Positions 1 through 64,000 of a DNA stretch of 64,000 nucleotides are shown here, piece after piece. Source of the DNA: Bacteroidota bacterium (GTDB lineage Bacteria > Bacteroidota > Ignavibacteria > UBA10030); the NCBI GenBank assembly GCA_025454835.1, contig JALONQ010000005.1, forward strand, positions 1 through 64,000. The letters run 5' to 3'. Positions within the stretch are counted from its first letter, which is position 1. Each line of letters begins with the position of its first letter. The position numbers and the translations under genes were made by a program. Below the pieces are notes generated by a model. The model was not told the origin of the DNA. It did not search any database and saw only the letters and a program-made list of their open reading frames with translations.

Positions 1-391
1 ACGCTGATCAAGAACACATATCTGCGGTCATCTCTTCTTTCTGCGTCGTCTGCGTTCGCTTTGAGGTCCAGAAGCGGGAACGCTGATCACGCTGAAAAAA
101 GGGATCTACGCTGATCAAGGAAACATATCTGCGGCCATCTCTTCTTTCTGCGTCGTCTGCGTTCGCTTTGAGATCCGGAAGCGGGAACACTGATGACACT
201 GAAAAAGGGGATCCACACGGATCAAGATATTGTATCTGCGGTCATCCCTTGTTTCTGCGTCATCTGCGTTCGCTTTGAGGTCCAGAAGCGGGAACGCTGA
301 TCAAGAAAACATATCTGCGGTCATCTCTTCTTTCTGCGTCGTCTGCGTTCGCTTTGAGGTCCAGAAGCGGGAACGCTGATCACGCTGAAAA
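1..391. repeat. Tandem array of four ~80-107 bp units
   Basis: Four head-to-tail units begin at about 1, 108, 215 and 294. Each runs from ACGCTGATCAAGA through TCTGCGGTCATCTC, CTGCGTCGTCTGCGTTCGCT and GAGGTCCAGAAGCGGGAA, and usually closes with CGCTGATCACGCTGAAAAA. The third unit lacks the closing segment. Copies differ by a few substitutions only. No convincing gene lies in 1-448; the short reading frames simply cross the repeat. The array may continue to the left of the window. It belongs to the short-word intergenic repeats seen throughout this sequence. Its function is unknown. Confidence 0.9.
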
Positions 392-421
392 AATCTGTGA
401 GCATCGTTCCGCTTTTGTGTC

Positions 422-442
422 ACCTGCCTACCGCAGGCAGGT
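422..442 (-). terminator. Short hairpin just downstream of the APC permease
   Basis: ACCTGCC and GGCAGGT form a perfect 7-bp stem around a 7-nt loop, 6 bases past the stop codon of the permease that ends at 449. There is no clear U tract on the minus strand, so termination is plausible but not shown. Confidence 0.4.
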
Positions 443-448
443 CTGTGT

Positions 449-1972
449 TCAGCTCTTTCCCCGCGCCCGCAGCTTGCTGTGCCAGAAACCGTAAGCGAAG
501 TACAACACCAGGCCCGTGGCCAGCCAACCGCCGAATCGGACCCAGGTCACCCACGGAAGCCCGAGCATCAGATACAGGCACATTCCGATACCTGCGAGCG
601 GAACCCACGGAACGAACGGCGTCTTGAAGACGCGCGGGCGATCGGGGTCGGTCCGGCGCAGGATGATCACGCCGGCACAGACGAGCACGAAGGCGAAGAG
701 CGTTCCGATGTTCGTCAACTCGACGATCTCATTGATGTTGGCGACGGCCGCAAACCCGGCGACCACCACTCCGGTCCAGATGGTCGTGATATGCGGCGTC
801 TGGTACTTCGGATGCACTTTCGCGAAGTACTTCGGCAACAGACCGTCGCGCGACATCGAAAAGAAGATACGAGGCTGGCCCAGCTGGAACACCAGCAAGA
901 CCGCAGCCATCGATATCACGGCTCCGAAGGCAATGATCCCGGCGGCCCAGTTGAGCCCCGCGCGAGCGAAGACATCGGCCAACGGATCGGCGACGCCCAG
1001 CAGGTACCATGGCTCCATCCCGGTCAAGACGACGGCGGTCGCGATGTAGATGACCGTCGAGATCACCAACGAGCCGATGATCCCGATCGGGATGTCGCGC
1101 CCCGGATTCTTGCACTCCTCCGAGGCCGTAGAAATGGCGTCGAAGCCGATGAACGCGAAGAAGATGAGGCTCGCCCCCGTCCAGACTCCGGCGAACCCGT
1201 TCGGCATGAACGGAGACCAGTTCTCGGGCTTGACGTAGAAGGCCCCGACGGCAATGAAGAACAGCAGGATCGCCACCTTGAGCACCACCATCACGTTGTT
1301 CGCGCGTGCCGATTCCTTGATGCCGATGACGAGCAGCCAGGTGATCGCTCCGACGACCCCTGCCGCGAGCACATTGAGGATCACCGGGATCCCGGCGATC
1401 GTCGGATGACTCACCCATGCCTCGTAGGCCAATGCCAGCGACGGCGTCACGGTGCCTCCGGCTTCGGCAACCAGACGGGCGGCCTGGTGCGCCGAGCGAT
1501 AATCGACGGACATCCACGCCGGAATGTGCATCCCAAGCCCATCCATCAACTGGTGGAAATAGGCGGCCCATGCGATCGCGACGGCGACATTCCCGACGGC
1601 ATACTCGATGATCAGGTCCCAGCCGATGATCCATGCGACCAGTTCGCCAAGGGTGGCGTAGGAATACGTATAGGCGCTGCCCGAGATGGGAACGAGCGCC
1701 GCGAACTCAGCGTAGCAGAACGCGCAGAACGCGCACGCCACCGCGGTGATGATGAACGAGAGCGACACGCCCGGTCCCGCTCCGAGATGGCCCGCACCGC
1801 CCGCTGCCGCCGTGCCGATCACGGCGAAGATCCCGGTCCCGATGATCGCCCCGATACCCAGGGCCACCATATCGATCGAACCGAGCGTTCGCTTGAGATG
1901 CCCTTCAGACCCGGACGCTGCATCGCGGGCGATCTGGTCGAGATTTTTTCGGCGAAAGACGTGGTCGAACAT
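449..1972 (-). CDS. APC-superfamily amino acid permease (CAT-like)
   Basis: Predicted inner-membrane amino acid transporter of 507 residues, the usual size for the cationic amino acid transporter branch of the APC superfamily. After a short cytoplasmic N-terminus, the first helix carries the APC glycine-rich signature GIGAIIGTGIFAVIG (about residues 40-54). About twelve hydrophobic segments follow, including the FFAFIGFDAISTASEE region typical of CAT proteins. It lies 46 bp downstream of a second APC permease on the same strand and is probably co-transcribed with it. The substrate cannot be read from sequence; basic or branched-chain amino acids are possible. Confidence 0.85.
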   Translation of the reverse strand: MFDHVFRRKNLDQIARDAASGSEGHLKRTLGSIDMVALGIGAIIGTGIFAVIGTAAAGGAGHLGAGPGVSLSFIITAVACAFCAFCYAEFAALVPISGSAYTYSYATLGELVAWIIGWDLIIEYAVGNVAVAIAWAAYFHQLMDGLGMHIPAWMSVDYRSAHQAARLVAEAGGTVTPSLALAYEAWVSHPTIAGIPVILNVLAAGVVGAITWLLVIGIKESARANNVMVVLKVAILLFFIAVGAFYVKPENWSPFMPNGFAGVWTGASLIFFAFIGFDAISTASEECKNPGRDIPIGIIGSLVISTVIYIATAVVLTGMEPWYLLGVADPLADVFARAGLNWAAGIIAFGAVISMAAVLLVFQLGQPRIFFSMSRDGLLPKYFAKVHPKYQTPHITTIWTGVVVAGFAAVANINEIVELTNIGTLFAFVLVCAGVIILRRTDPDRPRVFKTPFVPWVPLAGIGMCLYLMLGLPWVTWVRFGGWLATGLVLYFAYGFWHSKLRARGKS

Positions 1973-2018
1973 GCGTGGCTCCGGGTTCCTTCAAGGATCG
2001 GGTTCGTGGATGTCGTGG

Positions 2019-3800
2019 TCAACCGCCAAAGATGACGAGCTGTATGTCGTCCGGCAGGAGACCGCCCAGCGACCGCATGACGCTTCCCTTCAGCACATTC
2101 TCGAGCCGGTTCCGCCTCTCCGCCCCGATGATCAGCCGCTCCACGCCGAACGTCGCGGCCTGCTCGGCGATCGTGTAGCCTACTTCGTAGCTGGGTACCT
2201 GCAGATACTGGTAGTCGATGTCCGACTGTTCGCAGATCTCCTGGATGCGCGCCTCCACGCCGTTCGACTCGAGAACGATGCGCTCGGGCAGTGCACCGAC
2301 GGCGATCTCCTTGACATTTAGGATGAACAGGAAAGCCTTTCGAGCCTTGGCCTCTTCGATCGCGAACTTGAGGAGCTTCTCGTTGGCCCCCTTTGTCGCC
2401 ACCAGATACTTCGTCGTGGGCATCGCCCGACGCACCCGGCGTTGAGGCGGGATCGGAGGCCGAGACGGCTCCACGGCCGCAGGTGCCGCTGCCCGTTCTC
2501 GGGCCCGTGCCCGCTGGGAGATCATGCGGGCGGTCAATCCGACGGCCAGGACGATGCCCGCGAAGAGTGCGGCATACGACTTCTCGATAGCGATCGAAAC
2601 CTCGATGAAAAAGAGGATCACCGCCACGACGACCATGAAAGCGCGTGTCACGCGGCCGATCGAAAGCGAGCGATCCGTCGCGGTGGATCCGATGTTGATC
2701 ATCACGGCGCCCACCACGCCGATCGCATACAACGACGCCAGGGTGAGAATATCGTTCACGAACAGCAGGACGACGACCGGAGCCGTTGTCGCTATGACCA
2801 ACGGAATGACCGGGACACCATGCCGGTTGAGCCGGCGAAGCGATGTCGGAAGCTCACCGTCGATCGCCATGAGGAACTGGACCGAAATGAGGCCGTTCAT
2901 CGCCGTATTCCCGGCCGAGATCAGAAGCAGACCGAGCGAGATCGCGATCACCCAGCCGAACCATACGCCCACATAGTGCTCACCGATGACACGCACCATG
3001 TCCTCGGTGCCGCCGGACAGCCCCGGAATGGCGTGCATAGCCAGCCCGAGAAAGATGGTCGCCACGATGACCTTTCCGAGGACGGCGATGATCGCCCGTC
3101 GCGAATCCCTGGCCGGGTCTTTCATCAATCCGGTCATGTTCGAGATCGCCTCGATGCCCGAGATGCTCAGGATCAAGCCGACGAAGATCCCCCAATTCGC
3201 CAGGAACGTGTCGTGTGGCGGTTCAACGTTGGCCTCGCGCAGCGCGGTCGGCGCCGACACCAGAATGATCACGAGCAAGCTGACCAGCGTCACGGCCGAA
3301 ATGACGCCGGCGCCTCCTCCACTGTGCTTTGGGCCGAACCAATTGAGCACACCGATCACCATGATCGTGGCGATGGCGGCCCCGACGGCATGGTCGATAC
3401 CGAAGTAGTGAAAGGCCTCGAGCACCGACAGCGACATCGTGATCACATAGTCCGCACCGAGCAGCAAGGCCCCGACCACCGCCAACCGCCGCGAGCGGTG
3501 GTACACCGACGAGTAGACGCCGCCGCCGTTCGGATACAGGCGGCAAATGGTGATGTAATTGAGGGCGACGATCGAGGTGAGCGCCAGCATGCCGGCCAAG
3601 TGCCACATGCTGCTGTAGCCGGCGAGCGCAAACCCGATGCCGAGGACGTAGGCGATCGAGGTGCCCCAATCGCCGTCGAGGATGGCCGCACTGCGGAGCC
3701 AGCCAAGCACGCGGGGCCGGCTGGTCGCATATTCGACGGTCCCGTGGACGGGACCGGGGTGGGTGATGTCAGAGGACAAAGGAGGCGCGGGGGATGTCAC
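2019..3800 (-). CDS. APC permease with C-terminal UspA domain
   Basis: A 593-residue fusion. Residues about 35-430 form an APC-type permease core of about twelve hydrophobic segments. Residues about 455-593 form a universal-stress-protein (UspA) domain starting TKYLVATKGANEKLLKFAI and ending in the nucleotide-loop-like segment LIIGAERRNRLENVLKGSV. UspA domains bind ATP or other adenine nucleotides, so the tail may let transport respond to energy or stress state; that is inference. The start used is a GTG at 3800 with no strong ribosome site; an in-frame TTG shortly downstream is possible. A strong hairpin lies directly upstream. Substrate unknown. Confidence 0.8.
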   Translation of the reverse strand: MTSPAPPLSSDITHPGPVHGTVEYATSRPRVLGWLRSAAILDGDWGTSIAYVLGIGFALAGYSSMWHLAGMLALTSIVALNYITICRLYPNGGGVYSSVYHRSRRLAVVGALLLGADYVITMSLSVLEAFHYFGIDHAVGAAIATIMVIGVLNWFGPKHSGGGAGVISAVTLVSLLVIILVSAPTALREANVEPPHDTFLANWGIFVGLILSISGIEAISNMTGLMKDPARDSRRAIIAVLGKVIVATIFLGLAMHAIPGLSGGTEDMVRVIGEHYVGVWFGWVIAISLGLLLISAGNTAMNGLISVQFLMAIDGELPTSLRRLNRHGVPVIPLVIATTAPVVVLLFVNDILTLASLYAIGVVGAVMINIGSTATDRSLSIGRVTRAFMVVVAVILFFIEVSIAIEKSYAALFAGIVLAVGLTARMISQRARARERAAAPAAVEPSRPPIPPQRRVRRAMPTTKYLVATKGANEKLLKFAIEEAKARKAFLFILNVKEIAVGALPERIVLESNGVEARIQEICEQSDIDYQYLQVPSYEVGYTIAEQAATFGVERLIIGAERRNRLENVLKGSVMRSLGGLLPDDIQLVIFGG

Positions 3801-3805
3801 GACAC

Positions 3806-3837
3806 GGGAACGCCGGAGCTGGAGCCCCGGCGTTCCC
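3806..3837. other. Strong GC-rich hairpin upstream of the APC-UspA gene
   Basis: GGGAACGCCGG and its exact complement CCGGCGTTCCC form an 11-bp perfect stem with a 10-nt loop. It sits between the lipoprotein stop (3896) and the permease start (3800). It could end the upstream operon or act in the permease leader. Neither strand shows a T run, so it is not a textbook intrinsic terminator. Confidence 0.5.
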
Positions 3838-3895
3838 TGTGCGATGGCTGGACCATGTGGTGGAACAGTCGACGTGCCAAGACGCGAGAATGATA

Positions 3896-4903
3896 CTACT
3901 TGAGCTTCAGAGAAGCAATGACCTTCTCGAGGGCCGGAAGCGTCTCATTCTTGAGGGACGTCGGCCAGAAGACGATGATGCGGTGGAACTTGTCGTCCTT
4001 GACGACGAAGTACATGCGTGCGTCGATGCCGCGCGTCGGGACGTATGTCACCATCTTGCCCGCGATGCCCGAGACGGTCGCATCGGCCGGCTTCGAGACC
4101 TGTTTCAGGTTCTTCGTGTTCTGTTCCACGATCTTATCGACGCCGACGCCCTTCGCCGGACGCACGTCGAGCGTGACCTTGATATCGTCGCGAAGGCCCT
4201 TGATCGCCATCGTGTACTCGACCTCGCCCGACGGCTTGCCGATCGACGGGGCGAAGTTCTCGGGATACTGTACGACAACGCGCTCGTTCTCGAACTTCGA
4301 CAGCTCGGCGACCGGCAGCGAGGGGTCGACGGCCTTCGCCGCCACCTTCAGCTTCGGAAGAACCAGCGTCTTCACCGCTGAATCGTAGACGGACCGATAC
4401 GGCTCGTAAAACTCATTGAAGCCGCCAAAGTGGACGAAGTAAACGACCGTATCTTTGTAAGCGATCGCCCGGACCGCCCGCAAGGCCGTGTTCTCGTCGA
4501 ACCGCCCGCCGTAAACGAACTCGATCGCCCTCACGCTGTCGATCGTGATCTCGTTCGTGGCGGTGATCTGGAAGCCCGACTCCGTCAGGCCGGTCTTGTA
4601 GGCCTCGGCCACGGCTTCGAGCGTCGTCACGGAATCCTGTTTTTCGCCTGCCACGATCAGTTGGGCGCCCGCCGGCTTCTTCGCATACGGGTCGAAGAAC
4701 TTCTCCATGGCCTCCATCGAGGAGGTGATGGTCACGCGCGACGGCTCGGTCTGCGCCTGCCAACCCTTGGGCTGCGTGAAACTCACGCGAAAGAACTGGT
4801 CGCTGTAGGACTCCCATTCGGTGATCGGTGGAACGTCCGGCGTCTGAGAGCATCCGGTGAGGACGGCCATCATGACGGCCAACACAACGAGGGTCTGTTT
4901 CAT
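3896..4903 (-). CDS. Predicted lipoprotein, unknown function
   Basis: A 335-residue protein with a lipoprotein signal: positively charged start, hydrophobic stretch and lipobox LTGC at residues 16-19, so it is probably anchored to a membrane facing the periplasm. The rest is soluble and mixed alpha/beta. Two segments (about 30-170 and 185-330) resemble each other in layout, each beginning with a YSDQFFRVSFTQPKGW- or FENERVVVQYPENF-like strand, suggesting an internal duplication. It is the last gene of the TonB/ExbBD operon. I do not recognise a named family. Confidence 0.75.
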   Translation of the reverse strand: MKQTLVVLAVMMAVLTGCSQTPDVPPITEWESYSDQFFRVSFTQPKGWQAQTEPSRVTITSSMEAMEKFFDPYAKKPAGAQLIVAGEKQDSVTTLEAVAEAYKTGLTESGFQITATNEITIDSVRAIEFVYGGRFDENTALRAVRAIAYKDTVVYFVHFGGFNEFYEPYRSVYDSAVKTLVLPKLKVAAKAVDPSLPVAELSKFENERVVVQYPENFAPSIGKPSGEVEYTMAIKGLRDDIKVTLDVRPAKGVGVDKIVEQNTKNLKQVSKPADATVSGIAGKMVTYVPTRGIDARMYFVVKDDKFHRIIVFWPTSLKNETLPALEKVIASLKLK

Positions 4904-4967
4904 CGCAGATCCTTCCTGCTTGAACGTGGTGGGGGGCGAACGTGAACGATCGTTGTCGGTTGCCGGG

Positions 4968-5102
4968 TCAGGACAGGTAGAGGTAGATCATGTACCCGAC
5001 GATGAGCACGAAGGCAAGACCCATCACTCCCACCAGCAGATAGAAGCCGGTCGGTGTCTCGCTGGTCGCGGGGGTGCTTTGCGGTGCAGTCTTGTCAGCC
5101 AT
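4968..5102 (-). CDS. 44-residue single-pass membrane peptide
   Basis: Reading back from ATG at 5102 gives a 44-residue product: a polar threonine/proline-rich start (MADKTAPQSTPATSE) followed by one long hydrophobic helix (FYLLVGVMGLAFVLIVGYM) and the end IYLYLS. It starts 2 bp after the stop of the TPR gene and precedes the lipoprotein gene, so it looks translationally linked in the operon. The small size, clear membrane segment and tight spacing support a real gene. No family recognised; it may be an accessory subunit of the envelope complex encoded here. Confidence 0.65.
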   Translation of the reverse strand: MADKTAPQSTPATSETPTGFYLLVGVMGLAFVLIVGYMIYLYLS

Positions 5103-5104
5103 GG

Positions 5105-6757
5105 TCATTTCCCTTCCAGGACTTCGAGGCCCTTCTTGGCCTGTTCATTATTCTTGTTGATCTTCAGGACCTCTTTGTAATACTTGATCGCTTCTTCTGG
5201 CTTGTTGGCGTTCTGCAACCCCTGGGCCAGCCAGAGCAGCGTATTCTCGTCCTTCGGCTCCAGTTCCAGTGATTGCTTAAGGTGGTCGATCGCCTCCTGC
5301 CACTTCTTGTCGAGCAGGAGCGTCAGGCCGATGTATCGGTGGGCCTGGGCCAGGTCTCTCTTGTAGCGCACCACGGCCGTATCGATGACCTTGATGACCT
5401 TTTCGAAGGTCGCCCGCGCATCATCGTAGGTCTTCATCTGGAGCTGGGCGATGCCCAAGTTCGTGTAGGCCGGCACGTAGTCCGGATTCCGATCGATCGC
5501 CTGTTTCAGCGCCGAAGCGGCCTTGTCGAACTGCTCGGTCACGAGCATGCACTGAGCGTAGTTGATGTAAGCGCCGACGGCGGTCGTGTCCACCTGCCAG
5601 CGCCGCTCGAACATCCGGGCCGCGTCGTCCCACCGCTTGAGCGTCATATAGATGACGCCAGCTTCGTTAAGGACGAGCGACTGCGTCGAATCGAGCGCGA
5701 GCGATCGTTCGTACGCCGCGACCGCTTCGACGTCTTTGTCCAGTTCCTGATACGCCCGACCCAGCCGGCGGAAATCGTCCGCTTTCAGCGAGGTGTCCCC
5801 TTCGATCGCCACGTATTGATCGACCGACTGTTGGTATTCCTTCAGCTCAAAGTGGGCATGGGCCTTGAATCGCTTGGCTTCGGCGTACGCCGGCTCGGCC
5901 TTGAGGATCCGGTCGGCAAAGGCCGGCACGTCTTTGTACTGCCGGCTGCGATAGAGCGCCTCGAGATACATTCTTGCCGCGTCGAGGTCGTTCGGGTTCT
6001 TCGCGACGAACTCTTTGCCAACGCGCGAGGCATTGACGAACTGATTGGCGCGGAAATAGAGCCGGAACAGCTTGAAGCGGTCCTTCTGATTCGATGGGTC
6101 GAGCGCGATGAGGCGCCGCAGAACGTCGGCGGCCTCGTTGTATCGCCGGTCTTTGAGGTGGAGGTCGGCCAGTTTCGAAAGTAATTCAGGCTGAAGCGAG
6201 TCCACATCGAGCGAACGCTCGTACTGTTGCACCGCCATCGGCGAGACGCCCTGCCTTGAGTAGGCATCGCCCATGCCTTCGTACGGCTTGGCCGCATTGG
6301 GCGAGATCTCGCGGGCCCGCGTGAAGGTCACGAGTGCTGCGTCGGCCGAATCCGAAGCGAGCTGCAGATACCCAAGCTGCAGCAGCAGGTCGGGATGGTC
6401 CTTGCGCTCTTTCAGTCCCTGCCGAAGCGCCAGGTTGGCGTCGGCCAGCTTCTTCTGGCGGATGAGCGCTTCGCTGAGGGTCGCATAGGCGTCGATATTC
6501 TCATCGTCCAGGGCGAGAGCCTTACGACCCGCCACTTCGGCCGAGTCGAACTGATTCGTGCCAAGATACGACTTGCCGAGGTAGACCCACGACGGCACGT
6601 CGCGCGGATACAGCGTGATCGTCTGGCGGAAGAAGTTCGCTGCCTCGCGATACTTACGCTGACCGAGCAGATCCATGCCGTCTCTCAACTGTGGCTGTGC
6701 CGCGGCCGTTCCGGCCACGAGCAACATCAGCGCTCCATTGATCAGGCGTCGTTTCAT
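5105..6757 (-). CDS. Exported tetratricopeptide-repeat protein
   Basis: The start at 6757 gives MKRRLINGALMLLVAGTAAAQ, a clean Sec signal peptide, and lies 4 bp after the preceding stop; a longer frame from 6865 only adds residues overlapping the upstream gene. The 550-residue product is almost entirely TPR units (more than ten), with typical spacing such as YREAANFFRQTITLYPRDVP and AIDHLKQSLELEPKDEN. TPR arrays are protein-interaction scaffolds. Its position in the TonB-ExbBD operon suggests a periplasmic scaffold for that system; this is inference from context. Confidence 0.85.
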   Translation of the reverse strand: MKRRLINGALMLLVAGTAAAQPQLRDGMDLLGQRKYREAANFFRQTITLYPRDVPSWVYLGKSYLGTNQFDSAEVAGRKALALDDENIDAYATLSEALIRQKKLADANLALRQGLKERKDHPDLLLQLGYLQLASDSADAALVTFTRAREISPNAAKPYEGMGDAYSRQGVSPMAVQQYERSLDVDSLQPELLSKLADLHLKDRRYNEAADVLRRLIALDPSNQKDRFKLFRLYFRANQFVNASRVGKEFVAKNPNDLDAARMYLEALYRSRQYKDVPAFADRILKAEPAYAEAKRFKAHAHFELKEYQQSVDQYVAIEGDTSLKADDFRRLGRAYQELDKDVEAVAAYERSLALDSTQSLVLNEAGVIYMTLKRWDDAARMFERRWQVDTTAVGAYINYAQCMLVTEQFDKAASALKQAIDRNPDYVPAYTNLGIAQLQMKTYDDARATFEKVIKVIDTAVVRYKRDLAQAHRYIGLTLLLDKKWQEAIDHLKQSLELEPKDENTLLWLAQGLQNANKPEEAIKYYKEVLKINKNNEQAKKGLEVLEGK

Positions 6758-6761
6758 TCGT

Positions 6762-7664
6762 TCACTCTCCGGTGAGTTGGACCGTCCTCGATGGCAGCTC
6801 CGTCGGGACGATACCGGACTGCTGGACGAGTTTCTGTCCGGAATTTGATAGGGCGAAAGCAGCAAAACCGGCGCCGGGGCCCAGCCGACGTTCGGCGTTG
6901 TAGATCATGACGGCCGTGCGGAGCGGATAGACGCCGTCAAACACCGACTGCTGATGTGGCGCCACGAACTCCGTCCGGCCCGAGCTCGAGTCCACCACCG
7001 TTCTGACCGGGACTGTCCTGATCGTGGGCGGGCGGTCTCGCAACGCTCCCAGCGATACGATGGCAAGAGCGCGCGGCGATCGACCGACATACTGCACAAG
7101 TTCTTTCTGCGTCGTGCCGGTCGCGAAGACCTTCAGGGTCCGTCCTTCGCCGAGCCCGCGTTGTACATGCTCGTAGAGGCCCGAGTTCCGCTCTGTACAA
7201 ACGAACTCGATCGGCTCGGGCCGCTCACCTTTGGCGACATCCGACCATCGTGCATCCGTGCCGTCGACGATGCGTCCAAGCCCTTCCCTCGTGATGCCGT
7301 CCAAGCGCCGGTCAGTGTGGACGACCACCACGAGGGCATCCCAGGCAAGGAGCGAGGATGCGATCGTGATACCGGCGTCGGCCGCGACCTTCTTCTCCTC
7401 TTCGTTCATCGGCCGATCCACGACGATCGTGCTGACGCTGTCATTGAGCAATGCCACGATCGCCTGGCGGGCCGGTGCGGATCCTGTGACCGGCCGGATC
7501 CCGGGGTAGATCCGGGCGAACTCTTGCGCCAAGGTGTCCGCCAGGGCAGCGACGTCCGGCGCAGCGATGAGCGTGAGCGGCCCTTGCGTGGTCGACACTT
7601 CCTCGACCGACGGCTTCCTCTGGCATCCGACGATCACCAGCATCGCGAGCAGCACCCGCTTCAT
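6762..7664 (-). CDS. PstS-like substrate-binding lipoprotein
   Basis: A 300-residue protein with a lipoprotein signal ending VIVGC (Cys15), then a periplasmic-binding-protein type 2 fold like the phosphate-binding PstS family. Recognisable parts are an initial strand LTLIAAPDVAALADTLAQEF, a mid segment WDALVVVVHTDRRLDGITRE and a later FVCTERNSGLYEHVQRGL that resembles the PstS ligand loop. No pstC, pstA or pstB is nearby. It overlaps the small membrane-protein gene by 4 bp (ATGA) and sits in the TonB operon, so a role in sensing or delivering an anion to an envelope complex is more likely than a standalone ABC system. The ligand is unproven. Confidence 0.75.
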   Translation of the reverse strand: MKRVLLAMLVIVGCQRKPSVEEVSTTQGPLTLIAAPDVAALADTLAQEFARIYPGIRPVTGSAPARQAIVALLNDSVSTIVVDRPMNEEEKKVAADAGITIASSLLAWDALVVVVHTDRRLDGITREGLGRIVDGTDARWSDVAKGERPEPIEFVCTERNSGLYEHVQRGLGEGRTLKVFATGTTQKELVQYVGRSPRALAIVSLGALRDRPPTIRTVPVRTVVDSSSGRTEFVAPHQQSVFDGVYPLRTAVMIYNAERRLGPGAGFAAFALSNSGQKLVQQSGIVPTELPSRTVQLTGE

Positions 7665-7969
7665 GAAACGTCCTCTTCGCGTTCGAACGCTCTTTGTTTC
7701 AGTCGCATCTGCGTCATGAAGAACCGATAGATGCCCATGAGGATCAGGACGGTCGCAAAGGTCCAGCGGAACTGCTCCGGCACGCCCTGATGCACGAGAT
7801 AGCCCGCCAGCACAAGCGCTCCCACGGCTACCATGACGGCTGAGACCGCGTACCCAAGGATACTGCCGACATCAGGGAATCCCGGCTTTTCGGCGGCCAA
7901 TCGCGCCCTTCGCAGAGGGCTGAACGGCTTGTCGTTCTGGTCGGCCAATGGCGATCTATTCGTCGGCAT
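7661..7969 (-). CDS. Small two-helix membrane protein of the TonB operon
   Basis: From the ATG at 7969 the product is 102 residues (a TTG at 7996 would add 9). A basic soluble N-terminus (about 40 residues) is followed by two hydrophobic helices, about ILGYAVSAVMVAVGALVLAG and FATVLILMGIYRFFM, and a charged C-terminal tail. It overlaps the PstS-like gene by 4 bp, so translation is probably coupled. Family not recognised; genes of this type accompany TonB/ExbD/PstS-like clusters in related bacteria, which is recollection rather than something seen here. Confidence 0.65.
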   Translation of the reverse strand: MPTNRSPLADQNDKPFSPLRRARLAAEKPGFPDVGSILGYAVSAVMVAVGALVLAGYLVHQGVPEQFRWTFATVLILMGIYRFFMTQMRLKQRAFEREEDVS

Positions 7970-8101
7970 GGCTAGGTCGATCGGGCTTGCCACCAATCGA
8001 GTTCCATCAGCGTACGTGGCACGATCGGGAAAGCGATCGCTTCGCCGCAGCCGCCGGCCTTCGACTCTGCTCAGGCCGGCGTGATGCGACGAGTGAAGCG
8101 A

Positions 8102-8848
8102 TCACTTGTTGGAAAGACGGAAGCGGAAGGGGATCGACACCCACACGGAGACCGGTCCCTTCTGCATGACCGCCGGGGTGAAGACCCATTGCGTGGCCGC
8201 GTCGATGGCGGCCTGGTTGAAGATCTCGGCGTCACTCTTCAACACGACGGCCTTGCGCACTTTCCCTTCCTTGTCCACCCACACTTTCAGGTAGACATTG
8301 CCTTCCAATCCGGCGCGCAGCGCGATCTCAGGATACTTCGGGTCGACCTTCCGGACGACGACGGGCTCCTTCTCGTACGCCACGAAATCCGGAGGAGGCG
8401 CGTCATCCTCGATCTGGATGTCCTGCTCGATCTGAGCGCCACCAGTTCCGGCACCCTCGCCGAGGTCCACCGGTGCCGACTGCGTGCTGAGCTCGGTCTG
8501 CGTCATGATCGTCTGCTCAGGGCTGACCTCAGCGTCGGGAACCGGCACCGGGATACCGATGCTCGGCCGCACCGAGGCGGCAGCCACCTGGACCGCCGGA
8601 GCCGCTTGCTGGCCTTGGATCGAAGGCGGCGGACCCAGATCGGTGTATTTCAGGATCCGGACCATATGGACGGGCTCCTCATCGCCCATGAGCAGGTCGG
8701 GAAGGTAGTAGGTGCCGATCGCTCCGCCCATGATGAGGGTGGAGAAGATCATCCCTTTCGTCATGGCGATCTGAGCCATCGCTTTCAACTCGACGGCGCC
8801 ATACCCCCAGTTCTTGTACGGTACGAGCGTGGTAATGTCGGTTGCCAT
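8102..8848 (-). CDS. tonB: TonB energy transducer
   Basis: A 248-residue protein with one membrane helix near residues 33-52 (MIFSTLIMGGAIGTYYLPDL), a proline/valine-rich periplasmic spacer and a C-terminal TonB domain (about residues 165-245). The domain shows the expected PKYPEIALRAGLEGNVYLKV and AAIDAATQWVFTPA motifs. TonB carries energy from ExbB/ExbD to outer-membrane receptors. It follows two exbD genes by 9 bp. The N-terminal cytoplasmic segment (about 30 residues) is longer than in E. coli TonB and resembles the multi-domain TonB of the FCB group. No TonB-dependent receptor gene lies in the window. Confidence 0.92.
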   Translation of the reverse strand: MATDITTLVPYKNWGYGAVELKAMAQIAMTKGMIFSTLIMGGAIGTYYLPDLLMGDEEPVHMVRILKYTDLGPPPSIQGQQAAPAVQVAAASVRPSIGIPVPVPDAEVSPEQTIMTQTELSTQSAPVDLGEGAGTGGAQIEQDIQIEDDAPPPDFVAYEKEPVVVRKVDPKYPEIALRAGLEGNVYLKVWVDKEGKVRKAVVLKSDAEIFNQAAIDAATQWVFTPAVMQKGPVSVWVSIPFRFRLSNK

Positions 8849-8857
8849 AGGTCCCTC

Positions 8858-9361
8858 CTAGCCCTGCAACTTGCGGATCTGGTCCTTATCCTTGTCCGTC
8901 AGCGGCGCAAGGGAGAACCTGGTCACGTTAGCAAGGTTCAGTTCGTCCATTACGTCGACCATCTGGGTGTACTTCCCCTCGCGGTCGACCTTGACGAGCG
9001 TGATGAGCTTCGGGTTCGAGCGGTTCTGCTCCAACAACAGCGGACGCAGACCGGAGAACGTGATCATCGTAGGAGCCGCCGAACCCTTGCTCCACCAGAT
9101 GTTCCCATCCTCCAGCACCTTGATCGTCAACAGGTTCGACTCAGCCACCTCGATCTTCGTCTCTTGGTCAGGAGGCAGGTTGAGCTCCATCGTTTGAGGC
9201 TTGTTGAAGACCGTCGTCAGCATGAAGAATGTCAGCAGCAGGAACGCGACATCGACGAGCGGCGTCATGTCGATGCGGATCGCAACGCGCTTGACCTTCT
9301 TCTTCTTGGCGTGTTTGCCCTTTTGTTTGGACTCACCGCCGATATCTCCGCCACCGGACAT
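8858..9361 (-). CDS. exbD: ExbD/TolR biopolymer transport protein (copy 2)
   Basis: 167 residues. A lysine-rich cytoplasmic start precedes a single membrane helix, TPLVDVAFLLLTFFMLTT, which includes the conserved aspartate of the proton path. A periplasmic ExbD domain follows. It differs from the first ExbD by the basic N-terminal run and by a glycine/serine start. Only 4 bp separate it from the upstream exbD. Paired exbD genes are common in FCB-group TonB operons, where they probably form a heteromeric stator. Confidence 0.93.
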   Translation of the reverse strand: MSGGGDIGGESKQKGKHAKKKKVKRVAIRIDMTPLVDVAFLLLTFFMLTTVFNKPQTMELNLPPDQETKIEVAESNLLTIKVLEDGNIWWSKGSAAPTMITFSGLRPLLLEQNRSNPKLITLVKVDREGKYTQMVDVMDELNLANVTRFSLAPLTDKDKDQIRKLQG

Positions 9362-9365
9362 GGTC

Positions 9366-9830
9366 TTATCCTTTCTCGAGGTCCGTCACGAGGTTGAAGC
9401 GGGTGATCTTCGTCTTCTGGAGCGTCTCCATGACGTCCTCGATCGGTCCGTATGGAGCGTCCTTATCACCCTTGACCACCGTGCGGAGTTTGGGATTGCT
9501 GATGCGTGCCTGGACCAGAATATTGGCCAGATCCTCCTTCTTGACCTGCACAGCAGCGCGATACATGTTCTCCGGGCCGAACAGCCGACCCATGAGACGC
9601 TGCGAATCGACGCCGAGGTAGATCTCGCCGTCCTTGTTGACCGTCAGCATCATGACGTCAGCCTCGGGCAGCTTGAACGCTGAATGCGAACTCGGCAGCG
9701 TGACCGAGACCTCCTCGGGCGGCTTGAACTGCGTCGTGAGCATGAAGAACGTCAGCAAGAGGAACGCGACATCCACGAGGGGCGTCATGTCCATCCGGAT
9801 GCCGACGCGCGGCTTTTTGTGTTTCGGCAT
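9366..9830 (-). CDS. exbD: ExbD/TolR biopolymer transport protein (copy 1)
   Basis: 154 residues with the same architecture as its neighbour: short basic N-terminus (MPKHKKPRVGIRMDM), one membrane helix with the key aspartate (TPLVDVAFLLLTFFMLTT) and a periplasmic domain. Part of the proton-driven ExbB-ExbD-TonB complex of the inner membrane. The helix is identical in the two copies while the periplasmic domains have diverged, which points to an old duplication with strong constraint on the stator helix. Confidence 0.93.
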   Translation of the reverse strand: MPKHKKPRVGIRMDMTPLVDVAFLLLTFFMLTTQFKPPEEVSVTLPSSHSAFKLPEADVMMLTVNKDGEIYLGVDSQRLMGRLFGPENMYRAAVQVKKEDLANILVQARISNPKLRTVVKGDKDAPYGPIEDVMETLQKTKITRFNLVTDLEKG

Positions 9831-9846
9831 GGCGGGCCTCCTCGGC

Positions 9847-10581
9847 TTACTTCTTGCCCGGCTTGCGGGAGACGAGCATCTGAACGATCGAGTACGAGGC
9901 CTCGTCGATCATGTACGTGAAGTTGTCGATCTTCGTCGTGAAGAAGTTGTACGCCACGATGCCGCCGATACCGGCCACGAGACCGCCGGCCGTGTTGATG
10001 AGCGCCTCAGAGATACCAAGGGCGAGCTGGACCGCGTCCGGAGCGCCGGCGCGCGACATGGCGGCAAACGAGCGGATCATGCCGATGACCGTTCCGAGCA
10101 GACCCACCATCGTGCCGATCGAGGCGATCGTCGACATCATGACCAGGTTCTTCTCAAGGAGCGGCACCTCCAACATTGAGGCCTCCTCGATGCTGCGCTG
10201 AACGTTCTCCATCATCTCCTTCTGACTCTTGATCTCGCCTTCGCTCACAACCGTCTCGTAGCGGTCGAGGCCGGCCCGGATGATGTTGGCACACGAGCCG
10301 CGCTGCTTGTCGCAGGCCGCGATGGCGCCGGAGATGTCTCCGGTGTTGACCGACTGCTGGACGTTCTTCAAGAACACCGAGAGCGAGCCCTTACCCTGTG
10401 CTTTACGCAGCACGATCGTCCGCTCGATGACGAGCGCCACAAGCATCAGCGTGAGCGCGATCAGGGAGATGACCAGTGGACCGCCATCTTTGACGAACTG
10501 AGGAAGCGTGAACTCGTAGATCACGTAGCCAATGGCGAACGCGGCCACCAGAACGATCGTGTTGAACGTCGAGGTCTTCAT
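9847..10581 (-). CDS. exbB: ExbB/TolQ/MotA proton channel protein
   Basis: 244 residues with three membrane segments: one near the N-terminus (about 7-25), one at about 35-52, and a long C-terminal pair region containing GTMVGLLGTVIGMIRSF and LINTAGGLVAGIGGIVAYNF, the signature of the ExbB/TolQ/MotA family. It forms the pentameric channel around ExbD and converts proton flow to motion. It is the second gene of the operon, 33 bp downstream of the STAS gene. Confidence 0.92.
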   Translation of the reverse strand: MKTSTFNTIVLVAAFAIGYVIYEFTLPQFVKDGGPLVISLIALTLMLVALVIERTIVLRKAQGKGSLSVFLKNVQQSVNTGDISGAIAACDKQRGSCANIIRAGLDRYETVVSEGEIKSQKEMMENVQRSIEEASMLEVPLLEKNLVMMSTIASIGTMVGLLGTVIGMIRSFAAMSRAGAPDAVQLALGISEALINTAGGLVAGIGGIVAYNFFTTKIDNFTYMIDEASYSIVQMLVSRKPGKK

Positions 10582-10614
10582 TGCGGCGAACTCCTTGAGA
10601 ATGTTGTGCGTTGG

Positions 10615-10962
10615 TTATGCCTGAAATTTCTTGATGGCGTCTTCGCGCTCTTCCTCGACGTCGAAGACGCTGGTCAGTTTCGTGATCACAAAGACGTTTT
10701 CGATACCCTTCGACATGTTGCACAGCTTGATCTTCCCCTGCGCCTTTTGGAACTGGGAGTGGATGCTCACGAGCGCACCGATCCCGGACGAGTTGATGTA
10801 CGTGACCGCCCCCAGATCGATGATGAGCTTCCGGTTCCCCTGCTCGAGGAGATCCTTCGCTTTGGTCTTCAGCTCGTCGGTCTCCTCACCGCCGATGATC
10901 GAGCCCTTCGGCTCCAGGATGGCGATCTCGAGATTGTTGAGCGTGGAAAGTTTGGTCGACAT
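10615..10962 (-). CDS. STAS-domain anti-sigma factor antagonist
   Basis: 115 residues covering a complete STAS domain of the SpoIIAA/RsbV type. The phosphorylatable serine lies in INSSGIGALVSI (about residues 56-67), the hallmark of antagonists controlled by serine phosphorylation. These proteins release a sigma factor by binding its anti-sigma kinase. No partner kinase or phosphatase is nearby. It is the first gene of the TonB operon, so partner-switching control of envelope energy use is possible but unproven. Confidence 0.88.
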   Translation of the reverse strand: MSTKLSTLNNLEIAILEPKGSIIGGEETDELKTKAKDLLEQGNRKLIIDLGAVTYINSSGIGALVSIHSQFQKAQGKIKLCNMSKGIENVFVITKLTSVFDVEEEREDAIKKFQA

Positions 10963-11488
10963 GCGCGCCTCGCTCCAAAAAAATGTGTGCGGTGGACGTG
11001 ATTATCTGGGGACACGAAAGGCAACATCTGTACCTCAAATGGGGCACGATTCCAGGCTTTTCGAAGCGTTTTCGGGGACTTCGGCGAGGCCACGTGGGGC
11101 GTACTTCCCCCCTTCACCCCTTCAATGGCAAGAAATCGCGCAATGTCTCGGAATTCCAATGGGTTACGGCGTGGGGAAAAATGCCCCAGCGCCGGAACGA
11201 TCGCCGTGGCATGTTGGGGCGCAGTGCCACGGGGTTCAGCAGATGTGGTTTCAGACTGCGGCGAGCGACGGCGGGATGGAGAGTTCGGGCTTGGGGAAGA
11301 ATGCCCGAGGTGGGGAAACCGTGGTGTATCTGTTCTGCCCAAAGACTCAGGATTCCATGTATCGGTAACCACGAAGAGCGCGAAGGATCACGGCCCATCC
11401 CCTCATGCGTTTCTTCGTGTCCTTGGTGTTTTCTCGTGCATCTTCGTGTCCTTCGAGTCCTTCGTGTTCCTTCGTGGCTCCCTTCGCC
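10963..11488. repeat. Gene-free 526-bp region with repeat words
   Basis: No convincing gene. Part one (11000-11360) is rich in TGGGG words and holds two related segments about 121 bp apart: GCGTGGGGAAAAATGCCCC near 11168 and GCTTGGGGAAGAATGCCCG near 11289. Part two (11366-11482) holds an ACCACGAAGAGCGCGAAGGA arm and, inverted, a longer array of CTTCGTGTCC words ending TCCTTCGTGTTCCTTCGTGG. The two arms can pair over about 20 bases with a few mismatches. The inverted arms belong to the CACAAAG/CACGAAG word family seen at 12891, 22565 and 23050. Confidence 0.8.
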
Positions 11489-12829
11489 TCAGAGCCCGTA
11501 TTTCTTCCGCTTGTTCAGGAGCGTCTTGCGGTCGATCCCCAGGATCCGAGCCGCATCGTCGTAGTCTTTGGCGTATTGCAGCACGCGCTTGATGTGCGCC
11601 TTCTCCATCTCTTCCAGCGAATGCGGCGGAGAACCTTCCGTGCTTCGGATCTCCTCCGGCAGATGTTGCAACTGAACGACGCCGTCCGAGGCGAGCAGGG
11701 CCGCACGTGCGATGACGTTCTCAAGTTCACGGATGTTGCCGCTCCAGCGATACCGCCGCAAGACCTGCTCCGCCTCAGGCTCCACGGTGACCGAACGACC
11801 CTTCGACGACCTTTCCAGGAGATGCTGGATCAGCAAGGGGATGTCTTCAGGCCGTTCGCGCAGGGGAAGCAGCTTGATCCGCACTCCATTCAGCCGGTAG
11901 AACAGGTCTTCGCGGAAGCTCCCCTCTCTCAACGCTTCGTCGATGTTCCGGTTCGTGGCCGCGATGACCCGCACATCGACCTTGCGGGTCTGGTTCTCGC
12001 CGATCCGCTCGAACTCCTTCTGCTGAAGCACGCGGAGCAGCTTGGCTTGTATCGACGGCGAGAGCTCGGCCACCTCGTCGAGGAAGATCGTCCCGCCGTC
12101 GGCCATCTCGAACCGCCCCTGCCGGTCCTTCACGGCCCCGGTGAAGGCGCCGCGGGCATGGCCGAACAGCTCGCTTTCCAGCAGCTGTTCCGGCAGTGCG
12201 GCACAGTTCACTTTGACGAGCGCCCGGTCGGCCCGGCCGCTCCGCTTATGGATGTACTCGGCCAACAACTCCTTCCCGGTGCCGCTCTCTCCTTCCACCA
12301 GCACGCTCAATGGGCTGTCGGCGACCCGGGCGGCGATCTCGAGCTGCTCGAGCATGCCGCGGTTGCGCGTCAGGATCTCTCCCCGGCCCGACAATCCCGC
12401 GACCTCGCGACGCAGCGATTCCAGCTCTTCGACCAAGCGCCGATGTTCCCAGGCCTGCCGGGCGAGCAGCTTCAGCTCCTCGAAATCGAACGGCTTCTGT
12501 ATGTAGTGATACGCGCCGCGCTTGACCGCCTGCACCGCGCTGTCGACGGTCCCGTGGGCGGTCATGATAATGACGGCCGTCGCCGACGACAGTCGCTTGA
12601 TCTCCGCGAGCACTTCCAGCCCGTCCATGGGCACCATCTTCAGGTCGACGAAGGCAATGTCGATCGTCCGGTCGGCCAGGATGCCGGCGACATCCTGCGG
12701 CTTCGTCGTCAGAATGGGACGCATCCCGATCGACTCGAGGGCGATGCCGACGGTGTTCAGGATATTCCTCTCGTCGTCGACGACGAGCACCTGTGGCGAT
12801 CGGGGCGTATTAGGGGAGGTGGTGGTCAA
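11489..12829 (-). CDS. NtrC-type sigma54-dependent response regulator
   Basis: Receiver domain (starts QVLVVDDERNIL; phosphoacceptor Asp in IDIAFVDLKMV), AAA+ domain with Walker A GESGTGKE, sigma54-contact loop GAFTGA and Walker B GTIFLDEV, and a C-terminal Fis-type helix-turn-helix (AARILGIDRKTLLNKRKKYGL). It activates sigma54 promoters when phosphorylated, almost certainly by the kinase encoded immediately upstream. The start is uncertain. The frame stays open back into the kinase gene but passes through repeat-derived codons (HKEHKDHKG). The TTG at 12829 (446 residues) is the first normal start codon after the repeat; no clear ribosome site precedes it. Confidence 0.88.
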   Translation of the reverse strand: MTTTSPNTPRSPQVLVVDDERNILNTVGIALESIGMRPILTTKPQDVAGILADRTIDIAFVDLKMVPMDGLEVLAEIKRLSSATAVIIMTAHGTVDSAVQAVKRGAYHYIQKPFDFEELKLLARQAWEHRRLVEELESLRREVAGLSGRGEILTRNRGMLEQLEIAARVADSPLSVLVEGESGTGKELLAEYIHKRSGRADRALVKVNCAALPEQLLESELFGHARGAFTGAVKDRQGRFEMADGGTIFLDEVAELSPSIQAKLLRVLQQKEFERIGENQTRKVDVRVIAATNRNIDEALREGSFREDLFYRLNGVRIKLLPLRERPEDIPLLIQHLLERSSKGRSVTVEPEAEQVLRRYRWSGNIRELENVIARAALLASDGVVQLQHLPEEIRSTEGSPPHSLEEMEKAHIKRVLQYAKDYDDAARILGIDRKTLLNKRKKYGL

Positions 12830-12890
12830 TGCAGCGCTTTCAGATCTCGTGCTATGGCGTGGCTCGTATCTGCTCTTCGAAATCGACAGA

Positions 12891-12918
12891 CCTTTGTGAT
12901 CTTTGTGCTCTTTGTGGC
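12891..12918. repeat. CACAAAG-word repeat between kinase and regulator genes
   Basis: CCTTTGTGATCTTTGTGC followed by TCTTTGTGGC: three near-copies of the CACAAAG word (minus strand), starting 3 bases after the kinase stop codon at 12921 and before the regulator start. Same family as the arms at 22565 and 23050. It lies inside a two-gene operon. Confidence 0.8.
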
Positions 12919-12920
12919 TA

Positions 12921-14756
12921 TCACGTTGTAGTTGCCTCTGAAAGCGGGACCGTGAACGTGAACGTCGTGCCGCGTCCGAGCTCGCTCTCGACGCCGATCG
13001 TGCCGCCATGGGCTTCGACGACGCCGCGCGCGATCGCCAATCCAAGCCCGACGCTTCCGGGGTTCAGCTCGTTCCCTTCCTGCACCTGGACGAACTTGTC
13101 GAAGATGTGCTCCAACTGGTCGGAAGGGATCCCCTTGCCCGTATCGGCGACGGCGACCTCCAAGTGATCGTCGACACGATGTGCCGTGATACGTACGCTG
13201 CCGCCGCTCGAGGTGTAGCGCAAGGCGTTGCTGACAAGATTCGAGACGACCCAGACGAACTGACGCCGGTCGACGGACACGAGCGGGAGCTCGTTCGGAA
13301 TGGTGACCTCGAGCCGGATCCCCTTCTCGCTGAACGGAAGCCGCACCGGTCGCAACGCCTCGTCCACGAGGTCGCGGAGATGCAGCGGTTCCTTGTGGAT
13401 CTCCTGACGCCCTGATTCGAGGCGGGCCAATTCCAGCAGGTCGTGCACCAACTTGCGAAGCCGTTCGACGTCGTCCTTCGACGCCGCGATGAGATCCCGC
13501 TGTCGCTGGGTAAGCTGACCGAGCACTTCCTGCAGAAGGATATCGACGCTCATGTTGAGCGACGTGAGCGGGGTCCGGAGCTCGTGCGAGACCGTCGCGA
13601 CGAACTCCGACTTCATACGGTCGAGGTCCTTGAAGCGCGTGACGTCCTGCAACAGCGTGACGATCCCCTGCGGCAAACCCTGCTCGTCTGTGATGACCGT
13701 CCGTCGCGGGCGAAAGAACAGCGTCCGGCCCTCTTGCTCCGTCGTCAACAGCGTCTCATCCCGGTCCGAGCGGCGTCCCAGCATGACGTCCATCCATCGC
13801 TCATCGCGGAGGATGTCCGTCAAGGTTGAGCCTTCCCACGAGCGCCGCGAGATCCCGAAGAGCCGCTCGGCGGCCGCATTCATGAGAATGACCTGCTGGT
13901 GATCATTCGTCACGACCACCGGGTCGGCAATGCTCGCCACGATCGTCTCCGAACGCTTCTTCTCCGTAATGAGTGTATGGATGTTCGACTCCTCGTACAG
14001 CCGGAGCCGCTCCGTCATCTTGTTGAACTCCATGCTCAGCTCGCCGATCTCGTCTGTCCCGACGACGTCGATCTTCTGATTGAGCCGTCCGCGTCCGATG
14101 AGGCGCACGGACCGGGTGAGGGTCTCGAGCGGCTGCAGCGAGCGAATGAAGGCACGGCTGGCGAAGAAGCTGAGCACGACGGCACCGATGGAGGCCACGA
14201 TCACGGTGAGCATCGACGCCTTGATCCGGTTGCCGAGGATCTCTTCCGTGCTGGAGATGGCGGCCTGGCTGCGCTCGAGCAGCTGGAAACAGTCTTCCTT
14301 GAGCGATTCGGCGTACGGGCGCACCACCTTGAACTTGTAGGCCGTCGCCCGCTCGCTACCGTTGGGCTGTTGCAGGAGGCGGTAGAGCGAGTCGGCGTAC
14401 GAGCTGTAAAGCCGGTATCGCCGCTCGATCCTCTCGAGCAAGGCCCGATCCGACGCGTTGACGATGTTCTTCCGAGCCTCTTCCTGCCATCCGAGAAAGA
14501 TGCCTCCGGTGGCCGTGAACTGCACGTACGCCAGGTCGGGATCGTCCAAGAGCATCGACAGCTGGGCGTTCTCCTGGCGCTCGACCGACCGGACCATGTT
14601 CTGTGCCGCGAGCGTGATGCGGAACCAGTCCTGCAAGATCGACCCGACCTCGCGGTTCACGACCGAGAAATTATAGACCGCCACCATGCTCGTCGCGAGG
14701 CCGATGAGCACGACGACGAGATAACCAAAGGCGATCCTATATCGAAGCCCTCTCAT
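12921..14756 (-). CDS. Membrane sensor histidine kinase (HAMP-PAS-HisKA-HATPase)
   Basis: 611 residues. Membrane helix at about 8-28, an extracytoplasmic sensor of about 150 residues, second membrane helix at about 180-200, HAMP (about 202-255), PAS (about 268-380), HisKA with the phosphorylated histidine in FVATVSHELRTPLTSL, and HATPase with N box NLVSNALRYT, G1 DTGKGIP and G2 GSVGLGLAIA. It autophosphorylates in response to an envelope or metabolic signal and passes phosphate to the NtrC-type regulator encoded next. The pairing is inferred from adjacency. Its last codons abut the CACAAAG repeat. Confidence 0.93.
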   Translation of the reverse strand: MRGLRYRIAFGYLVVVLIGLATSMVAVYNFSVVNREVGSILQDWFRITLAAQNMVRSVERQENAQLSMLLDDPDLAYVQFTATGGIFLGWQEEARKNIVNASDRALLERIERRYRLYSSYADSLYRLLQQPNGSERATAYKFKVVRPYAESLKEDCFQLLERSQAAISSTEEILGNRIKASMLTVIVASIGAVVLSFFASRAFIRSLQPLETLTRSVRLIGRGRLNQKIDVVGTDEIGELSMEFNKMTERLRLYEESNIHTLITEKKRSETIVASIADPVVVTNDHQQVILMNAAAERLFGISRRSWEGSTLTDILRDERWMDVMLGRRSDRDETLLTTEQEGRTLFFRPRRTVITDEQGLPQGIVTLLQDVTRFKDLDRMKSEFVATVSHELRTPLTSLNMSVDILLQEVLGQLTQRQRDLIAASKDDVERLRKLVHDLLELARLESGRQEIHKEPLHLRDLVDEALRPVRLPFSEKGIRLEVTIPNELPLVSVDRRQFVWVVSNLVSNALRYTSSGGSVRITAHRVDDHLEVAVADTGKGIPSDQLEHIFDKFVQVQEGNELNPGSVGLGLAIARGVVEAHGGTIGVESELGRGTTFTFTVPLSEATTT

Positions 14757-15053
14757 CTTGGGTCCTCAGTCATGACAGCCAGCCGACCGCTTCCGTCCTT
14801 CTTCTCTCCGATCATCTTGGCGTCCTTCGCCCCTGCCCGACTACGCCCGCCTGGCCGGGAATGGCATAACAGCGGCGGACAGGTCGTTCAGGCGGGCAGT
14901 GCAGGCGGGTCTGGCGACCATGTTCCGTTCAAAGTACCTCGATTTGCCGGGACCCGCAACCTGCCTTGTCTTTCGGGGGCTTTTTCGGTACGTTGACGTG
15001 CCAATCGCCTTGGCCGTCAGCGGTCAGGGTTTTTTTGTTCTCCCGTTAGGGCT
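14757..15053. other. Divergent intergenic region between the kinase and tilS genes
   Basis: Nearly 300 bp between divergent genes, so it must contain promoters for both. I see no confident -35/-10 pair. It contains GGCGGACAGGTCGTTCAGG and GGCGGGCAGTGCAGGCGGG, G-rich words of similar make-up, and a TTTTTTTG run at about 15030 before the tilS start. No gene is visible. Confidence 0.4.
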
Positions 15054-16436
15054 GTGCGAACCCCTCGTGAACCGATCCTTCGCCATGTGCACGCCACGCT
15101 GCGGCGGCTGTTGCCCGCCGGCGGACACGTCCTCGTGGCGGTGAGCGGAGGCCGTGATTCCATGGCCCTGGCTGACGCCGTGCGACGTCTCGCGCGGTCC
15201 TTGCGACTGACGATGACGGTTGCCCACGTGCACCATGGACTTCGGGGGGCCGACGCCGACGCCGACGCCTCTTTCGTCGCCTCCGTAGCACACCGGTGGA
15301 AGGTCCCCTGTGTCTCTGCACGCGTCAGGACCGGCGCCTATCGCCGACGGCATCGGATGGGCATGGAAGAGGCCGCCCGAAGGCTGCGCTATCGTTCGCT
15401 CGAACGCCTTCGGCGTCAGGTCCGCGCCGACCTCATTCTGACGGCACACCACGCCGACGATCAGGCTGAAACGGTCTTCTTGCGCGCGACTCGGGGATCG
15501 CACGTGCGGGGTCTGGCCGGCATTCTGCCCGTCCTGGACCGCCCGCCCGTTGCACGCCCGTTGTTGGAGGTCGCGCGGACAGAGATCGAACGATACGTCA
15601 AGCATCATCGTCTCAGCTACCGGGACGATGACACTAATGAGGACCTGTCCCTTCGCCGCAATCTGATCCGACATCGTCTTCTGGAACGGGTCGGGCACCG
15701 GCTTGGAACCGACGCCACCGTGGCGCTTCCACGGCTGGCCGCGGCGGCCCGTAACCTTGGCGCCTCCGCAGAGAGTCTCCTGCTGCGCCTGGAACACATG
15801 ACGCTTCGGTCGGCCCGCAGCGTGCATTTTCTGCGGGGTGAGGCCTTCGAGCGCTGGCCGTCCGAAGTGCAGAACGAACTCCTGGCCCGGCTGCTCCGAA
15901 GAGCCGCGCTCGAACCGACCGATCCCGGGCTGAAAGCCGTACGGTCTTTGCTCGCGCTTCCGGTAGGCCGCTGGCGCCCTGTGGGAGGAGACGGCTGGAG
16001 GGCGTTCCGCGAACGCGATGGACTGTCGCTCATCCGGTATCCCGAGCTGCCGAAGGCACCGGTCGTGCTCCTCCCCGGCCGATCGGCCCTGGTGCCGGGA
16101 GGGCGCGTGCGCATCGGCCGGCCACGATCGGCGCCACGATCGGCAAAGGGTCCCTCCGAACGAGTTTGGGTGGACATCAATGGGTTGAAAGGACGTCTGA
16201 CGGCGCGTTTGTGGAGGACGTCCGACCGGTTCTGCCCGCTGGGCATGGCCTCGGAGCGAAAGGTGAGCGATCTGCTGACCGACCGGAAGGTTCCGGCGTA
16301 TCGCAAGAGGCTCATCCCCGTGCTCCTGTCCGGGCGCCGAATCATCTGGGTCTGCGGAGTGGCCTTGGACGACCGCGTGAAGATCGTTCCCGCAACGAAA
16401 CAGGCCCTACAATTCTCCTTCCACTCCAACGTCTGA
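15054..16436 (+). CDS. tilS: tRNA(Ile)-lysidine synthase TilS
   Basis: 460 residues from a GTG start. N-terminal PP-loop ATPase domain with SGGRDS at residues 31-36 and the following AHVHHGLRG motif, the LTAHHADDQAETVFLR motif, and the YRDDDTNEDLSLRRNLIRH segment typical of TilS. C-terminal substrate-binding and tRNA-recognition domains follow, ending with the TilS-C motif WRTSDRFCPLGM. It converts cytidine 34 of tRNA(Ile2) to lysidine using lysine and ATP, so it is essential for AUA decoding. First of a four-gene plus-strand operon (tilS-hpt-ftsH-polyprenol kinase). Confidence 0.95.
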   Translation: MRTPREPILRHVHATLRRLLPAGGHVLVAVSGGRDSMALADAVRRLARSLRLTMTVAHVHHGLRGADADADASFVASVAHRWKVPCVSARVRTGAYRRRHRMGMEEAARRLRYRSLERLRRQVRADLILTAHHADDQAETVFLRATRGSHVRGLAGILPVLDRPPVARPLLEVARTEIERYVKHHRLSYRDDDTNEDLSLRRNLIRHRLLERVGHRLGTDATVALPRLAAAARNLGASAESLLLRLEHMTLRSARSVHFLRGEAFERWPSEVQNELLARLLRRAALEPTDPGLKAVRSLLALPVGRWRPVGGDGWRAFRERDGLSLIRYPELPKAPVVLLPGRSALVPGGRVRIGRPRSAPRSAKGPSERVWVDINGLKGRLTARLWRTSDRFCPLGMASERKVSDLLTDRKVPAYRKRLIPVLLSGRRIIWVCGVALDDRVKIVPATKQALQFSFHSNV

Positions 16437-16441
16437 AGAGT

Positions 16442-16990
16442 ATGTCCGACACCATCGTCGTCAACAACGAGCCGTTCGACCTTTATATTAGCGCCGTCCG
16501 GATCCAGGATCGGGTCAAGGAACTGGCGGCCCAGATCGACCGCGACTACGCGGGCAAGGTCCCCATCTTCATCGGCGTCCTGAACGGCTCGTTCATCTTC
16601 ATCGGCGACCTCGTTCGCGAAGTGACGGTGGATTGCGAGATCGATTTCATGAAGCTCTCCTCGTATGGCGACGCCAAGATCTCGTCGGGGCAGGTCAAGA
16701 TGGTCAAGGAACTCAACTGCCAGGTGGCGGGGCGCGACATCATCGTGGTCGAAGACATCGTCGATACCGGCCTGTCGGTCGAATACATCCGAAAACACAT
16801 CTTGGCGGAGAACCCTGCGTCGCTTCGGTTTGTTAGTCTTCTGCTCAAGAAGGACATCGCAAAGACCACGGCCCCGATCGAGTATGTTGGGTTTGAGATC
16901 CCTCCCGAATTCGTGATCGGCTACGGCTTGGACAACGCTCAAAAACTTCGTAATTTGAAGGCTATATATCGTCAGCGCCCACGCGCCTGA
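16442..16990 (+). CDS. hpt: Hypoxanthine phosphoribosyltransferase
   Basis: 182 residues from ATG at 16442, 5 bp after tilS. The PRPP-binding motif is IIVVEDIVDTGLSVEYI, the phosphoribosyltransferase type I signature, and the SSYGDAKISSGQ loop is typical of HPRT. It salvages hypoxanthine/guanine to IMP/GMP. The tilS-hpt-ftsH order is conserved widely in bacteria, which supports the assignment. Confidence 0.95.
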   Translation: MSDTIVVNNEPFDLYISAVRIQDRVKELAAQIDRDYAGKVPIFIGVLNGSFIFIGDLVREVTVDCEIDFMKLSSYGDAKISSGQVKMVKELNCQVAGRDIIVVEDIVDTGLSVEYIRKHILAENPASLRFVSLLLKKDIAKTTAPIEYVGFEIPPEFVIGYGLDNAQKLRNLKAIYRQRPRA

Positions 16991-17022
16991 CAGACTGGCA
17001 GAATGAAAGGAGTTGAAGCAAC

Positions 17023-19083
17023 ATGGCTTCATGGTTGAATGAGGATGGAGATCAGGGCACGAAGGACGGAGGCCGTCGACGCCCGCCGCAGGGCGGTCAG
17101 CGCCCTCCAGCGCCCCGGCGACCGCAACGGCCGCGCCCGGACGACGAGTCCCCTTGGACGAAATTCGGACGTGTCGTCCTGAGTTGGGTGGGCATCATCA
17201 TGGTGGTCTTCATGGTGATGTGGGTGTTCCGTGCAAGCGAGGAGACCGAGTACGAGGTCGGGTTCGGGACGTTCCAGCAGTTGATGGCCGACCAGAAGTT
17301 CTCCGGCGCGGTCATCAAGATCACCGGTTTCAACGTCTACGACTTCCACGGCAAGCTGAAGGAGCCGATGGAGATCACGACGGCGAGCGGCAAGGCAGCC
17401 AAGAACGCCACCCGGATCGTCCTGACGCTTCCCTACACGGCACTTGACGAATCGCTCGTTCAGCAGTGGAGCGCCCAAGGCCTGAAGTTCAAGGTGGAGA
17501 AAGAGGACAATACGTGGCTGAACGCGCTCATCAGCATTCTGCCCTGGATCCTCCTGCTCGGCATTTGGTTCGTGATCTTCCGGCGCATGCAAGGCGGCGG
17601 TGCGGGCGGCGGCACGAAGGGCCTGTTCTCATTCGGCAAGAGCCGTGCAAAGCTCCTGACGGAGGGGATGACGCACGTGACCTTCCAGGACGTCGCGGGG
17701 GCCGATGAAGCAAAGGGGGAGTTGCAAGAGATCATTGAGTTCCTCAAAGAACCCTCGAAGTTCCAGCGTCTCGGCGGCAAGATCCCCCGGGGCGTGCTGT
17801 TGCTCGGCCCTCCGGGCACGGGCAAGACCCTCCTGGCGCGGGCCGTGGCGGGCGAAGCGGGCGTCCCGTTCTTCTCGATCAGCGGCGCTGACTTTGTCGA
17901 GATGTTCGTCGGCGTGGGCGCGAGCCGCGTGCGCGATCTGTTCGAACAGGGCAAGAAGAGCGCCCCCTGCATCATCTTCATCGACGAGATCGACGCTGTC
18001 GGCCGTCATCGCGGCGCGGGCCTCGGCGGCGGACACGACGAGCGCGAGCAGACCCTCAATCAGCTGCTCGTGGAGATGGACGGCTTCGAGCAGAACAGCG
18101 GCGTCATCATCATCGCTGCGACGAACCGTCCCGACGTGCTCGACCCCGCCTTGCTCCGGCCCGGACGCTTCGACCGCCAGGTCGTCGTCGACCGGCCCGA
18201 CGTGAAGGGGCGCGAAGGCATCTTCAAGGTGCACACGAAGAATATTCCCCTCTCGGAGGATGTGCGGATCGATACGCTGGCCAAGGGCACGCCGGGACTC
18301 TCGGGCGCCGACATTGCCAACCTCGTCAACGAAGCCGCCCTCCTGGCCGCGCGTCAGAACAGCAAAGCGGTCTCGATGAAGCATTTCGAGGGGGCGAAGG
18401 ACAAAGTGATGATGGGGATGGAGCGCAAGTCGATGCTCATCTCCGACAAAGAGAAGAAGGTGACCGCCTACCATGAGGCGGGACACGTGCTCGTGGCGAA
18501 GTTCCTGCCCGAGGCCGACCCCGTGCACAAGGTGACGATCATCCCGCGCGGACGCGCTCTCGGCGTAACGACCTACCTGCCGATCGACGAGAAGCATACG
18601 TATTCGAAGGACTATCTGGAGTCGATGATCACGTACGCCCTCGGCGGACGCGCGGCCGAGAAACTGGTGTTCAATCAGATCACGACGGGCGCCGGCAACG
18701 ACATCGAGCGGGCGACGGAGCTGGCCCGCAAGATGGTCTGCGAATGGGGCATGAGCGAGAAGCTCGGGCCCCTCGCGTACGGCAACAAGGAAGAGGAGCT
18801 CTTCCTCGGTCGCGAGATCACGCGCTCGCGCAACTTCAGCGAGAACACCGCCATCACGATCGACGCCGAGATCCGGCGCATCGTCTCGAGCGCGATGAAG
18901 AAGTCCGAGAAGATCCTCAAGGACAACATGGCCGTCCTTCATCGCTTGTCGAACGTTCTCCTCGAGCGCGAGATCCTTGACTCGGACGAGATCGACAAGG
19001 TGATGCGCGGTATCGCACTGCCCCCGGCCGAGAAAGCCTTAGACCTCGCGGCCGCGCGCCCTGATCAAGAGATGACCCGCTGA
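17023..19083 (+). CDS. ftsH: ATP-dependent zinc metalloprotease FtsH
   Basis: 686 residues, preceded by the ribosome site AAAGGAG 10 bases upstream of ATG. Basic/proline-rich N-terminus, membrane helix at about 50-70, periplasmic domain, second helix at about 170-187, AAA+ domain with Walker A GPPGTGKT (about 262-269) and Walker B IIFIDEID, second region of homology with [20 protein letters not shown], and the zinc site HEAGH at 484-488. It forms a membrane-bound hexamer that degrades misfolded membrane proteins and selected soluble regulators. The proline/arginine-rich N-terminal extension (about 45 residues) is longer than in E. coli FtsH. Confidence 0.97.
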
Positions 19084-19085
19084 AC

Positions 19086-19835
19086 GTGCCGAGCCACACC
19101 GAGGCACACGAACCCGCTGTCTCTCCGACCCCACCGGACCGGCCTTCGACGCCGGATCCGGGGGGCGAAGAGCACGAGATGCACGCCGCGGCCACGATCG
19201 ACTACCGGTCGGAGTTGTTCCGCAAGGCGATCCATCTCTGCTCCCTTTCCATTCCCGTCGTCTACACCTTCATCACCCGCGACCTGGCCCTCGTGCTCCT
19301 GATCCCGGTCACGGCCGGCTTTCTTGTGGTCGATCTGGCCCGCTACTATCTTCCCCCGGTTGCACGCCTGTTCTATCGGGTGTTTGGCTCGCTGCTCCGG
19401 AAGCATGAACAGGACGAGAAGGTCAAGCGCCTGAACGGCGCCACGAACGTGCTGCTGTCAGCCGTCTTGTGCGTCCTCGTCTTCCCGAAGCTTGTGACGA
19501 TCACGGCTTTCGCCATCCTCATTATCTCCGATTCCACCTCCGCCCTCGTCGGACGTCGGTTCGGCCGTCGGAGGTTCTTTCGAAAAAGCCTCGAAGGGGC
19601 CCTGTCTTTCTTCGTTTCCGCGATCCTCGTCGTCCTTGTCTCGCCCAAAGCCGGCGCCGGACCGGCGGAGTATTTGCTCGGATTCGTCGCCGCGGCCTTC
19701 GGCGCCGTGGTCGAATCTGCTTCGCCGATCGACGACAATATTGCCGTCCCGGTAGGCATCGGGATCGTGTTGTGGGTACTGTACGCCCTCTTCCTGCCCG
19801 GCGTGGACCTCAGCGGCCCTGCGGCGATCTGGTGA
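19086..19835 (+). CDS. Dolichol/polyprenol-kinase-like membrane protein
   Basis: 249 residues from GTG at 19086 (2 bp after ftsH); a later ATG at 19179 would remove a disordered proline-rich start. The core has several hydrophobic helices and the family-typical sequences SELFRKAIHLCSLSIPVVY and DSTSALVGRRFGRRRFFRKS, followed by KSLEGALSFFV, as in the SEC59/VTE5 (dolichol, phytol, polyprenol kinase) and cytidylyltransferase-like group. It probably phosphorylates a long-chain isoprenoid alcohol, possibly using CTP. The isoprenoid genes at 23766-26178 make a role in isoprenoid recycling attractive, but this is inference. Confidence 0.75.
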   Translation: MPSHTEAHEPAVSPTPPDRPSTPDPGGEEHEMHAAATIDYRSELFRKAIHLCSLSIPVVYTFITRDLALVLLIPVTAGFLVVDLARYYLPPVARLFYRVFGSLLRKHEQDEKVKRLNGATNVLLSAVLCVLVFPKLVTITAFAILIISDSTSALVGRRFGRRRFFRKSLEGALSFFVSAILVVLVSPKAGAGPAEYLLGFVAAAFGAVVESASPIDDNIAVPVGIGIVLWVLYALFLPGVDLSGPAAIW

Positions 19836-19852
19836 GAACAACGTGGAGACGG

Positions 19853-20012
19853 AAGCAGGAAGATTGAAGATGTAAGACTGAAGATGTAAGATTGAAGATG
19901 TAAAACTGAAGCTGATGCCTCTGCCAATTCGTTGGGAGGTATTGGACTCACGCCCTCTGTCGTACATCTTATTTCTCACATCTTCCATCTCACATCTCAC
20001 ATCTTTCATCCT
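19853..20012. repeat. Inverted pair of AGATGTAAGA-type arrays (empty hairpin)
   Basis: Left arm 19853-19912: three near-copies of a 17-18 bp unit AGATTGAAGATGTAAGA. Right arm 19962-20012: the inverted form, words ATCTCACATCTTCC. A 50-bp core lies between. The element fills almost the whole gap between two convergent genes (polyprenol-kinase-like + and yraN -). As RNA it can fold into a long imperfect hairpin on either strand, so a bidirectional terminator is possible. Confidence 0.85.
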
Positions 20013-20024
20013 ACCGAGGGGACT

Positions 20025-20381
20025 TCAACCTCTAAAGGCATCCTTCAGATGTCTCACTTCTGTCCTACCCGCCCGCTCCGCGATGGCAATGACGTCGAAC
20101 CGGCAGGTCACCAACCCTAAGACCCGCTCTTCGACGTAGGCCTGCGCCGCACGCCTCAGCTTCTCCTGCTTCGAGTCTGTGACGAAGTACTCCGGTTCGC
20201 CGTACTGAAAGTTGGACCGCGCCTTCACCTCCACAAACACCAGCTCCGGACCCTCCATCGCGACGATGTCGATCTCGAGGTGCCCGTAGCGGTAGTTCCG
20301 CTGGAGGATACGATAGTGGTGCTCAAGCAGGTAGGCGACGGCAAGGTCCTCTCCCTGAGGACCGAGCGGCTGAGTGGACAT
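20025..20381 (-). CDS. YraN/UPF0102 nuclease-like protein
   Basis: 118 residues from ATG at 20381 (MSTQPLGPQGEDLAVAYL), chosen because upstream codons do not match the family. The PD-(D/E)XK-type motif is visible: LEIDIVAMEGPELVFVEVKARS gives the aspartate and the E-V-K triad, as in the UPF0102/YraN family with predicted endonuclease fold. Some members are structure-selective nucleases; the cellular role is unclear. It is often found beside rnhB, which is about 2.7 kb away here on the same strand. Confidence 0.88.
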   Translation of the reverse strand: MSTQPLGPQGEDLAVAYLLEHHYRILQRNYRYGHLEIDIVAMEGPELVFVEVKARSNFQYGEPEYFVTDSKQEKLRRAAQAYVEERVLGLVTCRFDVIAIAERAGRTEVRHLKDAFRG

Positions 20382-20457
20382 AACAACCCCCTCGAACGGA
20401 AGGACAACGTCGTGAGGGCAACTCCGGACCCTCACGATGATACGAAGCTTGACCGGA

Positions 20458-20661
20458 TCAGGAACGCGCCGTACCTCTCAGAACGCGGGCGGGGAGCAAC
20501 ACGATCGCACGCAGGAATTCGAACACACCTTCGACGGCGATCCCAAGCAGGCGGAACGGCAGCAACACCAGCCAGACGATCGGATAGAGAATGAGTGCCG
20601 CGATCGCCAGCGGCCAACAGACGATGAAAAGCAGCAGCCAAAGCAGAAAAGCAGCCATCAT
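20458..20661 (-). CDS. Small hydrophobic membrane protein (67 aa)
   Basis: From ATG at 20661, preceded by GGGAG at a good distance. The product is nearly all hydrophobic: two or three membrane-spanning segments (MMAAFLLWLLLFIVCWPLAI, YPIVWLVLLPFRLLG, VFEFLRAIVLLPARVL) and a basic tail. The longer frame upstream is not hydrophobic and is probably untranslated. It lies between yraN and the GH9 gene. No family recognised; could be an envelope stress or transport peptide. Confidence 0.6.
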   Translation of the reverse strand: MMAAFLLWLLLFIVCWPLAIAALILYPIVWLVLLPFRLLGIAVEGVFEFLRAIVLLPARVLRGTARS

Positions 20662-20783
20662 CGAACTCCCGGGTGAGCGTGTGGAGGACGGATATCGCAG
20701 TCTACGAACACCATCGTCCAAAGTTCCGTCCTCGGATACCTTCACCCCTCCTTCCTCCTCACTCCTTCATCCTCTTGTGTGCT

Positions 20784-22535
20784 TCATCGCCCAAGGACCG
20801 CCAGCGCCATGATGAGCGCCGCCGACGCGTCGATCGTCGGTTCGTTCGTCGAATAGTCGCCGTAGTCGTCATGATAGACGGCCCACGAGCTCTGGAAGCG
20901 CGCGAACTCGTCGGGTTCGGTGAGATGCAGGCCGAGCAGTGAGCCGTAGATCGAGCCGAAGACCGGTCCGTCGACGACCGCACCCGTCGCAACGATCGGA
21001 TGCTTCCGCGTCATGACGTGGTGGATGTCCCTCGGCCAGGAGCCGTCGCTCGGCACGTTGACGACGAAGCATTGCCCCCACGGATTGCGACCGAACAGCC
21101 AGTCGCGCGAAGCGGCCGCCAGCGCGGCGAACCGGTCATCGCCCCCCATCTGCCGGTAGAACCACTCTTGCAGGATCAGACCGAGGTTGACATTGTTCGA
21201 CACCCAGATGAGCGGCACCCCGTAGCCGAAGGAGTTGTTCGTCGCCGCGCGTTGCGCGCGTTCGAGTCCCCTGGCATAGTACCCGCGCAACGAATCCTTC
21301 ACATCCTTCGGGGCGTGGCGATACAGCGCGAAGTGGCCGGGATTGACGTACGGGAAATATTCGTAGTGACGCGCTGAATCCTTGCCCATCCACGAGGTGT
21401 CCGCCGCCAGGGCCGACCATCGGATGGCATCCTGCAGGTATCGTCGCTCCTTCGTCAACCCATACAGTTCCGCCGCTCCCCACTCCATATCGTCGTGCCA
21501 CGTGATCTCGTGGAAACGGTAGGGGGCGCGATTCGGGACCGATTCCGATGTGCCCGGCTTTGTCAGGCCCAGCTCGTACAGGTCGCGCGAACGGTCCGCC
21601 AGTCGATCCGCAAAACCGTCGTCCCATCGCCCGGCGCGCCACAGCCGCGACCCGAGCGCCATGACCGCCGCCGTACGTCCCGCCACATTGGCGACGCCTG
21701 TCGAGGTGTTCTGGTACTTGCCGAGCCCTTGCGGCGTTCCCGTCGCCACATAGACCGGACGTCCGTTCCCTTTCCCCCAACCGTAATCAGTCGTGTCACG
21801 CCACGGGAATTTGGCGTAGATGTGGTCACGATCATCAGCCACCTGGTGATACAACACCCCCGGAGCGGGCGCAAGCTTCAGCATCCATTCCAGTCCCCAA
21901 CGCGCTTCGTCCATGACGTCGGGCACGCCGTTCGGCCCGGGACGCCCGCTGGCATCCACGGAATCGCGCCACGGCGCCGCCCCATTCTCATACGCCATCA
22001 GGAGCAATCCGGTGGTGTAACTCGTCGAGATGAGGAATCGCAGATAGTCGGATGCGTCATGGTACCCGCCGCTGGCGTCCACGCGCGTACCCTCACCGGA
22101 TCCGGCCACGAGAACCCCGTCGGTCGTGTGGCAGAGCGTGTCGTAGACCGGATTGTATCCGCATCGCTGCTGCGCGAGATAGAAGAGCGCCGCTTCTTTG
22201 TGACGCGTGTAGGCGTCGGCCGCGACCGAGAACGACATCGGCTCCGCGCCGGGCACGGAGACCACGTATCGACCCGGCTTTGCCGCGACCGATAGGTCGA
22301 CCGCGTACGTTACGGGGAATTGGCCGTAGGATGGACCGGGGCTCCGCAGTTCCGTGCGCAGAACGACCGCACCCGAAGCATCCCTCACGATCGCCGTCTC
22401 TCCGTCGAGCCGCTCCTCCGCGAGCACGACGGCCGACTTGAGGTCGTCGGGCATGAAGCCGAGTTGGGAGAGGCGGATGACCGGCTGGGCGGAGGCTGTG
22501 GCCAGAACACAGAAGCAAAACGTCAGACGGAACAT
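20784..22535 (-). CDS. Secreted glycoside hydrolase family 9 (endoglucanase-like)
   Basis: 583 residues from ATG at 22535, with ribosome site GGAGGGA and a signal peptide (MFRLTFCFCVLATASAQ). An N-terminal immunoglobulin-like CelD domain (about 20-115, starting IRLSQLGFMPDDLKSAVVL) precedes the GH9 catalytic domain. Expected GH9 elements are GGYHDASDYLRFL (catalytic base aspartates), WLFGRNPWGQ and the C-terminal STNEPTIDASAALIMAL (general acid glutamate). GH9 enzymes cut beta-1,4-glucans. No sorting domain is seen, so it is probably periplasmic or released. The frame upstream of 22535 encodes repeat-derived residues and is not part of the protein. Confidence 0.88.
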   Translation of the reverse strand: MFRLTFCFCVLATASAQPVIRLSQLGFMPDDLKSAVVLAEERLDGETAIVRDASGAVVLRTELRSPGPSYGQFPVTYAVDLSVAAKPGRYVVSVPGAEPMSFSVAADAYTRHKEAALFYLAQQRCGYNPVYDTLCHTTDGVLVAGSGEGTRVDASGGYHDASDYLRFLISTSYTTGLLLMAYENGAAPWRDSVDASGRPGPNGVPDVMDEARWGLEWMLKLAPAPGVLYHQVADDRDHIYAKFPWRDTTDYGWGKGNGRPVYVATGTPQGLGKYQNTSTGVANVAGRTAAVMALGSRLWRAGRWDDGFADRLADRSRDLYELGLTKPGTSESVPNRAPYRFHEITWHDDMEWGAAELYGLTKERRYLQDAIRWSALAADTSWMGKDSARHYEYFPYVNPGHFALYRHAPKDVKDSLRGYYARGLERAQRAATNNSFGYGVPLIWVSNNVNLGLILQEWFYRQMGGDDRFAALAAASRDWLFGRNPWGQCFVVNVPSDGSWPRDIHHVMTRKHPIVATGAVVDGPVFGSIYGSLLGLHLTEPDEFARFQSSWAVYHDDYGDYSTNEPTIDASAALIMALAVLGR

Positions 22536-22564
22536 AGCGTCCCTCCAGCAGGAATTGAAGTTAG

Positions 22565-22590
22565 CCACAAAGAACACAGAGATCACAAAG
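22565..22590. repeat. CACAAAG arm, left of the GxxExxY gene
   Basis: Plus-strand word array beginning CCACAAAGAACACAGAG and ending TCACAAAG, 26 bp. It pairs with the inverted array at 23050-23075 (22 of 26 positions complementary). The two arms enclose the GxxExxY gene. Confidence 0.9.
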
Positions 22591-22630
22591 CATGAGTCGA
22601 TGGATTGGGTCTTGGAAGAGGGCAAACAGG

Positions 22631-22996
22631 TCAAAGGATGTATTTGCGAATCTGAAAGCGATAGGACCCGAAGTTGATCAGTATCCCATGCTTCTGCCGT
22701 GAGGCCCGGAGGTAGCCCAAGATCTGTGCCTCGTGCTCGGGCGCGATGGTTCGTGTGGCCTTCAACTCGACGAGGAGCGTCCGGTCAACAAAAAGGTCGG
22801 CGAAGTACGACCCGACTTCCGTTCCGTCTTCGTCGTAGACCACCAGAGGCCATTGCTGCCGCACCTCATGACCGCGTTGGATGAGCCGATGCGTCATCGC
22901 ATTCTCGTATACTTTCTCCAGATGACCTTGGCCAAAGTACACGTGCACCTCATATGCGATCTGACGTACCTCGTCGCACAGTCGACGAATCTCCAT
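22631..22996 (-). CDS. GxxExxY protein (PDDEXK_3 family)
   Basis: 121 residues from ATG at 22996, chosen for the strong ribosome site GGAGG just upstream. A longer frame from 23104 would add residues encoded by the CACAAAG repeat (NHKEHKEHKE). The name-giving motif is GHLEKVY (GxxExxY). A PD-(D/E)XK nuclease core is seen as DLFVDRTLLVELKATR, with aspartate and the E-L-K triad, then the helix EAQILGYLRASR. Function in cells is not known; members are frequent in environmental genomes. It is enclosed by inverted CACAAAG arms at 22565 and 23050, and shares the strand of its neighbours. Confidence 0.92.
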   Translation of the reverse strand: MEIRRLCDEVRQIAYEVHVYFGQGHLEKVYENAMTHRLIQRGHEVRQQWPLVVYDEDGTEVGSYFADLFVDRTLLVELKATRTIAPEHEAQILGYLRASRQKHGILINFGSYRFQIRKYIL

Positions 22997-23049
22997 ACCC
23001 CCCTCCTCCAGACTTGAGACTGCAACATTCATCAACAACACATCAACTT

Positions 23050-23167
23050 CTTTGTGTTCCTTGTGCTCTTTGTGGTTACATCCTCCCACAGGCGGGTCTG
23101 CCACACATCTATTTCTTCGTGTTCTGTGTGTCCTTCGTGCCCTTTGTGGTTACATCTTCCCACAGGT
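23050..23167. repeat. Tandem CACAAAG arm, right of the GxxExxY gene and in rnhB
   Basis: Two copies of one unit on the plus strand: CTTTGTGTTCCTTGTGCTC, then TTTGTGGTTACATC, CTCCCACAGG (23050-23092), and again CTTCGTGTTCTGTGTGTCC, TTTGTGGTTACATC, TTCCCACAGG (23115-23165). The first is inverted relative to 22565-22590. The second forms the last codons of rnhB. Confidence 0.9.
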
Positions 23168-23762
23168 CGATCTGAATCCGGAAACTCTTCCGATGAATCG
23201 GCGACAATCCGAACTCCGCGATGGCCTTCCGGTGTTGTTCCGTTCCGTAGCCTTTGTGCGCCGCGAAGCCGTACTCGGGATACTGCCGGTCGTACTCCAT
23301 CATGATCCGGTCCCGCTCCACCTTGGCGATGATCGACGCCGCGGCGATGGAGAAGCACAACGCGTCGCCGTCGACGATGTTCACGAACGTGAGCGTGTCG
23401 TGCCGGAACGAATTGCCGTCGATCAAGAGGAGGTCGGGAGGAACAGCCAGGGCGCGGACCGCCTGCTCCATGGCGAGGTTGGTTGCCCGGAGGATGTTGA
23501 TGCGGTCGATCTCGTCGTGCGGCACGACACCGACACCGACCTCGGCCGCCTTCGCACGGATCTCGACCGCGAGCGCCTCGCGGCGCGGCGGACTCAGGAC
23601 CTTTGAATCATCGACCCCGGGAATGAAGACGCCGGGTGAGAAGACAACGGCTGCCGCCACGACCGGACCGGCCAGGGGCCCGCGGCCGGCTTCGTCGACG
23701 CCCGCAATGCGCTCTGCGCCTCGCGAACGGTAGGTCTCTTCGAGATGGGGATCGGTGGACAT
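23109..23762 (-). CDS. rnhB: Ribonuclease HII with a repeat-encoded tail
   Basis: 217 residues. RNase HII core with GVDEAGRGPLAGPVVAAAVV (metal-binding Asp-Glu), the catalytic aspartate in LLLIDGNS and the AAASIIAKVERDRIM motif. It removes ribonucleotides and RNA primers from DNA. The usual end near FRIQID is followed by LWEDVTTKGTKDTQNTKK, which is translated from the intergenic repeat at 23115-23165; the catalytic core is intact, so the tail is probably tolerated. It begins 3 bp after the UbiA gene. Confidence 0.93.
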   Translation of the reverse strand: MSTDPHLEETYRSRGAERIAGVDEAGRGPLAGPVVAAAVVFSPGVFIPGVDDSKVLSPPRREALAVEIRAKAAEVGVGVVPHDEIDRINILRATNLAMEQAVRALAVPPDLLLIDGNSFRHDTLTFVNIVDGDALCFSIAAASIIAKVERDRIMMEYDRQYPEYGFAAHKGYGTEQHRKAIAEFGLSPIHRKSFRIQIDLWEDVTTKGTKDTQNTKK

Positions 23763-23765
23763 GGC

Positions 23766-24611
23766 CTACGGCGTCGGACGACCGAGCCAGATCGCTCCGA
23801 GGCCGACGATCATCGCGAGCTTCAGGACGCCGCTCAGCGATCGCATGTGCTCCGGCGTGTCTCGCCACCAGACGGCGACCGCCACGAAGGCCATCAGGGC
23901 GTCGGCAACCAGCACGATCGGCAGAAAGGGATCGCGGTACATTTCGTGCGAGGCCACGACCATGGTCACGGCGATGAGGATGAGCAGACTGGCCGACGTC
24001 AGGATCCGGGCGGGCCGGACGCCGTAGCGAACGGGCAGGGTGGCGGCAGCCGAGAGGGCATCCCCCTCGCGGTCCTCGATGTCCTTGACCAGCTCGCGGG
24101 CCACGTTGACGAGGAAGGCGAACAGCGCGGGGATGAGACCGCGCTCCACCGGACCGACCGCCGCCGCACCATAGATGAATGCCATGCCCGTCATGCCCCC
24201 GACCACCAGGTTGCCGATGAGGGGGGTCGCCTTCAGGTCGCGGCTGTAGAAGTACAAGACAACGACCGCGCCCATGACGATCGCGAACGGCAGGAGACCG
24301 ACGAGCGCGCCGAAGGTCCCTGCGAGGAGCGAGCAAGCGAACCAGACGCGGAACGCATCATCCGTCGTCAGTTCGCCGCGCGGGATGGGACGGTCGGGCC
24401 GGTTGACCCGGTCGATCTCGACGTCGAAGCGATCGTTGATGGCATTGGCGCCGGCGGCCACCGCAATGCCGGCGAACGCGGCCAGCACGATGGGAACGAC
24501 ATCGCCCTCATCGCCGCCCGCCAGCACCGCCGCCACGACGATGGACAGGAATGCGATGAGGAGATTGAGGGGACGGATGAGGGAGAGAAATGCGGGGACG
24601 CGGGAAGACAT
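23766..24611 (-). CDS. UbiA-family prenyltransferase (GGGP geranylgeranyltransferase-like)
   Basis: 281 residues from ATG at 24611 (MSSRVPAFLSLIRPLN). Eight to nine hydrophobic helices. First Asp-rich motif NDRFDVEIDRVNRPDRP, second motif DIEDREGDALSAAATLP, with the typical IPRGELTTDDA loop. The two motifs bind magnesium and prenyl diphosphate. This subfamily is usually annotated as geranylgeranylglycerol-phosphate geranylgeranyltransferase or a related ubiquinone-type enzyme; the exact acceptor cannot be decided from sequence. The next gene upstream is a geranylgeranyl-reductase-family protein (161 bp gap with repeat words). Confidence 0.85.
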   Translation of the reverse strand: MSSRVPAFLSLIRPLNLLIAFLSIVVAAVLAGGDEGDVVPIVLAAFAGIAVAAGANAINDRFDVEIDRVNRPDRPIPRGELTTDDAFRVWFACSLLAGTFGALVGLLPFAIVMGAVVVLYFYSRDLKATPLIGNLVVGGMTGMAFIYGAAAVGPVERGLIPALFAFLVNVARELVKDIEDREGDALSAAATLPVRYGVRPARILTSASLLILIAVTMVVASHEMYRDPFLPIVLVADALMAFVAVAVWWRDTPEHMRSLSGVLKLAMIVGLGAIWLGRPTP

Positions 24612-24617
24612 GGACTT

Positions 24618-24700
24618 AAAACGATCCAAACGTTCCAAATGTCCAGACTCCAAACAAATGGCAAAATAGCTCAGACCGCCAAACGGCGGAGGGGGCTTCT
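24618..24700. repeat. TTTGGAGTCTG-family words upstream of the UbiA gene
   Basis: Words AAACGATCCAAACGTTCC, CCAGACTCCAAACAAATGG and ACCGCCAAACGGCGG lie in the gap between the GGR and UbiA genes. They match, inverted, the array at 53776-53944 and further words near 54900. The ATG of the UbiA gene follows directly. Confidence 0.7.
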
Positions 24701-24772
24701 GATGCGGCGAGGTCTTCTGTCGCCTCACATCGACCCCCGACTTCACCTGCAACCTCCCACCTGCCTCATCTT

Positions 24773-25942
24773 TCAGCTCACGAACACTTTCGCCACGTCT
24801 AACAGCATCGACGGTTGGTTCCAGAGCGCCGTCCGAAAGATCGCGCCGAGCGTTCGCTTGTCTTCGGGCAGTTTCAACGCGCTGTCGCAGATGCCGTTCA
24901 GCGTCTCGTCGGAGAAGGACGCGACGGCCTCCTTGATGTTGTAGAACACGTCATGGCGCCAGCCCAAACGCTTCTGCCAGCGCTTCTGGTATTCCGGAAG
25001 CATCCGAAGGTCGTTCTCGCGAATGGCCTCGGCCGCCACCTGGCCGGCCAGCATGCCGCCGATCATGCCGCTGATGATGCCTCCCCCCGACATGGGATTG
25101 ACCTGATGCGCCGCATCGCCCACGAGCATCACCGAATCCCGAACGATCTCTTCGCACGTCGTCGCGCACGGCACGCCCCCCGCGATGCGCGTCACCATCG
25201 CGGCATGCGGAAACGTCTTGTCGATGAATTCCTCGAGATACCGGATGGCCGATTTCTTCTTCGCCTCCTCGACGTTGATGCCGATGCCGACGTTGGCCGT
25301 ATCGTGCCCTTTGGGGAACACCCAGAGGTAGCCGCCGGGAGACACGTCATCGCCAAAATAGAAGTCGAGCGTGTCGACGTCCACGCGCACATTCGACAAC
25401 GTCACCTGCGCACACGACTCCATGTCCCGGATATGGCACGTGGTGTCGATGCCCGCCCATTTTCCGACGCGGCTCTCGACGCCGTCCGCCGCGATCACGA
25501 TGCGGGCGCCGATCTCGGCCTGCTGGTCCTTGATGACCGCCCTGACTCCCGCGATGTTGCCCGAACCGTCCCTCAGCAGGTCATAGGCATAGGCCTTCGT
25601 GACGATCTCGGCGCCGTTGCGGGCCGCCAGCTTGGCGATCTCCACGTCGAACAGGCGCCGCTCGAGCACATAGCCCTTGCCGTCGAGCCGCGGAACGACC
25701 GAATGACCGTTGGGGGCTACGAGACGGAACTTCGTGACCGTCGAGGCGATCCACCGCGGGTCGGGTTCGATGAACTGCGCCACGCCTTCATGGCTGACCG
25801 CCTCGCCACACCGCACCGGATAGCCGACGTCACGGTCCTTCTCCAGCACCAGCACCGAAGCGCCGTGTTCAGCGGCATACCGGGCAGCCGTCGAACCTGC
25901 CGGTCCGGCCCCCACGACGACGATGTCGTACGAGGTCTTCAT
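24773..25942 (-). CDS. Geranylgeranyl reductase family flavoprotein
   Basis: 389 residues. FAD-binding GxGxxG (VVGAGPAGSTAA, residues 10-20), the active-site segment PVRCGEAVS with Cys45, a second FAD motif VMLVGDAAHQVNPMSGGGI, and YLWVFPKGHDTANVGIG at about 205-221, which matches the archaeal GGR signature YxWxFPx7-8GxG. Members reduce geranylgeranyl chains to phytyl/phytanyl groups. The gene overlaps the ferredoxin gene by 4 bp (ATGA), so the electron donor is probably encoded next door. Substrate (lipid, quinone side chain or pigment) is not decided by sequence. Confidence 0.9.
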   Translation of the reverse strand: MKTSYDIVVVGAGPAGSTAARYAAEHGASVLVLEKDRDVGYPVRCGEAVSHEGVAQFIEPDPRWIASTVTKFRLVAPNGHSVVPRLDGKGYVLERRLFDVEIAKLAARNGAEIVTKAYAYDLLRDGSGNIAGVRAVIKDQQAEIGARIVIAADGVESRVGKWAGIDTTCHIRDMESCAQVTLSNVRVDVDTLDFYFGDDVSPGGYLWVFPKGHDTANVGIGINVEEAKKKSAIRYLEEFIDKTFPHAAMVTRIAGGVPCATTCEEIVRDSVMLVGDAAHQVNPMSGGGIISGMIGGMLAGQVAAEAIRENDLRMLPEYQKRWQKRLGWRHDVFYNIKEAVASFSDETLNGICDSALKLPEDKRTLGAIFRTALWNQPSMLLDVAKVFVS

Positions 25943-26178
25943 CGGCCGAACTCCGCCGGTGCGTTCAGATACTGCGGGATCTCGCGAGGTTTTTCAGCCA
26001 CCCCGTTTCGATGGAACTCGATGACCTCCCACGGGCACGCCCACACGCATTTGCGGCAGTTCGTGCACCGTTCGTCGATAATGGAGATCTTCGACTCCTG
26101 AAGTTCGATGGCGTCCTCGGGACAGACACCCACGCAACAGCCGCAGAAGTCGCACTTCCCGGGGATGATGTGGATCAT
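25939..26178 (-). CDS. 2[4Fe-4S] ferredoxin
   Basis: 79 residues from ATG at 26178 (MIHIIPGKCDFC); a GTG at 26199 could add 7. Two cysteine clusters, CDFCGCCVGVCP and CTNCRKCVWACP, each C-x2-C-x2-C-x3-C-P, bind two [4Fe-4S] clusters. A C-terminal extension of about 25 residues follows. Overlap with the reductase (ATGA) strongly suggests it supplies electrons to it, as reported for archaeal geranylgeranyl reductases. Confidence 0.9.
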   Translation of the reverse strand: MIHIIPGKCDFCGCCVGVCPEDAIELQESKISIIDERCTNCRKCVWACPWEVIEFHRNGVAEKPREIPQYLNAPAEFGR

Positions 26179-26199
26179 GAGCGGAGCGGAACGGGCCAC

Positions 26200-26435
26200 G
26201 GAGCTTTGAGAAAGTTGTGATGAGCGAAAATAGGTGATTTCCAGGGAAGAACCAAAGACCCGTATGGAGTCGTGAGGAAAGAGTATGGAGAAAAATGTCG
26301 AGAGACTTAGAGGACCCGCTTCAACCAGCCGACTCTACCTCCTTGCTCTACGCTCCATGCTCCATGCCTCACGCTCCATGCATCATTCTCCATGCTCCAT
26401 GCCGATTTCTCTCTACTCCTAACTCCCTACTCGCG
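26200..26435. repeat. Intergenic region with CTCCATGCTCC words
   Basis: No gene. A short-word array at about 26345-26415 reads CTCCATGCTCCATGCCTCAC, then CTCCATGCATCATTCTCC and again CTCCATGC, ending in CTCTACTCCTAACTCCC. It is the same style of low-complexity word repeat as elsewhere, with its own word. It precedes the stop codon of the Omp85-like gene on the minus strand. Confidence 0.8.
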
Positions 26436-28172
26436 TTAGAATTCCGACTGCACCCGCACATGCAACTTCGCGTCCCCGAACCCGTCACCTTTCCCCAACG
26501 CGATGCTGACACCGAGCAGTCCCACCGGAGCGTCGACGCGCAGCGTCACACCGTAGCCGAACCGGACGAGTTGCGACCCGGGGAGTCCGATCGACGAAAG
26601 GAGCGGACGCCGGATGAAGCCGCCGTCGATGAAGGCGCCGATGAACGACCGAGGCGAGAAGAAGAAGCGATGCTCAAGCGTGCCCCACGCAAGCTGCGAG
26701 CCCAAGAACGCTCCCTCCCGATACCCGCGGAGGCTCGTGGCTCCACCTAAGCGCATGAGGTCCGCCGCGTCGAGCGTACCGCTGCGCACATCGATGCCGT
26801 GAGCCTCCACGACCGACGTCTGGGCCGTAAATCGCGACAAGGCGAACGCGACATCGACCCGGAATCGCTGGATGGAGGTCCGGGCCGTCCCACCCGCTCC
26901 GTTCGACCGCTTTCGTCCCGCCTGCACATCGGCCGCGTAGAACGCGCCCGACCTTGGAGTGATCGCGTCGTCGCGGGTGTCATACGCAAACCGCAGCCCG
27001 AAGAGCCGCTGGTCGCTCGAGGCGAGCACGGCCGCTCCGTATCCTTCGATGGGCGTCGTAGTGGTTTGTGCATAGCTTACCCCCAGCGTCACGTCCTCAT
27101 CGACCATACCGCTGGCACCCAGACCGATCTGCTGCCGGACATACAATGAATCCTGCTTCCGTTGGCGGAAATCCGCGTCCGCGTTGATCTCCGAGCCGAG
27201 GACCCACGGCTCGCGATACGCGAGATCGATCTCCTGTGTCCCCTGCCGTTCCTGGAACCACCGCAACGACAACGTGCGGGCCGTTCCCAGGAGATTCCCC
27301 AGCCGGATGTCAACCAATCCCGTTACCGTGCCCCCGCCCGTTCCCGCCGCCGACGGCAGATATCCGATCATCCCGTCGAACGAGCTGTGCCGACCTTCCG
27401 TCACCGGCAGCGTCACGACCAATCGCTGCTGTTCGTTCAGCTCGACCGCGGGTTCGCCGACACTCGTGAACAACCGCGTCCGTTGAAGCCGCCGGACCGC
27501 TGAACCGGCCGACTGTGAGGTCCACAGGTCGCCCGTTCGAAGGCCCGAGGCGCGACGGACCGTCGAGCTGGTCGTGGAAGCATTGCCGACGATGCGGATG
27601 TCGGCGATGGTGAGGGTCGGGCCGGGCACGACCCGAAGTGCGACGGCCACGCTGCAGGCCGCCCCGCCTTCGGCCTCGTCCAACCTTTCGATGGTAACGG
27701 TTGCCAGCGGGCGGCCGGCCCGTTCGGCGCGGCCAAGGATCGCGGCGATGTCCCGTTCGAGCATGCCGGGACTGAAGCGTGATCCTCGACGGAGCAAAAG
27801 CAGCTCCCGAAGTCCCTCGGCCTCGGCCGCTGTCACGCCATCGATGTCGAACTCGCTGACGAACGCCGGAGGGCCTTCAACGACCCGCATGGTCCAGGCG
27901 CCCAAGGTCGATGTATCGACGACGGCCTCCGCATGCAGGTATCCCTGCATCGCATACCACTGTCGCACCATGGCAGCGACGGAATCGTGATCGCCGGTCG
28001 ATCGACGTGTGAGCAGCGAGGTCAGCTCGGCGAGACGTTCGGGCGCAGCGCCCGAAGGGGTGATGCGGTCGTGACCGAACGCCTTCGACGGCGTATCGGT
28101 CTGGGCGGAGAGAAACGTGCTGGCGGCCGCGAGGGCCACCGGGAGGATCAAGGATCTCAGAGGGATCGACAT
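26436..28172 (-). CDS. Omp85/surface-antigen outer membrane protein with POTRA domains
   Basis: 578 residues with signal peptide (LPVALAAASTFLSAQ). The N-terminal third contains POTRA-like segments (for example MRVVEGPPAFVSEFDIDGVT and TLTIADIRIVGNASTTSSTV). The C-terminal half is rich in amphipathic strands and ends in a strand terminating with phenylalanine (KLHVRVQSEF), as in BamA/TamA beta-barrels. Omp85 proteins insert or export outer-membrane proteins. It is smaller than BamA (about 800 residues), more like TamA or a patatin-type translocator. It lies 29 bp after the GWxTD gene in an operon. Confidence 0.8.
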   Translation of the reverse strand: MSIPLRSLILPVALAAASTFLSAQTDTPSKAFGHDRITPSGAAPERLAELTSLLTRRSTGDHDSVAAMVRQWYAMQGYLHAEAVVDTSTLGAWTMRVVEGPPAFVSEFDIDGVTAAEAEGLRELLLLRRGSRFSPGMLERDIAAILGRAERAGRPLATVTIERLDEAEGGAACSVAVALRVVPGPTLTIADIRIVGNASTTSSTVRRASGLRTGDLWTSQSAGSAVRRLQRTRLFTSVGEPAVELNEQQRLVVTLPVTEGRHSSFDGMIGYLPSAAGTGGGTVTGLVDIRLGNLLGTARTLSLRWFQERQGTQEIDLAYREPWVLGSEINADADFRQRKQDSLYVRQQIGLGASGMVDEDVTLGVSYAQTTTTPIEGYGAAVLASSDQRLFGLRFAYDTRDDAITPRSGAFYAADVQAGRKRSNGAGGTARTSIQRFRVDVAFALSRFTAQTSVVEAHGIDVRSGTLDAADLMRLGGATSLRGYREGAFLGSQLAWGTLEHRFFFSPRSFIGAFIDGGFIRRPLLSSIGLPGSQLVRFGYGVTLRVDAPVGLLGVSIALGKGDGFGDAKLHVRVQSEF

Positions 28173-28201
28173 CGTGCGGACGATGACCGGAGGTCCACCG
28201 T

Positions 28202-29512
28202 TCAGCGGATCGGACGCTCGCGCCCCAACAGGTCGGTCGTCGGATACCGGAGACGGTAGTCGCCGAATCCCGTCTCATCCACGAACACGAATTCGTAGTT
28301 CAGGTTGTAGTAGTGCCAGACCTCGTACGGCCGCGAGTTGGTCTCGAACGGATGCCGCTCGATGTTCTCGGGCGCGCCGAACCGAACGTACACCATACCC
28401 CGATCGGTCCGCCAGCCTTCGAGGTAGTGCGTGAAATTGCGATTCGCGTACTCGACCCGATGGTAGTATTCTTCCATCAGCTCGTTGCGCGTCGTTTGCG
28501 GGTCCGGGTCGCGCTTGTTCCAGAACTCCAGGAAACGGAGGCGCTTGTCCTCCGGCGTCTCGCCTGCCCGGATGAAGTCGACGTCCGACGTCCTCGCCAC
28601 ATACCGCATCTGCTCCACAGCGAGGTCGAGGTCGACGATCGAGAACGGCAGGTCCGACCAGCGCATCGTGAACGTACGCGAGGTCGAGGCGATGCGGTTG
28701 GCGTCGGTCGGTGGGACGCCGACGGGGTAGGCCCCCACGCGGATGATGTAGGGCCCGATCGGCAGGTTCAGGTCGCCGAATTTCATGAAGACCTGGTGCG
28801 TCGGCTCCAACGGCGCCTCGATCTGTTCGAGGCCCCCGACGGAATCGCGGTTGGAATTCTGGATCGTCGCCACGAGGCGCACCGGCGCCGCTGCGCCCTG
28901 CGAGTACATCTCGTAGAAGATGAAGAACCCGTCGGCCTGGTCTCCCACGTATCCCGAGATGTTCGGGATGATATTCCGCCGGTCGCCGCTCGACGTCAAT
29001 CGGTTGACGAGCATGACATCGCTCAGCGAGACGGTCCCCTGCCGGAATTCGCTCACGAGGACCTTGCGCCGCAGCGTGATCGTTTTGTTCGATTCCTGAT
29101 CGCGGACCTCGACGCGCACGTCGAACGGCCCGGGCTTCATGTCGAAGCTCATCTGCCGGAGTGAGTACAGACGGTTGGAGGTCGTCTGCGAGAAGTCCTT
29201 CGTTTTCAGCTCGACCGTGTGCAATCGGTTCCAGACCGGCTCACCGTCGGCCGTGGAGATGGTGGCCGTGATGTCGAAGGTGCCGAAGAATTCATCCCCC
29301 TTCTGGACGAACGTGATCTCTTCGTAGGGCACCTGGAGGTACAGCTCCAGCTTCGAGAGACCCGAGTCGGCCGAAGCATAGGACAGCACGTCCATAAAGA
29401 TGGTCGCCACACTGGTCTTGCGCCGGTCGGACATTTCGACCTGCGACAAGCCCACCGTCGTGATGGTCAGGCCAAGGATGCCGAGCATCAGGATCGTTCG
29501 CTTCGTCTTCAT
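28202..29512 (-). CDS. GWxTD-domain exported protein
   Basis: 436 residues from ATG at 29512 (MKTKRTILMLGILGLTITTVGLSQ, a signal peptide). Beta-rich N-terminal domains precede a C-terminal GWxTD domain with the diagnostic GWRTDRGMVYVRFGAP followed by RPYEVWHYYNLNYEFVFVDE. This domain is typical of the Bacteroidetes/Chlorobi/Ignavibacteria group and its molecular function is unknown. The upstream longer frame is not coding. Operon order: rimO, GWxTD, Omp85-like. Confidence 0.88.
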   Translation of the reverse strand: MKTKRTILMLGILGLTITTVGLSQVEMSDRRKTSVATIFMDVLSYASADSGLSKLELYLQVPYEEITFVQKGDEFFGTFDITATISTADGEPVWNRLHTVELKTKDFSQTTSNRLYSLRQMSFDMKPGPFDVRVEVRDQESNKTITLRRKVLVSEFRQGTVSLSDVMLVNRLTSSGDRRNIIPNISGYVGDQADGFFIFYEMYSQGAAAPVRLVATIQNSNRDSVGGLEQIEAPLEPTHQVFMKFGDLNLPIGPYIIRVGAYPVGVPPTDANRIASTSRTFTMRWSDLPFSIVDLDLAVEQMRYVARTSDVDFIRAGETPEDKRLRFLEFWNKRDPDPQTTRNELMEEYYHRVEYANRNFTHYLEGWRTDRGMVYVRFGAPENIERHPFETNSRPYEVWHYYNLNYEFVFVDETGFGDYRLRYPTTDLLGRERPIR

Positions 29513-29532
29513 AGCACTCGTCTCCGGCTGCG

Positions 29533-30831
29533 TCAACGGACCACTTCGCCGGTCAGGTCGAATTCCTCGGCCCCGGTGATCCGCACATCGTAGAAGTTCC
29601 CCACCTGCAGCGGCGTGGGATTCAGTACGCTCACCTCCTGGTCGATCTCGGGGGCATCCCACGCTGTCCGCCCCACCGACATCGGACCTTCGTGCCGGTC
29701 AACGAGCACGCGAACGGTCGAACCGACCAGTCCCTCGTTACGCTCCGCAGAGATCTCCATCTGCGCCTGCATGACCGCCTCCTGGCGTTCCTCCTTCACC
29801 TCCGCCGGGACCGGGTCGCCCAGCTCATAGGCCGAGGTCCCCTCCTCCTGCGAATACGTGAAAACGCCCAACCGGTGGAACCGCACCGACGTCACGAGAT
29901 CGAGCAGGTCGGCGAAGTCCTCCTCCGTCTCGGTCGGATAGCCGACGATGAGGGTCGTCCGGAGGGCGATCCCCGGCACGCGTTCCTGCACCGTGGCGAT
30001 CAGTTCCCGCAGCGCGCGGCTCGTGATGCCGCGTCGCATCGATTTCAGCACCCGGTCGGAGCTGTGCTGCACCGGCATATCAATGTAGGGAACGAGCGCG
30101 GGAAAATCCCGGAACGCGTCGAGGAGGCGCATCGGGAATTTGGCCGGATACGCGTACATCAGCCGGATCCACTCGATGCCTTCCACGTCATTCAGACGGC
30201 CAAGCAGATCGTAGAGGCTCCGTTCTCCCGTCGCGTCCAGGCCGTAGTAGGTCGTATCCTGGCCGATGATGATCAGTTCTTTGACGCCCTTCCGCGCGAG
30301 CTGCTGCGCCTCAGACAGCACCTGGTCCATCGGCTTGGTGCGATGGCTGCCCCGCATGAGCGGAATGGCGCAGAACGAGCAGGGATTGTCGCAGCCCTCG
30401 GAGATCTTCAGGTAGGCAAAATGCGACGGCGTCGTCAGCAGGCGCTCGCCCAGCAGTTCCTTCTTGTAGTCGATGCCCAGGTCGGCCAGGACCGCCGGCA
30501 TCTCATTGGAGCCGAAGTAGGAGTCTACGTCAGGGATCTCGGCGCGCAGTTCATTGCGGAACCGCTCCGAGAGACACCCCATGACGACGACCTTACGGAT
30601 CTCTCCGCGTTTCTTCCGGTCGACCGCCTCGAGAATGGCGTTGATCGATTCTTGCTTGGCGGCTTCGATGAATCCGCACGTGTTGATCACGACCGTGTCG
30701 GCCTGGTCGACATCGTCCGTGAGGGGCGCCTGGCTCATCTTCAACTGGCCGAGCAACGCCTCGCTATCGACGAGATTCTTCGAGCAACCGAGCGTTACGA
30801 CGTGGATCTTATCGTGGGAGGACTGAGACAA
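29533..30831 (-). CDS. rimO: Ribosomal protein S12 methylthiotransferase RimO
   Basis: 432 residues. N-terminal MTTase domain with the RimO-specific VTLGCSKNLVDSE, radical-SAM cluster CDNPCSFC (about residues 145-152) and a C-terminal TRAM domain. It adds a methylthio group to the conserved aspartate of ribosomal protein S12. It begins the operon with the GWxTD and Omp85-like genes, 20 bp from the next gene. Confidence 0.95.
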   Translation of the reverse strand: MSQSSHDKIHVVTLGCSKNLVDSEALLGQLKMSQAPLTDDVDQADTVVINTCGFIEAAKQESINAILEAVDRKKRGEIRKVVVMGCLSERFRNELRAEIPDVDSYFGSNEMPAVLADLGIDYKKELLGERLLTTPSHFAYLKISEGCDNPCSFCAIPLMRGSHRTKPMDQVLSEAQQLARKGVKELIIIGQDTTYYGLDATGERSLYDLLGRLNDVEGIEWIRLMYAYPAKFPMRLLDAFRDFPALVPYIDMPVQHSSDRVLKSMRRGITSRALRELIATVQERVPGIALRTTLIVGYPTETEEDFADLLDLVTSVRFHRLGVFTYSQEEGTSAYELGDPVPAEVKEERQEAVMQAQMEISAERNEGLVGSTVRVLVDRHEGPMSVGRTAWDAPEIDQEVSVLNPTPLQVGNFYDVRITGAEEFDLTGEVVR

Positions 30832-31180
30832 TGGAGATCTATGAAAGGTGAAAGGTGAAAGGTGAGAGGAGAAAGGATGTGTGGAGGTGTCCTAGAAGGG
30901 ATGAGTTCGATCGCTTCGTGCCTCGACCAACCCGGGACATTCATACATCCATCTCTCCGACAGGAATAGTGCCTCATCGCTTCGCGTGATTGTGATGAGC
31001 TTCCGGCGGTGATCGGAGAAATGCGAAATGGAGGCGTCGTGTAGTGAGTGTCGGGCACAGGGAAGTGGGGATTGGGAGTCGGGAGGTGGGGTCGGTTCCC
31101 AGGTTTCTGGCCTCTGGCTTTCCTCTCCGTCCCCATTTCCCATTTCCCTTATCCCATCTCCCGTCTCCAGTCAGCATGAT
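30832..31180. repeat. Intergenic 349 bp with AGGTGAAAGGTG and GGGAGTCGGGAGG words
   Basis: No gene. Near rimO (30839-30875) there is a run AGGTGAAAGGTGAAAGGTGA and GAGGAGAAAGGA. Near cdsA there is an inverted pair: plus-strand GGAAGTGGGGATTGGGAGTC and GGGAGGTGGGG (31062-31092), and minus-strand-like CCCCATTTCCCATTTCCC and ATCCCATCTCCCGTCTCC (31130-31165). The region between, about 30900-31060, shows no recognisable feature. Confidence 0.8.
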
Positions 31181-32140
31181 CTACGTTGACAAAACAACGA
31201 AATCGACATACAAATAGATGATCGGCGCGAGGAAGACGAGGCTGTCGAACCGATCATAGATGCCGCCGTGGCCGGGAAGAAGCGACGACGAGTCCTTGAC
31301 CCCGGCGTCACGCTTGAACCGCGATTCCACCAGGTCTCCGATCTGTCCGAACACCCCGACGAGCGTCCCCAGCACAACCGCGTGCGTCATCGTCAAATAG
31401 TCGAGCACAAGCCCTCGCGCAACGATCCATGTCACCACGGCTGCGATGAACCCGAACACGGCCCCTTCCCATGATTTCTTCGGACTGACCCGTTCAAACA
31501 GCCGATGACGACCGAACGTCAGTCCTCCGAAATAGGCCGCCGTATCGCAGATCCAGATCGACGCGAACAGCGTCACAACGGTCCAGCCACCCCATGTATC
31601 GATCTGCGCCAGCTCGGCGTCGCCCGCCATCCCGACCGGAAAGAACTGCGGCACCGGAAACCCGTACGGGAAAAGTTCGCGCATCCCGATGAGCGCACCG
31701 AAGAAGAGCGGAATGAGCATCACGCCCGCCACCGTCGCGCCCGCGTTCACGATCGCCGATCCCTCCGTCCGGAAGAGCTCCACGAGTCCCACCACGAGCG
31801 CGAAGATCAGCAGAACAAAGAGTATGAACTGGTGCATCGAGAACATGCTCAGCGCGATGCCCATCGAGGCGAAGGCGGTGTAGGTCTCTACCTGCAGTCG
31901 CTCGTAGACGAAGGCCAGGTTCAGCAAGAGACCGAAGGCCAGCCCGATGCGCCGCTGGGGCTTGGCCCCTTTGGCCTCCGTCAGACCGTAGAATTCATGC
32001 AACGCCAGGAACGAGATCACGGCCACCAGCGCGAAGAACCAGTACCCTCCTTGCAGCGTGATCCAGACGATGGCCGGGATCGCGACGGCAGCCACCGCCA
32101 CCCGTTGCGGGAGCGTCGAGAACGGACTCGGAGTGCTCAT
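31181..32140 (-). CDS. cdsA: Phosphatidate cytidylyltransferase CdsA
   Basis: 319 residues from ATG at 32140 (MSTPSPFSTLPQRVAVAAVA). Multi-pass membrane protein with the family signature near the C-terminus: SRFKRDAGVKDSSSLLPGHG followed by GIYDRFDSLVF. It makes CDP-diacylglycerol from phosphatidic acid and CTP, the branch point for all phospholipids. The upstream part of the open frame is antisense-like and is excluded. It is the last gene of a four-gene translationally linked operon. Confidence 0.93.
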   Translation of the reverse strand: MSTPSPFSTLPQRVAVAAVAIPAIVWITLQGGYWFFALVAVISFLALHEFYGLTEAKGAKPQRRIGLAFGLLLNLAFVYERLQVETYTAFASMGIALSMFSMHQFILFVLLIFALVVGLVELFRTEGSAIVNAGATVAGVMLIPLFFGALIGMRELFPYGFPVPQFFPVGMAGDAELAQIDTWGGWTVVTLFASIWICDTAAYFGGLTFGRHRLFERVSPKKSWEGAVFGFIAAVVTWIVARGLVLDYLTMTHAVVLGTLVGVFGQIGDLVESRFKRDAGVKDSSSLLPGHGGIYDRFDSLVFLAPIIYLYVDFVVLST

Positions 32141-32144
32141 ACGA

Positions 32145-32594
32145 TCACAGAGAAGTGGGCAGATCGTCAACGTCGGCAAGCACGGCACGCGCCTCGGCCG
32201 CCCGCGACGCCGGGATGAAGAGACGTACGGCCGATGGGAGCGGGAACCACCAGGACGAGACGTGATCCCGGAACGAGTAAGCGTACGAGGGGATCCCGGC
32301 CCGGCGCAGCACCACCGCCACCCAATCGGCCTCGAATTCCGAGTCGAACGAGCCGACCAGCGTGTGATCGGCCGCGAACGCCTGATGCGCCGGATCGTCG
32401 CAGAACAGACGGCCGTCCGCACGCTGAGCGCACGTTCCGCACACGGGGCGCGCGCACACCACACACAGCCCGACCGAGGGAGCGGTCGGATGCGTCTCGC
32501 ACATCGGCATGTGACCGTTCTGCCAGCGTCCGCACCATCCGCAGGCCTCCTCGGCCGACCGGATCTCATGTGTGCAATGCACGCAGTCGCTCAT
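32145..32594 (-). CDS. Zinc-binding protein with DUF2007-like domain
   Basis: 149 residues from ATG at 32594, overlapping the CPBP gene (ATGA). The N-terminal half carries several C-x2-C pairs (CVHCTHEIRSAEEACGWC, CVVCARPVCGTC) and H/C ligands like a B-box or zinc-ribbon fold. The C-terminal half TLVGSFDSEFEADWVAVVL resembles DUF2007, putative signal-transducing domains that often act as short add-ons to zinc ribbons. The role is unknown. It lies 4 bp upstream of cdsA. Confidence 0.75.
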   Translation of the reverse strand: MSDCVHCTHEIRSAEEACGWCGRWQNGHMPMCETHPTAPSVGLCVVCARPVCGTCAQRADGRLFCDDPAHQAFAADHTLVGSFDSEFEADWVAVVLRRAGIPSYAYSFRDHVSSWWFPLPSAVRLFIPASRAAEARAVLADVDDLPTSL

Positions 32595-33505
32595 GCCTTC
32601 TCCGCCACGGGCCGCGTGATGCGATGATACAGCCACATCGTCCAGGCGAACAGCAGTCCGAAGGCCGCCCCCTGCATCAGCATCGTCGGCAGGTCGGCCG
32701 CTGAGCCTACCGACTCCACGAGCATCTCGTCGTTCGCCAGGCCCATTCGAACGGCAACGACGGCCAGAAAGTTGTTCAGAAAGTGCAGCAAGATCGGGGG
32801 CAGGAGGCTCGCCGAACGATATCGCGTGTATCCAAAGAAGACGCCCAGCGCCACGAGACCGACCGCATCGAACGGGTTGAGGTGGAAGAGCCCGAACAGC
32901 ACTCCCGAGACCACGGCTCCACCCAGGGGGCTCCAAGCCTTGCGAAACAGCGTCTGCACGAGGCCCCGGAAGTAGAATTCTTCGACGAACGACGGTACGA
33001 CCGCCACCACCAGGCCGACGAACAGAAATTCGGGCACCGACTCGGACGCCAGCAGCAGCGCCATCATCGACTGCAACATCTCCTTGAACGGACCGATGAT
33101 CGAATCGACGATCGGCGGCAAGGGGATCAGTCGCTGAAGATAGATGACGGTTTCCAGTACACGCTGGAGCGACAGCAGCGCCACGAGCAACACGGCGAAC
33201 TCCCGCACCGAGGGAATACGGAGCGGGAACACTTCGAGCGGATCGCGACTGACGAGACGGGCCAGGATGACCGTCGGAGCCAGGATGAACAAGAGCTGCG
33301 ACAGGAGCGTGACCCACCGCACCATCCCGACGTTCGATGCCGTAACGTTCAGCTCGCCCATCGCCAGGAACGTCATGATGCCGCCGCCGATCTGGTAGAG
33401 CAGAAAGACTCCCACCAGCACCAGCAGACCGAAGGCTGCCGGATGGATGTTCCGGTCCTGGAGGAACGTGTGCGGCTCGCCGGGCGTGGGGGTCGTCGGT
33501 TTCAT
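32591..33505 (-). CDS. CPBP-family intramembrane metalloprotease
   Basis: 304 residues with about eight hydrophobic helices. The three CPBP/Abi motifs are seen: EEFYFRGLVQTLF, FGLFHLNPFDAVG (GHHxxN-like) and HFLNNFLAVVAVR. These are glutamate-histidine metal-dependent intramembrane proteases related to type II CAAX enzymes. The start overlaps the stop of the upstream deoxyhypusine-synthase-like gene by one base (TGATG). The substrate is unknown. Confidence 0.9.
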   Translation of the reverse strand: MKPTTPTPGEPHTFLQDRNIHPAAFGLLVLVGVFLLYQIGGGIMTFLAMGELNVTASNVGMVRWVTLLSQLLFILAPTVILARLVSRDPLEVFPLRIPSVREFAVLLVALLSLQRVLETVIYLQRLIPLPPIVDSIIGPFKEMLQSMMALLLASESVPEFLFVGLVVAVVPSFVEEFYFRGLVQTLFRKAWSPLGGAVVSGVLFGLFHLNPFDAVGLVALGVFFGYTRYRSASLLPPILLHFLNNFLAVVAVRMGLANDEMLVESVGSAADLPTMLMQGAAFGLLFAWTMWLYHRITRPVAEKA

Positions 33506-34455
33506 CAGCGTCCGAAGCGGACCATCGCCGCGAGCAGCGGCACCATGATCTCGTGGTGCCCGATGAACTGATAGCCGCGGCCGTACTTCTGCGTGGGCCG
33601 CTCGACGACGTTCACGGTCGGGCGGTAGTGGCGGATCATGTCGAAGTTCGCGGTCGTGAAGCCCTTGGCCTTGTGGCCGAGGTTGCGTGCCACGGTGAGA
33701 GCCTTGAGGAACACCTCGGGCAGGATGACGGCCGAACCGATGTTCAACACCACCCCGCCGTCCATGAGACCCTTGACGGAATTGATCAGCACCTTGAAAT
33801 CCCGGAACGTCATTTCGCCCGTCGCCGCGCCGTCCATCGACGGCTGTTGGTGGACAATGTCCGTGCCGATGGCGGCGTGGACCGTCACCGGAATCCCGAC
33901 CTCGTAGCACCGGGCCAGCAGCGAAACCCTTCGATTCGGCGCCTTGAGGGCGATCAGTTTCTTCGCCAGTGCCTCGCCATAGCCCTCGGTCCCGTCGGTC
34001 ATCCCCTTGACAAGCGCCTTGTTGATGAACTCCCCCGTTTCGCGCGACATGCCGAACGTGCCGTCCATGAGGTTGACGGCGACATCTTCCGACGTATGGC
34101 CCCACATGGCCGTTTCGACATCGTGGATCGACGCCGCGCTGTTCATGGCCACATGCGTGACGAGGCCGCGCTCCAGCAGGTCGATGAGCACCGGGGCGAG
34201 TCCCACCTTGATCACGTGAGCGCCCATCATCAGGATCACCGGTTTGCGGCGGGTGCGGGCTTTCCGGATATCCCGCGCGACGCTCCGCAGGTCCGCCGCC
34301 ACCAGGATGTTCGGAAGAGAGGCCAGGAACGTCTCCACCGAGCCTCCCTTGCCGGGGAGTACCTTGGCGAAGTCCTTCGGCCGCACTTTGCTCTTGCGCG
34401 TGGCGATGGAGATGGTCTTGACGCCCGAGAGATCGATCTGAGTGTAGCGTGCCAT
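33505..34455 (-). CDS. Deoxyhypusine-synthase-like conserved protein
   Basis: 316 residues, cytosolic, no signal peptide. The long conserved stretches (VILMMGAHVIKVGLAPVLID, MNSAASIHDVETAMWGHTSE, IPVTVHAAIGTDIVHQQPS, GSAVILPEVFLKALTVARNL) match a bacterial family distantly related to deoxyhypusine synthase, a Rossmann-type NAD-binding fold. Bacteria lack the eIF5A substrate, so the reaction is unknown. It is first in the operon with a CPBP protease, a zinc protein and cdsA. The family assignment is from memory and moderate; the coding call is strong. Confidence 0.7.
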   Translation of the reverse strand: MARYTQIDLSGVKTISIATRKSKVRPKDFAKVLPGKGGSVETFLASLPNILVAADLRSVARDIRKARTRRKPVILMMGAHVIKVGLAPVLIDLLERGLVTHVAMNSAASIHDVETAMWGHTSEDVAVNLMDGTFGMSRETGEFINKALVKGMTDGTEGYGEALAKKLIALKAPNRRVSLLARCYEVGIPVTVHAAIGTDIVHQQPSMDGAATGEMTFRDFKVLINSVKGLMDGGVVLNIGSAVILPEVFLKALTVARNLGHKAKGFTTANFDMIRHYRPTVNVVERPTQKYGRGYQFIGHHEIMVPLLAAMVRFGR

Positions 34456-34540
34456 GGGAGTGCGTGTATGGAGGCCGGTAGTCGGAATTCTGGAATCGTG
34501 ATGCGTGATGAGGGATTCAGGAACCGATCTATTGTGTTCT

Positions 34541-34700
34541 GGCTTCTGATCTCTGGCTTCTGGCTTCTGACCTCTGGCTTCTGGCTTCTGACCTCTGGCT
34601 TCTGGCTTCTGACCTCTGGCTTCTGGCTTCTGGCTTCTGACCTCTGGCTTCTGGCTTCTGACCTCTGGCTTCTGGCCTCTGACCTCTGTCTACTGTATTC
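34541..34700. repeat. 21-bp tandem array CTCTGGCTTCTGGCTTCTGAC
   Basis: Several tandem near-copies of a 21-bp unit built from the words CTCTGG, CTTCTGG and CTTCTGAC, from about 34541 to 34690, then CTCTGGCCTCTGACCTCTG. It fills the gap between the DHS-like gene and the DUF3108 gene. Plus-strand frames across it give FWLLTSGFWLL-type repeats, which are not protein coding. No other feature is seen in 34456-34715. Confidence 0.92.
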
Positions 34701-34715
34701 CGTCTTCGTTTCTTC

Positions 34716-35507
34716 CTACTTGATCCTTGCCTTCAAGGGTCCCCGGAGGCCCTTGTATTCCCGAAGCTCGGCATCGATCGAGCCGATGGCCACTTTGGTG
34801 GTCACTTTCACCGGGATCCGACGATCGTCATTCGACAGCCATATCAGGATGCGGCCGTCGCTCTTGAAAAGCCCGCCCTCTTTGATGAGGGGCTCGATGA
34901 GGAAGCAATCGAATGTTCCGGCATCCACTGAGACCTTTTGGAATCCGAGGAATCGCACGGCCAGCGTGTAGGCGGAATCTTTGTAGAAGTTCTGGAGCTC
35001 CGTCCGCTGTCCTGGTCGCATGTTGCCGAAGTCGAAGGTGCGGGCCAGATACAGCGCAGACACCACATCCTGTACGTGTGGCGGGATCGGATAGACCCCG
35101 TCCTTTGTCCTTGCAACACCCTGGTAGTGATCGAATTCCGCCTCGAAGTCGCGCGAATAGCTTCCTTCTCGTATCCGTTGCGTGAACCGCCAGGGCATCA
35201 GGGCCGACTCATCGACGATCGTGCGATACAGGTCGTCCACTTTGTAGATCCACGAAAACGACGGAGTGGACTGAACGGAGAACTCGATCCGGTACGCCAG
35301 CCGGCCGTTCACCGTATCCATCGCCGGGATCGCGAAGACCGCCTCGCCGGCCGTGACGAATGAGTAGCCGATGTCATAGACCAATCGCTCTCCGAGACCG
35401 AACGCGGTCTGCTCGATGCGACGGAACTCGATCGCGGTCGAATCGCTGCGCGTCTGCGCGAACGTAGACGAGGCGACGATCAATATGAGGGGAATGATCG
35501 ACTGCAT
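34716..35507 (-). CDS. DUF3108-family exported protein
   Basis: 263 residues with a short signal peptide (MQSIIPLILIVASSTFAQ). Beta-rich, starting GERLVYDIGYSFVTAGEAVF and carrying DDLYRTIVDESALMPWRFTQ and GRILIWLSNDDRRIPVKVTTK, all typical of DUF3108. The family is periplasmic or outer-membrane associated with unknown role. It follows the GT9 gene; the 42-bp gap holds CTACTTCCTACTTGATACTT repeat words. Confidence 0.88.
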   Translation of the reverse strand: MQSIIPLILIVASSTFAQTRSDSTAIEFRRIEQTAFGLGERLVYDIGYSFVTAGEAVFAIPAMDTVNGRLAYRIEFSVQSTPSFSWIYKVDDLYRTIVDESALMPWRFTQRIREGSYSRDFEAEFDHYQGVARTKDGVYPIPPHVQDVVSALYLARTFDFGNMRPGQRTELQNFYKDSAYTLAVRFLGFQKVSVDAGTFDCFLIEPLIKEGGLFKSDGRILIWLSNDDRRIPVKVTTKVAIGSIDAELREYKGLRGPLKARIK

Positions 35508-35549
35508 GAATGCGTCACCAAACTCCGCCTGCTTCAGTCTTCCTACTTC

Positions 35550-36572
35550 CTACTTGATACTTCCTACTCTCTTCACCCCCTCCACCACATCCTCTACCTC
35601 GATCTGTTCCATGCACAGGTTCCCGACGCACATATTGCCGGTGCAGTGCGGACATCTCGCCGGCTCCGGCGTAAAGGTCACCGCCCGGTCGCTCAAAGGC
35701 CCCCAACGTGTCACGCTTGCCGCGGCGATGGGGGGATAGAAACCGACGACCGGAGTGCCAACCGCGGCCGCGATGTGCAACGGTCCGGTCGAATTTGCGA
35801 CGAAGACCGATCCACGCTGGATGAACGCGGCCAACTCCATCAGCGACATGCGTCCAACGCAGGCACGCGCCGCACCGCCCGAACGTTCGACCACCTCCTG
35901 CACGAGCTGCGCTTCATGCGCGCTTCCGGTCACCACGACCGGACCCCTGGGCGCAAGCGCCCGGGCCAGGTCTCCGAATCGATGCGCCGGCCAATCACGC
36001 GACGATCCGCCGCTTCCGGGATGCAGGATGGCCGGCCGGTCTTCGGGCCGCAATCCGATCTCCGTCCGCACACGCTCAGCCGCTTCGATCTGAGTGGTCG
36101 TAGGATCGAGCCGCGGACGGACTGCTTCGGGAACGTCAACACCCAGCGGCAGCAGCAGCCGCGCGTTGAAGACCGCCTCATGACGGAGTCCGGACCTGCG
36201 GTGGTCCTTCGCGCGTCGGTTGAACAAGAACGAATACCAGCGGTAAGCCGTTCCGACGCGGACCGGTATTCCCGCCCTCCACGTCAGCCAGGCCAGACGG
36301 GGCCGGGGAAAGACATGCAGGGCAACGTCAAATTGACCTGCACGGATATCGTGCAGCAACTCCTTGTCGGGACGCGGGCGACCGCCACGGTCTGCCAGAA
36401 TGACGGCATCCACGCCAGGGGCGTGTTGAACGAGCTCCTGAGTGTAGTCCCGAACGAGAAAGGTCACGCGTGCTTCCGGCCACTGCTCGCGAACGAGCTC
36501 CACGACCGGCAACGTCAGTACGACATCGCCAATGCGGTCGGTGCGGATCAGAAGGATGCGTCGGACGGTCAA
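35550..36572 (-). CDS. Glycosyltransferase family 9 (ADP-heptose:LPS heptosyltransferase-like)
   Basis: 340 residues if started at TTG 36572, which places the family opening LTVRRILLIRTDRIGDVVLT at the N-terminus; TTG at 36593 would add 7 residues. The C-terminal half has the GT9 sequences LHPGSGGSSRDWPAHRFGDL and FVANSTGPLHIAAAVGTPVVG, which bind the sugar nucleotide. It probably adds heptose to lipopolysaccharide core. The last six residues (RVGSIK) and stop are encoded by the GTAGGAAGT-type repeat between this gene and the DUF3108 gene. Confidence 0.88.
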   Translation of the reverse strand: MTVRRILLIRTDRIGDVVLTLPVVELVREQWPEARVTFLVRDYTQELVQHAPGVDAVILADRGGRPRPDKELLHDIRAGQFDVALHVFPRPRLAWLTWRAGIPVRVGTAYRWYSFLFNRRAKDHRRSGLRHEAVFNARLLLPLGVDVPEAVRPRLDPTTTQIEAAERVRTEIGLRPEDRPAILHPGSGGSSRDWPAHRFGDLARALAPRGPVVVTGSAHEAQLVQEVVERSGGAARACVGRMSLMELAAFIQRGSVFVANSTGPLHIAAAVGTPVVGFYPPIAAASVTRWGPLSDRAVTFTPEPARCPHCTGNMCVGNLCMEQIEVEDVVEGVKRVGSIK

Positions 36573-36666
36573 TCGGAATTCTGGAAATATCAATTAAGAT
36601 ACCCAGAATTGGAGAGAAGGGAAAGGAGCGTGCGGTTGGGAAACGGAGCGACAGAGGCCAATCAAT

Positions 36667-36770
36667 GGTGCGAGGTGTAAGGTGAAAGGTGTTTGGGAGG
36701 GTTCAATCGGCGCGCTTCAACAGACCCTTCCCTCCACCTTCCTCCTTCCACCTTTCACCTCTCTTCCGGC
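36667..36770. repeat. Inverted pair of AGGTGAAAGGTG arrays (empty hairpin)
   Basis: Left arm 36670-36703: GCGAGGTGTAAGGTGAAAGG, then GTGTTTGGGAGGGTTC. Right arm 36723-36770 is the inverted form, CTCCTTCCACCTTTCACCTC. About 20 bases lie between. It fills the gap between the OmpR-type regulator gene and the GT9 gene; both genes are on the minus strand, so it could end the GT9 promoter region or the regulator transcript on one side. Confidence 0.8.
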
Positions 36771-36771
36771 T

Positions 36772-37458
36772 TCACCCCTTCAGAACAAACCCTCCGTCGA
36801 AGGTGTCGAAGATCATCTTCTGCTTCTGTCCACCGTCGAGGGCAGAACGAAGGTAGCCCATGTAGACGTCGATGACGTTCGTCTCTTTGTAGTTCTCGTG
36901 TCCCCAGATCTCCTTGGCGATCTCGGCACGCGAGACGGCTTGGTTCTTGTTGCGTGCGAGGAATTCGAGGAGGCGGAATTCGATGTTGCTCATTTCGAGC
37001 GAGCGTCCCGCCCGCGTGGCCTTCTGCTCTTCCACGTTGATGCTCACATCGCCGACCTTGACCTGCGGCGGCCGAGGGGCGGCGGAGCGGCGGAGGATGG
37101 CTTCGATCCGGGCCATCAATTCGTCGAAGTCGAAGGGCTTGACGAGATAATCGTCGGCGCCAAGCCGGAGGCCTTTGACGCGGTCGTCGACGAACCGGTC
37201 GGCCGAGACGATGAAGACGGGAGTCCGAAGTCCTTCCTTGCGGAGGGTCTCCAGAACGTCGAAGCCGCTGATGCCCGGCAGGTGAATGTCGAGCAGGATC
37301 AGGTCAAACGGGGTCGCGCGGGCCTTCTGGAGACCCAGTTCTCCGGTCGGGGCCCAGTCGGAGCGATAGCCCGACCTGGACAATCGGTGGGCGACAACCG
37401 TGGCGATCGATTCTTCGTCTTCGACGATGAGGATGGAGGCGTGGGTGTCTGCGCTCAT
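36772..37458 (-). CDS. OmpR/PhoB-family response regulator (orphan)
   Basis: 228 residues from ATG at 37458 (MSADTHASILIVEDEESIAT); the longer frame from 37611 lacks a receiver-like start. Receiver domain with phosphoacceptor aspartate in LILLDIHLP and lysine in GADDYLVKPFDFDEL; C-terminal winged helix with EIAKEIWGHENYKETNVIDV and YLRSALDG. It binds direct-repeat operators when phosphorylated. No histidine kinase gene adjoins it; the only kinase in the window is at 12921. Regulated genes are unknown. Confidence 0.92.
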   Translation of the reverse strand: MSADTHASILIVEDEESIATVVAHRLSRSGYRSDWAPTGELGLQKARATPFDLILLDIHLPGISGFDVLETLRKEGLRTPVFIVSADRFVDDRVKGLRLGADDYLVKPFDFDELMARIEAILRRSAAPRPPQVKVGDVSINVEEQKATRAGRSLEMSNIEFRLLEFLARNKNQAVSRAEIAKEIWGHENYKETNVIDVYMGYLRSALDGGQKQKMIFDTFDGGFVLKG

Positions 37459-37546
37459 GGCGGGGTTAAAACTAGGGATTTCAACCGCGGAAATCAATGG
37501 GAGACGGGAAGCACGAATCGGGGAAAGCGCAATACGAAACAATTTC

Positions 37547-37634
37547 GAAGCCCGGCGAAGAACCTCCGTCCGGCCTAGATCTACTGGCAGTGACCAGTGA
37601 TCACTGATCACTGATCAGTGGCCTCTGACCTCTG
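37547..37634. repeat. Hairpin/palindrome element downstream of the giant T9SS gene
   Basis: A block starting GAAGCCCGGCGAAGAACCTC, then AGATCTACTGGCAGTGACC and nested palindromes GATCACTGATCAC and CACTGATCAGTGG. Its first 43 bases match the block at 47928 with only a few differences. The minus strand could form a hairpin GGCCGGACGG/GCCGGGC after the giant gene (stop 37701). Both copies follow T9SS genes by 70-180 bp. No gene is visible in 37459-37700. Confidence 0.8.
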
Positions 37635-37700
37635 GCCTATGGGCTTCACCCGCTCTGGGAAGTGGTTCGCCGCTTCGCGGCGTTTGTAGTGGGCCTCCGG

Positions 37701-40700
37701 CTACCTGTTCAACACCATCTTCACCATCTTCCGCTCCTTCCCCGCCTCCAATCGGGCAAAGTAAACACCGCTCGGCAGGCTCCGCGCATCGAACGTCACC
37801 TCGTACAGCCGACCCGCCGTGGCCGTTCCGGTGAAGAGCGACGTCACTTCCTGCCCCAGCACGTTGAAGACAGTTACTGTTGCTGTTCCCGTTTGCTCCA
37901 CCGTGAACGAGAGGTTGGTCTCTGGATTGAACGGATTGGGGAAGTTCTGATGCAACGCCGTCGTCTTCGGCACCAACGAGATCCCGTCGGAGTTCTGCTC
38001 GACGAACGCCTCCGAACCCACCACCAGCCGGAACCTCCGCATCCCGCTTCGACTGTTCACTGTTATCGGTTCACCGTTCACCAGCCTCATCCCAGTTCTC
38101 GTGTCGAGATCGAACAGATACACCGGCTGTCCCGCACCGTCGATGCCCGTGAACGTCAGCGCCACATCGACCCGCGGCTCAGGCGTACGAAGCACCATGC
38201 CCCATGCCCTTTCCTGCTTGTCGTTCGACCTGACGTCATACGCATTGACGCCCTCCTCCGTCTCGAAGCCCACCGAGAGCGCTCCCGAGCCGACCAACGG
38301 TGGCTCGAACATGTCGAACTCGTCGTCTCCTTCGGATGCGCGACCGTCGATACCGGCGATGTTGCCAATGTCCACCACTCCGTTGTCGGCGCGCGTGGCG
38401 TCCACGCGAATGCGCCACGACGTTCCCGGGTCCTCCGCCGCAACCGCTCGCCACCCGTCGGGGACCGCGGTCGAAGCCCGGTCGGCGATGTTGAACCTCA
38501 AGCTTGTCGCGAACGGCAATTTCACCACCCATCCCTCCCACGCCTTGAGCGTGTCGGGGTTCAGCCTCCAACCCGACTGCTCGCCCCCAACGCCGATGAA
38601 CGCGGCCGTATGCCCGGTCAGCGTCGATCCATCGGCAAGTCGCAAACTGTCCTTGTGAATGTCAAACGCGAACGGATTACCGACGAAGTTGTATCCGGCG
38701 TTGAGTGCGATACCCGTCTTGTTGTAGTCCTCCGCCTTCAGCATCGTCCCCGGCCCTGTTCGGACCACCGTGCCGCTCTTCAGGATCAGCAGGAACGCAC
38801 GGCCCGGCGTCAGTACCGACTGTGTACGGAAGCCCGGATACTCATCGAACGGGTCGCTGGCGTTGTTCCCGACGTTGTCCTTCAGCTTGTAGAACCGCCA
38901 TGATTCATCGTTGTAGGCGGGCAGGCCCGTCCGGACCTCGAACACGTCCTGCGGGGTCTTGTTCGTCAGGTCGAGCGGCACAGAGAACATCCGATACGCA
39001 TACGTCTTCGGCGCGCTCGACGGAAGCGCGGTCACGCTCGCCTGCGCCACCGGCGAACCGGTCTGCGGATCGCGCCGCTCCACGACGTCGGAGATCTGGA
39101 TGCGCACCGAATAGGTCGGCGAAATGCGGACGTTTCCCGCACCGTCCGTCGCTACGATGCGGTAGTCCACTCCATGGTACCGATTCAACGCGATGTACTC
39201 CTGCGGGAGTGACACCGTGGATCCGCCCAGATTCAGGAAAGCCTGTTGCTGGCCCAAAGACCAGGGGGTCCCGGCCCGGCGAGACTGGAGCAGCAACGAT
39301 TGCACACCCGAGCCGACGTCCGACGCCCCGGCGCTGATCATGATCGGTTGCGGACTAGACGTGGAGAACGTCGCGACCGCATTCGAATCGTGCGTGATCA
39401 CCGGCGGTATGTTGTCGAACGAGACACTCACGCCGGCGGCCGATGCCGGATTCTTGTTCCCGGCGCCATCTTGCAGATACAGATACAGCATCGTATTCCC
39501 CTGCACGTTCCATGGTAACATGACCGACGTCCCGCTCACGGCCACGGAGCTACCAGGATTGCCGACGGTCGGAGCGAACCCGAGGTTGTACCACGCCATC
39601 GGCGTGCCGCTCGGGTCCGTCGGTCCGGTCCAGGTGATCGTGATCGGGCTCTGCCGCTGCCAGCCGCTTCCGCTCACCGACAGGTTCATCGGAGCCGGCG
39701 GCGCGGTCTCGTCGAGCACCGTCGCGGAGGCTTCGGTCGAGTAGGACGAGAAGCCGACAGCGTTGTAGGCCCGCACGCGGTAGGTATACGTGATCGTTTC
39801 GGTGAGCAGCGAATCCGTGGCGCCGCTCTGATCGCCCGGCACGACGGCGATCTCAGAGAAGCTCCCGCCATTCCGGCGCTCGACCCGGTACGATTGTGCC
39901 AGTCCCCCGCCGGCCATCCAACTGACGGTGACCTTGCGGCCCGGCAGGGCCGTGGCTCCCAGCATCGTCGGCGTTTGGGGCGGGGCCGAGAGGACCGAGA
40001 ACGAGACGACCGGACTGAAGAGGCTCCAGCCTGCAACGTTCCGGGCGCGGATCCTCCAGTAGTAGGTGGAGCCAAGACTGAGGTTGGAGACGTTCAAGCT
40101 CGTGTCGACGCGCGTGGAATCGTCGATGAGGGCTCCCACGGAGAGGTCGGGCTGCAAGCCGAACTGCACGTGGTACGTCGTGGCGCCCGACGGACGCTGC
40201 CACACCAAGGTAAGCGTCGGCGACTGATTCTGCGCTCCGTTCGACGGCGACAGGATCTGAGGCGCGTTGGGAACGGCGATGGTGGTCGTGAAGGCCCACG
40301 AAGCGTATGCACTGGTATCGTAGAAATTGTACGCACGAACGCGCCAATAGTAGCCCGTTCCGTACTGGAGCGTCATGATCGGCGGCGTGAGCGACGTGCC
40401 GGTGGTCGACTGCTCGTAGGTCAACGGCGGCGTGAACGCGTTGCTCGTCGCGATCTGCATCTGGTAGCCGACGGCCCCCGATGAGGGGTTCCAGGTCAGC
40501 GTCGGAGTCAGCGGGACCCCGGTGGCGCCGTTGAGCGGCGCGACGAGCACCGGCACCGCGGGGATCGCCGGCCTCGTCGTGAATTGCCAGGTGCCCGAGA
40601 TCGTCGAACCGCCGGCGTTGTTCGCCTTGACCCTCCAGAAGTATTGCGTGAGCGGGAGCAGGTTGTCGACCTGATGACTGGTCGAGGTCAGGCCAAAGGC

Positions 40701-43700
40701 CGACGCACGTATATTGGAAAACCCGGCGTCGAGGGCCACTTCGAGGTCGTATGACGACGCACGTGCGGCAGCGCTCCAGCTCATCGTCAGCGACGTCGTC
40801 GTCGCAGCAGCCCCGTTTCCGGGCGAGACGAGCGTGGGCGGGTCGGGCAGCGCGATCACCGTCGTGAAACTAAAGGCCGCGCTGTACGCGCTTGCCCCGC
40901 CGGCGTTCACGGCACGAACTCGCCAGTAGTACAGGGTGCTGTTCGTGAGTCCCGTCGGCTGGACGGAGGTCCCGGTCAGGCCTGTGGTCGAGTAAACGAG
41001 CGGACTGAAGCCGGAGGACGTCGAGACCTGCACCTCGTACGTCGAAGCGCCGGCGGAGCTTCCCCACGACAACGTCAGCGTGAGCGGCTGGTTCTGCGCA
41101 CCGTTCCCCGGCAGGGCCGGCGTGGGCGACGACGGAGCTCCGGCGAGGGCCGTGAAGCTCCAGGTCGCCGAGAAGGGGCCGTATCCTGCCGCATTCTTGG
41201 CCCGCACTCGCCAATAGTAGACTGCCCCTGACTGAAGTCCGAAGATCTGCCTGGAGGTGGCTGTCAGTGTGCTGTCGTCCACGAGCGACGTGTTGAATAG
41301 GGCATCGGTCGAGACCTGAAGTCGATAGGACGTGGCATTGGCGACCCCTGTCCACGACAGGACCTGCCCGTCGAGCGGGATATTCGCCGCCCCGTTCGAC
41401 GGGGACGAAAGGACCGCCTGCGCCGGGGGGCTGCCGGCGGTCGTGAAGTGCCTGGTGGACGATGCCGCCGTGCCGCCCGAGTTCTTCGCCGTCACGCGCC
41501 AGTAGTAGGTGGTAGACTGCGCCAGTCCATTGACCGTGAACGACGTGTCGGCGATGTCGACGGGATTCGTGAAGGTGGTGGCGAACGCCGCGTCGGTGGA
41601 GACGGCCAGATCGTACGCGGTCGCGCGGGCCGCCGCATTCCAGACGAACCGTACGCTCGTCGGCTGGTCGACAGCGGCATCGGCCGGAAGGGCCAGGCTC
41701 GGCACCGCGGGAGCCGCGATGAGCGTCGTGAAGATCCAAGAAGACGAATACGGACCATTACCGGCGCCGTTGGACGCCAGCACGCGCCAGTAGTAGATGG
41801 TGGCATATTGAAGACCCGTCGCCTGGATCGACGTTCCGGTGTGGCCGGAGGAATCCATGACCAACGTCGAGAAGTTCACGGCCGTCGAGATCTGGATGCG
41901 ATAGCTGGAGGCGGTCGCCACGCCGTTCCACGAGAGCGTCGCATTCAGCGGTTGCGTCACGGCTCCGTTGGATGGTGACTGCAGCGTCACCTGGGCTGGG
42001 ATGGTCGGGATGGTGGTGAATGACCACGCCGACGAGAATGCGCTGGCCCCATTCGTGTTCGCCGCCAGCACGCGCCAGTAGTAGGCCTGGTTGTTGTTCA
42101 GCGTCGAGCCAGGGATCGTGAACGACGTATCGGTCAGGCTCGGGTTGTCGATGTTCAGCGCCGTGAAGTCCGACACGGGCGAGACCTGCAATCGGTACGA
42201 CGTCGCCGTGGCCGACGACCGCCACCGCAGGGTCGGCGTCAGCGCCACATTCACGGCACCGTTGAGGGGTGAGGCCAGGATCGGGGTGCCCGGCGGCGGC
42301 GAGGCGGCGGTGGTCGTGGCCGACGCGGCGGAGCTGCGGGCTCCTTCGAATCCCGTCACGTCGACGGCGGAGATCCGGTAGAAGTAAGTGGATCCGACGG
42401 CCAGGCCGGCGTTGGAGAATGCCGTATTGGTGGTGGAATCGACGAGAGACATCGACGTCGAATCGGCGCCGCGATAGATCTTGTAGCGGAGCAAACCCAC
42501 CGCTCCCCCACCGTTCTGCCAGCCGAGACCGATGGTTGTGCCTACGGCATTTGCCGTGAGATTCACCGGTGGCAACTGGAGATTGAACTCCTGCGGAGAT
42601 CGTGCCACGTTGGAGATCCGAACTTCATCCACCGACACGGACCACACTCCGGACCACATGCCAATCACGAGGTCACCGGTATTGTCGGTGCTCCCCTGGG
42701 GTGTCACGTTGGACCGACCGCGTTCGACCCCATCGACATAGAGGACCGACACGGTGGGCGAGATGACCGACGCAATATGGTGCCAACGTCCATCCGCCAG
42801 CGAGCGGCTGTCCATCAGCCCGGTTCTCTCTCCAGCGGTCGTGCCGGAGAAGACCTCTGATGTCGCAGAGGCATTGCCATTCGACAAGGTGAGATACCAA
42901 CCCGGAGATGGAAGGCCCGGGAACTTGGTGAGCGTCATGAAGCCTGATGCCGTGGAGGTCTGCTGGACGCGGTACCAACCCTCAGCGGTGAAGGCGCCCG
43001 AGCCAAAGTTCAGCGAAGCCGCATGGGGTACCACAATGCCAGTCGCACCTGCTGGATTGACCATCAACCGATCAGAGCCGAAGCGTCCGGTCAATTCGAC
43101 CGATCCGGTCACGACGGAACCGTTGTTCCCGAATCCGCTCGCATCAACGACGGTCGAACCCACCTGCTCATTCATATGTAAGAGCAGGACCGTATTCGCA
43201 TCCGCCGTGTATTCTCCCGGCAGCGTCGGCTGGACCGTCAATCCCACCGGACGTGTCGAGATCGTCAGTCCGGCTACGATCGTGTTCGTCACGGCGCACG
43301 TATAATGGCCGTTGTTCGCCGCCGTCAGGCCGCTCAACGTGAGCGTGCTCGACGTGCCCGAGGGCACGATGTTGCCGCCTTTGTACCACTGATACCGGTT
43401 GGCCGTGCCGTCGACCGTGGCCGAGAATGTGACGCTGCTGCCGGAGAGGATCACCGTGTCGCGGGCCGTACCGATGCTGTCCTGAGGCGAAACACCGAAG
43501 GAGACCGACGCCACCGCCGCGTTCGGCTCCAGATCGCCGAAGGTGAACCGGTTCCCGCCGACGTTAAGATATTGAACGCTGGTCAACGGCGTGAGGTTCG
43601 GCAGACGGACGAATCGGTTGTTGTTCAGGTAGAGGTGCTGCAGCAAGGTCAGGCGGCGGATCGAATCGGGTACGGCTCCTGCGAACTGATTGTTCTGCAG

Positions 43701-46700
43701 GAAGAGGTGCGTCAGTCGGGTGAGACGCCCGATCTGCTGAGGGATCTCTCCCGTCAGCCGGTTGTTCTGGAAGTCGAGCGCGAACAATTGCGAAAGGTTC
43801 GTCAGTTCGACCGGCAACGTGCCCGTCAGTTGGTTGTTGCCCACCAACAGGTTGACGAGCGTCGAGATCGACCCAAGTTCCGGCGGGATCGGACCGGTCA
43901 GCTGGTTGTTGCTCAGTTCCAGGACCCACAGTTTCGGAAGATTGCCCAGCGTTGCCGGGATGCTCCCCGATATCTGGTTGCCCTGCATGTACACGAGTCG
44001 CAGTTCCGGCAGGTTACCAAGCTCAGCCGGCAGGGGACCGGACAGTCCGCTGTTCCACATGATCAGGTCCGTCAGCGCGCTCATCTGCCCGATCGTTGCC
44101 GGGAGTCCACCGGTGAAGTGGTTGTAGCCCAGGTCCAGTTTCCACACCGCGCTGAGGTTCCCAACACTGAGGGGGATCGGTCCGACGAGGTTGTTGTTGG
44201 AAAGGACGATCTCCGTCACGCGTGCACCGGCCACGGTGATGCCGTGCCAGGTGTCGACCGGGCCGGTCAGCCAGTTGGTCTTGTTCGTCCAACCCGACCC
44301 GTTGGTGCTGTTGTAGAGATCCACGAGTGCCAGCGAATCGGCGAAGAGCGGAGTCCCCCATCCGCCGATGTGATACAGCGAATCCACCTCCGCCGCGCTG
44401 ATCGCGCGGTTGTAAATGCGGATGTCGTCGAGGCCTCCTTTGTAGTTTCGGTCAGCATTCGGGACGTGTTCGTTGCTCGCGATGCGCAGTCGATTGTTGT
44501 CATAGTAGATCGCCCCGGTGCCTGACATGGACTTACGGAGTACTCCGTTGACATAGTATTTCAGCGCGGCACCATCATACGTCCCGACGACATGCGTCCA
44601 CTGACTCTTCCATGCCGATTGAAACGCCGTCACCAGGTCATATGAACCGGAACTGGGCCGGACGGTGAACACCAGGGAATCGTCGGTGGGTGAATATCCT
44701 ATTGCCAATTGGAATCCGCCCGGAGTCGCATCCAACGTCGATACGATGACATCCTGTTGTCCGTCGCGACCATCGCTGTTGATCCAGGCCGAGACGGTTA
44801 CCTGAGCGGTTGGATGGATGCGTGCATCAATAGGCCCCCGCAAGTAGTCGTCGGACCCATTGAACATGAGAGACGAACTGGCCATGCCAAGCCGGTCGGT
44901 AACAGCCAGCGGGGCCCCTATGTCGATCAGATCAAACGAATTGCCTGAACTATCGGCTCGGCTGCCTTGCGTGAATGGATAGAATGCGATCAGACCCTCA
45001 GGATATGCGGCCGCTTCGTTGCTGAGGGGGCTCTCATAGCCCAAAGCATTTACCGCACTGATCCGGAAGGTGTAGCTTAGACCATTCAGGAGTCCCGAGA
45101 TTGTTCGCGTCGTATCGGCACTCGACGACGTTGAATCCCGCAGCGTGATCGGAGGCGAAAAAATATCGTAGTAGATGCGGTACTTGACGACGTCAGCTTC
45201 CGGGTTTCTGGACCATGACAATGATATTTGTCGGTCGCCGGCACTTGCCGTCAAGTTCTGCGGCGCAGTTGGCGGAGCATCCAGCGGCCATCCACCCAGG
45301 CGATACAGTGAATCCACCTCCGCCGCGCTCAGGGCGCGGTTGTAGATGCGGATGTCGTCGATCAAGCCGGCGAAATAGGCAAGATCGCGAGCCGGTCCAT
45401 AGACACCGATCTTCAGCGGTTCCGCCGTAGATACCAATGGACCGCTCACCGAAAGTTGACCATCCAATTGACCGTCAAGATAGATCTTCGAGGTCGACCC
45501 GTCGAACGTGGTGACCACATGGTACCATCTCAACGAATCGAGTGATGTCGCTCCGTTGTGCCAATGCCAACCGCTCGTTCCTCCGGTGTTAAGGTGCATG
45601 CGCACTTGCGGCGGATTGGCAGATCGGTCGACCATCAGCGAGTAGTCGGCATTAACAAGGTCTTGATCCACCCCCTTGGTAATGATCGCCTGGCTGATGG
45701 AGGTGCTATTGGGCGCAAGCTGTATCCACGCCGACAGCGTGAATGCACTCGGCGTTCGCAAATGTTGGATGTCCGCAACCTCCACATACGCATTTGTCCC
45801 ATTGAAGGAGAACGCTGACAGGGAATTTCCAAAGCGGTCCGTCGCGAGGTTAGCTCCGTACGTCACGCCATCATGCGCATAATCGCTTTCGTCGTTGGCA
45901 CTCATGTTGAACGGATAGTGGGCAACGAGTGTTAAATCCTCTGTGACGACCGTCTTCACCGCCCAACTCTTCGCGCTCTCGAAGTCCGTCGAATCCGTCG
46001 CTGTCACCCGCCAGTAGTAGGTGCCAGGAGAAAGAGGTGCCGTTGTGAAAGATGTTGATTGGTCGTGTGCCGAATAGAGCGTGACGTTGTTGGAATCGGT
46101 GCCGCTGTAGACGTTGTACCGCTTGAGGGGCACGGCTCCGCCGCCGTTTTGCCAGGTCAACGTCACCTGACGGGAGGGGTTATTCGAACCGACGAGCGCG
46201 ACCGGAGGAAGCTGCAGGTTAAAGCCCTGCGGCGACCGCGCAATATTGGAAATGCGCACCTCGTCCATGAGTCCCTGGAAGGTCCCCTGGTTCGTGAACG
46301 ACGAGAAATACGGGTCTTTACCGATCCAGAGCGGCTCCGCATTCTGCACCAGCGTGCCTAGCACTTCCGTGGTCCGATATACCTCAACACCGTTCACGTA
46401 GAACGTGATCGTCACGTTGGATCCTGCGATCGTACGGCTGGCGGCGATATGCCGCCATTGCTGCGTCTGGACCACGTTGGCCGGCGTCACGGCATCGTGC
46501 CACACGGACCCGTAGCGCCCGTTGAGCCGCAGGGCGCCGCCGGGATGGATCATGAAGATGTACGGGTGTACGGTATTCGTCGATCGCTTGGAGACGAGTC
46601 CGAATCCGGCGTCGGCGCCGGTGGCCGTGAAATCCGTCATCGATGCCTTGATCCACATTTCGATCGTCAGGTCGGTCAGGCTCAGCGCGGCGTCGTGCGC

Positions 46701-46952
46701 CACCGACAGGTAGCCCTGGTTGCCGAATTGCGCCGCATTGCCAAAGCGGCCCGTGGCAAACGTCACCCCTGTTTGCACCGTGCCGTTCCGCCCGCCGCCG
46801 CTCGCGTCGGCGACCGTTGGACCGCTCGCCTCATTCATGTGGAGCAGAAGGACCGTATTGGCGTCGGTGCCATACTCTCCCGTAAACGTTTGCGAGACAA
46901 GCGGAGAGCCCAAGCACACAAGAAGGGCCAGTATGATAATCGAAGACTTCAT
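37701..46952 (-). CDS. Giant T9SS-exported LamG/LRR/Ig/FnIII surface protein
   Basis: 3083 residues with a signal peptide (MKSSIIILALLVCLGSPLVSQ). In order: LamG (about 25-245), FnIII, LamG, FnIII, LamG, a plant-type leucine-rich-repeat block (LSNNNLVGPIPLSVGNLS style, about eleven units), an Ig-like domain (CAVTNTIV), a fourth LamG nearly repeating the first, one FnIII, eight consecutive FnIII units each with a Y-[YF]-W-R-[VI] strand, a last FnIII-like domain, a beta domain, and a T9SS sorting domain (NPFNPETNLSFTVEQ ... MVKMVLNR). It should be secreted by T9SS and anchored on the surface as an adhesin or polymer-binding scaffold. It lies 43 bp from the CsgG-like gene, probably in one operon. 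Confidence 0.92.
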   Translation of the reverse strand: MKSSIIILALLVCLGSPLVSQTFTGEYGTDANTVLLLHMNEASGPTVADASGGGRNGTVQTGVTFATGRFGNAAQFGNQGYLSVAHDAALSLTDLTIEMWIKASMTDFTATGADAGFGLVSKRSTNTVHPYIFMIHPGGALRLNGRYGSVWHDAVTPANVVQTQQWRHIAASRTIAGSNVTITFYVNGVEVYRTTEVLGTLVQNAEPLWIGKDPYFSSFTNQGTFQGLMDEVRISNIARSPQGFNLQLPPVALVGSNNPSRQVTLTWQNGGGAVPLKRYNVYSGTDSNNVTLYSAHDQSTSFTTAPLSPGTYYWRVTATDSTDFESAKSWAVKTVVTEDLTLVAHYPFNMSANDESDYAHDGVTYGANLATDRFGNSLSAFSFNGTNAYVEVADIQHLRTPSAFTLSAWIQLAPNSTSISQAIITKGVDQDLVNADYSLMVDRSANPPQVRMHLNTGGTSGWHWHNGATSLDSLRWYHVVTTFDGSTSKIYLDGQLDGQLSVSGPLVSTAEPLKIGVYGPARDLAYFAGLIDDIRIYNRALSAAEVDSLYRLGGWPLDAPPTAPQNLTASAGDRQISLSWSRNPEADVVKYRIYYDIFSPPITLRDSTSSSADTTRTISGLLNGLSYTFRISAVNALGYESPLSNEAAAYPEGLIAFYPFTQGSRADSSGNSFDLIDIGAPLAVTDRLGMASSSLMFNGSDDYLRGPIDARIHPTAQVTVSAWINSDGRDGQQDVIVSTLDATPGGFQLAIGYSPTDDSLVFTVRPSSGSYDLVTAFQSAWKSQWTHVVGTYDGAALKYYVNGVLRKSMSGTGAIYYDNNRLRIASNEHVPNADRNYKGGLDDIRIYNRAISAAEVDSLYHIGGWGTPLFADSLALVDLYNSTNGSGWTNKTNWLTGPVDTWHGITVAGARVTEIVLSNNNLVGPIPLSVGNLSAVWKLDLGYNHFTGGLPATIGQMSALTDLIMWNSGLSGPLPAELGNLPELRLVYMQGNQISGSIPATLGNLPKLWVLELSNNQLTGPIPPELGSISTLVNLLVGNNQLTGTLPVELTNLSQLFALDFQNNRLTGEIPQQIGRLTRLTHLFLQNNQFAGAVPDSIRRLTLLQHLYLNNNRFVRLPNLTPLTSVQYLNVGGNRFTFGDLEPNAAVASVSFGVSPQDSIGTARDTVILSGSSVTFSATVDGTANRYQWYKGGNIVPSGTSSTLTLSGLTAANNGHYTCAVTNTIVAGLTISTRPVGLTVQPTLPGEYTADANTVLLLHMNEQVGSTVVDASGFGNNGSVVTGSVELTGRFGSDRLMVNPAGATGIVVPHAASLNFGSGAFTAEGWYRVQQTSTASGFMTLTKFPGLPSPGWYLTLSNGNASATSEVFSGTTAGERTGLMDSRSLADGRWHHIASVISPTVSVLYVDGVERGRSNVTPQGSTDNTGDLVIGMWSGVWSVSVDEVRISNVARSPQEFNLQLPPVNLTANAVGTTIGLGWQNGGGAVGLLRYKIYRGADSTSMSLVDSTTNTAFSNAGLAVGSTYFYRISAVDVTGFEGARSSAASATTTAASPPPGTPILASPLNGAVNVALTPTLRWRSSATATSYRLQVSPVSDFTALNIDNPSLTDTSFTIPGSTLNNNQAYYWRVLAANTNGASAFSSAWSFTTIPTIPAQVTLQSPSNGAVTQPLNATLSWNGVATASSYRIQISTAVNFSTLVMDSSGHTGTSIQATGLQYATIYYWRVLASNGAGNGPYSSSWIFTTLIAAPAVPSLALPADAAVDQPTSVRFVWNAAARATAYDLAVSTDAAFATTFTNPVDIADTSFTVNGLAQSTTYYWRVTAKNSGGTAASSTRHFTTAGSPPAQAVLSSPSNGAANIPLDGQVLSWTGVANATSYRLQVSTDALFNTSLVDDSTLTATSRQIFGLQSGAVYYWRVRAKNAAGYGPFSATWSFTALAGAPSSPTPALPGNGAQNQPLTLTLSWGSSAGASTYEVQVSTSSGFSPLVYSTTGLTGTSVQPTGLTNSTLYYWRVRAVNAGGASAYSAAFSFTTVIALPDPPTLVSPGNGAAATTTSLTMSWSAAARASSYDLEVALDAGFSNIRASAFGLTSTSHQVDNLLPLTQYFWRVKANNAGGSTISGTWQFTTRPAIPAVPVLVAPLNGATGVPLTPTLTWNPSSGAVGYQMQIATSNAFTPPLTYEQSTTGTSLTPPIMTLQYGTGYYWRVRAYNFYDTSAYASWAFTTTIAVPNAPQILSPSNGAQNQSPTLTLVWQRPSGATTYHVQFGLQPDLSVGALIDDSTRVDTSLNVSNLSLGSTYYWRIRARNVAGWSLFSPVVSFSVLSAPPQTPTMLGATALPGRKVTVSWMAGGGLAQSYRVERRNGGSFSEIAVVPGDQSGATDSLLTETITYTYRVRAYNAVGFSSYSTEASATVLDETAPPAPMNLSVSGSGWQRQSPITITWTGPTDPSGTPMAWYNLGFAPTVGNPGSSVAVSGTSVMLPWNVQGNTMLYLYLQDGAGNKNPASAAGVSVSFDNIPPVITHDSNAVATFSTSSPQPIMISAGASDVGSGVQSLLLQSRRAGTPWSLGQQQAFLNLGGSTVSLPQEYIALNRYHGVDYRIVATDGAGNVRISPTYSVRIQISDVVERRDPQTGSPVAQASVTALPSSAPKTYAYRMFSVPLDLTNKTPQDVFEVRTGLPAYNDESWRFYKLKDNVGNNASDPFDEYPGFRTQSVLTPGRAFLLILKSGTVVRTGPGTMLKAEDYNKTGIALNAGYNFVGNPFAFDIHKDSLRLADGSTLTGHTAAFIGVGGEQSGWRLNPDTLKAWEGWVVKLPFATSLRFNIADRASTAVPDGWRAVAAEDPGTSWRIRVDATRADNGVVDIGNIAGIDGRASEGDDEFDMFEPPLVGSGALSVGFETEEGVNAYDVRSNDKQERAWGMVLRTPEPRVDVALTFTGIDGAGQPVYLFDLDTRTGMRLVNGEPITVNSRSGMRRFRLVVGSEAFVEQNSDGISLVPKTTALHQNFPNPFNPETNLSFTVEQTGTATVTVFNVLGQEVTSLFTGTATAGRLYEVTFDARSLPSGVYFARLEAGKERKMVKMVLNR

Positions 46953-46995
46953 GATCGATTCCCGGAGACGAAAGCAGTCGCGATTGGCTTTGGCA

Positions 46996-47688
46996 CTATT
47001 GCAGCGGCAACGCGGGCGGCGTGGGCAGTCTCTCTGGGACGACCGGATCGTCCTTCGCCGGCTTCAGCAGAATGGCCGCCGCGGCTCCACCCCCAAGCAC
47101 CACCGCGCCGGCGGCATACCACAACCATCCGCCGCCACCCGACGGTTCATACGTACGGCCCGTCATCTGCGCGATCATCTCTTTGGCCATCTCGGGAATG
47201 AACTCAGACAACAGGTCTTCAATTTCCCCCCGATGCTGCCGATTACTCGTCTGCGTGATCTGCGCGGAAGCGATGTCGATCACCTGGATCGTCACGTTGT
47301 AGAGCGAGCCGACCTTGCCGATCGTCCCGGCAAACATGCGCTCGACCTTCAAGATCTTGCCGGCTTCGACGATGCATTCAACCTGTGAACACGCCTCGCT
47401 CTGCTGAAACCCCTGCTCTGTGAGGATCTGCTTGATGCGAGCACGGTCCACGACCGTGAATTCCCCCGTCCGCACGATCTCTGTCTGGAATGCATCCGAA
47501 AGCGTCGCCGCCTCGTCGCGCGTCAAGCCGCCGCGCGTGTCGAAATCGAGCACGGCAACGTTGAGCTTGGGCTTCGGAGGCGATGTCGGACGAGACGGTT
47601 GAGCCAACAGAGGCGGGATGACGAGGAAGGCGAGCAGGAGGAACGGCAGAGAACGAATAGGCACATCAATGCTACGACGACGGATCAT
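46996..47688 (-). CDS. CsgG/LpoB-like exported protein
   Basis: 230 residues. Signal peptide (SLPFLLLAFLVIPPLLAQ), then a CsgG-type domain: LNVAVLDFDTRGGLTRDEAA, FTVVDRARIKQILTEQGFQQ and RMFAGTIGKVGSLYNVTIQV. A conserved C-x4-C pair (ACSQVEC) is present, and a C-terminal hydrophobic helix follows a glycine linker (WLWYAAGAVVLGGGAAAAILL). The fold is shared by curli-secretion CsgG, FlgO and PBP activators. Its position just upstream of the giant surface-protein gene suggests help in export or envelope anchoring; that is inference. Confidence 0.82.
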   Translation of the reverse strand: MIRRRSIDVPIRSLPFLLLAFLVIPPLLAQPSRPTSPPKPKLNVAVLDFDTRGGLTRDEAATLSDAFQTEIVRTGEFTVVDRARIKQILTEQGFQQSEACSQVECIVEAGKILKVERMFAGTIGKVGSLYNVTIQVIDIASAQITQTSNRQHRGEIEDLLSEFIPEMAKEMIAQMTGRTYEPSGGGGWLWYAAGAVVLGGGAAAAILLKPAKDDPVVPERLPTPPALPLQ

Positions 47689-48107
47689 AGCAACCTCCGG
47701 AACACGGGTGAGTTACATATTCGAAGAACGGACAAGCGTGGAAGTCCACCGATTCCATGCGAAAGGTATCTGAATTGAACCGTCGCGTCAATGAATGAAA
47801 TCCTGATTCTCGACTATCGGAGCAATGTTTGCTTCAACGCACAGAACGGGTTACGACCGTGTAACGATGAATGGCGCGATCTGTGGAATCCTCGATGCCT
47901 TGCAACTTCTTGCAGTCTCATTAATGAGAAGCCCGGCGAAGAACCTCCGCCGGGCCCAGATCTACTGGCACTGATCTGTGACCACTGACCAGTGATCAGT
48001 GGCCTCTGGCCCCTCGACTACCCTTCGCTCGGGGAGGATCTTTCACCTCTCACCTCTCACCTTTCACCTTTCACCTCTCACCTCTCACGTCTCACCAAAC
48101 TCGGCTC
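47689..48107. repeat. 419-bp gap with terminator hairpin, palindromes and TTTCACCTC array
   Basis: No gene. 47928-48010 repeats the block at 37547: a perfect 8-bp stem GCCCGGCG/CGCCGGGC (47931-47955) followed on the minus strand by TTCTCATT, suiting a terminator for the GH57-like gene, then the palindrome GACCAGTGATCAGTGG. 48041-48096 is an array of CACCTCTCACCTTTCACCT words. The left part (47689-47927) shows a promoter-like position for the CsgG-like gene but no motif I can assign. Confidence 0.8.
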
Positions 48108-51100
48108 TCATCGGTTCAACACCATCTTCACCATCCGCCTCTCCTTCCCCGCCTCCAGCCGTACGACGTAGACGCCGCTGGGGAGCCGGCTCGCATCGAA
48201 CCGCATTTCGTACGTCCGGCCGCCGAGCAGCATTCCTTCAAAGATGGTCCCGACCTGACGGCCCAGGAGGTCGTGCACCGTCACGCGACCCGATGCAGAA
48301 TTCGCGGCGATCCAGACGATCCGCGCCTCGCCGTTGAAGGGATTCGGATACGTCGAGAGTAAGGCGTGACTTCGGGGTGCATCGCCTTCGTCGGCCACGC
48401 TGGTCATGGCCTCGGTCAGCGTCACCCACTCCGTCGCGTCGATCGTCCCGTCCCCATTCCCCGCGGGTATCTGCGCGACCAACGCTCCGCCATCCTGCGT
48501 CTGGTACTTGCCCACCGCGAGGAAGACCGAGGACGGCACGAAGCCGAACTCTCCCGCCAGATCGATCGTCCCCTCGAGCACCGTTCCGGTCGTCGACTGT
48601 ACGGCCCCCGCCTGGTCGAACCACGCTCGATAGTCGTTCGCACTTTCGCCGGCCAGAAACGCCGACCATCCCGACACCGTGCCGGACTTCGCCCACGGCG
48701 CCGTTCGCGCGGACCGGGCCGAGTCCGAGACGAAGATGAACAGGTCGCCCCCCTGCGACGAGGCACTCGGCGTCGCCACGTAGAGCACCGAACCCGACCA
48801 CGCCGCATGGAGCGTCAGTCCGCCGTTCGAGCCCACCTGCACCGCGCCGGCGTCGATCTGGCCGTCCATCACGAACGACGCCCCCGTGCTTCCGCCCGGC
48901 GACGGAAACTCGATGTGATAGTCCTGCCCGCCGTTGTTGTCCCACGTGTCGTCGTCGTAGTGGATGACAAACGCGACGCGGTTGACCACGATCCCCGGCG
49001 CATTGAACGGTCCGATCCGGATCAGCAGCGTTCCCGCGGAATCCGGTCCCGCGAAAGAACTTTCGACGGCGGGACCCGATCCCTGGAACAGCGCGCTCCC
49101 GGCCGGCCACGTGACCGTCGGCGGAGACTGCCACAGCCCCCCCTGGTTGTTGACCCCCCAGTGAAGCTTGGCCGTCTTCGTCGCGCCGGTGACGACGATC
49201 GTGAGTGTGTCGCTGCGTTCCGGGTCCGCGGGCATCCAGCTCACGCCGGTCGCGGCTCCGCCGCTGGCCGCACCGACCCACACGTGCATGATCGCCGAAC
49301 GCCGCACGTTGCCGAGCGAATCTTCCGCCTCGATGAAATAGTCGACGAGCGCGTTCGTGAGCCCGCTGAGACTCGCCGCGTACTCATGGGCCTTCGCCAA
49401 CGGAGCGGGGTCGGTCTGCGACGGGGTGAAGGTGGCCGTCATCGGTACGGAGGTCCACGCCGTCACGTCGCTGCCGCCGGCATAGGTCTCGTTGTGCACG
49501 TTCGATGCGGCGTTCACGCCATCCAGGTCCGTCCGCCACTTCACCTCGGCTCGCTTGACGCCGTGAAGGTCATGGATGAACGCCCGGACCGCGAAGGTGG
49601 ACGGCTGCCGAACGCCCCACTCTGTTCCGCCGGGGTTGTACGGATCGCGCTGCGGATGGGAGATCGACGGACCCACCGCATCGACGGCCGACGTCAGCAC
49701 GGAAAGGAGAGAATTCCTCGCGATGTTCGACGCCCGCGCCGGATGCGAGTCCCAGATGCCCCCCTGGCTTCCGTCCCAGTACCAGTAGTCGCTCGCCTGC
49801 GCGTTCATGAGGGCCGCACGCGCGGCAAGCGTGCCGGGATCGTTCGGAGCGAAGGCCTCCGCCGTCTCGACGGCGTTCTGCGCCGCGGTGACGACGCCCC
49901 ACGAGTTGCGGTCCGGACTGTAGCCGCTCACGGGATCGCCGTTCCATTTGAGGAACTCCGGGTCACCGTTGTCGGCGCCGCTCCACGAGCCGTCTTCGAC
50001 ATGGATCACGTCGGCCGGGTCGGGCGGGAACATCTCCAGGTAATCCTCGATCGTCGTGCAGACGAACCGCGTCGGGTTGGCCGACAGCCAGTTGACGAAG
50101 CTCTGGAAGTTCGACCCGTAGTATGCATCGGTGCCGCCGCCGTAGTTGTCGCCGTCGTGATGCAGAACGATGAGGATGGGTTTCGTCGGATCGGTGTTCG
50201 ACGCCTCCAGCTGGCTCATGACCGATTCGTAGTTCAGCGCTCCGAACCCGCCGCGTCCATCTTCGTTGCCCATGTACCGGTCGGCGGGAACGGCGATGAT
50301 CCTCGAGACGGCCCCGCTGGCCGGGTCGACATACTCCACGTAGTGCGGTCGGCGCCCCCACAAGGCCGAGGTCTTCGTCGGAGCCCACAGACCGGTGAGC
50401 GAGATCCAGTCGCCGGGGTTGGGATTGCGCTGGTCGGCGGGGTTGGGTTCGTAGAGATTGCCCCCGGAGGCGTACGGATATCCCTGCGCCGCCCGGTCGA
50501 AGTGCATGTTGTCGACGAGCACCCAGCGCAGTCCTTCGGCCACGAGCGACGGGATGATGCGCGGCGAGAAAGCATTCTCCGGAGGGAAGATGCCGCGGCT
50601 GTACGGACCGGGGAACGAGGAGGCGAACGCCGCGCGATGGTCCCGGATCTGCGCGCGGATGTCCGCGTCGGTCAGCAGCGGCATGAGCGGATGATGGAAC
50701 CCGAAACCGACGAGGTCGAGGCGGGGATTGCCCAGCGCCGTCGTTTCGGCGCGCGACGCGAGCCAGGACGATCTCCAGCTCTGGAAGTTCACGTTGCCCG
50801 CGGCTTCCAGTGCGTCGAGGTTCCGGATCAGCGAGCCGGAGAACGACACCTGAGCCCCGAAATGCGGCAGTCCGGCGGCGATCCCCTTCTGAACCGCCTG
50901 CCACGGCCACGTCGTGTACGGTCCGCGCCGCTGGTTGTGGATGTCGGCGATGGAGTACGCGTATCGTCCGGCCGCATCCGTCTGGACCGCACTCTCGCCG
51001 GGATAGTAGATCGGCTGGTGCATGTGCCAGAGGAAGGAGATGTAGATCGGGGGCTCGGCCTGAGCCGACAGGCGGTGAGAGAACAACGGCAACAGCAACA

Positions 51101-51122
51101 GTAGACAGGAAAGACGGATCAT
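48108..51122 (-). CDS. Secreted GH57-like glycoside hydrolase with T9SS sorting domain
   Basis: 1004 residues with signal peptide (MIRLSCLLLLLPLFSHRLSAQ). The first 400 residues carry GH57-type motifs: the opening SFLWHMHQPIYY, FGFHHPLMPLL, and GIFPPENAFSPRII, where the glutamate of the PPE motif fits the catalytic nucleophile region. Middle domains are beta-rich, one (TLTIVVTGATKTAKLHWGVN) resembling starch-binding or carbohydrate-binding modules. The end is a T9SS sorting domain (YPNPFNGEARIVWI ... MVKMVLNR). It probably degrades an alpha-glucan at the cell surface. Substrate and family rank are uncertain. Confidence 0.85.
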   Translation of the reverse strand: MIRLSCLLLLLPLFSHRLSAQAEPPIYISFLWHMHQPIYYPGESAVQTDAAGRYAYSIADIHNQRRGPYTTWPWQAVQKGIAAGLPHFGAQVSFSGSLIRNLDALEAAGNVNFQSWRSSWLASRAETTALGNPRLDLVGFGFHHPLMPLLTDADIRAQIRDHRAAFASSFPGPYSRGIFPPENAFSPRIIPSLVAEGLRWVLVDNMHFDRAAQGYPYASGGNLYEPNPADQRNPNPGDWISLTGLWAPTKTSALWGRRPHYVEYVDPASGAVSRIIAVPADRYMGNEDGRGGFGALNYESVMSQLEASNTDPTKPILIVLHHDGDNYGGGTDAYYGSNFQSFVNWLSANPTRFVCTTIEDYLEMFPPDPADVIHVEDGSWSGADNGDPEFLKWNGDPVSGYSPDRNSWGVVTAAQNAVETAEAFAPNDPGTLAARAALMNAQASDYWYWDGSQGGIWDSHPARASNIARNSLLSVLTSAVDAVGPSISHPQRDPYNPGGTEWGVRQPSTFAVRAFIHDLHGVKRAEVKWRTDLDGVNAASNVHNETYAGGSDVTAWTSVPMTATFTPSQTDPAPLAKAHEYAASLSGLTNALVDYFIEAEDSLGNVRRSAIMHVWVGAASGGAATGVSWMPADPERSDTLTIVVTGATKTAKLHWGVNNQGGLWQSPPTVTWPAGSALFQGSGPAVESSFAGPDSAGTLLIRIGPFNAPGIVVNRVAFVIHYDDDTWDNNGGQDYHIEFPSPGGSTGASFVMDGQIDAGAVQVGSNGGLTLHAAWSGSVLYVATPSASSQGGDLFIFVSDSARSARTAPWAKSGTVSGWSAFLAGESANDYRAWFDQAGAVQSTTGTVLEGTIDLAGEFGFVPSSVFLAVGKYQTQDGGALVAQIPAGNGDGTIDATEWVTLTEAMTSVADEGDAPRSHALLSTYPNPFNGEARIVWIAANSASGRVTVHDLLGRQVGTIFEGMLLGGRTYEMRFDASRLPSGVYVVRLEAGKERRMVKMVLNR

Positions 51123-51181
51123 GGAAGCACGAAATTCGAAGTTCGGAACAAGCTCGAAAGACTGTCACAATATAGAAAGAA

Positions 51182-51225
51182 AAAGCCCGACGGAATGCCG
51201 ACCGCCGGGCTTCTGACTTCCTTTG
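51182..51225 (-). terminator. Intrinsic terminator for dnaG
   Basis: On the minus strand GAAGCCCGGCGG pairs with CCGTCGGGCTT (hairpin 51184-51211 in plus coordinates), followed by TTTTTCTTTCTAT. It lies about 95 bp past the dnaG stop, between the primase and GH57-like genes. The stem word GCCCGGCG recurs in the elements at 37547 and 47928. Confidence 0.85.
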
Positions 51226-51306
51226 AACCCTCCTCCATCCGCCGGAGGCCCACTACACTCACCCGAAGGGTGAAACAACTTCAACAAGGTACATCCTCTC
51301 TCCTCT

Positions 51307-53220
51307 CTAGCTTTTCCGTCCCGCTTCCGCTTCGAGCCGCTTCGTCATCTCCATCAGTTCCTGCTGGTTTCTCAGGAACTCGCCGGTGTCGCGGCCTTCA
51401 CGCGCCGCCTGCCGCATGGCCGCCTGGTTCTGGTCGATGGCCCGCTTCAGCGTGGCACGCCGCAACATGAAGACGGCATCGTGCGCCACCTTCATCGGGT
51501 CTTCGCGCTCGATCTGGCGTTCGGCGTTCTCCCACGACCGGCTGATCTCATAGCGGGCCATGAGCGTGTCGGTGATCACGTCGCGCAGCGCCTGATCCTC
51601 CGTCGACTGAATGGCCGAGGCCACATCGAACGTTCCGGCCGTCTCGACATCGTGCAGGACCTTCTGGATGAGCGCATTGACCCGCGGGTCCGTGACGTCG
51701 TCCTCGTGGAGGTTCGCCATGAGATACTCAATAGCGTCGCGACGGAGTTCCAGGAAGAGCTTGAGGACTGCCCGTTCTGCGGTCGGCACCTCACGGGGAA
51801 GCTCTGTCGTGGCAGAAGGCATCGGCTCGTCGAAACTTCTATTTGTCGACTGACGACTCTCAGCCCCGAGCCTGCCGAGGGGGACGACCGGCGACTCACC
51901 CCTTCTCCCATCTCCCTTCTCACCTCTTCCCGCTTTCTCCATCTCCTTCCACAAGACACTCTCATACAGCCCATACCGCTCCGCCACATCCTTGATGAAG
52001 AACGACCGCTTCAGTTCGTCGCTGATGCGCGAGATCGACTGCACGATGGCCCGCACCGCTTTGGCCTTTCCTTCGGGCGTGTCGAACAGGCCCAACTTGC
52101 GGTACTCGGCGGCCTTGAAGTCGATGAACGAGACCGCCTGCCCGAGCAATTCACGGAAGGCCTTGGCCCCGTGGTTCTTGACGAACGAATCGGGGTCCTC
52201 GCCGGCCGGCAGGGCCACGATGCGCAGGTCCATGTCCTTCTCCAAGGCCAGGTCGATACCGCGGATGGTGGCGCGCGAACCCGCAGAATCGCCGTCGTAC
52301 ACCAACACGAGGTGCTTTGTGTACCGGCCGAGAAGCGTCAGCTGATCTTCGGTCAGGGCCGTACCACTCGACGCCACGACGTGCTGGATGCCGGCCTGGA
52401 ACAGCGATATCATGTCGGCGTAGCCCTCGACGAGCAGGACGGCATCTTCCTGCCGGATGGTCTCTTTGGCGTGAGAAAGCCCGAACAGGATGCGGCTCTT
52501 GCTGTAGACCGGCGTCTCGGGGGAATTGATGTACTTGCCCTGGATCGGGTCGTCGTCGCGCATCTTGCGGGCGCCGAAGGCCACCACGCGGCCCGCGGCT
52601 GAGAAGATCGGGAACATCGCCCGTCCGCGGAAGTAGTCGTAGAACGACGTGCCATCCTCGCGTTTGCGAAGCAGCCCGGCCGCCAGCAGATCTTCGTCGT
52701 GGATGCCTTCGCGTCGGGCATGCGTCAGCAAGTTGTCCCAGCTGTTCAGGGCGTAGCCCAGGCCGAACGAACGCATCGTGTCGTCGTTGAAGCCGCGCTG
52801 TTTGAAGTACTCGAGCGCGCCGCGCCCTTCGTCGGTCTTGGTGAGGTTGTCGTGGAAGAGGCGTCCGGCGAACCGGAGGGCGTTGAGAATGCGGTCGTTC
52901 TCTTCCTGCGCCTTCTCGTCCTTCCCTTCGTCCGGGATCTTGATGCCGGCCCGTTCTGCCAGCGACCGGACGGCCTCGACGAACGACACCCGTTCGGTCT
53001 CCATGACGAACTGGAAGACATTCCCCCCCTTGCCGCACCCGAAGCACTTGAAGATCTGCATCTCGGGGTTGACGTTGAACGACGGGGTCTTTTCCTGGTG
53101 GAAGGGGCAGAGTCCGATGAAGTTCTTGCCGCGGCGTCGGAGCTTGACCACGCCACCGACGACTTCGACGATGTCGGAGGAACGGCGGATGTCATCCAGG
53201 AGGGCATCGGAGAAGCGCAT
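51307..53220 (-). CDS. dnaG: DNA primase DnaG
   Basis: 637 residues from ATG at 53220 (MRFSDALLDDIRRSSDIVEV). CHC2 zinc finger with Cys38, His41, Cys59 and Cys62, then the RNA-polymerase core and TOPRIM with VLLVEGYADMISLFQAG and VLVYDGDSAGSRA. The C-terminal part (about 480-637) is the helicase-binding region. It makes RNA primers for replication. Residues about 425-460 (GRGEKGDGRRGESPV and following) are a low-complexity linker whose DNA looks like the intergenic repeats. The frame continues upstream to 53286 but those residues do not match primases. Confidence 0.95.
   Translation of the reverse strand: MRFSDALLDDIRRSSDIVEVVGGVVKLRRRGKNFIGLCPFHQEKTPSFNVNPEMQIFKCFGCGKGGNVFQFVMETERVSFVEAVRSLAERAGIKIPDEGKDEKAQEENDRILNALRFAGRLFHDNLTKTDEGRGALEYFKQRGFNDDTMRSFGLGYALNSWDNLLTHARREGIHDEDLLAAGLLRKREDGTSFYDYFRGRAMFPIFSAAGRVVAFGARKMRDDDPIQGKYINSPETPVYSKSRILFGLSHAKETIRQEDAVLLVEGYADMISLFQAGIQHVVASSGTALTEDQLTLLGRYTKHLVLVYDGDSAGSRATIRGIDLALEKDMDLRIVALPAGEDPDSFVKNHGAKAFRELLGQAVSFIDFKAAEYRKLGLFDTPEGKAKAVRAIVQSISRISDELKRSFFIKDVAERYGLYESVLWKEMEKAGRGEKGDGRRGESPVVPLGRLGAESRQSTNRSFDEPMPSATTELPREVPTAERAVLKLFLELRRDAIEYLMANLHEDDVTDPRVNALIQKVLHDVETAGTFDVASAIQSTEDQALRDVITDTLMARYEISRSWENAERQIEREDPMKVAHDAVFMLRRATLKRAIDQNQAAMRQAAREGRDTGEFLRNQQELMEMTKRLEAEAGRKS
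51841..51946. repeat. Repeat-like stretch inside the dnaG linker
   Basis: Within the primase gene: GTCGACTGACGACTCTCAGC near 51846, resembling ACTGACGACTGACTACTCTC at 54390, then CCCCTTCTCCCATCTCCC and TTCTCACCTCTTCCCGC at 51899-51930, resembling the ATCCCATCTCCC words near 31150. Length keeps the reading frame. It corresponds to residues about 425-460, between the catalytic core and the C-terminal domain. Confidence 0.65.
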
Positions 53221-53278
53221 AAGCCAATGTAGGAAGAAAAATCGCATTGGCGAAACGTTCCAGAAGTGCAAGCGGATA

Positions 53279-53324
53279 GACTCCAAACTCCAGGGCTGCA
53301 GATGCCAAACAGACGGCAGACGAC
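53279..53324. repeat. TTTGGAGTCTG arm, left of the first four-helix-bundle gene
   Basis: Plus-strand GACTCCAAACTCCAGGGC and GATGCCAAACAGACGGCAG. The reverse complement (words GTCTGTTTGG, TTTGGAGTC, GCATCTG) matches the array at 53776-53944. The two enclose the four-helix-bundle gene at 53385-53738. The arm starts about 60 bp upstream of the dnaG start codon. Confidence 0.85.
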
Positions 53325-53384
53325 AAATTGACAGTTGTCAGGACTGGATTCGAATTCGAATGCATGAAATCCCGGCCGATCTGG

Positions 53385-53738
53385 TCACATCTTCTCCTCA
53401 GATTTCTTGATGATCGCGGAGAGAATCTTGAGGAGTTGAGTGGCTTCATCTGTCAGTCGGTCGCGTTCCTTGGCGTGGGCCTCATGAACCTCGAGTAGTC
53501 CGAGCCAATGGCGAGATTCTTTCGCTTCTTTGCGTGAGATCCTCACGTGGAGGAGAAAGTCCTTTTGGCTCACGGCCTCATTCGCTTCGATGTAGTTCGC
53601 CCCGACCGAACCGGCCGCCCGGACCAACTGCCGAATGATCTCGATCATCGCGGGGGTCGGAATCACGTGTTTGGTGAGTGAGATGACGTCACGCGCGAAT
53701 GTTTGCATCCGTTGTTCCAGCGCTTGATAGCGATTCAT
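53385..53738 (-). CDS. Four-helix-bundle protein (23S rRNA IVP/S23 family), copy 1
   Basis: 117 residues from ATG at 53738 with a reasonable AAGGGA site; a longer frame from 53969 adds only repeat-derived residues (SKQMADPKWPDSKQT). The fold is four amphipathic helices with the family-typical RQLVRAAGSVGANYIEANEA and DFLLHVRISRKEAKESRHWL. The family is found in 23S rRNA intervening sequences, and Avd of diversity-generating retroelements is a relative; no retroelement is near. It is enclosed by inverted TTTGGAGTCTG arms (53279 and 53776). Function unknown. Confidence 0.9.
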   Translation of the reverse strand: MNRYQALEQRMQTFARDVISLTKHVIPTPAMIEIIRQLVRAAGSVGANYIEANEAVSQKDFLLHVRISRKEAKESRHWLGLLEVHEAHAKERDRLTDEATQLLKILSAIIKKSEEKM

Positions 53739-53775
53739 AACGTCCCTTGCTGTGCGACGATGATAGGTTGTCCGC

Positions 53776-53944
53776 ATTCTATCTGGCATTTGGCTCTTTG
53801 GCATCTGCCGTCTGTCTGGAATCTGACCATTTGGAGTCTGTCGTCTGTTTGGAGTCTGCCATCTGGCATCTGTCGTCTGTTTGGAGTCTGGCCATTTGGG
53901 ATCTGCCATCTGTTTGGAGTCTGCCATCTGGCATCTGGAGTCTG
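53776..53944. repeat. TTTGGAGTCTG array, right of the first four-helix-bundle gene
   Basis: About ten words of the types CATCTGCCGTCTGTCTGG, ATTTGGAGTCTGTCGTCTG and GTTTGGAGTCTGCCATCTGG. It is inverted relative to 53279-53324. It lies upstream of the four-helix-bundle gene and ends at a terminator-like hairpin (53944). Confidence 0.92.
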
Positions 53945-53981
53945 AACAAAGAACCCCAGAGACTCTCATCCCCGGGGTTCC
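53944..53981 (-). terminator. Intrinsic terminator for the PUR-domain gene
   Basis: GAACCCC (53951-53957) and GGGGTTC (53974-53980) pair perfectly around a 16-nt loop. On the minus strand the hairpin is followed by TTTGTTC. It ends transcription 20 bp past the PUR gene stop. Confidence 0.75.
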
Positions 53982-54001
53982 CAGTGCAGAGCCTGCCAGG
54001 C

Positions 54002-54223
54002 TCAGGCCTTGATGTGCTCCACCGCCTCCTTGAGGGCTTCCACGAACTCATCGGCCGCGCTCGAGAAGAGCTGGACCGACTTCTTCGCGTACTTCTTCGG
54101 GTCCTCCTTCGACGGCGACGAGGCCGTGATGTTCACGTACTTGTTCTGGTTCTTCGCTTCTTTGACGTCGAGGAAGTACACCGTCTTCCCCGCTTTGACC
54201 ATTTTGGTGAATAGAGCGTCCAT
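54002..54223 (-). CDS. PUR-alpha-like DNA/RNA-binding protein
   Basis: 73 residues, one PUR (DUF3276-type) domain: KTVYFLDVKEAKNQNKYVNI and QLFSSAADEFVEALKEAVEH. Bacterial single-PUR proteins occur in Bacteroidetes and spirochaetes and bind single-stranded nucleic acid as homodimers. Start ATG at 54223 preceded by GGAGA at a good distance. It stands alone between the four-helix-bundle gene and the groEL region, with its own terminator. Confidence 0.88.
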   Translation of the reverse strand: MDALFTKMVKAGKTVYFLDVKEAKNQNKYVNITASSPSKEDPKKYAKKSVQLFSSAADEFVEALKEAVEHIKA

Positions 54224-54944
54224 GGCTGATCTCCTGTGAGAACAGAGTGAGTGAATAGAAAATGGAGAATAGAAAATCGGGGGAGAACAACTGGGGGCAG
54301 GGGGAAGAGCGAGTGTGATGTCGTGAGCAGCAAGTGATCAGTAGGTAGACGAAGCGGAGGCTTGGATGTGCCCATGCTTCAGTCTCGATACTGACGACTG
54401 ACTACTCTCTACTCCATCAACACGGATCTCTGTTCGGAAACCTGAAATCTGCCGGCATGATCCCCCTCATGATGCGCAACGACGCCGTTCCGCGCCGTCG
54501 GCGGGGGAAATCTACAGGCGAGCGAGGAGATTGTCAAGTGACCTTCGAGAAAAACGTGATACAGAGTTCCACAGAGTTCTCACAGAGATCCACAGAGGAT
54601 CGATGAAGAGAATTGGCGATAGACTGACGACACAGCGAGAGAGCCTCGGACGCGTGTGGATCACACTCGATCACGATGCGATAGATCGAAACCACCGTGA
54701 CCTCTGTGTGGAGAACATCGCCACCTCCACCCCTCCTCCAACCTATCACCTACCCACGTTCTTCAAGGAACCACCTCTCACGTGTTCTTCAATGACAAAG
54801 CCCCCCAAGGTTTCCCCTGGAGGGCTCTGTTTTTCTCGTTTGCCGCTTTGGCCGTTTGCATCCCCCGAGCGAGTCGCGAGCTCAGTCGAGCGACGAGTCG
54901 AGGGGTTTGGCGTTTGGCGGTTTGGAGTTTGGTACGTTTGCCTC
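54224..54944. repeat. 721-bp repeat-rich gap downstream of groEL
   Basis: No gene. Word arrays include GAATAGAAAATGGAGAATAG near 54253, ACTGACGACTGACTACTCTC near 54390, and GTTCCACAGAGTTCTCACAG with GATCCACAGAGGATC (54562-54602). The last is mirrored by CCTCTGTGTGGAGAAC at about 54701-54716, making another inverted pair 140-160 bp long. Next come CTCCAACCTATCACCTACCC, a terminator at 54799, and TTTGGCGTTTGGCGGTTTGG (54906-54940) of the TTTGGAGTCTG family. Confidence 0.85.
54799..54826. terminator. Strong hairpin downstream of groEL
   Basis: On the minus strand AGCCCTCCAGG pairs with CCTTGGGGGGCT over eleven bases (with wobble) around a short GGAAA-type loop, followed by TTTG. On the plus strand the hairpin is followed by CTGTTTTTCTCG. 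Either direction could terminate. It lies about 120 bp past the groEL stop. Confidence 0.8.
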
Positions 54945-56597
<1,653 letters not shown>

Positions 56598-56888
56598 TTA
56601 CTTGGGCATGATGGCGAAGATGTCGCTTTCGCGCATGATCAACAGCTCCTCGCCGTCGACCATCACTTCTGTCCCCGAATACTTACCGTAGAGGACCTTG
56701 TCACCCACCTTCACCTCGGGGGTGATCGTCTTTCCGTCGTCGCTGATGCGACCCGGACCAACGGCGATGACCTCGCCCCACACCGGCTTCTCTTTGGCGG
56801 TGTCGGGGACATAGATCCCACCCTTGGTCTTCTCTTCGGCCTGCGATGGCTTCACCACCACACGGTCAGCCAAAGGCTTCATCTTCAT
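56598..56888 (-). CDS. groS: Co-chaperonin GroES
   Basis: 96 residues: [20 protein letters not shown] and [16 protein letters not shown] match the family. It caps GroEL. It is first in the groES-groEL operon and has a sigma70-like promoter overlapping a CIRCE operator directly upstream, so repression by HrcA is expected (no hrcA gene in the window). Confidence 0.98.
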
Positions 56889-56945
56889 GGCACTTCTCCT
56901 TGTAGTTGAACTGTAACTGGTTAAAAGGTAGGCAGTTAACGCCTA

Positions 56946-56972
56946 TTAGCACTCACAATGTCTGAGTGCTAA
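56946..56972 (-). promoter_or_regulatory. CIRCE operator (HrcA site) of groESL
   Basis: TTAGCACTC (56946-56954), nine spacer bases, then GAGTGCTAA (56964-56972): both arms match the CIRCE consensus exactly. It lies 57 bp upstream of the groES start and overlaps the -10 element. HrcA binds CIRCE and represses chaperonin genes until heat or protein stress. Confidence 0.97.
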
Positions 56973-56999
56973 TGTAGCGCTCAGAGGTGTCAAAGTCAA
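56971..56999 (-). promoter_or_regulatory. Sigma70-like promoter of groESL
   Basis: On the minus strand TTGACT (56999-56994), 17-bp spacer, TACATT (56976-56971). Close to the bacterial -35/-10 consensus, unlike the TTTG/TANNTTTG promoters of classical Bacteroidetes. The CIRCE operator begins at the -10. Confidence 0.75.
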
Positions 57000-57055
57000 G
57001 CCCCAGCGGCTTGGAAAGACAAAGGGAGGACCAATGGCCCTCCCTTGAGAGAGAA

Positions 57056-57625
57056 TCAGCTCTTTGGACGGATCCTTTGACGGTGCAACCAGAGCCGGTC
57101 CAAGACGACCAAAGCACCCAAACTGACCAAGATCAGCGCCAGTTTGTCAGCATCTGAAGCCGCTGGTTTCGGGGACCCTTCGGCTGGAGGTGACGGCACG
57201 GCTGACTTGAGCATCTCCCCCATCCAAGCATAACCTCTGGAGATTCCCTGCCTCCACTCCTCGACCAATCGGTCGGCTTGGCCTCGTCCTTCCGTCGAGG
57301 TGAACGCGATCGGTTGAGACAGAACGAGCCAGAAGACGCCAAGAACGGCCATCAGGGCAAACACATTACCCATGTTGTTCAACACCCACGCGGTCGCGGC
57401 GTTCTGGCGCTTGGGCAGGAGGCTCGACATCACGTTGCGGGTGAACCGGTCGGGGACCTCCGGGATCGGGGCCCGGCGCACGGTGCGAACGAGCGCCCGC
57501 TGGAACTCCATCTCTTTTCGACACGCTGGACAGACCGCCAGATGGCTTGTGACCCCCGCCTGCGTGGCATAGTCGGCCGTACCGTCGACCGTCTGCAGGA
57601 TCTGGGCTGGAGTGAGGTGATTCAT
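57056..57625 (-). CDS. Membrane anti-sigma factor with zinc-finger domain
   Basis: 189 residues. N-terminal anti-sigma zinc-finger (zf-HC2/ZAS) with H-x3-C-x2-C in HLAVCPAC (about residues 28-35), one membrane helix at about 86-104, a periplasmic segment and a second hydrophobic stretch near the C-terminus (LALILVSLGALVVLDRLWL). It should hold the adjacent ECF sigma factor inactive until an envelope signal. The start overlaps the sigma stop by 4 bp, so the two are co-translated. Confidence 0.88.
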   Translation of the reverse strand: MNHLTPAQILQTVDGTADYATQAGVTSHLAVCPACRKEMEFQRALVRTVRRAPIPEVPDRFTRNVMSSLLPKRQNAATAWVLNNMGNVFALMAVLGVFWLVLSQPIAFTSTEGRGQADRLVEEWRQGISRGYAWMGEMLKSAVPSPPAEGSPKPAASDADKLALILVSLGALVVLDRLWLHRQRIRPKS

Positions 57626-58221
57626 GCCGCGTCTTCCTTGCTGAACGCTTTGGTTTCCAATGAAAGTCGTCGACCGACGGCCTCCCGCAACATCATCCGG
57701 GCGCGAAAGAGCCTGGCTTTCACGGTCCCGAGCGGGACCCCCGTCACGTCGACGATCTCATCGTACGAAAGTTCTTGCACCGCGAACAACGTGAACGTCG
57801 TGCCATAGGCCTCGGGCAGCCTCTCGACCTCCTCGAGCACCACGCGCTGAGCCTCGGCCGACTCGAGCTGGAGGTCGGGCGGAAGGTCCGATGTCGGCGG
57901 GTCGATCGGCAGCTCACCCTCATCCGGCGTCGGATTCAAGGAGACGGTCGAAAGCCCCTTTCGCTCCAGGGCCGACGAGCAGACATTGAACACGATCCGA
58001 TACAGCCAGGTGCTGAAGGCCGAACGTCCCTCGAACCGTGGAAGGGCCTGGAACGCCCGTACAAATGCATCCTGAAGGGCCTCCTCGGCATCGCGCCGGT
58101 CCCGAAGCATCCGGACGGCCAAGGCCATCGACTTCTCCTTGTGCCGGGCGACCAACTGCGCGAAGGCCTTGCGGTCTCCGGCTCGGATCCGTTGGATGAT
58201 ATCAAGGTCGGTTTCGTGCAT
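57622..58221 (-). CDS. ECF RNA polymerase sigma factor (RpoE-like)
   Basis: 199 residues. Region 2 (AGDRKAFAQLVARHKEKSMA ... DAEEALQDAFVRAFQ) and region 4 (LPEAYGTTFTLFAVQELSYD ... GVPLGTVKARLFRARMM) are complete; no extra domains. It redirects RNA polymerase to its own regulon, with the downstream membrane protein as anti-sigma factor. The C-terminus is usual for the family. Confidence 0.93.
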   Translation of the reverse strand: MHETDLDIIQRIRAGDRKAFAQLVARHKEKSMALAVRMLRDRRDAEEALQDAFVRAFQALPRFEGRSAFSTWLYRIVFNVCSSALERKGLSTVSLNPTPDEGELPIDPPTSDLPPDLQLESAEAQRVVLEEVERLPEAYGTTFTLFAVQELSYDEIVDVTGVPLGTVKARLFRARMMLREAVGRRLSLETKAFSKEDAA

Positions 58222-58390
58222 TCCGCGGATACCGCTTAGACCTTGCGCGCTCCATCAGGGTTTCCAACGGAGTCTGGGCCTGCGGCTGTGCCTTTTATGG
58301 ACCCTTCTCTCGATCCCGGAAACCTTGCCGCAGCACCTCCGGTCAAAGTGGTAGTAACGGCACCATCACCACCCATCCACCGGAGCCACC

Positions 58391-58729
58391 ATGGAACCTG
58401 CAGTCATCGTCCTGATCGTCTTCGGATCGTGCGGCGCGATCCTCTGGAAGTTCTTCGACAGCCGCCACAAGGAGCGAATGGCCATGATCGACAAGGGCGT
58501 CAGCGCCTCAGAGCTGAAGGGAAGCCTGGCGTTTCAGCCGAATGCTCTCAGCAGTCTGAAATGGGGCCTTCTCGCGTTCTTCGCCGGCCTTGGCGTTCTC
58601 TTCGCCAACTACCTCGACGAAGTGCTGGACTGGGGCGACGCTTCGTATCCCTCCATGGTCCTGATCTTCGGCGGCGTGTCGCTGATCGTGTTCTACGCCA
58701 TCGCGGCGAGGAAAGAGAAGAAATCCTGA
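58391..58729 (+). CDS. DUF6249-like membrane protein
   Basis: 112 residues from ATG at 58391. Short membrane segment at 5-20, a charged loop with KERMAMIDKGVS, then two more hydrophobic helices (LSSLKWGLLAFFAGLGVLFA and MVLIFGGVSLIVFYAIAA) and a lysine tail. Resembles DUF6249; function unknown. It is divergent from the sigma factor, so the two may share a regulatory region. Its stop codon lies at the edge of the repeat arm at 58727. Confidence 0.75.
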   Translation: MEPAVIVLIVFGSCGAILWKFFDSRHKERMAMIDKGVSASELKGSLAFQPNALSSLKWGLLAFFAGLGVLFANYLDEVLDWGDASYPSMVLIFGGVSLIVFYAIAARKEKKS

Positions 58730-58828
58730 GGTGTAAGGTGTGAGGTGGGAGGTGATGGGTAGGAACCAAGAGGAAACCATTCTCGGATCCCTTCCTTCAA
58801 CCTCTCACCTATCACCTCCCACCCCTCT
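58727..58828. repeat. Inverted pair of AGGTGTGAGGTGGGAGGTGA arrays (empty hairpin)
   Basis: Left arm 58727-58764: TGAGGTGTAAGGTGTGAGG and TGGGAGGTGATGGGTAGG. Right arm 58795-58828 is inverted: AACCTCTCACCTATCACC and TCCCACCCCTCTTGAG. About 30 bp lie between. The left arm starts at the stop codon of the DUF6249 gene; the right arm contains the last codons of the P1 peptidase. It therefore sits between convergent genes and may act as a bidirectional terminator. Confidence 0.88.
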
Positions 58829-59974
58829 TGAGTCCCCCCTCCCGTACTTTCTCAGAAGGTCCTTCACCCGCTCCTGTGGCAGGGCGTGCACCGTGTTGCC
58901 GTTGACGCCCGTCATCGTCCTCGCGGCCACGAGCGCGTTCACGATCGCTTCTTCCGTCGCCTGAACGGTCGCTTCGAACAGTCGGTTCATCCGCGGCCCG
59001 GCCAGCATGCGGACCGTCGCAACCGAGTCGGATGCCGCCTCGGGATTGGCCGTGGAGAAGGCGATGAAGATATCGCCGGACGAGTCCTCGCCCCGTCCTC
59101 CGACGATGCCCACGCCGAGACCGGCGCGCTTTGCCAGCCGCTTCAGCTGATGCGGCAGGAGCGGCGCATCCGTCGCCACCACCACGATGATCGACCCACC
59201 GCCGTCGTCCGGAGCTCCACGCGACGGCGTGAGGTCGGTGATCTCCTTGCCCACCGGCATTCCGGCAATGGCGAAGTTCTGTCGGCGGCCGAAGTTCGAC
59301 TGCACGAGCACCCCCACGGTGTATCCGCCCGAACGCGTATCAAGCGCGCGCGACGACGTTCCCGTGCCGGCCTTGAACCCGAACGAGATCATGCCGGTGC
59401 CTCCGCCGACATTCCCTTCGGCCACCGGACCGGTCTTCGCATCTTCGAGCGCGGCGAAGACGTGCTCACGCTTCACGTGGAAGCCGTTGATGTCGTTCAG
59501 GAAGCCGTCGTAGGTCTCCGCCACGACCGGCAGACTGAAATCGTAGCTATTCCCCCAACGCTCAGCGGCCTTCAACGACCAGGCGATGACCGCTTCATGC
59601 ACCGCTCCAACGCTGTGCGTGTTGGTGATCGCCACAGGTCCGGACAGCAAGCCCGACTCCTCGACCCAGGTCGTTCCTGTCATCTCTCCGTTGCCGTTGA
59701 GCGACCACCAGCCGGCGAAGCATGGCACCGCTGACTGCTTGCCGCGCGGCAGGACCACCGTGACGCCGGTACGGACCGGGCCCTTCCCAGTCTCCAACGT
59801 GCCCGATCCCTCGATGAGCGTGGTCATTCCGACCTCCACGCCGGCGACATCGGTGATCGCGTTGAGCTTCCCGGGCGCTCCGTCAAATGGAATGCCGAGG
59901 TCGCGGGCGCGGGGCTGGGCGAGTACCAAAGCGGAAATCGCGACGAGGCAGTAGAAGACGGAGAGAGGCTTCAT
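58805..59974 (-). CDS. P1-family (DmpA-like) aminopeptidase
   Basis: 389 residues from ATG at 59974 (MKPLSVFYCLVAISALVLAQ, signal peptide). P1/DmpA fold: NAITDVAGVEVGMTTLIEG, ITNTHSVGAVHEAVIAWSLK and the autocleavage-type nucleophile region GGGSIIVVVATDAPLLPHQL, where glycine-serine is the processing site and N-terminal serine the catalytic nucleophile. These enzymes release N-terminal D- or beta-aminoacyl residues. Probably exported. Its final residues (RGVGGDR) are encoded by the repeat arm at 58805-58828. Confidence 0.9.
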   Translation of the reverse strand: MKPLSVFYCLVAISALVLAQPRARDLGIPFDGAPGKLNAITDVAGVEVGMTTLIEGSGTLETGKGPVRTGVTVVLPRGKQSAVPCFAGWWSLNGNGEMTGTTWVEESGLLSGPVAITNTHSVGAVHEAVIAWSLKAAERWGNSYDFSLPVVAETYDGFLNDINGFHVKREHVFAALEDAKTGPVAEGNVGGGTGMISFGFKAGTGTSSRALDTRSGGYTVGVLVQSNFGRRQNFAIAGMPVGKEITDLTPSRGAPDDGGGSIIVVVATDAPLLPHQLKRLAKRAGLGVGIVGGRGEDSSGDIFIAFSTANPEAASDSVATVRMLAGPRMNRLFEATVQATEEAIVNALVAARTMTGVNGNTVHALPQERVKDLLRKYGRGDSRGVGGDR

Positions 59975-59975
59975 C

Positions 59976-60012
59976 GAAGGTGGCAGGTGAGGGGTGGAAG
60001 GTGATGGGAAGG
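59976..60012. repeat. AGGTGAAAGGTG-family arm, left of the second four-helix-bundle gene
   Basis: GAAGGTGGCAGGTGAGGGG, TGGAAGGTGATGGGAAGGG: words of the AGGTG family on the plus strand. The inverted form (CACCTCTAACCGTTCACC) is at 60476-60511. The two enclose the four-helix-bundle gene. Confidence 0.75.
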
Positions 60013-60014
60013 GA

Positions 60015-60401
60015 TCAGCGTCGTTTCCGAGGGTCGTAGCCACTGAGTGAACGCTCAAGGCCTTTCAGCATGAGGCGGCATTCCTCGTACCTGCCCAAGA
60101 GCGAATGCAGTTGGTCATCGCTCAGATATTTCTTTCTATGTGCCACCGTCAGATGATGGCGCGTCTCCTGGATCTCAGCGAGAGCACGATTGATGCCTTC
60201 GAGATAGATTGCGGTGTGTCGGTTGTTCCACCCTTCTGCCAGGTTAGCCGGGCCCGAGTTCGAAGACCTTCGAACTTGCGACCCAAGCTCATAGAGTTCA
60301 AACCTCGGAAAGGAAAGAGAGATCTCGTGTACCTCAAAGACCAGCGCAAGCAGCTTTTGATAGACAACGAGGTCCTCAAAGCTATGGATAGCCTGTTCCA
60401 T
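60015..60401 (-). CDS. Four-helix-bundle protein (23S rRNA IVP/S23 family), copy 2
   Basis: 128 residues from ATG at 60401, with GAGGGGG upstream. Helical, with the family core FELYELGSQVRRSSNSGPAN, the NLAEGWNNR motif, and HHLTVAHRKKYLSDDQLHSL. About 30% similar in layout to the copy at 53385 but clearly divergent. It is enclosed by inverted AGGTG arms (59976 and 60476). Function unknown. Confidence 0.9.
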   Translation of the reverse strand: MEQAIHSFEDLVVYQKLLALVFEVHEISLSFPRFELYELGSQVRRSSNSGPANLAEGWNNRHTAIYLEGINRALAEIQETRHHLTVAHRKKYLSDDQLHSLLGRYEECRLMLKGLERSLSGYDPRKRR

Positions 60402-60475
60402 GATACTTCCCCCTCAGGAAGTGATATGTCAACTACGGTACAGCTCGGCTCGTCCCAGCAGACCGATGAAACCTT

Positions 60476-60511
60476 CACCACACCTCTAACCGTTCACCTT
60501 ACACCTTTCTT
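60476..60511. repeat. AGGTGAAAGGTG-family arm, right of the second four-helix-bundle gene
   Basis: ACCACACCTCTAACCG and TTCACCTTACACCTTTCTT: the inverted form of the arm at 59976. It lies between the four-helix-bundle gene and the aminotransferase stop codon (60510) and touches that stop. Confidence 0.75.
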
Positions 60512-61997
60512 AAAGAATGAACCAACCCCGGACGTCCTCTCTGCCATTCACGCGACTCGCTTTGTGATGGAACTCATTCGTCCTCGTCGAATACTCATAA
60601 TCAGCCCCCCACGCCGCGTGGTTTCGCGCGATCTCCCGGAGCGCCTCGACCACCAGGTCCACTTCGGCGTCGGTCGTGGTCGGATGCAGCGACACGCGCA
60701 CCCACCCCGGCTTCGCCGACAGGTCGCCGTGATCGATCTTGTCCGTGATCTCCGCCGACGTGGCCGGGTCGACGTGGAGCAGGTAATGACCATAGGTGCC
60801 GGCGCAGGAACATCCGCCCCGCACTTGAATGCCGTAACGGTCGTTCAGCAGCTTCACGATCAGATTGTAATGCACGTTCTCGACGTAGAACGAGAAGATC
60901 GGCAGGCGCTCACGATGCGCCTCGGCCAGCACCACCAGCCCGGGGATCTGCGACAGTCCCAAGAACATCCGCTCGCACAGCTCCGCTTCGCGCGCCGCGA
61001 TCATCGCGATGCCCATCTCTTCCTTGAGCTTCACGGCGAGCGCCGACCGGATCGCCTGCAGAAAGCCCGGTGTGCCGCCGTCCTCGCGGATCTCGATCTC
61101 CGGCGCATAGCGGTGGCCGCCCCAGGGATTCGTCCACAACACCGTTCCGCCTCCCGGCTGGTCGGGCGTCTTCAGGTGATAGAGGCCCGAATCGAAGATG
61201 AGCACACCGGATGTCCCCGGCCCGCCGAGGAACTTGTGCGGAGAGAAGGTGATCGCGTCGAGCTTCTCGAGCGGGTCGGCGGGATGCATGTCGATGGCCA
61301 CATACGGCGCCGCCGCCGCAAAGTCCACGAACGCCCAACCGCCGTGCTGGTGCATGACCTTCGCGAGCGCATGGTGCGGCGTGCGAATGCCCGTAACGTT
61401 GGAACAGGCCGTGAACGACCCGATCTTCACCTTCCGGTGACGATGCGCGTCGAGTTGCATCTCGAGGTCGCCGACGTCGACAAGCCCCCGGCGATCGGGA
61501 CGGATCACGACGACGTCGCCGATCGTCTCCTCCCACGAGGTCTGGTTGGAATGATGCTCCATGTGCGTCACGAACACGACGGGACGTTCTTCCGGCGGCA
61601 CGTGCACGCGATCGCGCAGCTGTTCCGGCACCCGTAAGCCCAGGATGCGCTGGAGCTTGTTGACGGCCGACGTCATGCCGAACCCGACGTTCAGGAGCAC
61701 GTCGTTCGGCCCGGCGTGCACATGCTTCTTGATGATCTCTGCGGCGTAGTGGTACGCCTGCGTCATCGACGTGCCCGTGACGTTCGTCTCGGTATGCGTG
61801 TTGCCGACGAACGGACCGAAGGTCTCCTGGAGCTTTCGCTCGATCGGCGCATAGAGCCGGCCGCTGGCCGTCCAATCGACGTAGCGAATGGTCTGTTCGC
61901 CATACGGCGATTCGAACGTTTGATCGACGCCGATGATCTGGCGGCGGAAGCGATCGAAATGCGTCTCTAACGAAGCTTGTTGAGTTTGGGCCTGCAT
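60510..61997 (-). CDS. Class V PLP-dependent aminotransferase (SufS-like)
   Basis: 495 residues. Fold-type I with the PLP lysine in FSPHKFLGGPGTSGVLIF, the phosphate-binding GSFTACSNVTGIRTPHHA and a C-terminal cysteine in the conserved RGGCSCAGTYGH, as in cysteine-desulfurase-like enzymes. It may be a cysteine desulfurase-type enzyme or a related lyase; the extended length (about 90 longer than SufS) and N-terminal YVDWTASGRLYAPIERKLQE variant keep the substrate open. It stands alone between repeat arms and the third T9SS gene. Confidence 0.88.
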   Translation of the reverse strand: MQAQTQQASLETHFDRFRRQIIGVDQTFESPYGEQTIRYVDWTASGRLYAPIERKLQETFGPFVGNTHTETNVTGTSMTQAYHYAAEIIKKHVHAGPNDVLLNVGFGMTSAVNKLQRILGLRVPEQLRDRVHVPPEERPVVFVTHMEHHSNQTSWEETIGDVVVIRPDRRGLVDVGDLEMQLDAHRHRKVKIGSFTACSNVTGIRTPHHALAKVMHQHGGWAFVDFAAAAPYVAIDMHPADPLEKLDAITFSPHKFLGGPGTSGVLIFDSGLYHLKTPDQPGGGTVLWTNPWGGHRYAPEIEIREDGGTPGFLQAIRSALAVKLKEEMGIAMIAAREAELCERMFLGLSQIPGLVVLAEAHRERLPIFSFYVENVHYNLIVKLLNDRYGIQVRGGCSCAGTYGHYLLHVDPATSAEITDKIDHGDLSAKPGWVRVSLHPTTTDAEVDLVVEALREIARNHAAWGADYEYSTRTNEFHHKASRVNGREDVRGWFIL

Positions 61998-62059
61998 ACA
62001 GGGCTTTTAGCGGAGGAGATACAACAACATACCCTTCGGAGACGGCAATTCCAACGCGG

Positions 62060-63619
62060 TTACCGGACCAGACTGATGCGGCGATGGTCGGTCCGGCCCG
62101 AAGAGACGAGCCGGACGATGTATGTGCCGCTGGGACGGCCTGATGCATCCCACGAAGTCACGTGTTGGCCGGCTGACCGTTCTGCATCGATGAGAACGGC
62201 CACCTCTCTCCCCAAAAGGTCGAGCACCGATATCTTCACCCATCCTCCCTCCTTCATCCTCCATCCAATTTGAGTCGAGGGATTGAACGGATTCGGAAAC
62301 GTCCCGACGATCCCGGTCTCGAGCGGAATGGCGGATGAAGTTTCGGCCACTGGAGTGACGCCCAAGATGGTCGCTGTCTTGGCAAAGACGCGGCCGAAGT
62401 TGGCATCGAGTCTTCCGTCCACCCACGCAAAGACCAGAACGCCGCCAGGGCCTAGAGCGACATCCGGCTGGATCGACGGAGCGGTCGCGAAGCTGGTCGT
62501 CACCTCCGTGATCGGCGTCAGTGCTGCGCCCGCCGAAGAAAAGGCGCGCGTCTTGGCCGTATATCGCTGTCCCGCCACCGAATCGGCCCAGGTCACGACG
62601 ATGTCGCCCGAGGCGTCCATCACAAGCCCGGGCGGATAGGCCTGCAAGACCGAGTTGCTCGCCGTCAGCTTGAACTCCGACGCCTGCGCGACGCCGGAGC
62701 TGTTGTAGATGCGCGCGTAGAGATCGCCCCCGGCGTGGCTCCTCGTGTCGATCCACACCACCGCGAAGTCACCGGCGGCATTCATCGCCACCCGGGCGTA
62801 TTGATTGTACCCACCGGCCGCGTCGGTGTTCACTTTGACATTGCCGCCGGAAGCGGCGCCGTTGACGAACCGCTGCAGATACACGTCCCCGGTCGACACA
62901 TCGGTTCGTCCGTCCGTCCACACTGCGGCAATGTGCGTGCCGTTGCTTGCGGCGAACGGATAGACACGGTTATTCGCCGTGTTGTCTGAGATCGGCACGG
63001 CGTCGCCCATCAGTGCCCCCGAGTTTCCGTCGACGACCGACAATCCGATGTTGTACGCGCTCCCGACGTAGTACCGATACGCCACGATGAAGTTCGCCCC
63101 ATGCGTCGAAACGGAGGGCTGGTAGCCGTACCCGCTTCCGCTGCCCCCAACCTTGTTCACCTGAACGTTGACAAGCGTGCGAACGCCTGCCGACGTGAAG
63201 GCGGCGTAGTAGATATCGTCGAACTTGATGCTTTCGATGGTGCTGCGGGCATCCACATGGTACGCGACGATGAGCGCCCCCGAAGGAAGGAACTTCGCTG
63301 AGGAATGATACAGCGAGAAGTCGGAGAAGAACCCGAACGCGAGTCCGTCGACCCGAAAGTTCGAGGCGACGGCCGACCCGTTCGACTGGAACAGCGAACC
63401 GTAGATGCTCCCCGACCCCGCCAGCCGCCCGTCGGAGGTCGACCGCTCATCACCCCACGAGACGGCGAATTGTCCGTTCGGACTGGCGGCCACCGACGGA
63501 CGATACACGTACCGGTTCGTCTGTGAGCTGACGACAAGATCGTCTGTCACCGCCGCGAACTGGGATGAGCCCTGTGACACGAGCACTGCCGACATCAGGC
63601 ACAGGATTCGCGATCGCAT
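62060..63619 (-). CDS. T9SS-exported beta-propeller-like protein
   Basis: 519 residues from ATG at 63619 (signal peptide MRSRILCLMSAVLVSQGSSQ). A repetitive beta-rich body repeats a V-x-W-x-D-x-R-type element (VSWGDERS, VVWIDTRSH, FAWVDGRLD) about six times, typical of propeller or FG-GAP-like surface proteins. It ends in a T9SS sorting domain (PNPFNPSTQIGWR ... RPSGTYIVRLVSSG). Probably exported by T9SS and surface-bound; ligand unknown. Confidence 0.82.
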   Translation of the reverse strand: MRSRILCLMSAVLVSQGSSQFAAVTDDLVVSSQTNRYVYRPSVAASPNGQFAVSWGDERSTSDGRLAGSGSIYGSLFQSNGSAVASNFRVDGLAFGFFSDFSLYHSSAKFLPSGALIVAYHVDARSTIESIKFDDIYYAAFTSAGVRTLVNVQVNKVGGSGSGYGYQPSVSTHGANFIVAYRYYVGSAYNIGLSVVDGNSGALMGDAVPISDNTANNRVYPFAASNGTHIAAVWTDGRTDVSTGDVYLQRFVNGAASGGNVKVNTDAAGGYNQYARVAMNAAGDFAVVWIDTRSHAGGDLYARIYNSSGVAQASEFKLTASNSVLQAYPPGLVMDASGDIVVTWADSVAGQRYTAKTRAFSSAGAALTPITEVTTSFATAPSIQPDVALGPGGVLVFAWVDGRLDANFGRVFAKTATILGVTPVAETSSAIPLETGIVGTFPNPFNPSTQIGWRMKEGGWVKISVLDLLGREVAVLIDAERSAGQHVTSWDASGRPSGTYIVRLVSSGRTDHRRISLVR

Positions 63620-63788
63620 TATGGCCAGGCGCATGATATGCTCCGACTAATGGACAATGCCCAACTGTCCGCTTGGGGGAATGTAGGTGGTGCCCCCAGG
63701 AAACACAAGATCGACTTCTTCAGTGAACTCGTCGTTTCAAATCTCCCTGAAATGCCGTAGACTGGTCACACATCGCTCGAGGTTGACC
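63620..63788. other. Divergent spacer between the third T9SS gene and the rhodanese gene
   Basis: 169 bp between divergent starts, so it must hold promoters for both genes. I see no confident promoter, repeat array or hairpin. The sequence is somewhat AT-richer than the neighbouring genes. Confidence 0.5.
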
Positions 63789-64000
63789 ATGGTTCCCATT
63801 CTCGCACTGACGACCGCCTTGTTCTTCGCTTCACCGCTGAACGCGCAAGATCCGACCTCGCCTCTTCTCGTGTCCGCTTCGTGGTTGCACGACCACGCGA
63901 CGGACCCGGACCTGGCGATCCTTCATGTGGGGTTCAACAGGCGGGATTTTGCACGATCGCATATCCCCGGGGCTCGATTCATCTGGTATGAGTCCATCGC
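63789..64000 (+). CDS. Exported rhodanese-like sulfurtransferase (partial, cut by window end)
   Basis: ATG at 63789 opens a frame reaching the window end: MVPILALTTALFFASPLNAQ is a signal peptide, then a rhodanese N-terminal domain with VSASWLHDHATDPDLAILHV and the typical SHIPGARFIWYE. Rhodaneses move sulfur from thiosulfate to cyanide or thiols through a catalytic cysteine, expected beyond the window. SseA-type enzymes have two rhodanese domains. Confidence 0.85.
   Translation, partial: MVPILALTTALFFASPLNAQDPTSPLLVSASWLHDHATDPDLAILHVGFNRRDFARSHIPGARFIWYESI

Follow-up and report, generated by a model that had tools for sequence, protein, structure and literature searches.

A small gene on the minus strand of the window (the whole 64-kb stretch of DNA that was analysed) is enclosed by a pair of inverted short-word arrays. 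It lies between rnhB and a GH9-like gene, outside 23S rRNA, and the gene order rnhB > GxxExxY > GH9-like runs entirely on the minus strand. The features of the locus are as follows.

20784..22535, minus strand: GH9-like (cellobiosidase-like) gene, downstream neighbour, co-directional
22562..22590, plus strand: 3′-side outer arm of the gene, TAGCCACAAAGAACACAGAGATCACAAAG, made up of three 9-nt CACARAG-type words
22631..22996, minus strand: gene for a 121-aa GxxExxY / PDDEXK_3 protein, with the E of GxxExxY, the D and the E-x-K all in place
22997..23009, minus strand: GGAGGAGGGGGGT leader, immediately 5′ of the ATG
23050..23078, minus strand: 5′-side outer arm of the gene, the inverted counterpart of 22562-22590
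23109..23762, minus strand: rnhB (RNase HII), upstream neighbour, co-directional
23122..23174, minus strand: 53-nt tandem duplicate of the right arm (83% to 23048-23100), which includes the 3′ end of rnhB

The outer arms (22562-22590 and 23050-23078) are 29 nt long, match at 24 of 29 positions (83% complementarity) and are separated by a 459-nt gap. An earlier sequence-only reading of the window had given 22 matches in 26, which holds over those 26 columns; the second copy of the right arm that it had seen is the 53-nt tandem copy at 23122-23174, the two copies being spaced 74 nt. The local-alignment score of the arms was 33, against 26 at the 99th percentile of random window flanks; taken by itself, such a score would arise by chance in about one case in a hundred or more rarely. 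As the tandem copy also carries the end of rnhB, its word array now encodes the C-terminal 17 residues of RNase HII, WEDVTTKGTKDTQNTKK; RNase HII of relatives ends soon after HR(K/R)SF. A G-run leader precedes the ATG in most other GxxExxY and four-helix-bundle genes of this genome; GGGGG within 25 nt 5′ of the first possible start was seen in 0/24 long window ORFs, a crude control since ORF starts were uncurated. An Rfam scan of the 64-kb window matched no family.

The gene at 22631-22996 had been read as GxxExxY (PDDEXK_3), and profile matches agree: its product matched TIGR04256 GxxExxY (E 2.9e-32, 111 bits, cut-off 35) and PF13366 PDDEXK_3 (E 5e-30, 104.7 bits, cut-off 22), with the GxxExxY...D...ExK core in place. 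No other Pfam or NCBIfam family was matched; in particular, a Y1/HUH (TnpA_REP) transposase is absent from the target. Residues E27, D67, E77 and K79 are invariant in our alignment A2, and the E of GxxExxY, the D and the (E/D)xK are kept in all 76 intact named copies (76/76). The AlphaFold2 model is a confident single-domain PD-(D/E)XK fold (pLDDT 94.6). Its best solved structural match is 4ic1 (SSO0001; Z 10), the nearest solved chains being RecB/Cas4-like and restriction-type nucleases; a sequence search against solved structures gave no match.

We compared flanks of phylum-wide sets of GxxExxY and TIGR02436 loci with those of RbfA and of HepT-like genes, the latter a control for small toxin-antitoxin genes. 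Inverted arms with a score of at least 28 were found at 55/74 GxxExxY and 52/82 TIGR02436 loci, but at only 1/30 RbfA and 0/29 HepT-like loci; they are, then, far commoner around GxxExxY than around other small genes. In a named set of 80 loci, 74 with both flanks, arms were present at 56/74. The named set covers Bacteroidota, Ignavibacteria, Planctomycetota, Acidobacteria, Chloroflexota, Cyanobacteria, several proteobacterial classes, Verrucomicrobiota, Armatimonadetes, Nitrospinota, Dadabacteria and methanogenic Archaea, although single assignments can be wrong as most records are metagenome-assembled. The median element length is 469 bp. Conserved terminal inverted repeats are thus tied to the gene, as in mobile elements of IS/MITE type.

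Each arm repeats an 8-9 nt word, CRCRRAG followed by 1-2 nt, in fixed polarity; the arm consensus of the named loci is near TTYACCRCRGAGRCRCRGAG, with a period of 8-9 nt. At least three CRCRRAG words in proper polarity within 200 bp were present at 131/159 GxxExxY loci and at none of the TIGR02436 (0/82), RbfA (0/30) and HepT-like (0/29) loci. A part of this signal (GC-rich flanks or neighbouring arrays) is non-specific, since the same count was reached at GxxExxY loci by words of opposite polarity (36/159) and by the reversed word (23/159); the control families stay at zero. Some cassettes have CRCRRATT in place of CRCRRAG. On a FastTree tree of the 159 proteins this AG or ATT label changes four times (label shuffles: mean 10.7, minimum 8), suggesting that the word class follows the protein tree; the agreement is supportive but not conclusive, as the minority class has 11 members, four of which are orthologs at one site.

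The abundance of arrays also goes with the gene. Among 247 genomes, kinship ignored, at least five arrays were found in 55/121 genomes with the gene and in 3/126 without it; at least 20 arrays were found in 25 genomes with the gene and in none without it. The reversed pattern never gave five arrays in any of the 247 genomes. Counts include the arrays of gene-bearing cassettes themselves, but the high counts are far above gene number. Three genomes (G083, G141 and G170) had 9-12 CRCARAG arrays and no TIGR04256 match; these arrays may be relics or the partners of a diverged nuclease.

Cassettes are strongly oriented with respect to neighbouring genes. In the AT-rich phylum sets, GxxExxY loci co-directional with both neighbours outnumbered those opposed to both by 43:1, and TIGR02436 loci by 52:5; in the named set the ratio was 32:5. 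Neighbour calls from ORFs are crude, and paralogs and relatives are non-independent. Orientation statistics rest on these larger sets because spurious antisense ORFs made the window's GC-rich genome unreliable. With cassettes sitting in operon junctions, expression is probably by read-through.

The same arrangement had been noticed twice more in the window, with another gene family and different words, and both instances stood up to analysis. Each carries a TIGR02436 gene of the 23S_rRNA_IVP family.

53298..53859, minus strand: cassette with TIGR02436 gene 53400-53717; arms 53298-53334 / 53823-53859, CAAACGGCAGACG-type words
59977..60507, minus strand: cassette with TIGR02436 gene 60045-60365; arms 59977-60020 / 60464-60507, AAGGTG-type words

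TIGR02436 (23S_rRNA_IVP, four-helix-bundle) genes form a parallel cassette class. Their words, of 6-7 nt, are locus-specific: they differ between loci and agree within a locus, and at 40/82 loci the arms matched their own partner better than every swapped one.

This genome holds nine GxxExxY and 15 TIGR02436 matches, and by eye most of these 24 loci are flanked by inverted arrays of locus-specific short words. When matched arms were aligned against swapped ones, 8/24 loci beat all 46 swaps; direct comparisons stayed at background. Gene-less arrays are present as well, including the following in the window.

12892..12916, minus strand: gene-less CACAAAG array, a single arm with the word of the cassette
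19860..20005, no strand assigned: gene-less inverted heptamer array between genes, AAGATGTA-type words; arms 19860-19902 / 19963-20005, 60-nt loop

A further inverted pair, of AACGCTGA-type words with a 138-nt loop, lies at the window edge (78-105 / 244-271).

CACARAG pairs without a gene are scattered through this genome. In the sampled part of it, 16/16 such pairs had CACARAG first and the complement second, which is the polarity of the cassette (reverse order, 0), and none of their loops was recognised as a deleted version of the gene. Many gene-less inverted pairs therefore share the ends of the gene-bearing copy, as REPINs do. Agreement of gene-less arms was 22.4/28 with their own partner and 22.9/28 with swapped ones (13 of the 16 pairs); as the own match is no better than the swapped, these arms conform to one consensus, near GCCACAAAGARCACARAGARCACARAG, rather than being held complementary to each other.

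At orthologous sites, occupancy varies. In a genome of the same genus (G001) rnhB is joined straight to the GH9-like gene with no cassette, and another genome (G016) has the same rnhB/GH9-like order without the GxxExxY gene. At one site of genus g82 four species have a 452-bp GxxExxY cassette, one has a decayed copy with the arms left, and three have 28-29 bp instead. At a second g82 junction one TIGR02436 cassette is found in two species and a different one in two others, while one species (G196) has a gene-less hairpin and one has 29 bp; the right half of the G196 hairpin persists beside the cassette in G134. In genus g80, one junction compared in 19 species was short in ten and held an unrelated gene in one; two species had a type-1 GxxExxY gene with CRCARAG arms, two a decayed one, and four a type-2 GxxExxY gene with CACGAATT-type arms. 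Further junctions showed like differences, and outgroup sites were short, array-free junctions of 28-29 bp and 17-52 bp. Orthologous sites are empty, filled, decayed or filled by a different GxxExxY cassette, the direction of change being unpolarised; presence and absence with short junctions is what one expects of a mobile element. Relatives without the gene are also without arms, and sites with a decayed gene keep the end arms (G076, G293, G281). Along with the matched controls and the word shared across phyla, these clean differences uphold the earlier view of a cassette bounded by inverted repeats rather than chance low complexity. No target-site duplication was recognised, the flanks of filled and empty sites being too diverged, and no transposition event was seen in the compared genomes.

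At the site in L218 (G102) that is orthologous to L204:12409-12896, the right arm has become a long tandem run of CTGAACTC and the left arm no longer matches it; arrays can therefore expand on one side. A perfect palindrome of ~44 nt at L205:707-750 (AAAGGCTGTAGGGATAATTCATGAATTATCCCTACAGCCTTT), with more copies in g82 genomes, is an unrelated repeat family, and a dispersed gene-less repeat of ~110 bp at L207:19457-19581 (GTCATTTCGACGAAGGAGAAATC...), with many copies in g80 genomes, is a different family again.

As the pairing of gene and word recurs in Bacteria and Archaea, occupancy varies and gene-less copies exist, we think it probable that we are dealing with an undescribed, widespread family of very small mobile elements which have word arrays as terminal inverted repeats and encode a GxxExxY protein, gene-less arrays being non-autonomous. 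An element would consist of two inverted arrays of about three words (C-R-C-R-R-A-G, sometimes C-R-C-R-R-A-T-T, every 8-9 nt) around one GxxExxY gene. The arms would be terminal recognition arrays, read as DNA by the encoded protein, rather than a structure kept for pairing, and the short gene-less array pairs would be non-autonomous forms. Elements would occupy co-directional gene junctions, to be gained, lost or swapped there; they would spread most likely by a cut at an array or junction and subsequent copy-in from a second cassette, through repair or strand transfer. Beyond the observed anatomy, specificity of word for gene, tracking of the protein tree, gene-less copies and presence or absence at orthologous sites, we infer mobility and nuclease specificity, meaning that binding and cutting of the words by the protein would drive the spread. 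The sequence-only reading had suggested a nuclease acting on the arms or on the transcript hairpin that they form. For the arms there is indirect support: the fold and catalytic residues are preserved, the word goes with the protein phylogeny and the abundance of arrays with presence of the gene, so that the words are the probable target of the PD-(D/E)XK protein. Some gain, loss and swapping could be due to homologous recombination between flanking genes. The three genomes with arrays and no GxxExxY match, and the gene-less loops that do not look like deleted genes, also weigh against the proposal.

One could also think of site-specific homing only, with the nuclease cutting arrays, occupied or gene-less, at a fixed junction; the cassette would then be copied in by recombination via arms or flanks, with no free transposition. 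PD-(D/E)XK nucleases do include homing enzymes, one junction does hold different cassettes in close relatives (including the G196 hairpin and its remnant half in G134), and two GxxExxY types, each with its own words, occur at the g80 site. However, as outgroups have short, array-free junctions at these sites (28-29 bp and 17-52 bp), a pre-existing array is not required, and there are many loci per genome; we consider homing alone unlikely, if the best placed of the alternatives.

Somewhat less likely still is an RNA element of intervening-sequence type, in which the arms would pair in the polycistronic transcript, RNase III would excise the hairpin and selection would keep complementarity, as in 23S rRNA intervening sequences bearing S23p. 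The window does hold two cassettes with a 23S_rRNA_IVP protein, and the 23S intervening sequence of Coxiella is an S23p gene in a terminal-inverted-repeat stem cut by RNase III, with heptamer repeats before the ORF (PMC4990558). Co-directionality with both neighbours (43 vs 1; 52 vs 5 for TIGR02436) and the match of locus-specific TIGR02436 words to their own partner (40/82) would fit as well. Yet in sense RNA, G-U and A-C mismatches were balanced (84:84 for GxxExxY, 46:51 for TIGR02436), gene-less CACARAG arms fit their own partner no better than others, and across phyla it is the sequence of the GxxExxY word that is conserved, a constraint that pairing would not impose. We claim no compensatory change at orthologous arms: own pairs exceeded crossed ones mildly at one TIGR02436 site, and two other sites showed no such excess. 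Selection for RNA pairing found no support, given no mismatch asymmetry and no difference between own and swapped partners in gene-less arms. The lack of a G-U excess and the consensus shared by gene-less copies favour a DNA recognition sequence over a selected RNA hairpin for the arms of the GxxExxY class; the part of the earlier suggestion that concerned the transcript hairpin is not supported.

A resident regulatory or defence module, a nuclease serving the host (e.g. against invaders) with arms as autoregulatory operators, seems improbable to us. Strong purifying selection (dN/dS 0.02-0.14 among GxxExxY orthologs, below 0.1 for TIGR02436), zero matches in phage records searched for GxxExxY and few plasmid records with it (8/72,556) fit a resident host function as well; there are several paralogs per genome, and inverted arrays could be operators. 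Against this, PADLOC gave no strong match to a defence model, only a weak one to 69 aa of PDC-M36A (E 0.00067, 16.6 bits), the downstream arm has as many words as the upstream arm, many paired arrays are gene-less, and junctions show both gain and loss. Finally, the words are short and degenerate and there is a tandem duplication at the locus, but chance low-complexity repeats or slippage products with no link to the gene have next to no probability, the family-wide controls (0/29 and 1/30 vs 55/74), a reversed-word genome control near zero and conservation across domains making a chance origin of the arms untenable.

If the GxxExxY cassettes are mobile elements, as we think, it is worth asking which known systems they resemble. 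Insertion sequences have a single gene between terminal inverted repeats, and MITEs are their short gene-less relatives with the same ends; a GxxExxY cassette, too, is a single gene between terminal inverted repeats, with gene-less relatives sharing its ends. Unlike insertion sequences, it has no known transposase domain, is under 0.6 kb, shows no recognised target duplication, ends in word arrays and is strongly oriented with neighbouring genes. In logic, the closest system is REPIN-RAYT. RAYTs are Y1/HUH enzymes, whereas the cassette protein is PD-(D/E)XK and its repeat is an array of 8-9-nt words found in many phyla and in Archaea. The likeness lies in short, dispersed gene-less inverted units alongside a gene that has those repeats on either side and is presumed to mobilise them in trans (PMC3116915); REPs carry a GTAG/CGTC tag (PMC3733652). 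Close in anatomy is the 23S rRNA intervening sequence, an element of ~430 nt with an ORF between terminal inverted repeats and heptamer repeats before the ORF (PMC4990558), whose S23p is the family of the window's two other cassettes. Unlike this element, which is in rRNA, cassettes sit between protein genes; the target also has an unrelated protein (PDDEXK_3, not S23p), a conserved word and no sign of selection for RNA pairing. TAACTGA heptamer repeats of Beggiatoaceae, Cyanobacteria and Bacteroidetes are likewise short-word, intergenic and oriented relative to genes, but they are mostly direct repeats upstream of starts, while GxxExxY arrays are inverted pairs around a gene; the accessible part of PMC4679880 names no linked gene of this kind. 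Among open-licence papers we found none linking GxxExxY, PF13366 or TIGR02436 to flanking arrays, so novelty is provisional; a mention of GxxExxY in the myRT paper (PMC8934634) is incidental and has no link to reverse transcriptases.

A bolder proposal, about which we have rather more doubt than confidence, is that of a new class of mobile DNA in Bacteria and Archaea, in which a PD-(D/E)XK protein of ~120 residues alone would recognise 8-9-nt arrays and move its own cassette of ~470 bp as well as gene-less pairs, S23p and the 23S intervening sequences being a second branch of the architecture.

Many genomes have annotated GxxExxY and 23S_rRNA_IVP proteins to which no function is assigned. The tie to word arrays gives GxxExxY a testable DNA target in Bacteria and Archaea, and the link accounts for a class of dispersed CACAGAG-type repeats; the 23S rRNA intervening sequences, a puzzle of long standing, take their place next to a broader set of cassettes between protein genes. 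If it is true that the nuclease moves its cassette, these would be among the smallest autonomous mobile elements.

Follow-up and report, generated by a model that had tools for sequence, protein, structure and literature searches.

The intervening sequence (IVS) of the Coxiella 23S rRNA gene, which is excised by RNase III, carries three GACAGAT heptamers just ahead of the start codon of its S23p gene, and the number of heptamers varies among strains (PMC4990558). S23p belongs to PF05635, a family whose function is not known; one member, Xcc0516, is a toroidal homopentamer of four-helix bundles (PMC4990558). Heptameric repeats have also been described in their own right. The GGGAATC and GGGGATT repeats of Xanthomonas and Nostoc are intergenic and lie mostly between aligned open reading frames (ORFs), with 70-75 inverted heptamer pairs per Xanthomonas genome; the terms "four helix" and "S23" do not occur in the text of that report (PMC4692102). 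TAACTGA repeats occur in Beggiatoaceae, cyanobacteria and Bacteroidetes, in a patchy distribution that suggests transfer but for which "no mechanism is evident" (PMC4679880). Both kinds of repeat were described without reference to a PF05635 protein, and the literature that we searched contained no paper connecting them with the Coxiella IVS. Short tandemly repeated heptanucleotides in cyanobacteria were a subject of early work, as were tRNA-Leu introns.

Here we analyse a PF05635 gene from a Bacteroidota bacterium of the class Ignavibacteria, carried on a 64,000-nt stretch of DNA (hereafter the window; contig JALONQ010000005.1 of assembly GCA_025454835.1, positions 1 to 64,000). With a probability of about two in three, we interpret the feature as a copy of a compact mobile element that consists of one PF05635 gene within inverted arrays of degenerate 7-nt words and is lodged in an intergenic spacer.

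A PF05635 gene between inverted word arms

The gene is flanked by an aminotransferase gene on one side and a peptidase-like gene on the other. The features of the locus, together with two gene-less hairpins built from related words, are as follows.

60015-60401, minus strand: four-helix-bundle gene (23S rRNA intervening-sequence protein, S23p; PF05635 / TIGR02436), 128 aa
60399-60418, minus strand: leader CCTGAGGGGGAAGTATCATG, a poly-G run ahead of the start codon, common to most PF05635 genes of the genus
60472-60511, minus strand: left (upstream) arm, made of degenerate AGGTG heptads; it starts at the upstream aminotransferase stop codon
59977-60013, minus strand: downstream (right) arm of inverted AGGTG heptads, 2 nt short of the ATG of the next gene (59974-59972)
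58729-58824, no strand: gene-less AGGTG-word hairpin at the neighbouring gene's 3' end, with a loop of 46 nt
36673-36761, no strand: gene-less AGGTG-word hairpin, with words as in the arms of the 60015 gene

The 60015 protein was assigned to PF05635 ("23S rRNA-intervening sequence protein"; E 2.3e-24) with 86.1 bits against a curated cut-off of 33.8, and to TIGR02436 of NCBIfam with 81.4 against a cut-off of 24. Its AF2 model (pLDDT 95) contains four helices and has the four-helix-bundle fold of Xcc0516 and BT_0352, whose structures were the best PDB matches (2gsc, TM 0.85/0.93; 2rld, TM 0.72/0.85); five chains are deposited in each of these entries. PF05635 was the sole Pfam match of the protein, the element encodes no known transposase or recombinase, and no nuclease or recombinase motif has been described for the family. 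The window copy does not lie in an rRNA gene, as no Rfam rRNA match was found in 52800-61000. A wider Rfam search of seven loci of the same genome and the window neighbourhood identified no family; its only hits were microRNA-like chance matches, all to the 58727 hairpin. The phage collection searched held no PF05635 relatives at E<=0.001. Most PF05635 genes of the genus, and also most genes of the PDDEXK_3 family described below, have a poly-G leader (CTGAGGGGGG..ATG; window 60399-60418 and 22996-23015; genomes G000 and G001), while a GGGGG run within 22 nt of the first ATG was present in only 9 of 497 long ORFs.

Read in gene orientation, the upstream arm (60511-60472) is AAGAAAGGTGTAAGGTGAACGGTTAGAGGTGTGGTGAAGG, and the reverse complement of the downstream arm (60013-59977) is AAGGTGGCAGGTGAGGGGTGGAAGGTGATGGGAAGGG. 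Together with the gene, the arms fill the intergenic spacer from the aminotransferase stop codon to two bases before the next ATG. Their local alignment score of 17 compares with a shuffled mean of 8.0 and was reached by 1 of 5000 shuffles (p=0.0002); among 20,000 pairs of the same spacing elsewhere in the window, 26 reached it. As RNA, the arm duplex was predicted at -42.0 kcal/mol, against -23.8 +/- 4.2 for shuffled arms. The element has complementary termini that could form a stem around the ORF, as in an IVS, as well as the terminal inverted repeats of a transposable element. A first-pass annotation, made from the sequence alone, had proposed that inverted AGGTG arms enclose this gene and that their words recur in empty hairpins at 36667 and 58727. 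Arm alignment and duplex energy confirmed the first proposal. The recurrence was found at 36673 and 58729, and a link between empty hairpins and resident genes held as well: among resident genes, it was the arms of the 60015 gene that gave both hairpins their best word match.

Inverted arms in two gene families

The genome that contains the window carries 15 PF05635 genes. One or more were present in all 21 genomes of the relatives search and in no fewer than 231 of 296 genomes sampled from the phylum. At 88 PF05635 loci, we aligned the 250 nt upstream of the gene to the reverse complement of the 250 nt downstream. The mean score was 19.3 for own pairs, 11.8 for cross-locus pairs and 13.1 for 243 other ORFs of the window's genome, and scores of at least 20 were obtained for 43% of the loci, as compared with 1.3% of cross-locus pairs and 1.2% of the control ORFs. 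Dinucleotide shuffles were exceeded at p<=0.01 by 54 of the 88 loci, and at 31 of the 88 the own partner arm ranked first among all 88. PF05635 loci drawn from across the phylum (n=28; mean 18.6) and PDDEXK_3 loci (n=23; mean 21.3) behaved in the same way. In contrast, PIN-domain genes (n=29) had no excess of own over cross-locus pairs in the mean (12.4 vs 12.1), and none of the 29 reached a score of 20.

The first-pass annotation had called for such a survey and had put forward the rule that three of three genes of two families in the window are enclosed by inverted word arrays. The survey indeed revealed an association with inverted arms for PF05635 and PDDEXK_3, and not for PIN. Enclosure as a rule is supported for both families; the wording "three of three" overstates its detectability, because about one-third of PF05635 loci fail the generic alignment test. 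The enclosure of PF05635 genes by inverted word arrays is real, general and stronger than originally stated, and the heptad period, the word-protein match and the insertion sites described below are findings beyond that annotation. The other enclosed genes of the window are the following.

53385-53789, minus strand: second PF05635 gene, a distant paralog (E 6e-14); ORF extendable upstream to 53969
53783-53946, minus strand: upstream arm of the 53385 element, with CAGATGG/CAGACTC/CAAACAG words
53278-53341, minus strand: downstream arm of the 53385 element, with inverted words
22631-22996, minus strand: PF13366 PDDEXK_3 (GxxExxY-type) gene, of the other family with inverted word arms
22565-22592, minus strand: downstream arm of the PDDEXK_3 locus, with CACAAAGAACACAGAGATCACAAAG words
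23037-23078, minus strand: upstream arm of the PDDEXK_3 locus, TTCTTTGTGTTCCTTGTGCTCTTTGTGG on the plus strand

As originally noted, the 53385 copy is only distantly similar to the 60015 copy and alike in layout: both are PF05635 genes, their products are about 15% identical, and their words differ. The third gene of the "two families" is the PDDEXK_3 gene at 22631, which is enclosed by inverted CACAAAG-type words (window 22565-23078) and was the highest-scoring "control" ORF in the unbiased arm test of the survey. Its family was found in 18 of the 21 genomes of the relatives search.

Several further repeats were observed in the window. An array of about 25 CTGGCTT/CTGACCT heptads occupies 34533-34707, with no PF05635 gene nearby, and additional arrays lie at 19966, 26339, 30833, 31125, 35528, 37581 and 51899. 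At 47976-48103, the heptad word families GATCAGTG/CTCTGGC and TTTCACC adjoin, and nested insertions are possible there. A non-heptad class of hairpins with GAACGCTGATGACGCTGA / AAGGGATTGCCGC words is present in several copies (window 49-300; locus L026, 101-414).

Heptad period of the arms

Words vary widely among the 73 non-redundant PF05635 sites compared, and yet arm repetition was found at lags 7 and 14 only. The dominant lag was 7 or 14 at 58 of these sites, and lag-7 repetition covered 0.116 and 0.085 of positions, against 0.016 in shuffles. The PDDEXK_3 arms have a weaker period of about 9 nt, in contrast to the heptads of the four-helix-bundle family. In 376 kb of the 3.2-Mb genome that contains the window, 42 tandem arrays were detected at lag 7, as compared with 0-2 at each of the lags 5, 6, 8, 10, 11 and 13. 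Genomes with about 10 or more PF05635 genes yielded 9 lag-7 arrays in 337 kb, whereas same-class genomes without a PF05635 hit yielded 1 in 327 kb (p=0.025), in a small comparison of genomes unmatched for G+C or lineage.

Words follow the protein subfamily

When arms at unrelated sites were compared, strong matches were found in about 3% of pairs with a protein identity below 50%, in 25% at 60-70% identity and in 44% at 70-80%; the association between words and protein had p=0.0016 under within-genome permutation of arms. A protein-only search identified 57-63% identical relatives of the 60015 protein in a Brocadiaceae MAG, two Zixibacteria, an archaeal MAG, an Ignavibacteria MAG, Parcubacteria and others. 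AGGT-type words accompany most of its close relatives, in other phyla and in one archaeal MAG, although the archaeal case needs confirmation because MAG contigs can be misbinned. Strict AGGT heptads were present at 6 of 9 members of the window subfamily and at 8 of 65 other sites (p=0.001), while the word types of other paralogs include CGATTGT and GAGAATGG. Dispersed gene-less arrays of the window's genome shared more words with resident PF05635 arms (0.200) than with GC-matched arms of other genomes (0.111; p=0.0005). These sequence comparisons support the view that words track the protein subfamily at unrelated sites. As a separate observation, locus L009 (G000:C5) holds three PF05635 genes with differing word types within 18 kb, beside nucleotide-sugar genes.

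This pattern bears on the possibility that a Y1 (RAYT/IS200-like) transposase moves the arms in trans, the four-helix-bundle gene serving as passenger or regulator, a logic similar to that of REP/RAYT pairs (see PMC3116915). Two PF01797 matches are indeed encoded in the same genome. They are located on contigs C33 and C30, the element being on C16 with no Y1 transposase adjoining it; moreover, two Y1 matches are set against many word families, and the words follow the PF05635 protein. We regard such an arrangement as very unlikely.

Genomic setting and insertion sites

PF05635 genes lie between two genes of their own strand in 92 of 110 cases, as compared with 390 of 679 ordinary genes (57%; p=5e-8). 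The same two neighbours of the window copy are kept in no relative, and we therefore relied on cyanobacterial plasmids for the comparison with empty sites. Almost all PF05635 genes on plasmids are cyanobacterial; 9 of the 10 examined are bordered by tandem word arms, in most cases on both sides and otherwise on one. Five empty-site comparisons were obtained with cyanobacterial relatives, the clean ones pointing to insertion into spacers of 12-13 nt; duplication-like repeats were found in three of the five and were imperfect in two.

The site of the Trichormus variabilis pC element, which is bordered by a duplication of about 8 bp (gtaattaa), is a 13-nt spacer in Fremyella, with flanks 97-98.5% identical. 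The Nostoc MS1 element corresponds to a 12-nt spacer and has a repeat resembling actaagtag. The N. edaphicum element lies antisense between nrdB and nrdA and is bordered by ttag at either end. The Picosynechococcus PCC 7003 element (L226, 1498-1854) interrupts a type III-B CRISPR operon between cmr2 and cmr3, where it could pass wrongly for a CRISPR accessory gene; in PCC 7002 the two genes are uninterrupted, with a 12-nt spacer. The Nostoc C052 element lies behind a TraM-like gene and is absent from two C057 plasmids. Presence and absence among relatives suggest insertion; in both the Picosynechococcus and the Nostoc C052 comparisons, the empty relatives also hold unrelated spacer sequence.

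Arm length differs between copies at the same site. The Scytonema left arm is exactly 14 nt shorter than that of T. variabilis, the right arms of Nostoc C052 and N. edaphicum are one heptad apart in length, and two Zixibacteria that share the position of the element differ in the lengths of both arms. Taken together, the alignments support a scenario in which arms and gene come and go together at several sites and arm length changes by whole heptads.

Conceivably, the word hairpins are independent intergenic repeats, similar to terminators or REPs, and the four-helix-bundle gene merely enters their loops. Gene-less hairpins and arrays are common, in keeping with this; the corresponding site in Nostoc ATCC 53789 (L236) holds array remnants and no gene, and in a same-genus genome (L157, G001:C90) the aminotransferase ortholog, split into two overlapping frames, is followed by a gene-less hairpin of CCAAACG words. 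However, most empty sites consist of a short spacer only, with no hairpin, and therefore arms and gene are missing together; in addition, the words track the protein. We consider independent repeats unlikely.

Spread by reverse transcription of hairpin RNA, with the protein acting as an Avd-like RNA-binding cofactor, would fit the similarity to the Avd fold (4dwl, TM 0.77/0.91), a weak profile match and the sense direction of the genes within operons. Against 15 PF05635 copies, though, the same genome (listed as 100% complete) has 0 matches to the reverse transcriptase profile PF00078, and among the five plasmid insertions there is an antisense one; a retroelement is quite unlikely. The least probable of the explanations weighed is one without mobility, in which the protein binds a cis-regulatory hairpin to control its own mRNA and the arrays drift by replication slippage. 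Arms that overlap the ribosome-binding region, length changes of whole heptads and purine-rich left arms (42 of 48) agree with such a role, but it would lead one to expect neither empty sites and duplications nor a spread over several phyla and gene-less copies with resident words.

Slippage was also considered as a sole cause and was rejected, as it leaves unexplained why inverted arms pair across the gene, why words match the protein and why empty sites exist.

A possible mechanism and its implications

For a compact mobile element, our preferred reading, we propose that the PF05635 protein, whose solved relatives are homopentamers, would recognise tandem heptads of its own word type, either as single-stranded nucleic acid or as a hairpin, and that the protein, aided by host enzymes, would promote movement of its own element. 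Gene-less hairpins would probably be moved in trans by the same protein. By analogy with the 23S rRNA IVS, the arms may pair into a transcript stem cleavable by RNase III, and such cutting could limit the harm to flanking genes. The rRNA IVS itself is, on our best reading, a special case of this kind of element.

A broader proposal, to which we give somewhat less than even odds, is that PF05635 proteins drive the mobility of a new and very widespread class of elements. Each subfamily would read its own 7-nt word in tandem, one per subunit or step; with neither a classical transposase nor a reverse transcriptase, it would move gene-less hairpins as well as its own element. The heptamers of cyanobacteria, Xanthomonas, Beggiatoaceae and Coxiella would be the footprints of such movement. 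If the protein and the heptads do make up one mobile element, the function of PF05635 and the origin of scattered heptamer repeats would become one question, that of heptad recognition and DNA movement, and the heptamer repeats of Xanthomonas, Nostoc, Beggiatoaceae and the Coxiella IVS, reported separately and without a common cause, would share an explanation. A protein-to-word recognition code might also exist. The element would then be a common and overlooked force in intergenic evolution, since the family is present in at least 231 of the 296 sampled genomes of the phylum, extends to other phyla and to an archaeal MAG, and since operons, including one for type III CRISPR, are among the sites of insertion.

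Comparison with known systems

The GGGAATC / GGGGATT repeats resemble the window-type element in their 7-nt units and intergenic location, but they were read as G-quadruplex repeats and were not linked to mobile elements (PMC4692102). TAACTGA repeats likewise consist of 7-nt tandem units; they differ in having one fixed word, rare inverted pairs and a proposed role in binding a translational regulator (PMC4679880). REP/REPIN-RAYT systems also comprise short hairpins in many copies, with a cognate protein that moves them in trans, yet RAYT is an HUH/Y1 transposase, whereas here a four-helix-bundle protein is paired with heptad-array hairpins. The fold is also that of Avd, a protein of diversity-generating retroelements (TM 0.77), although the 60015 protein scored 20.5 bits against a cut-off of 80 for the NCBIfam DivGenRetAVD profile, and its genome lacks a reverse transcriptase.

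The closest counterpart is the 23S rRNA IVS with an S23p ORF, as in Leptospira and Coxiella, where a protein of the same family is encoded inside a stem of complementary ends. We place the element with this kind because protein and stem are common to both. The described IVSs reside in rRNA helices, whereas the window-type element lies between protein genes, is present in many copies per genome, and has two-sided inverted heptads, subfamily-specific words and gene-less relatives. With respect to the literature searched, it is new in where it lies, in its copy number, in its heptad arms and in the specificity of words to subfamilies.
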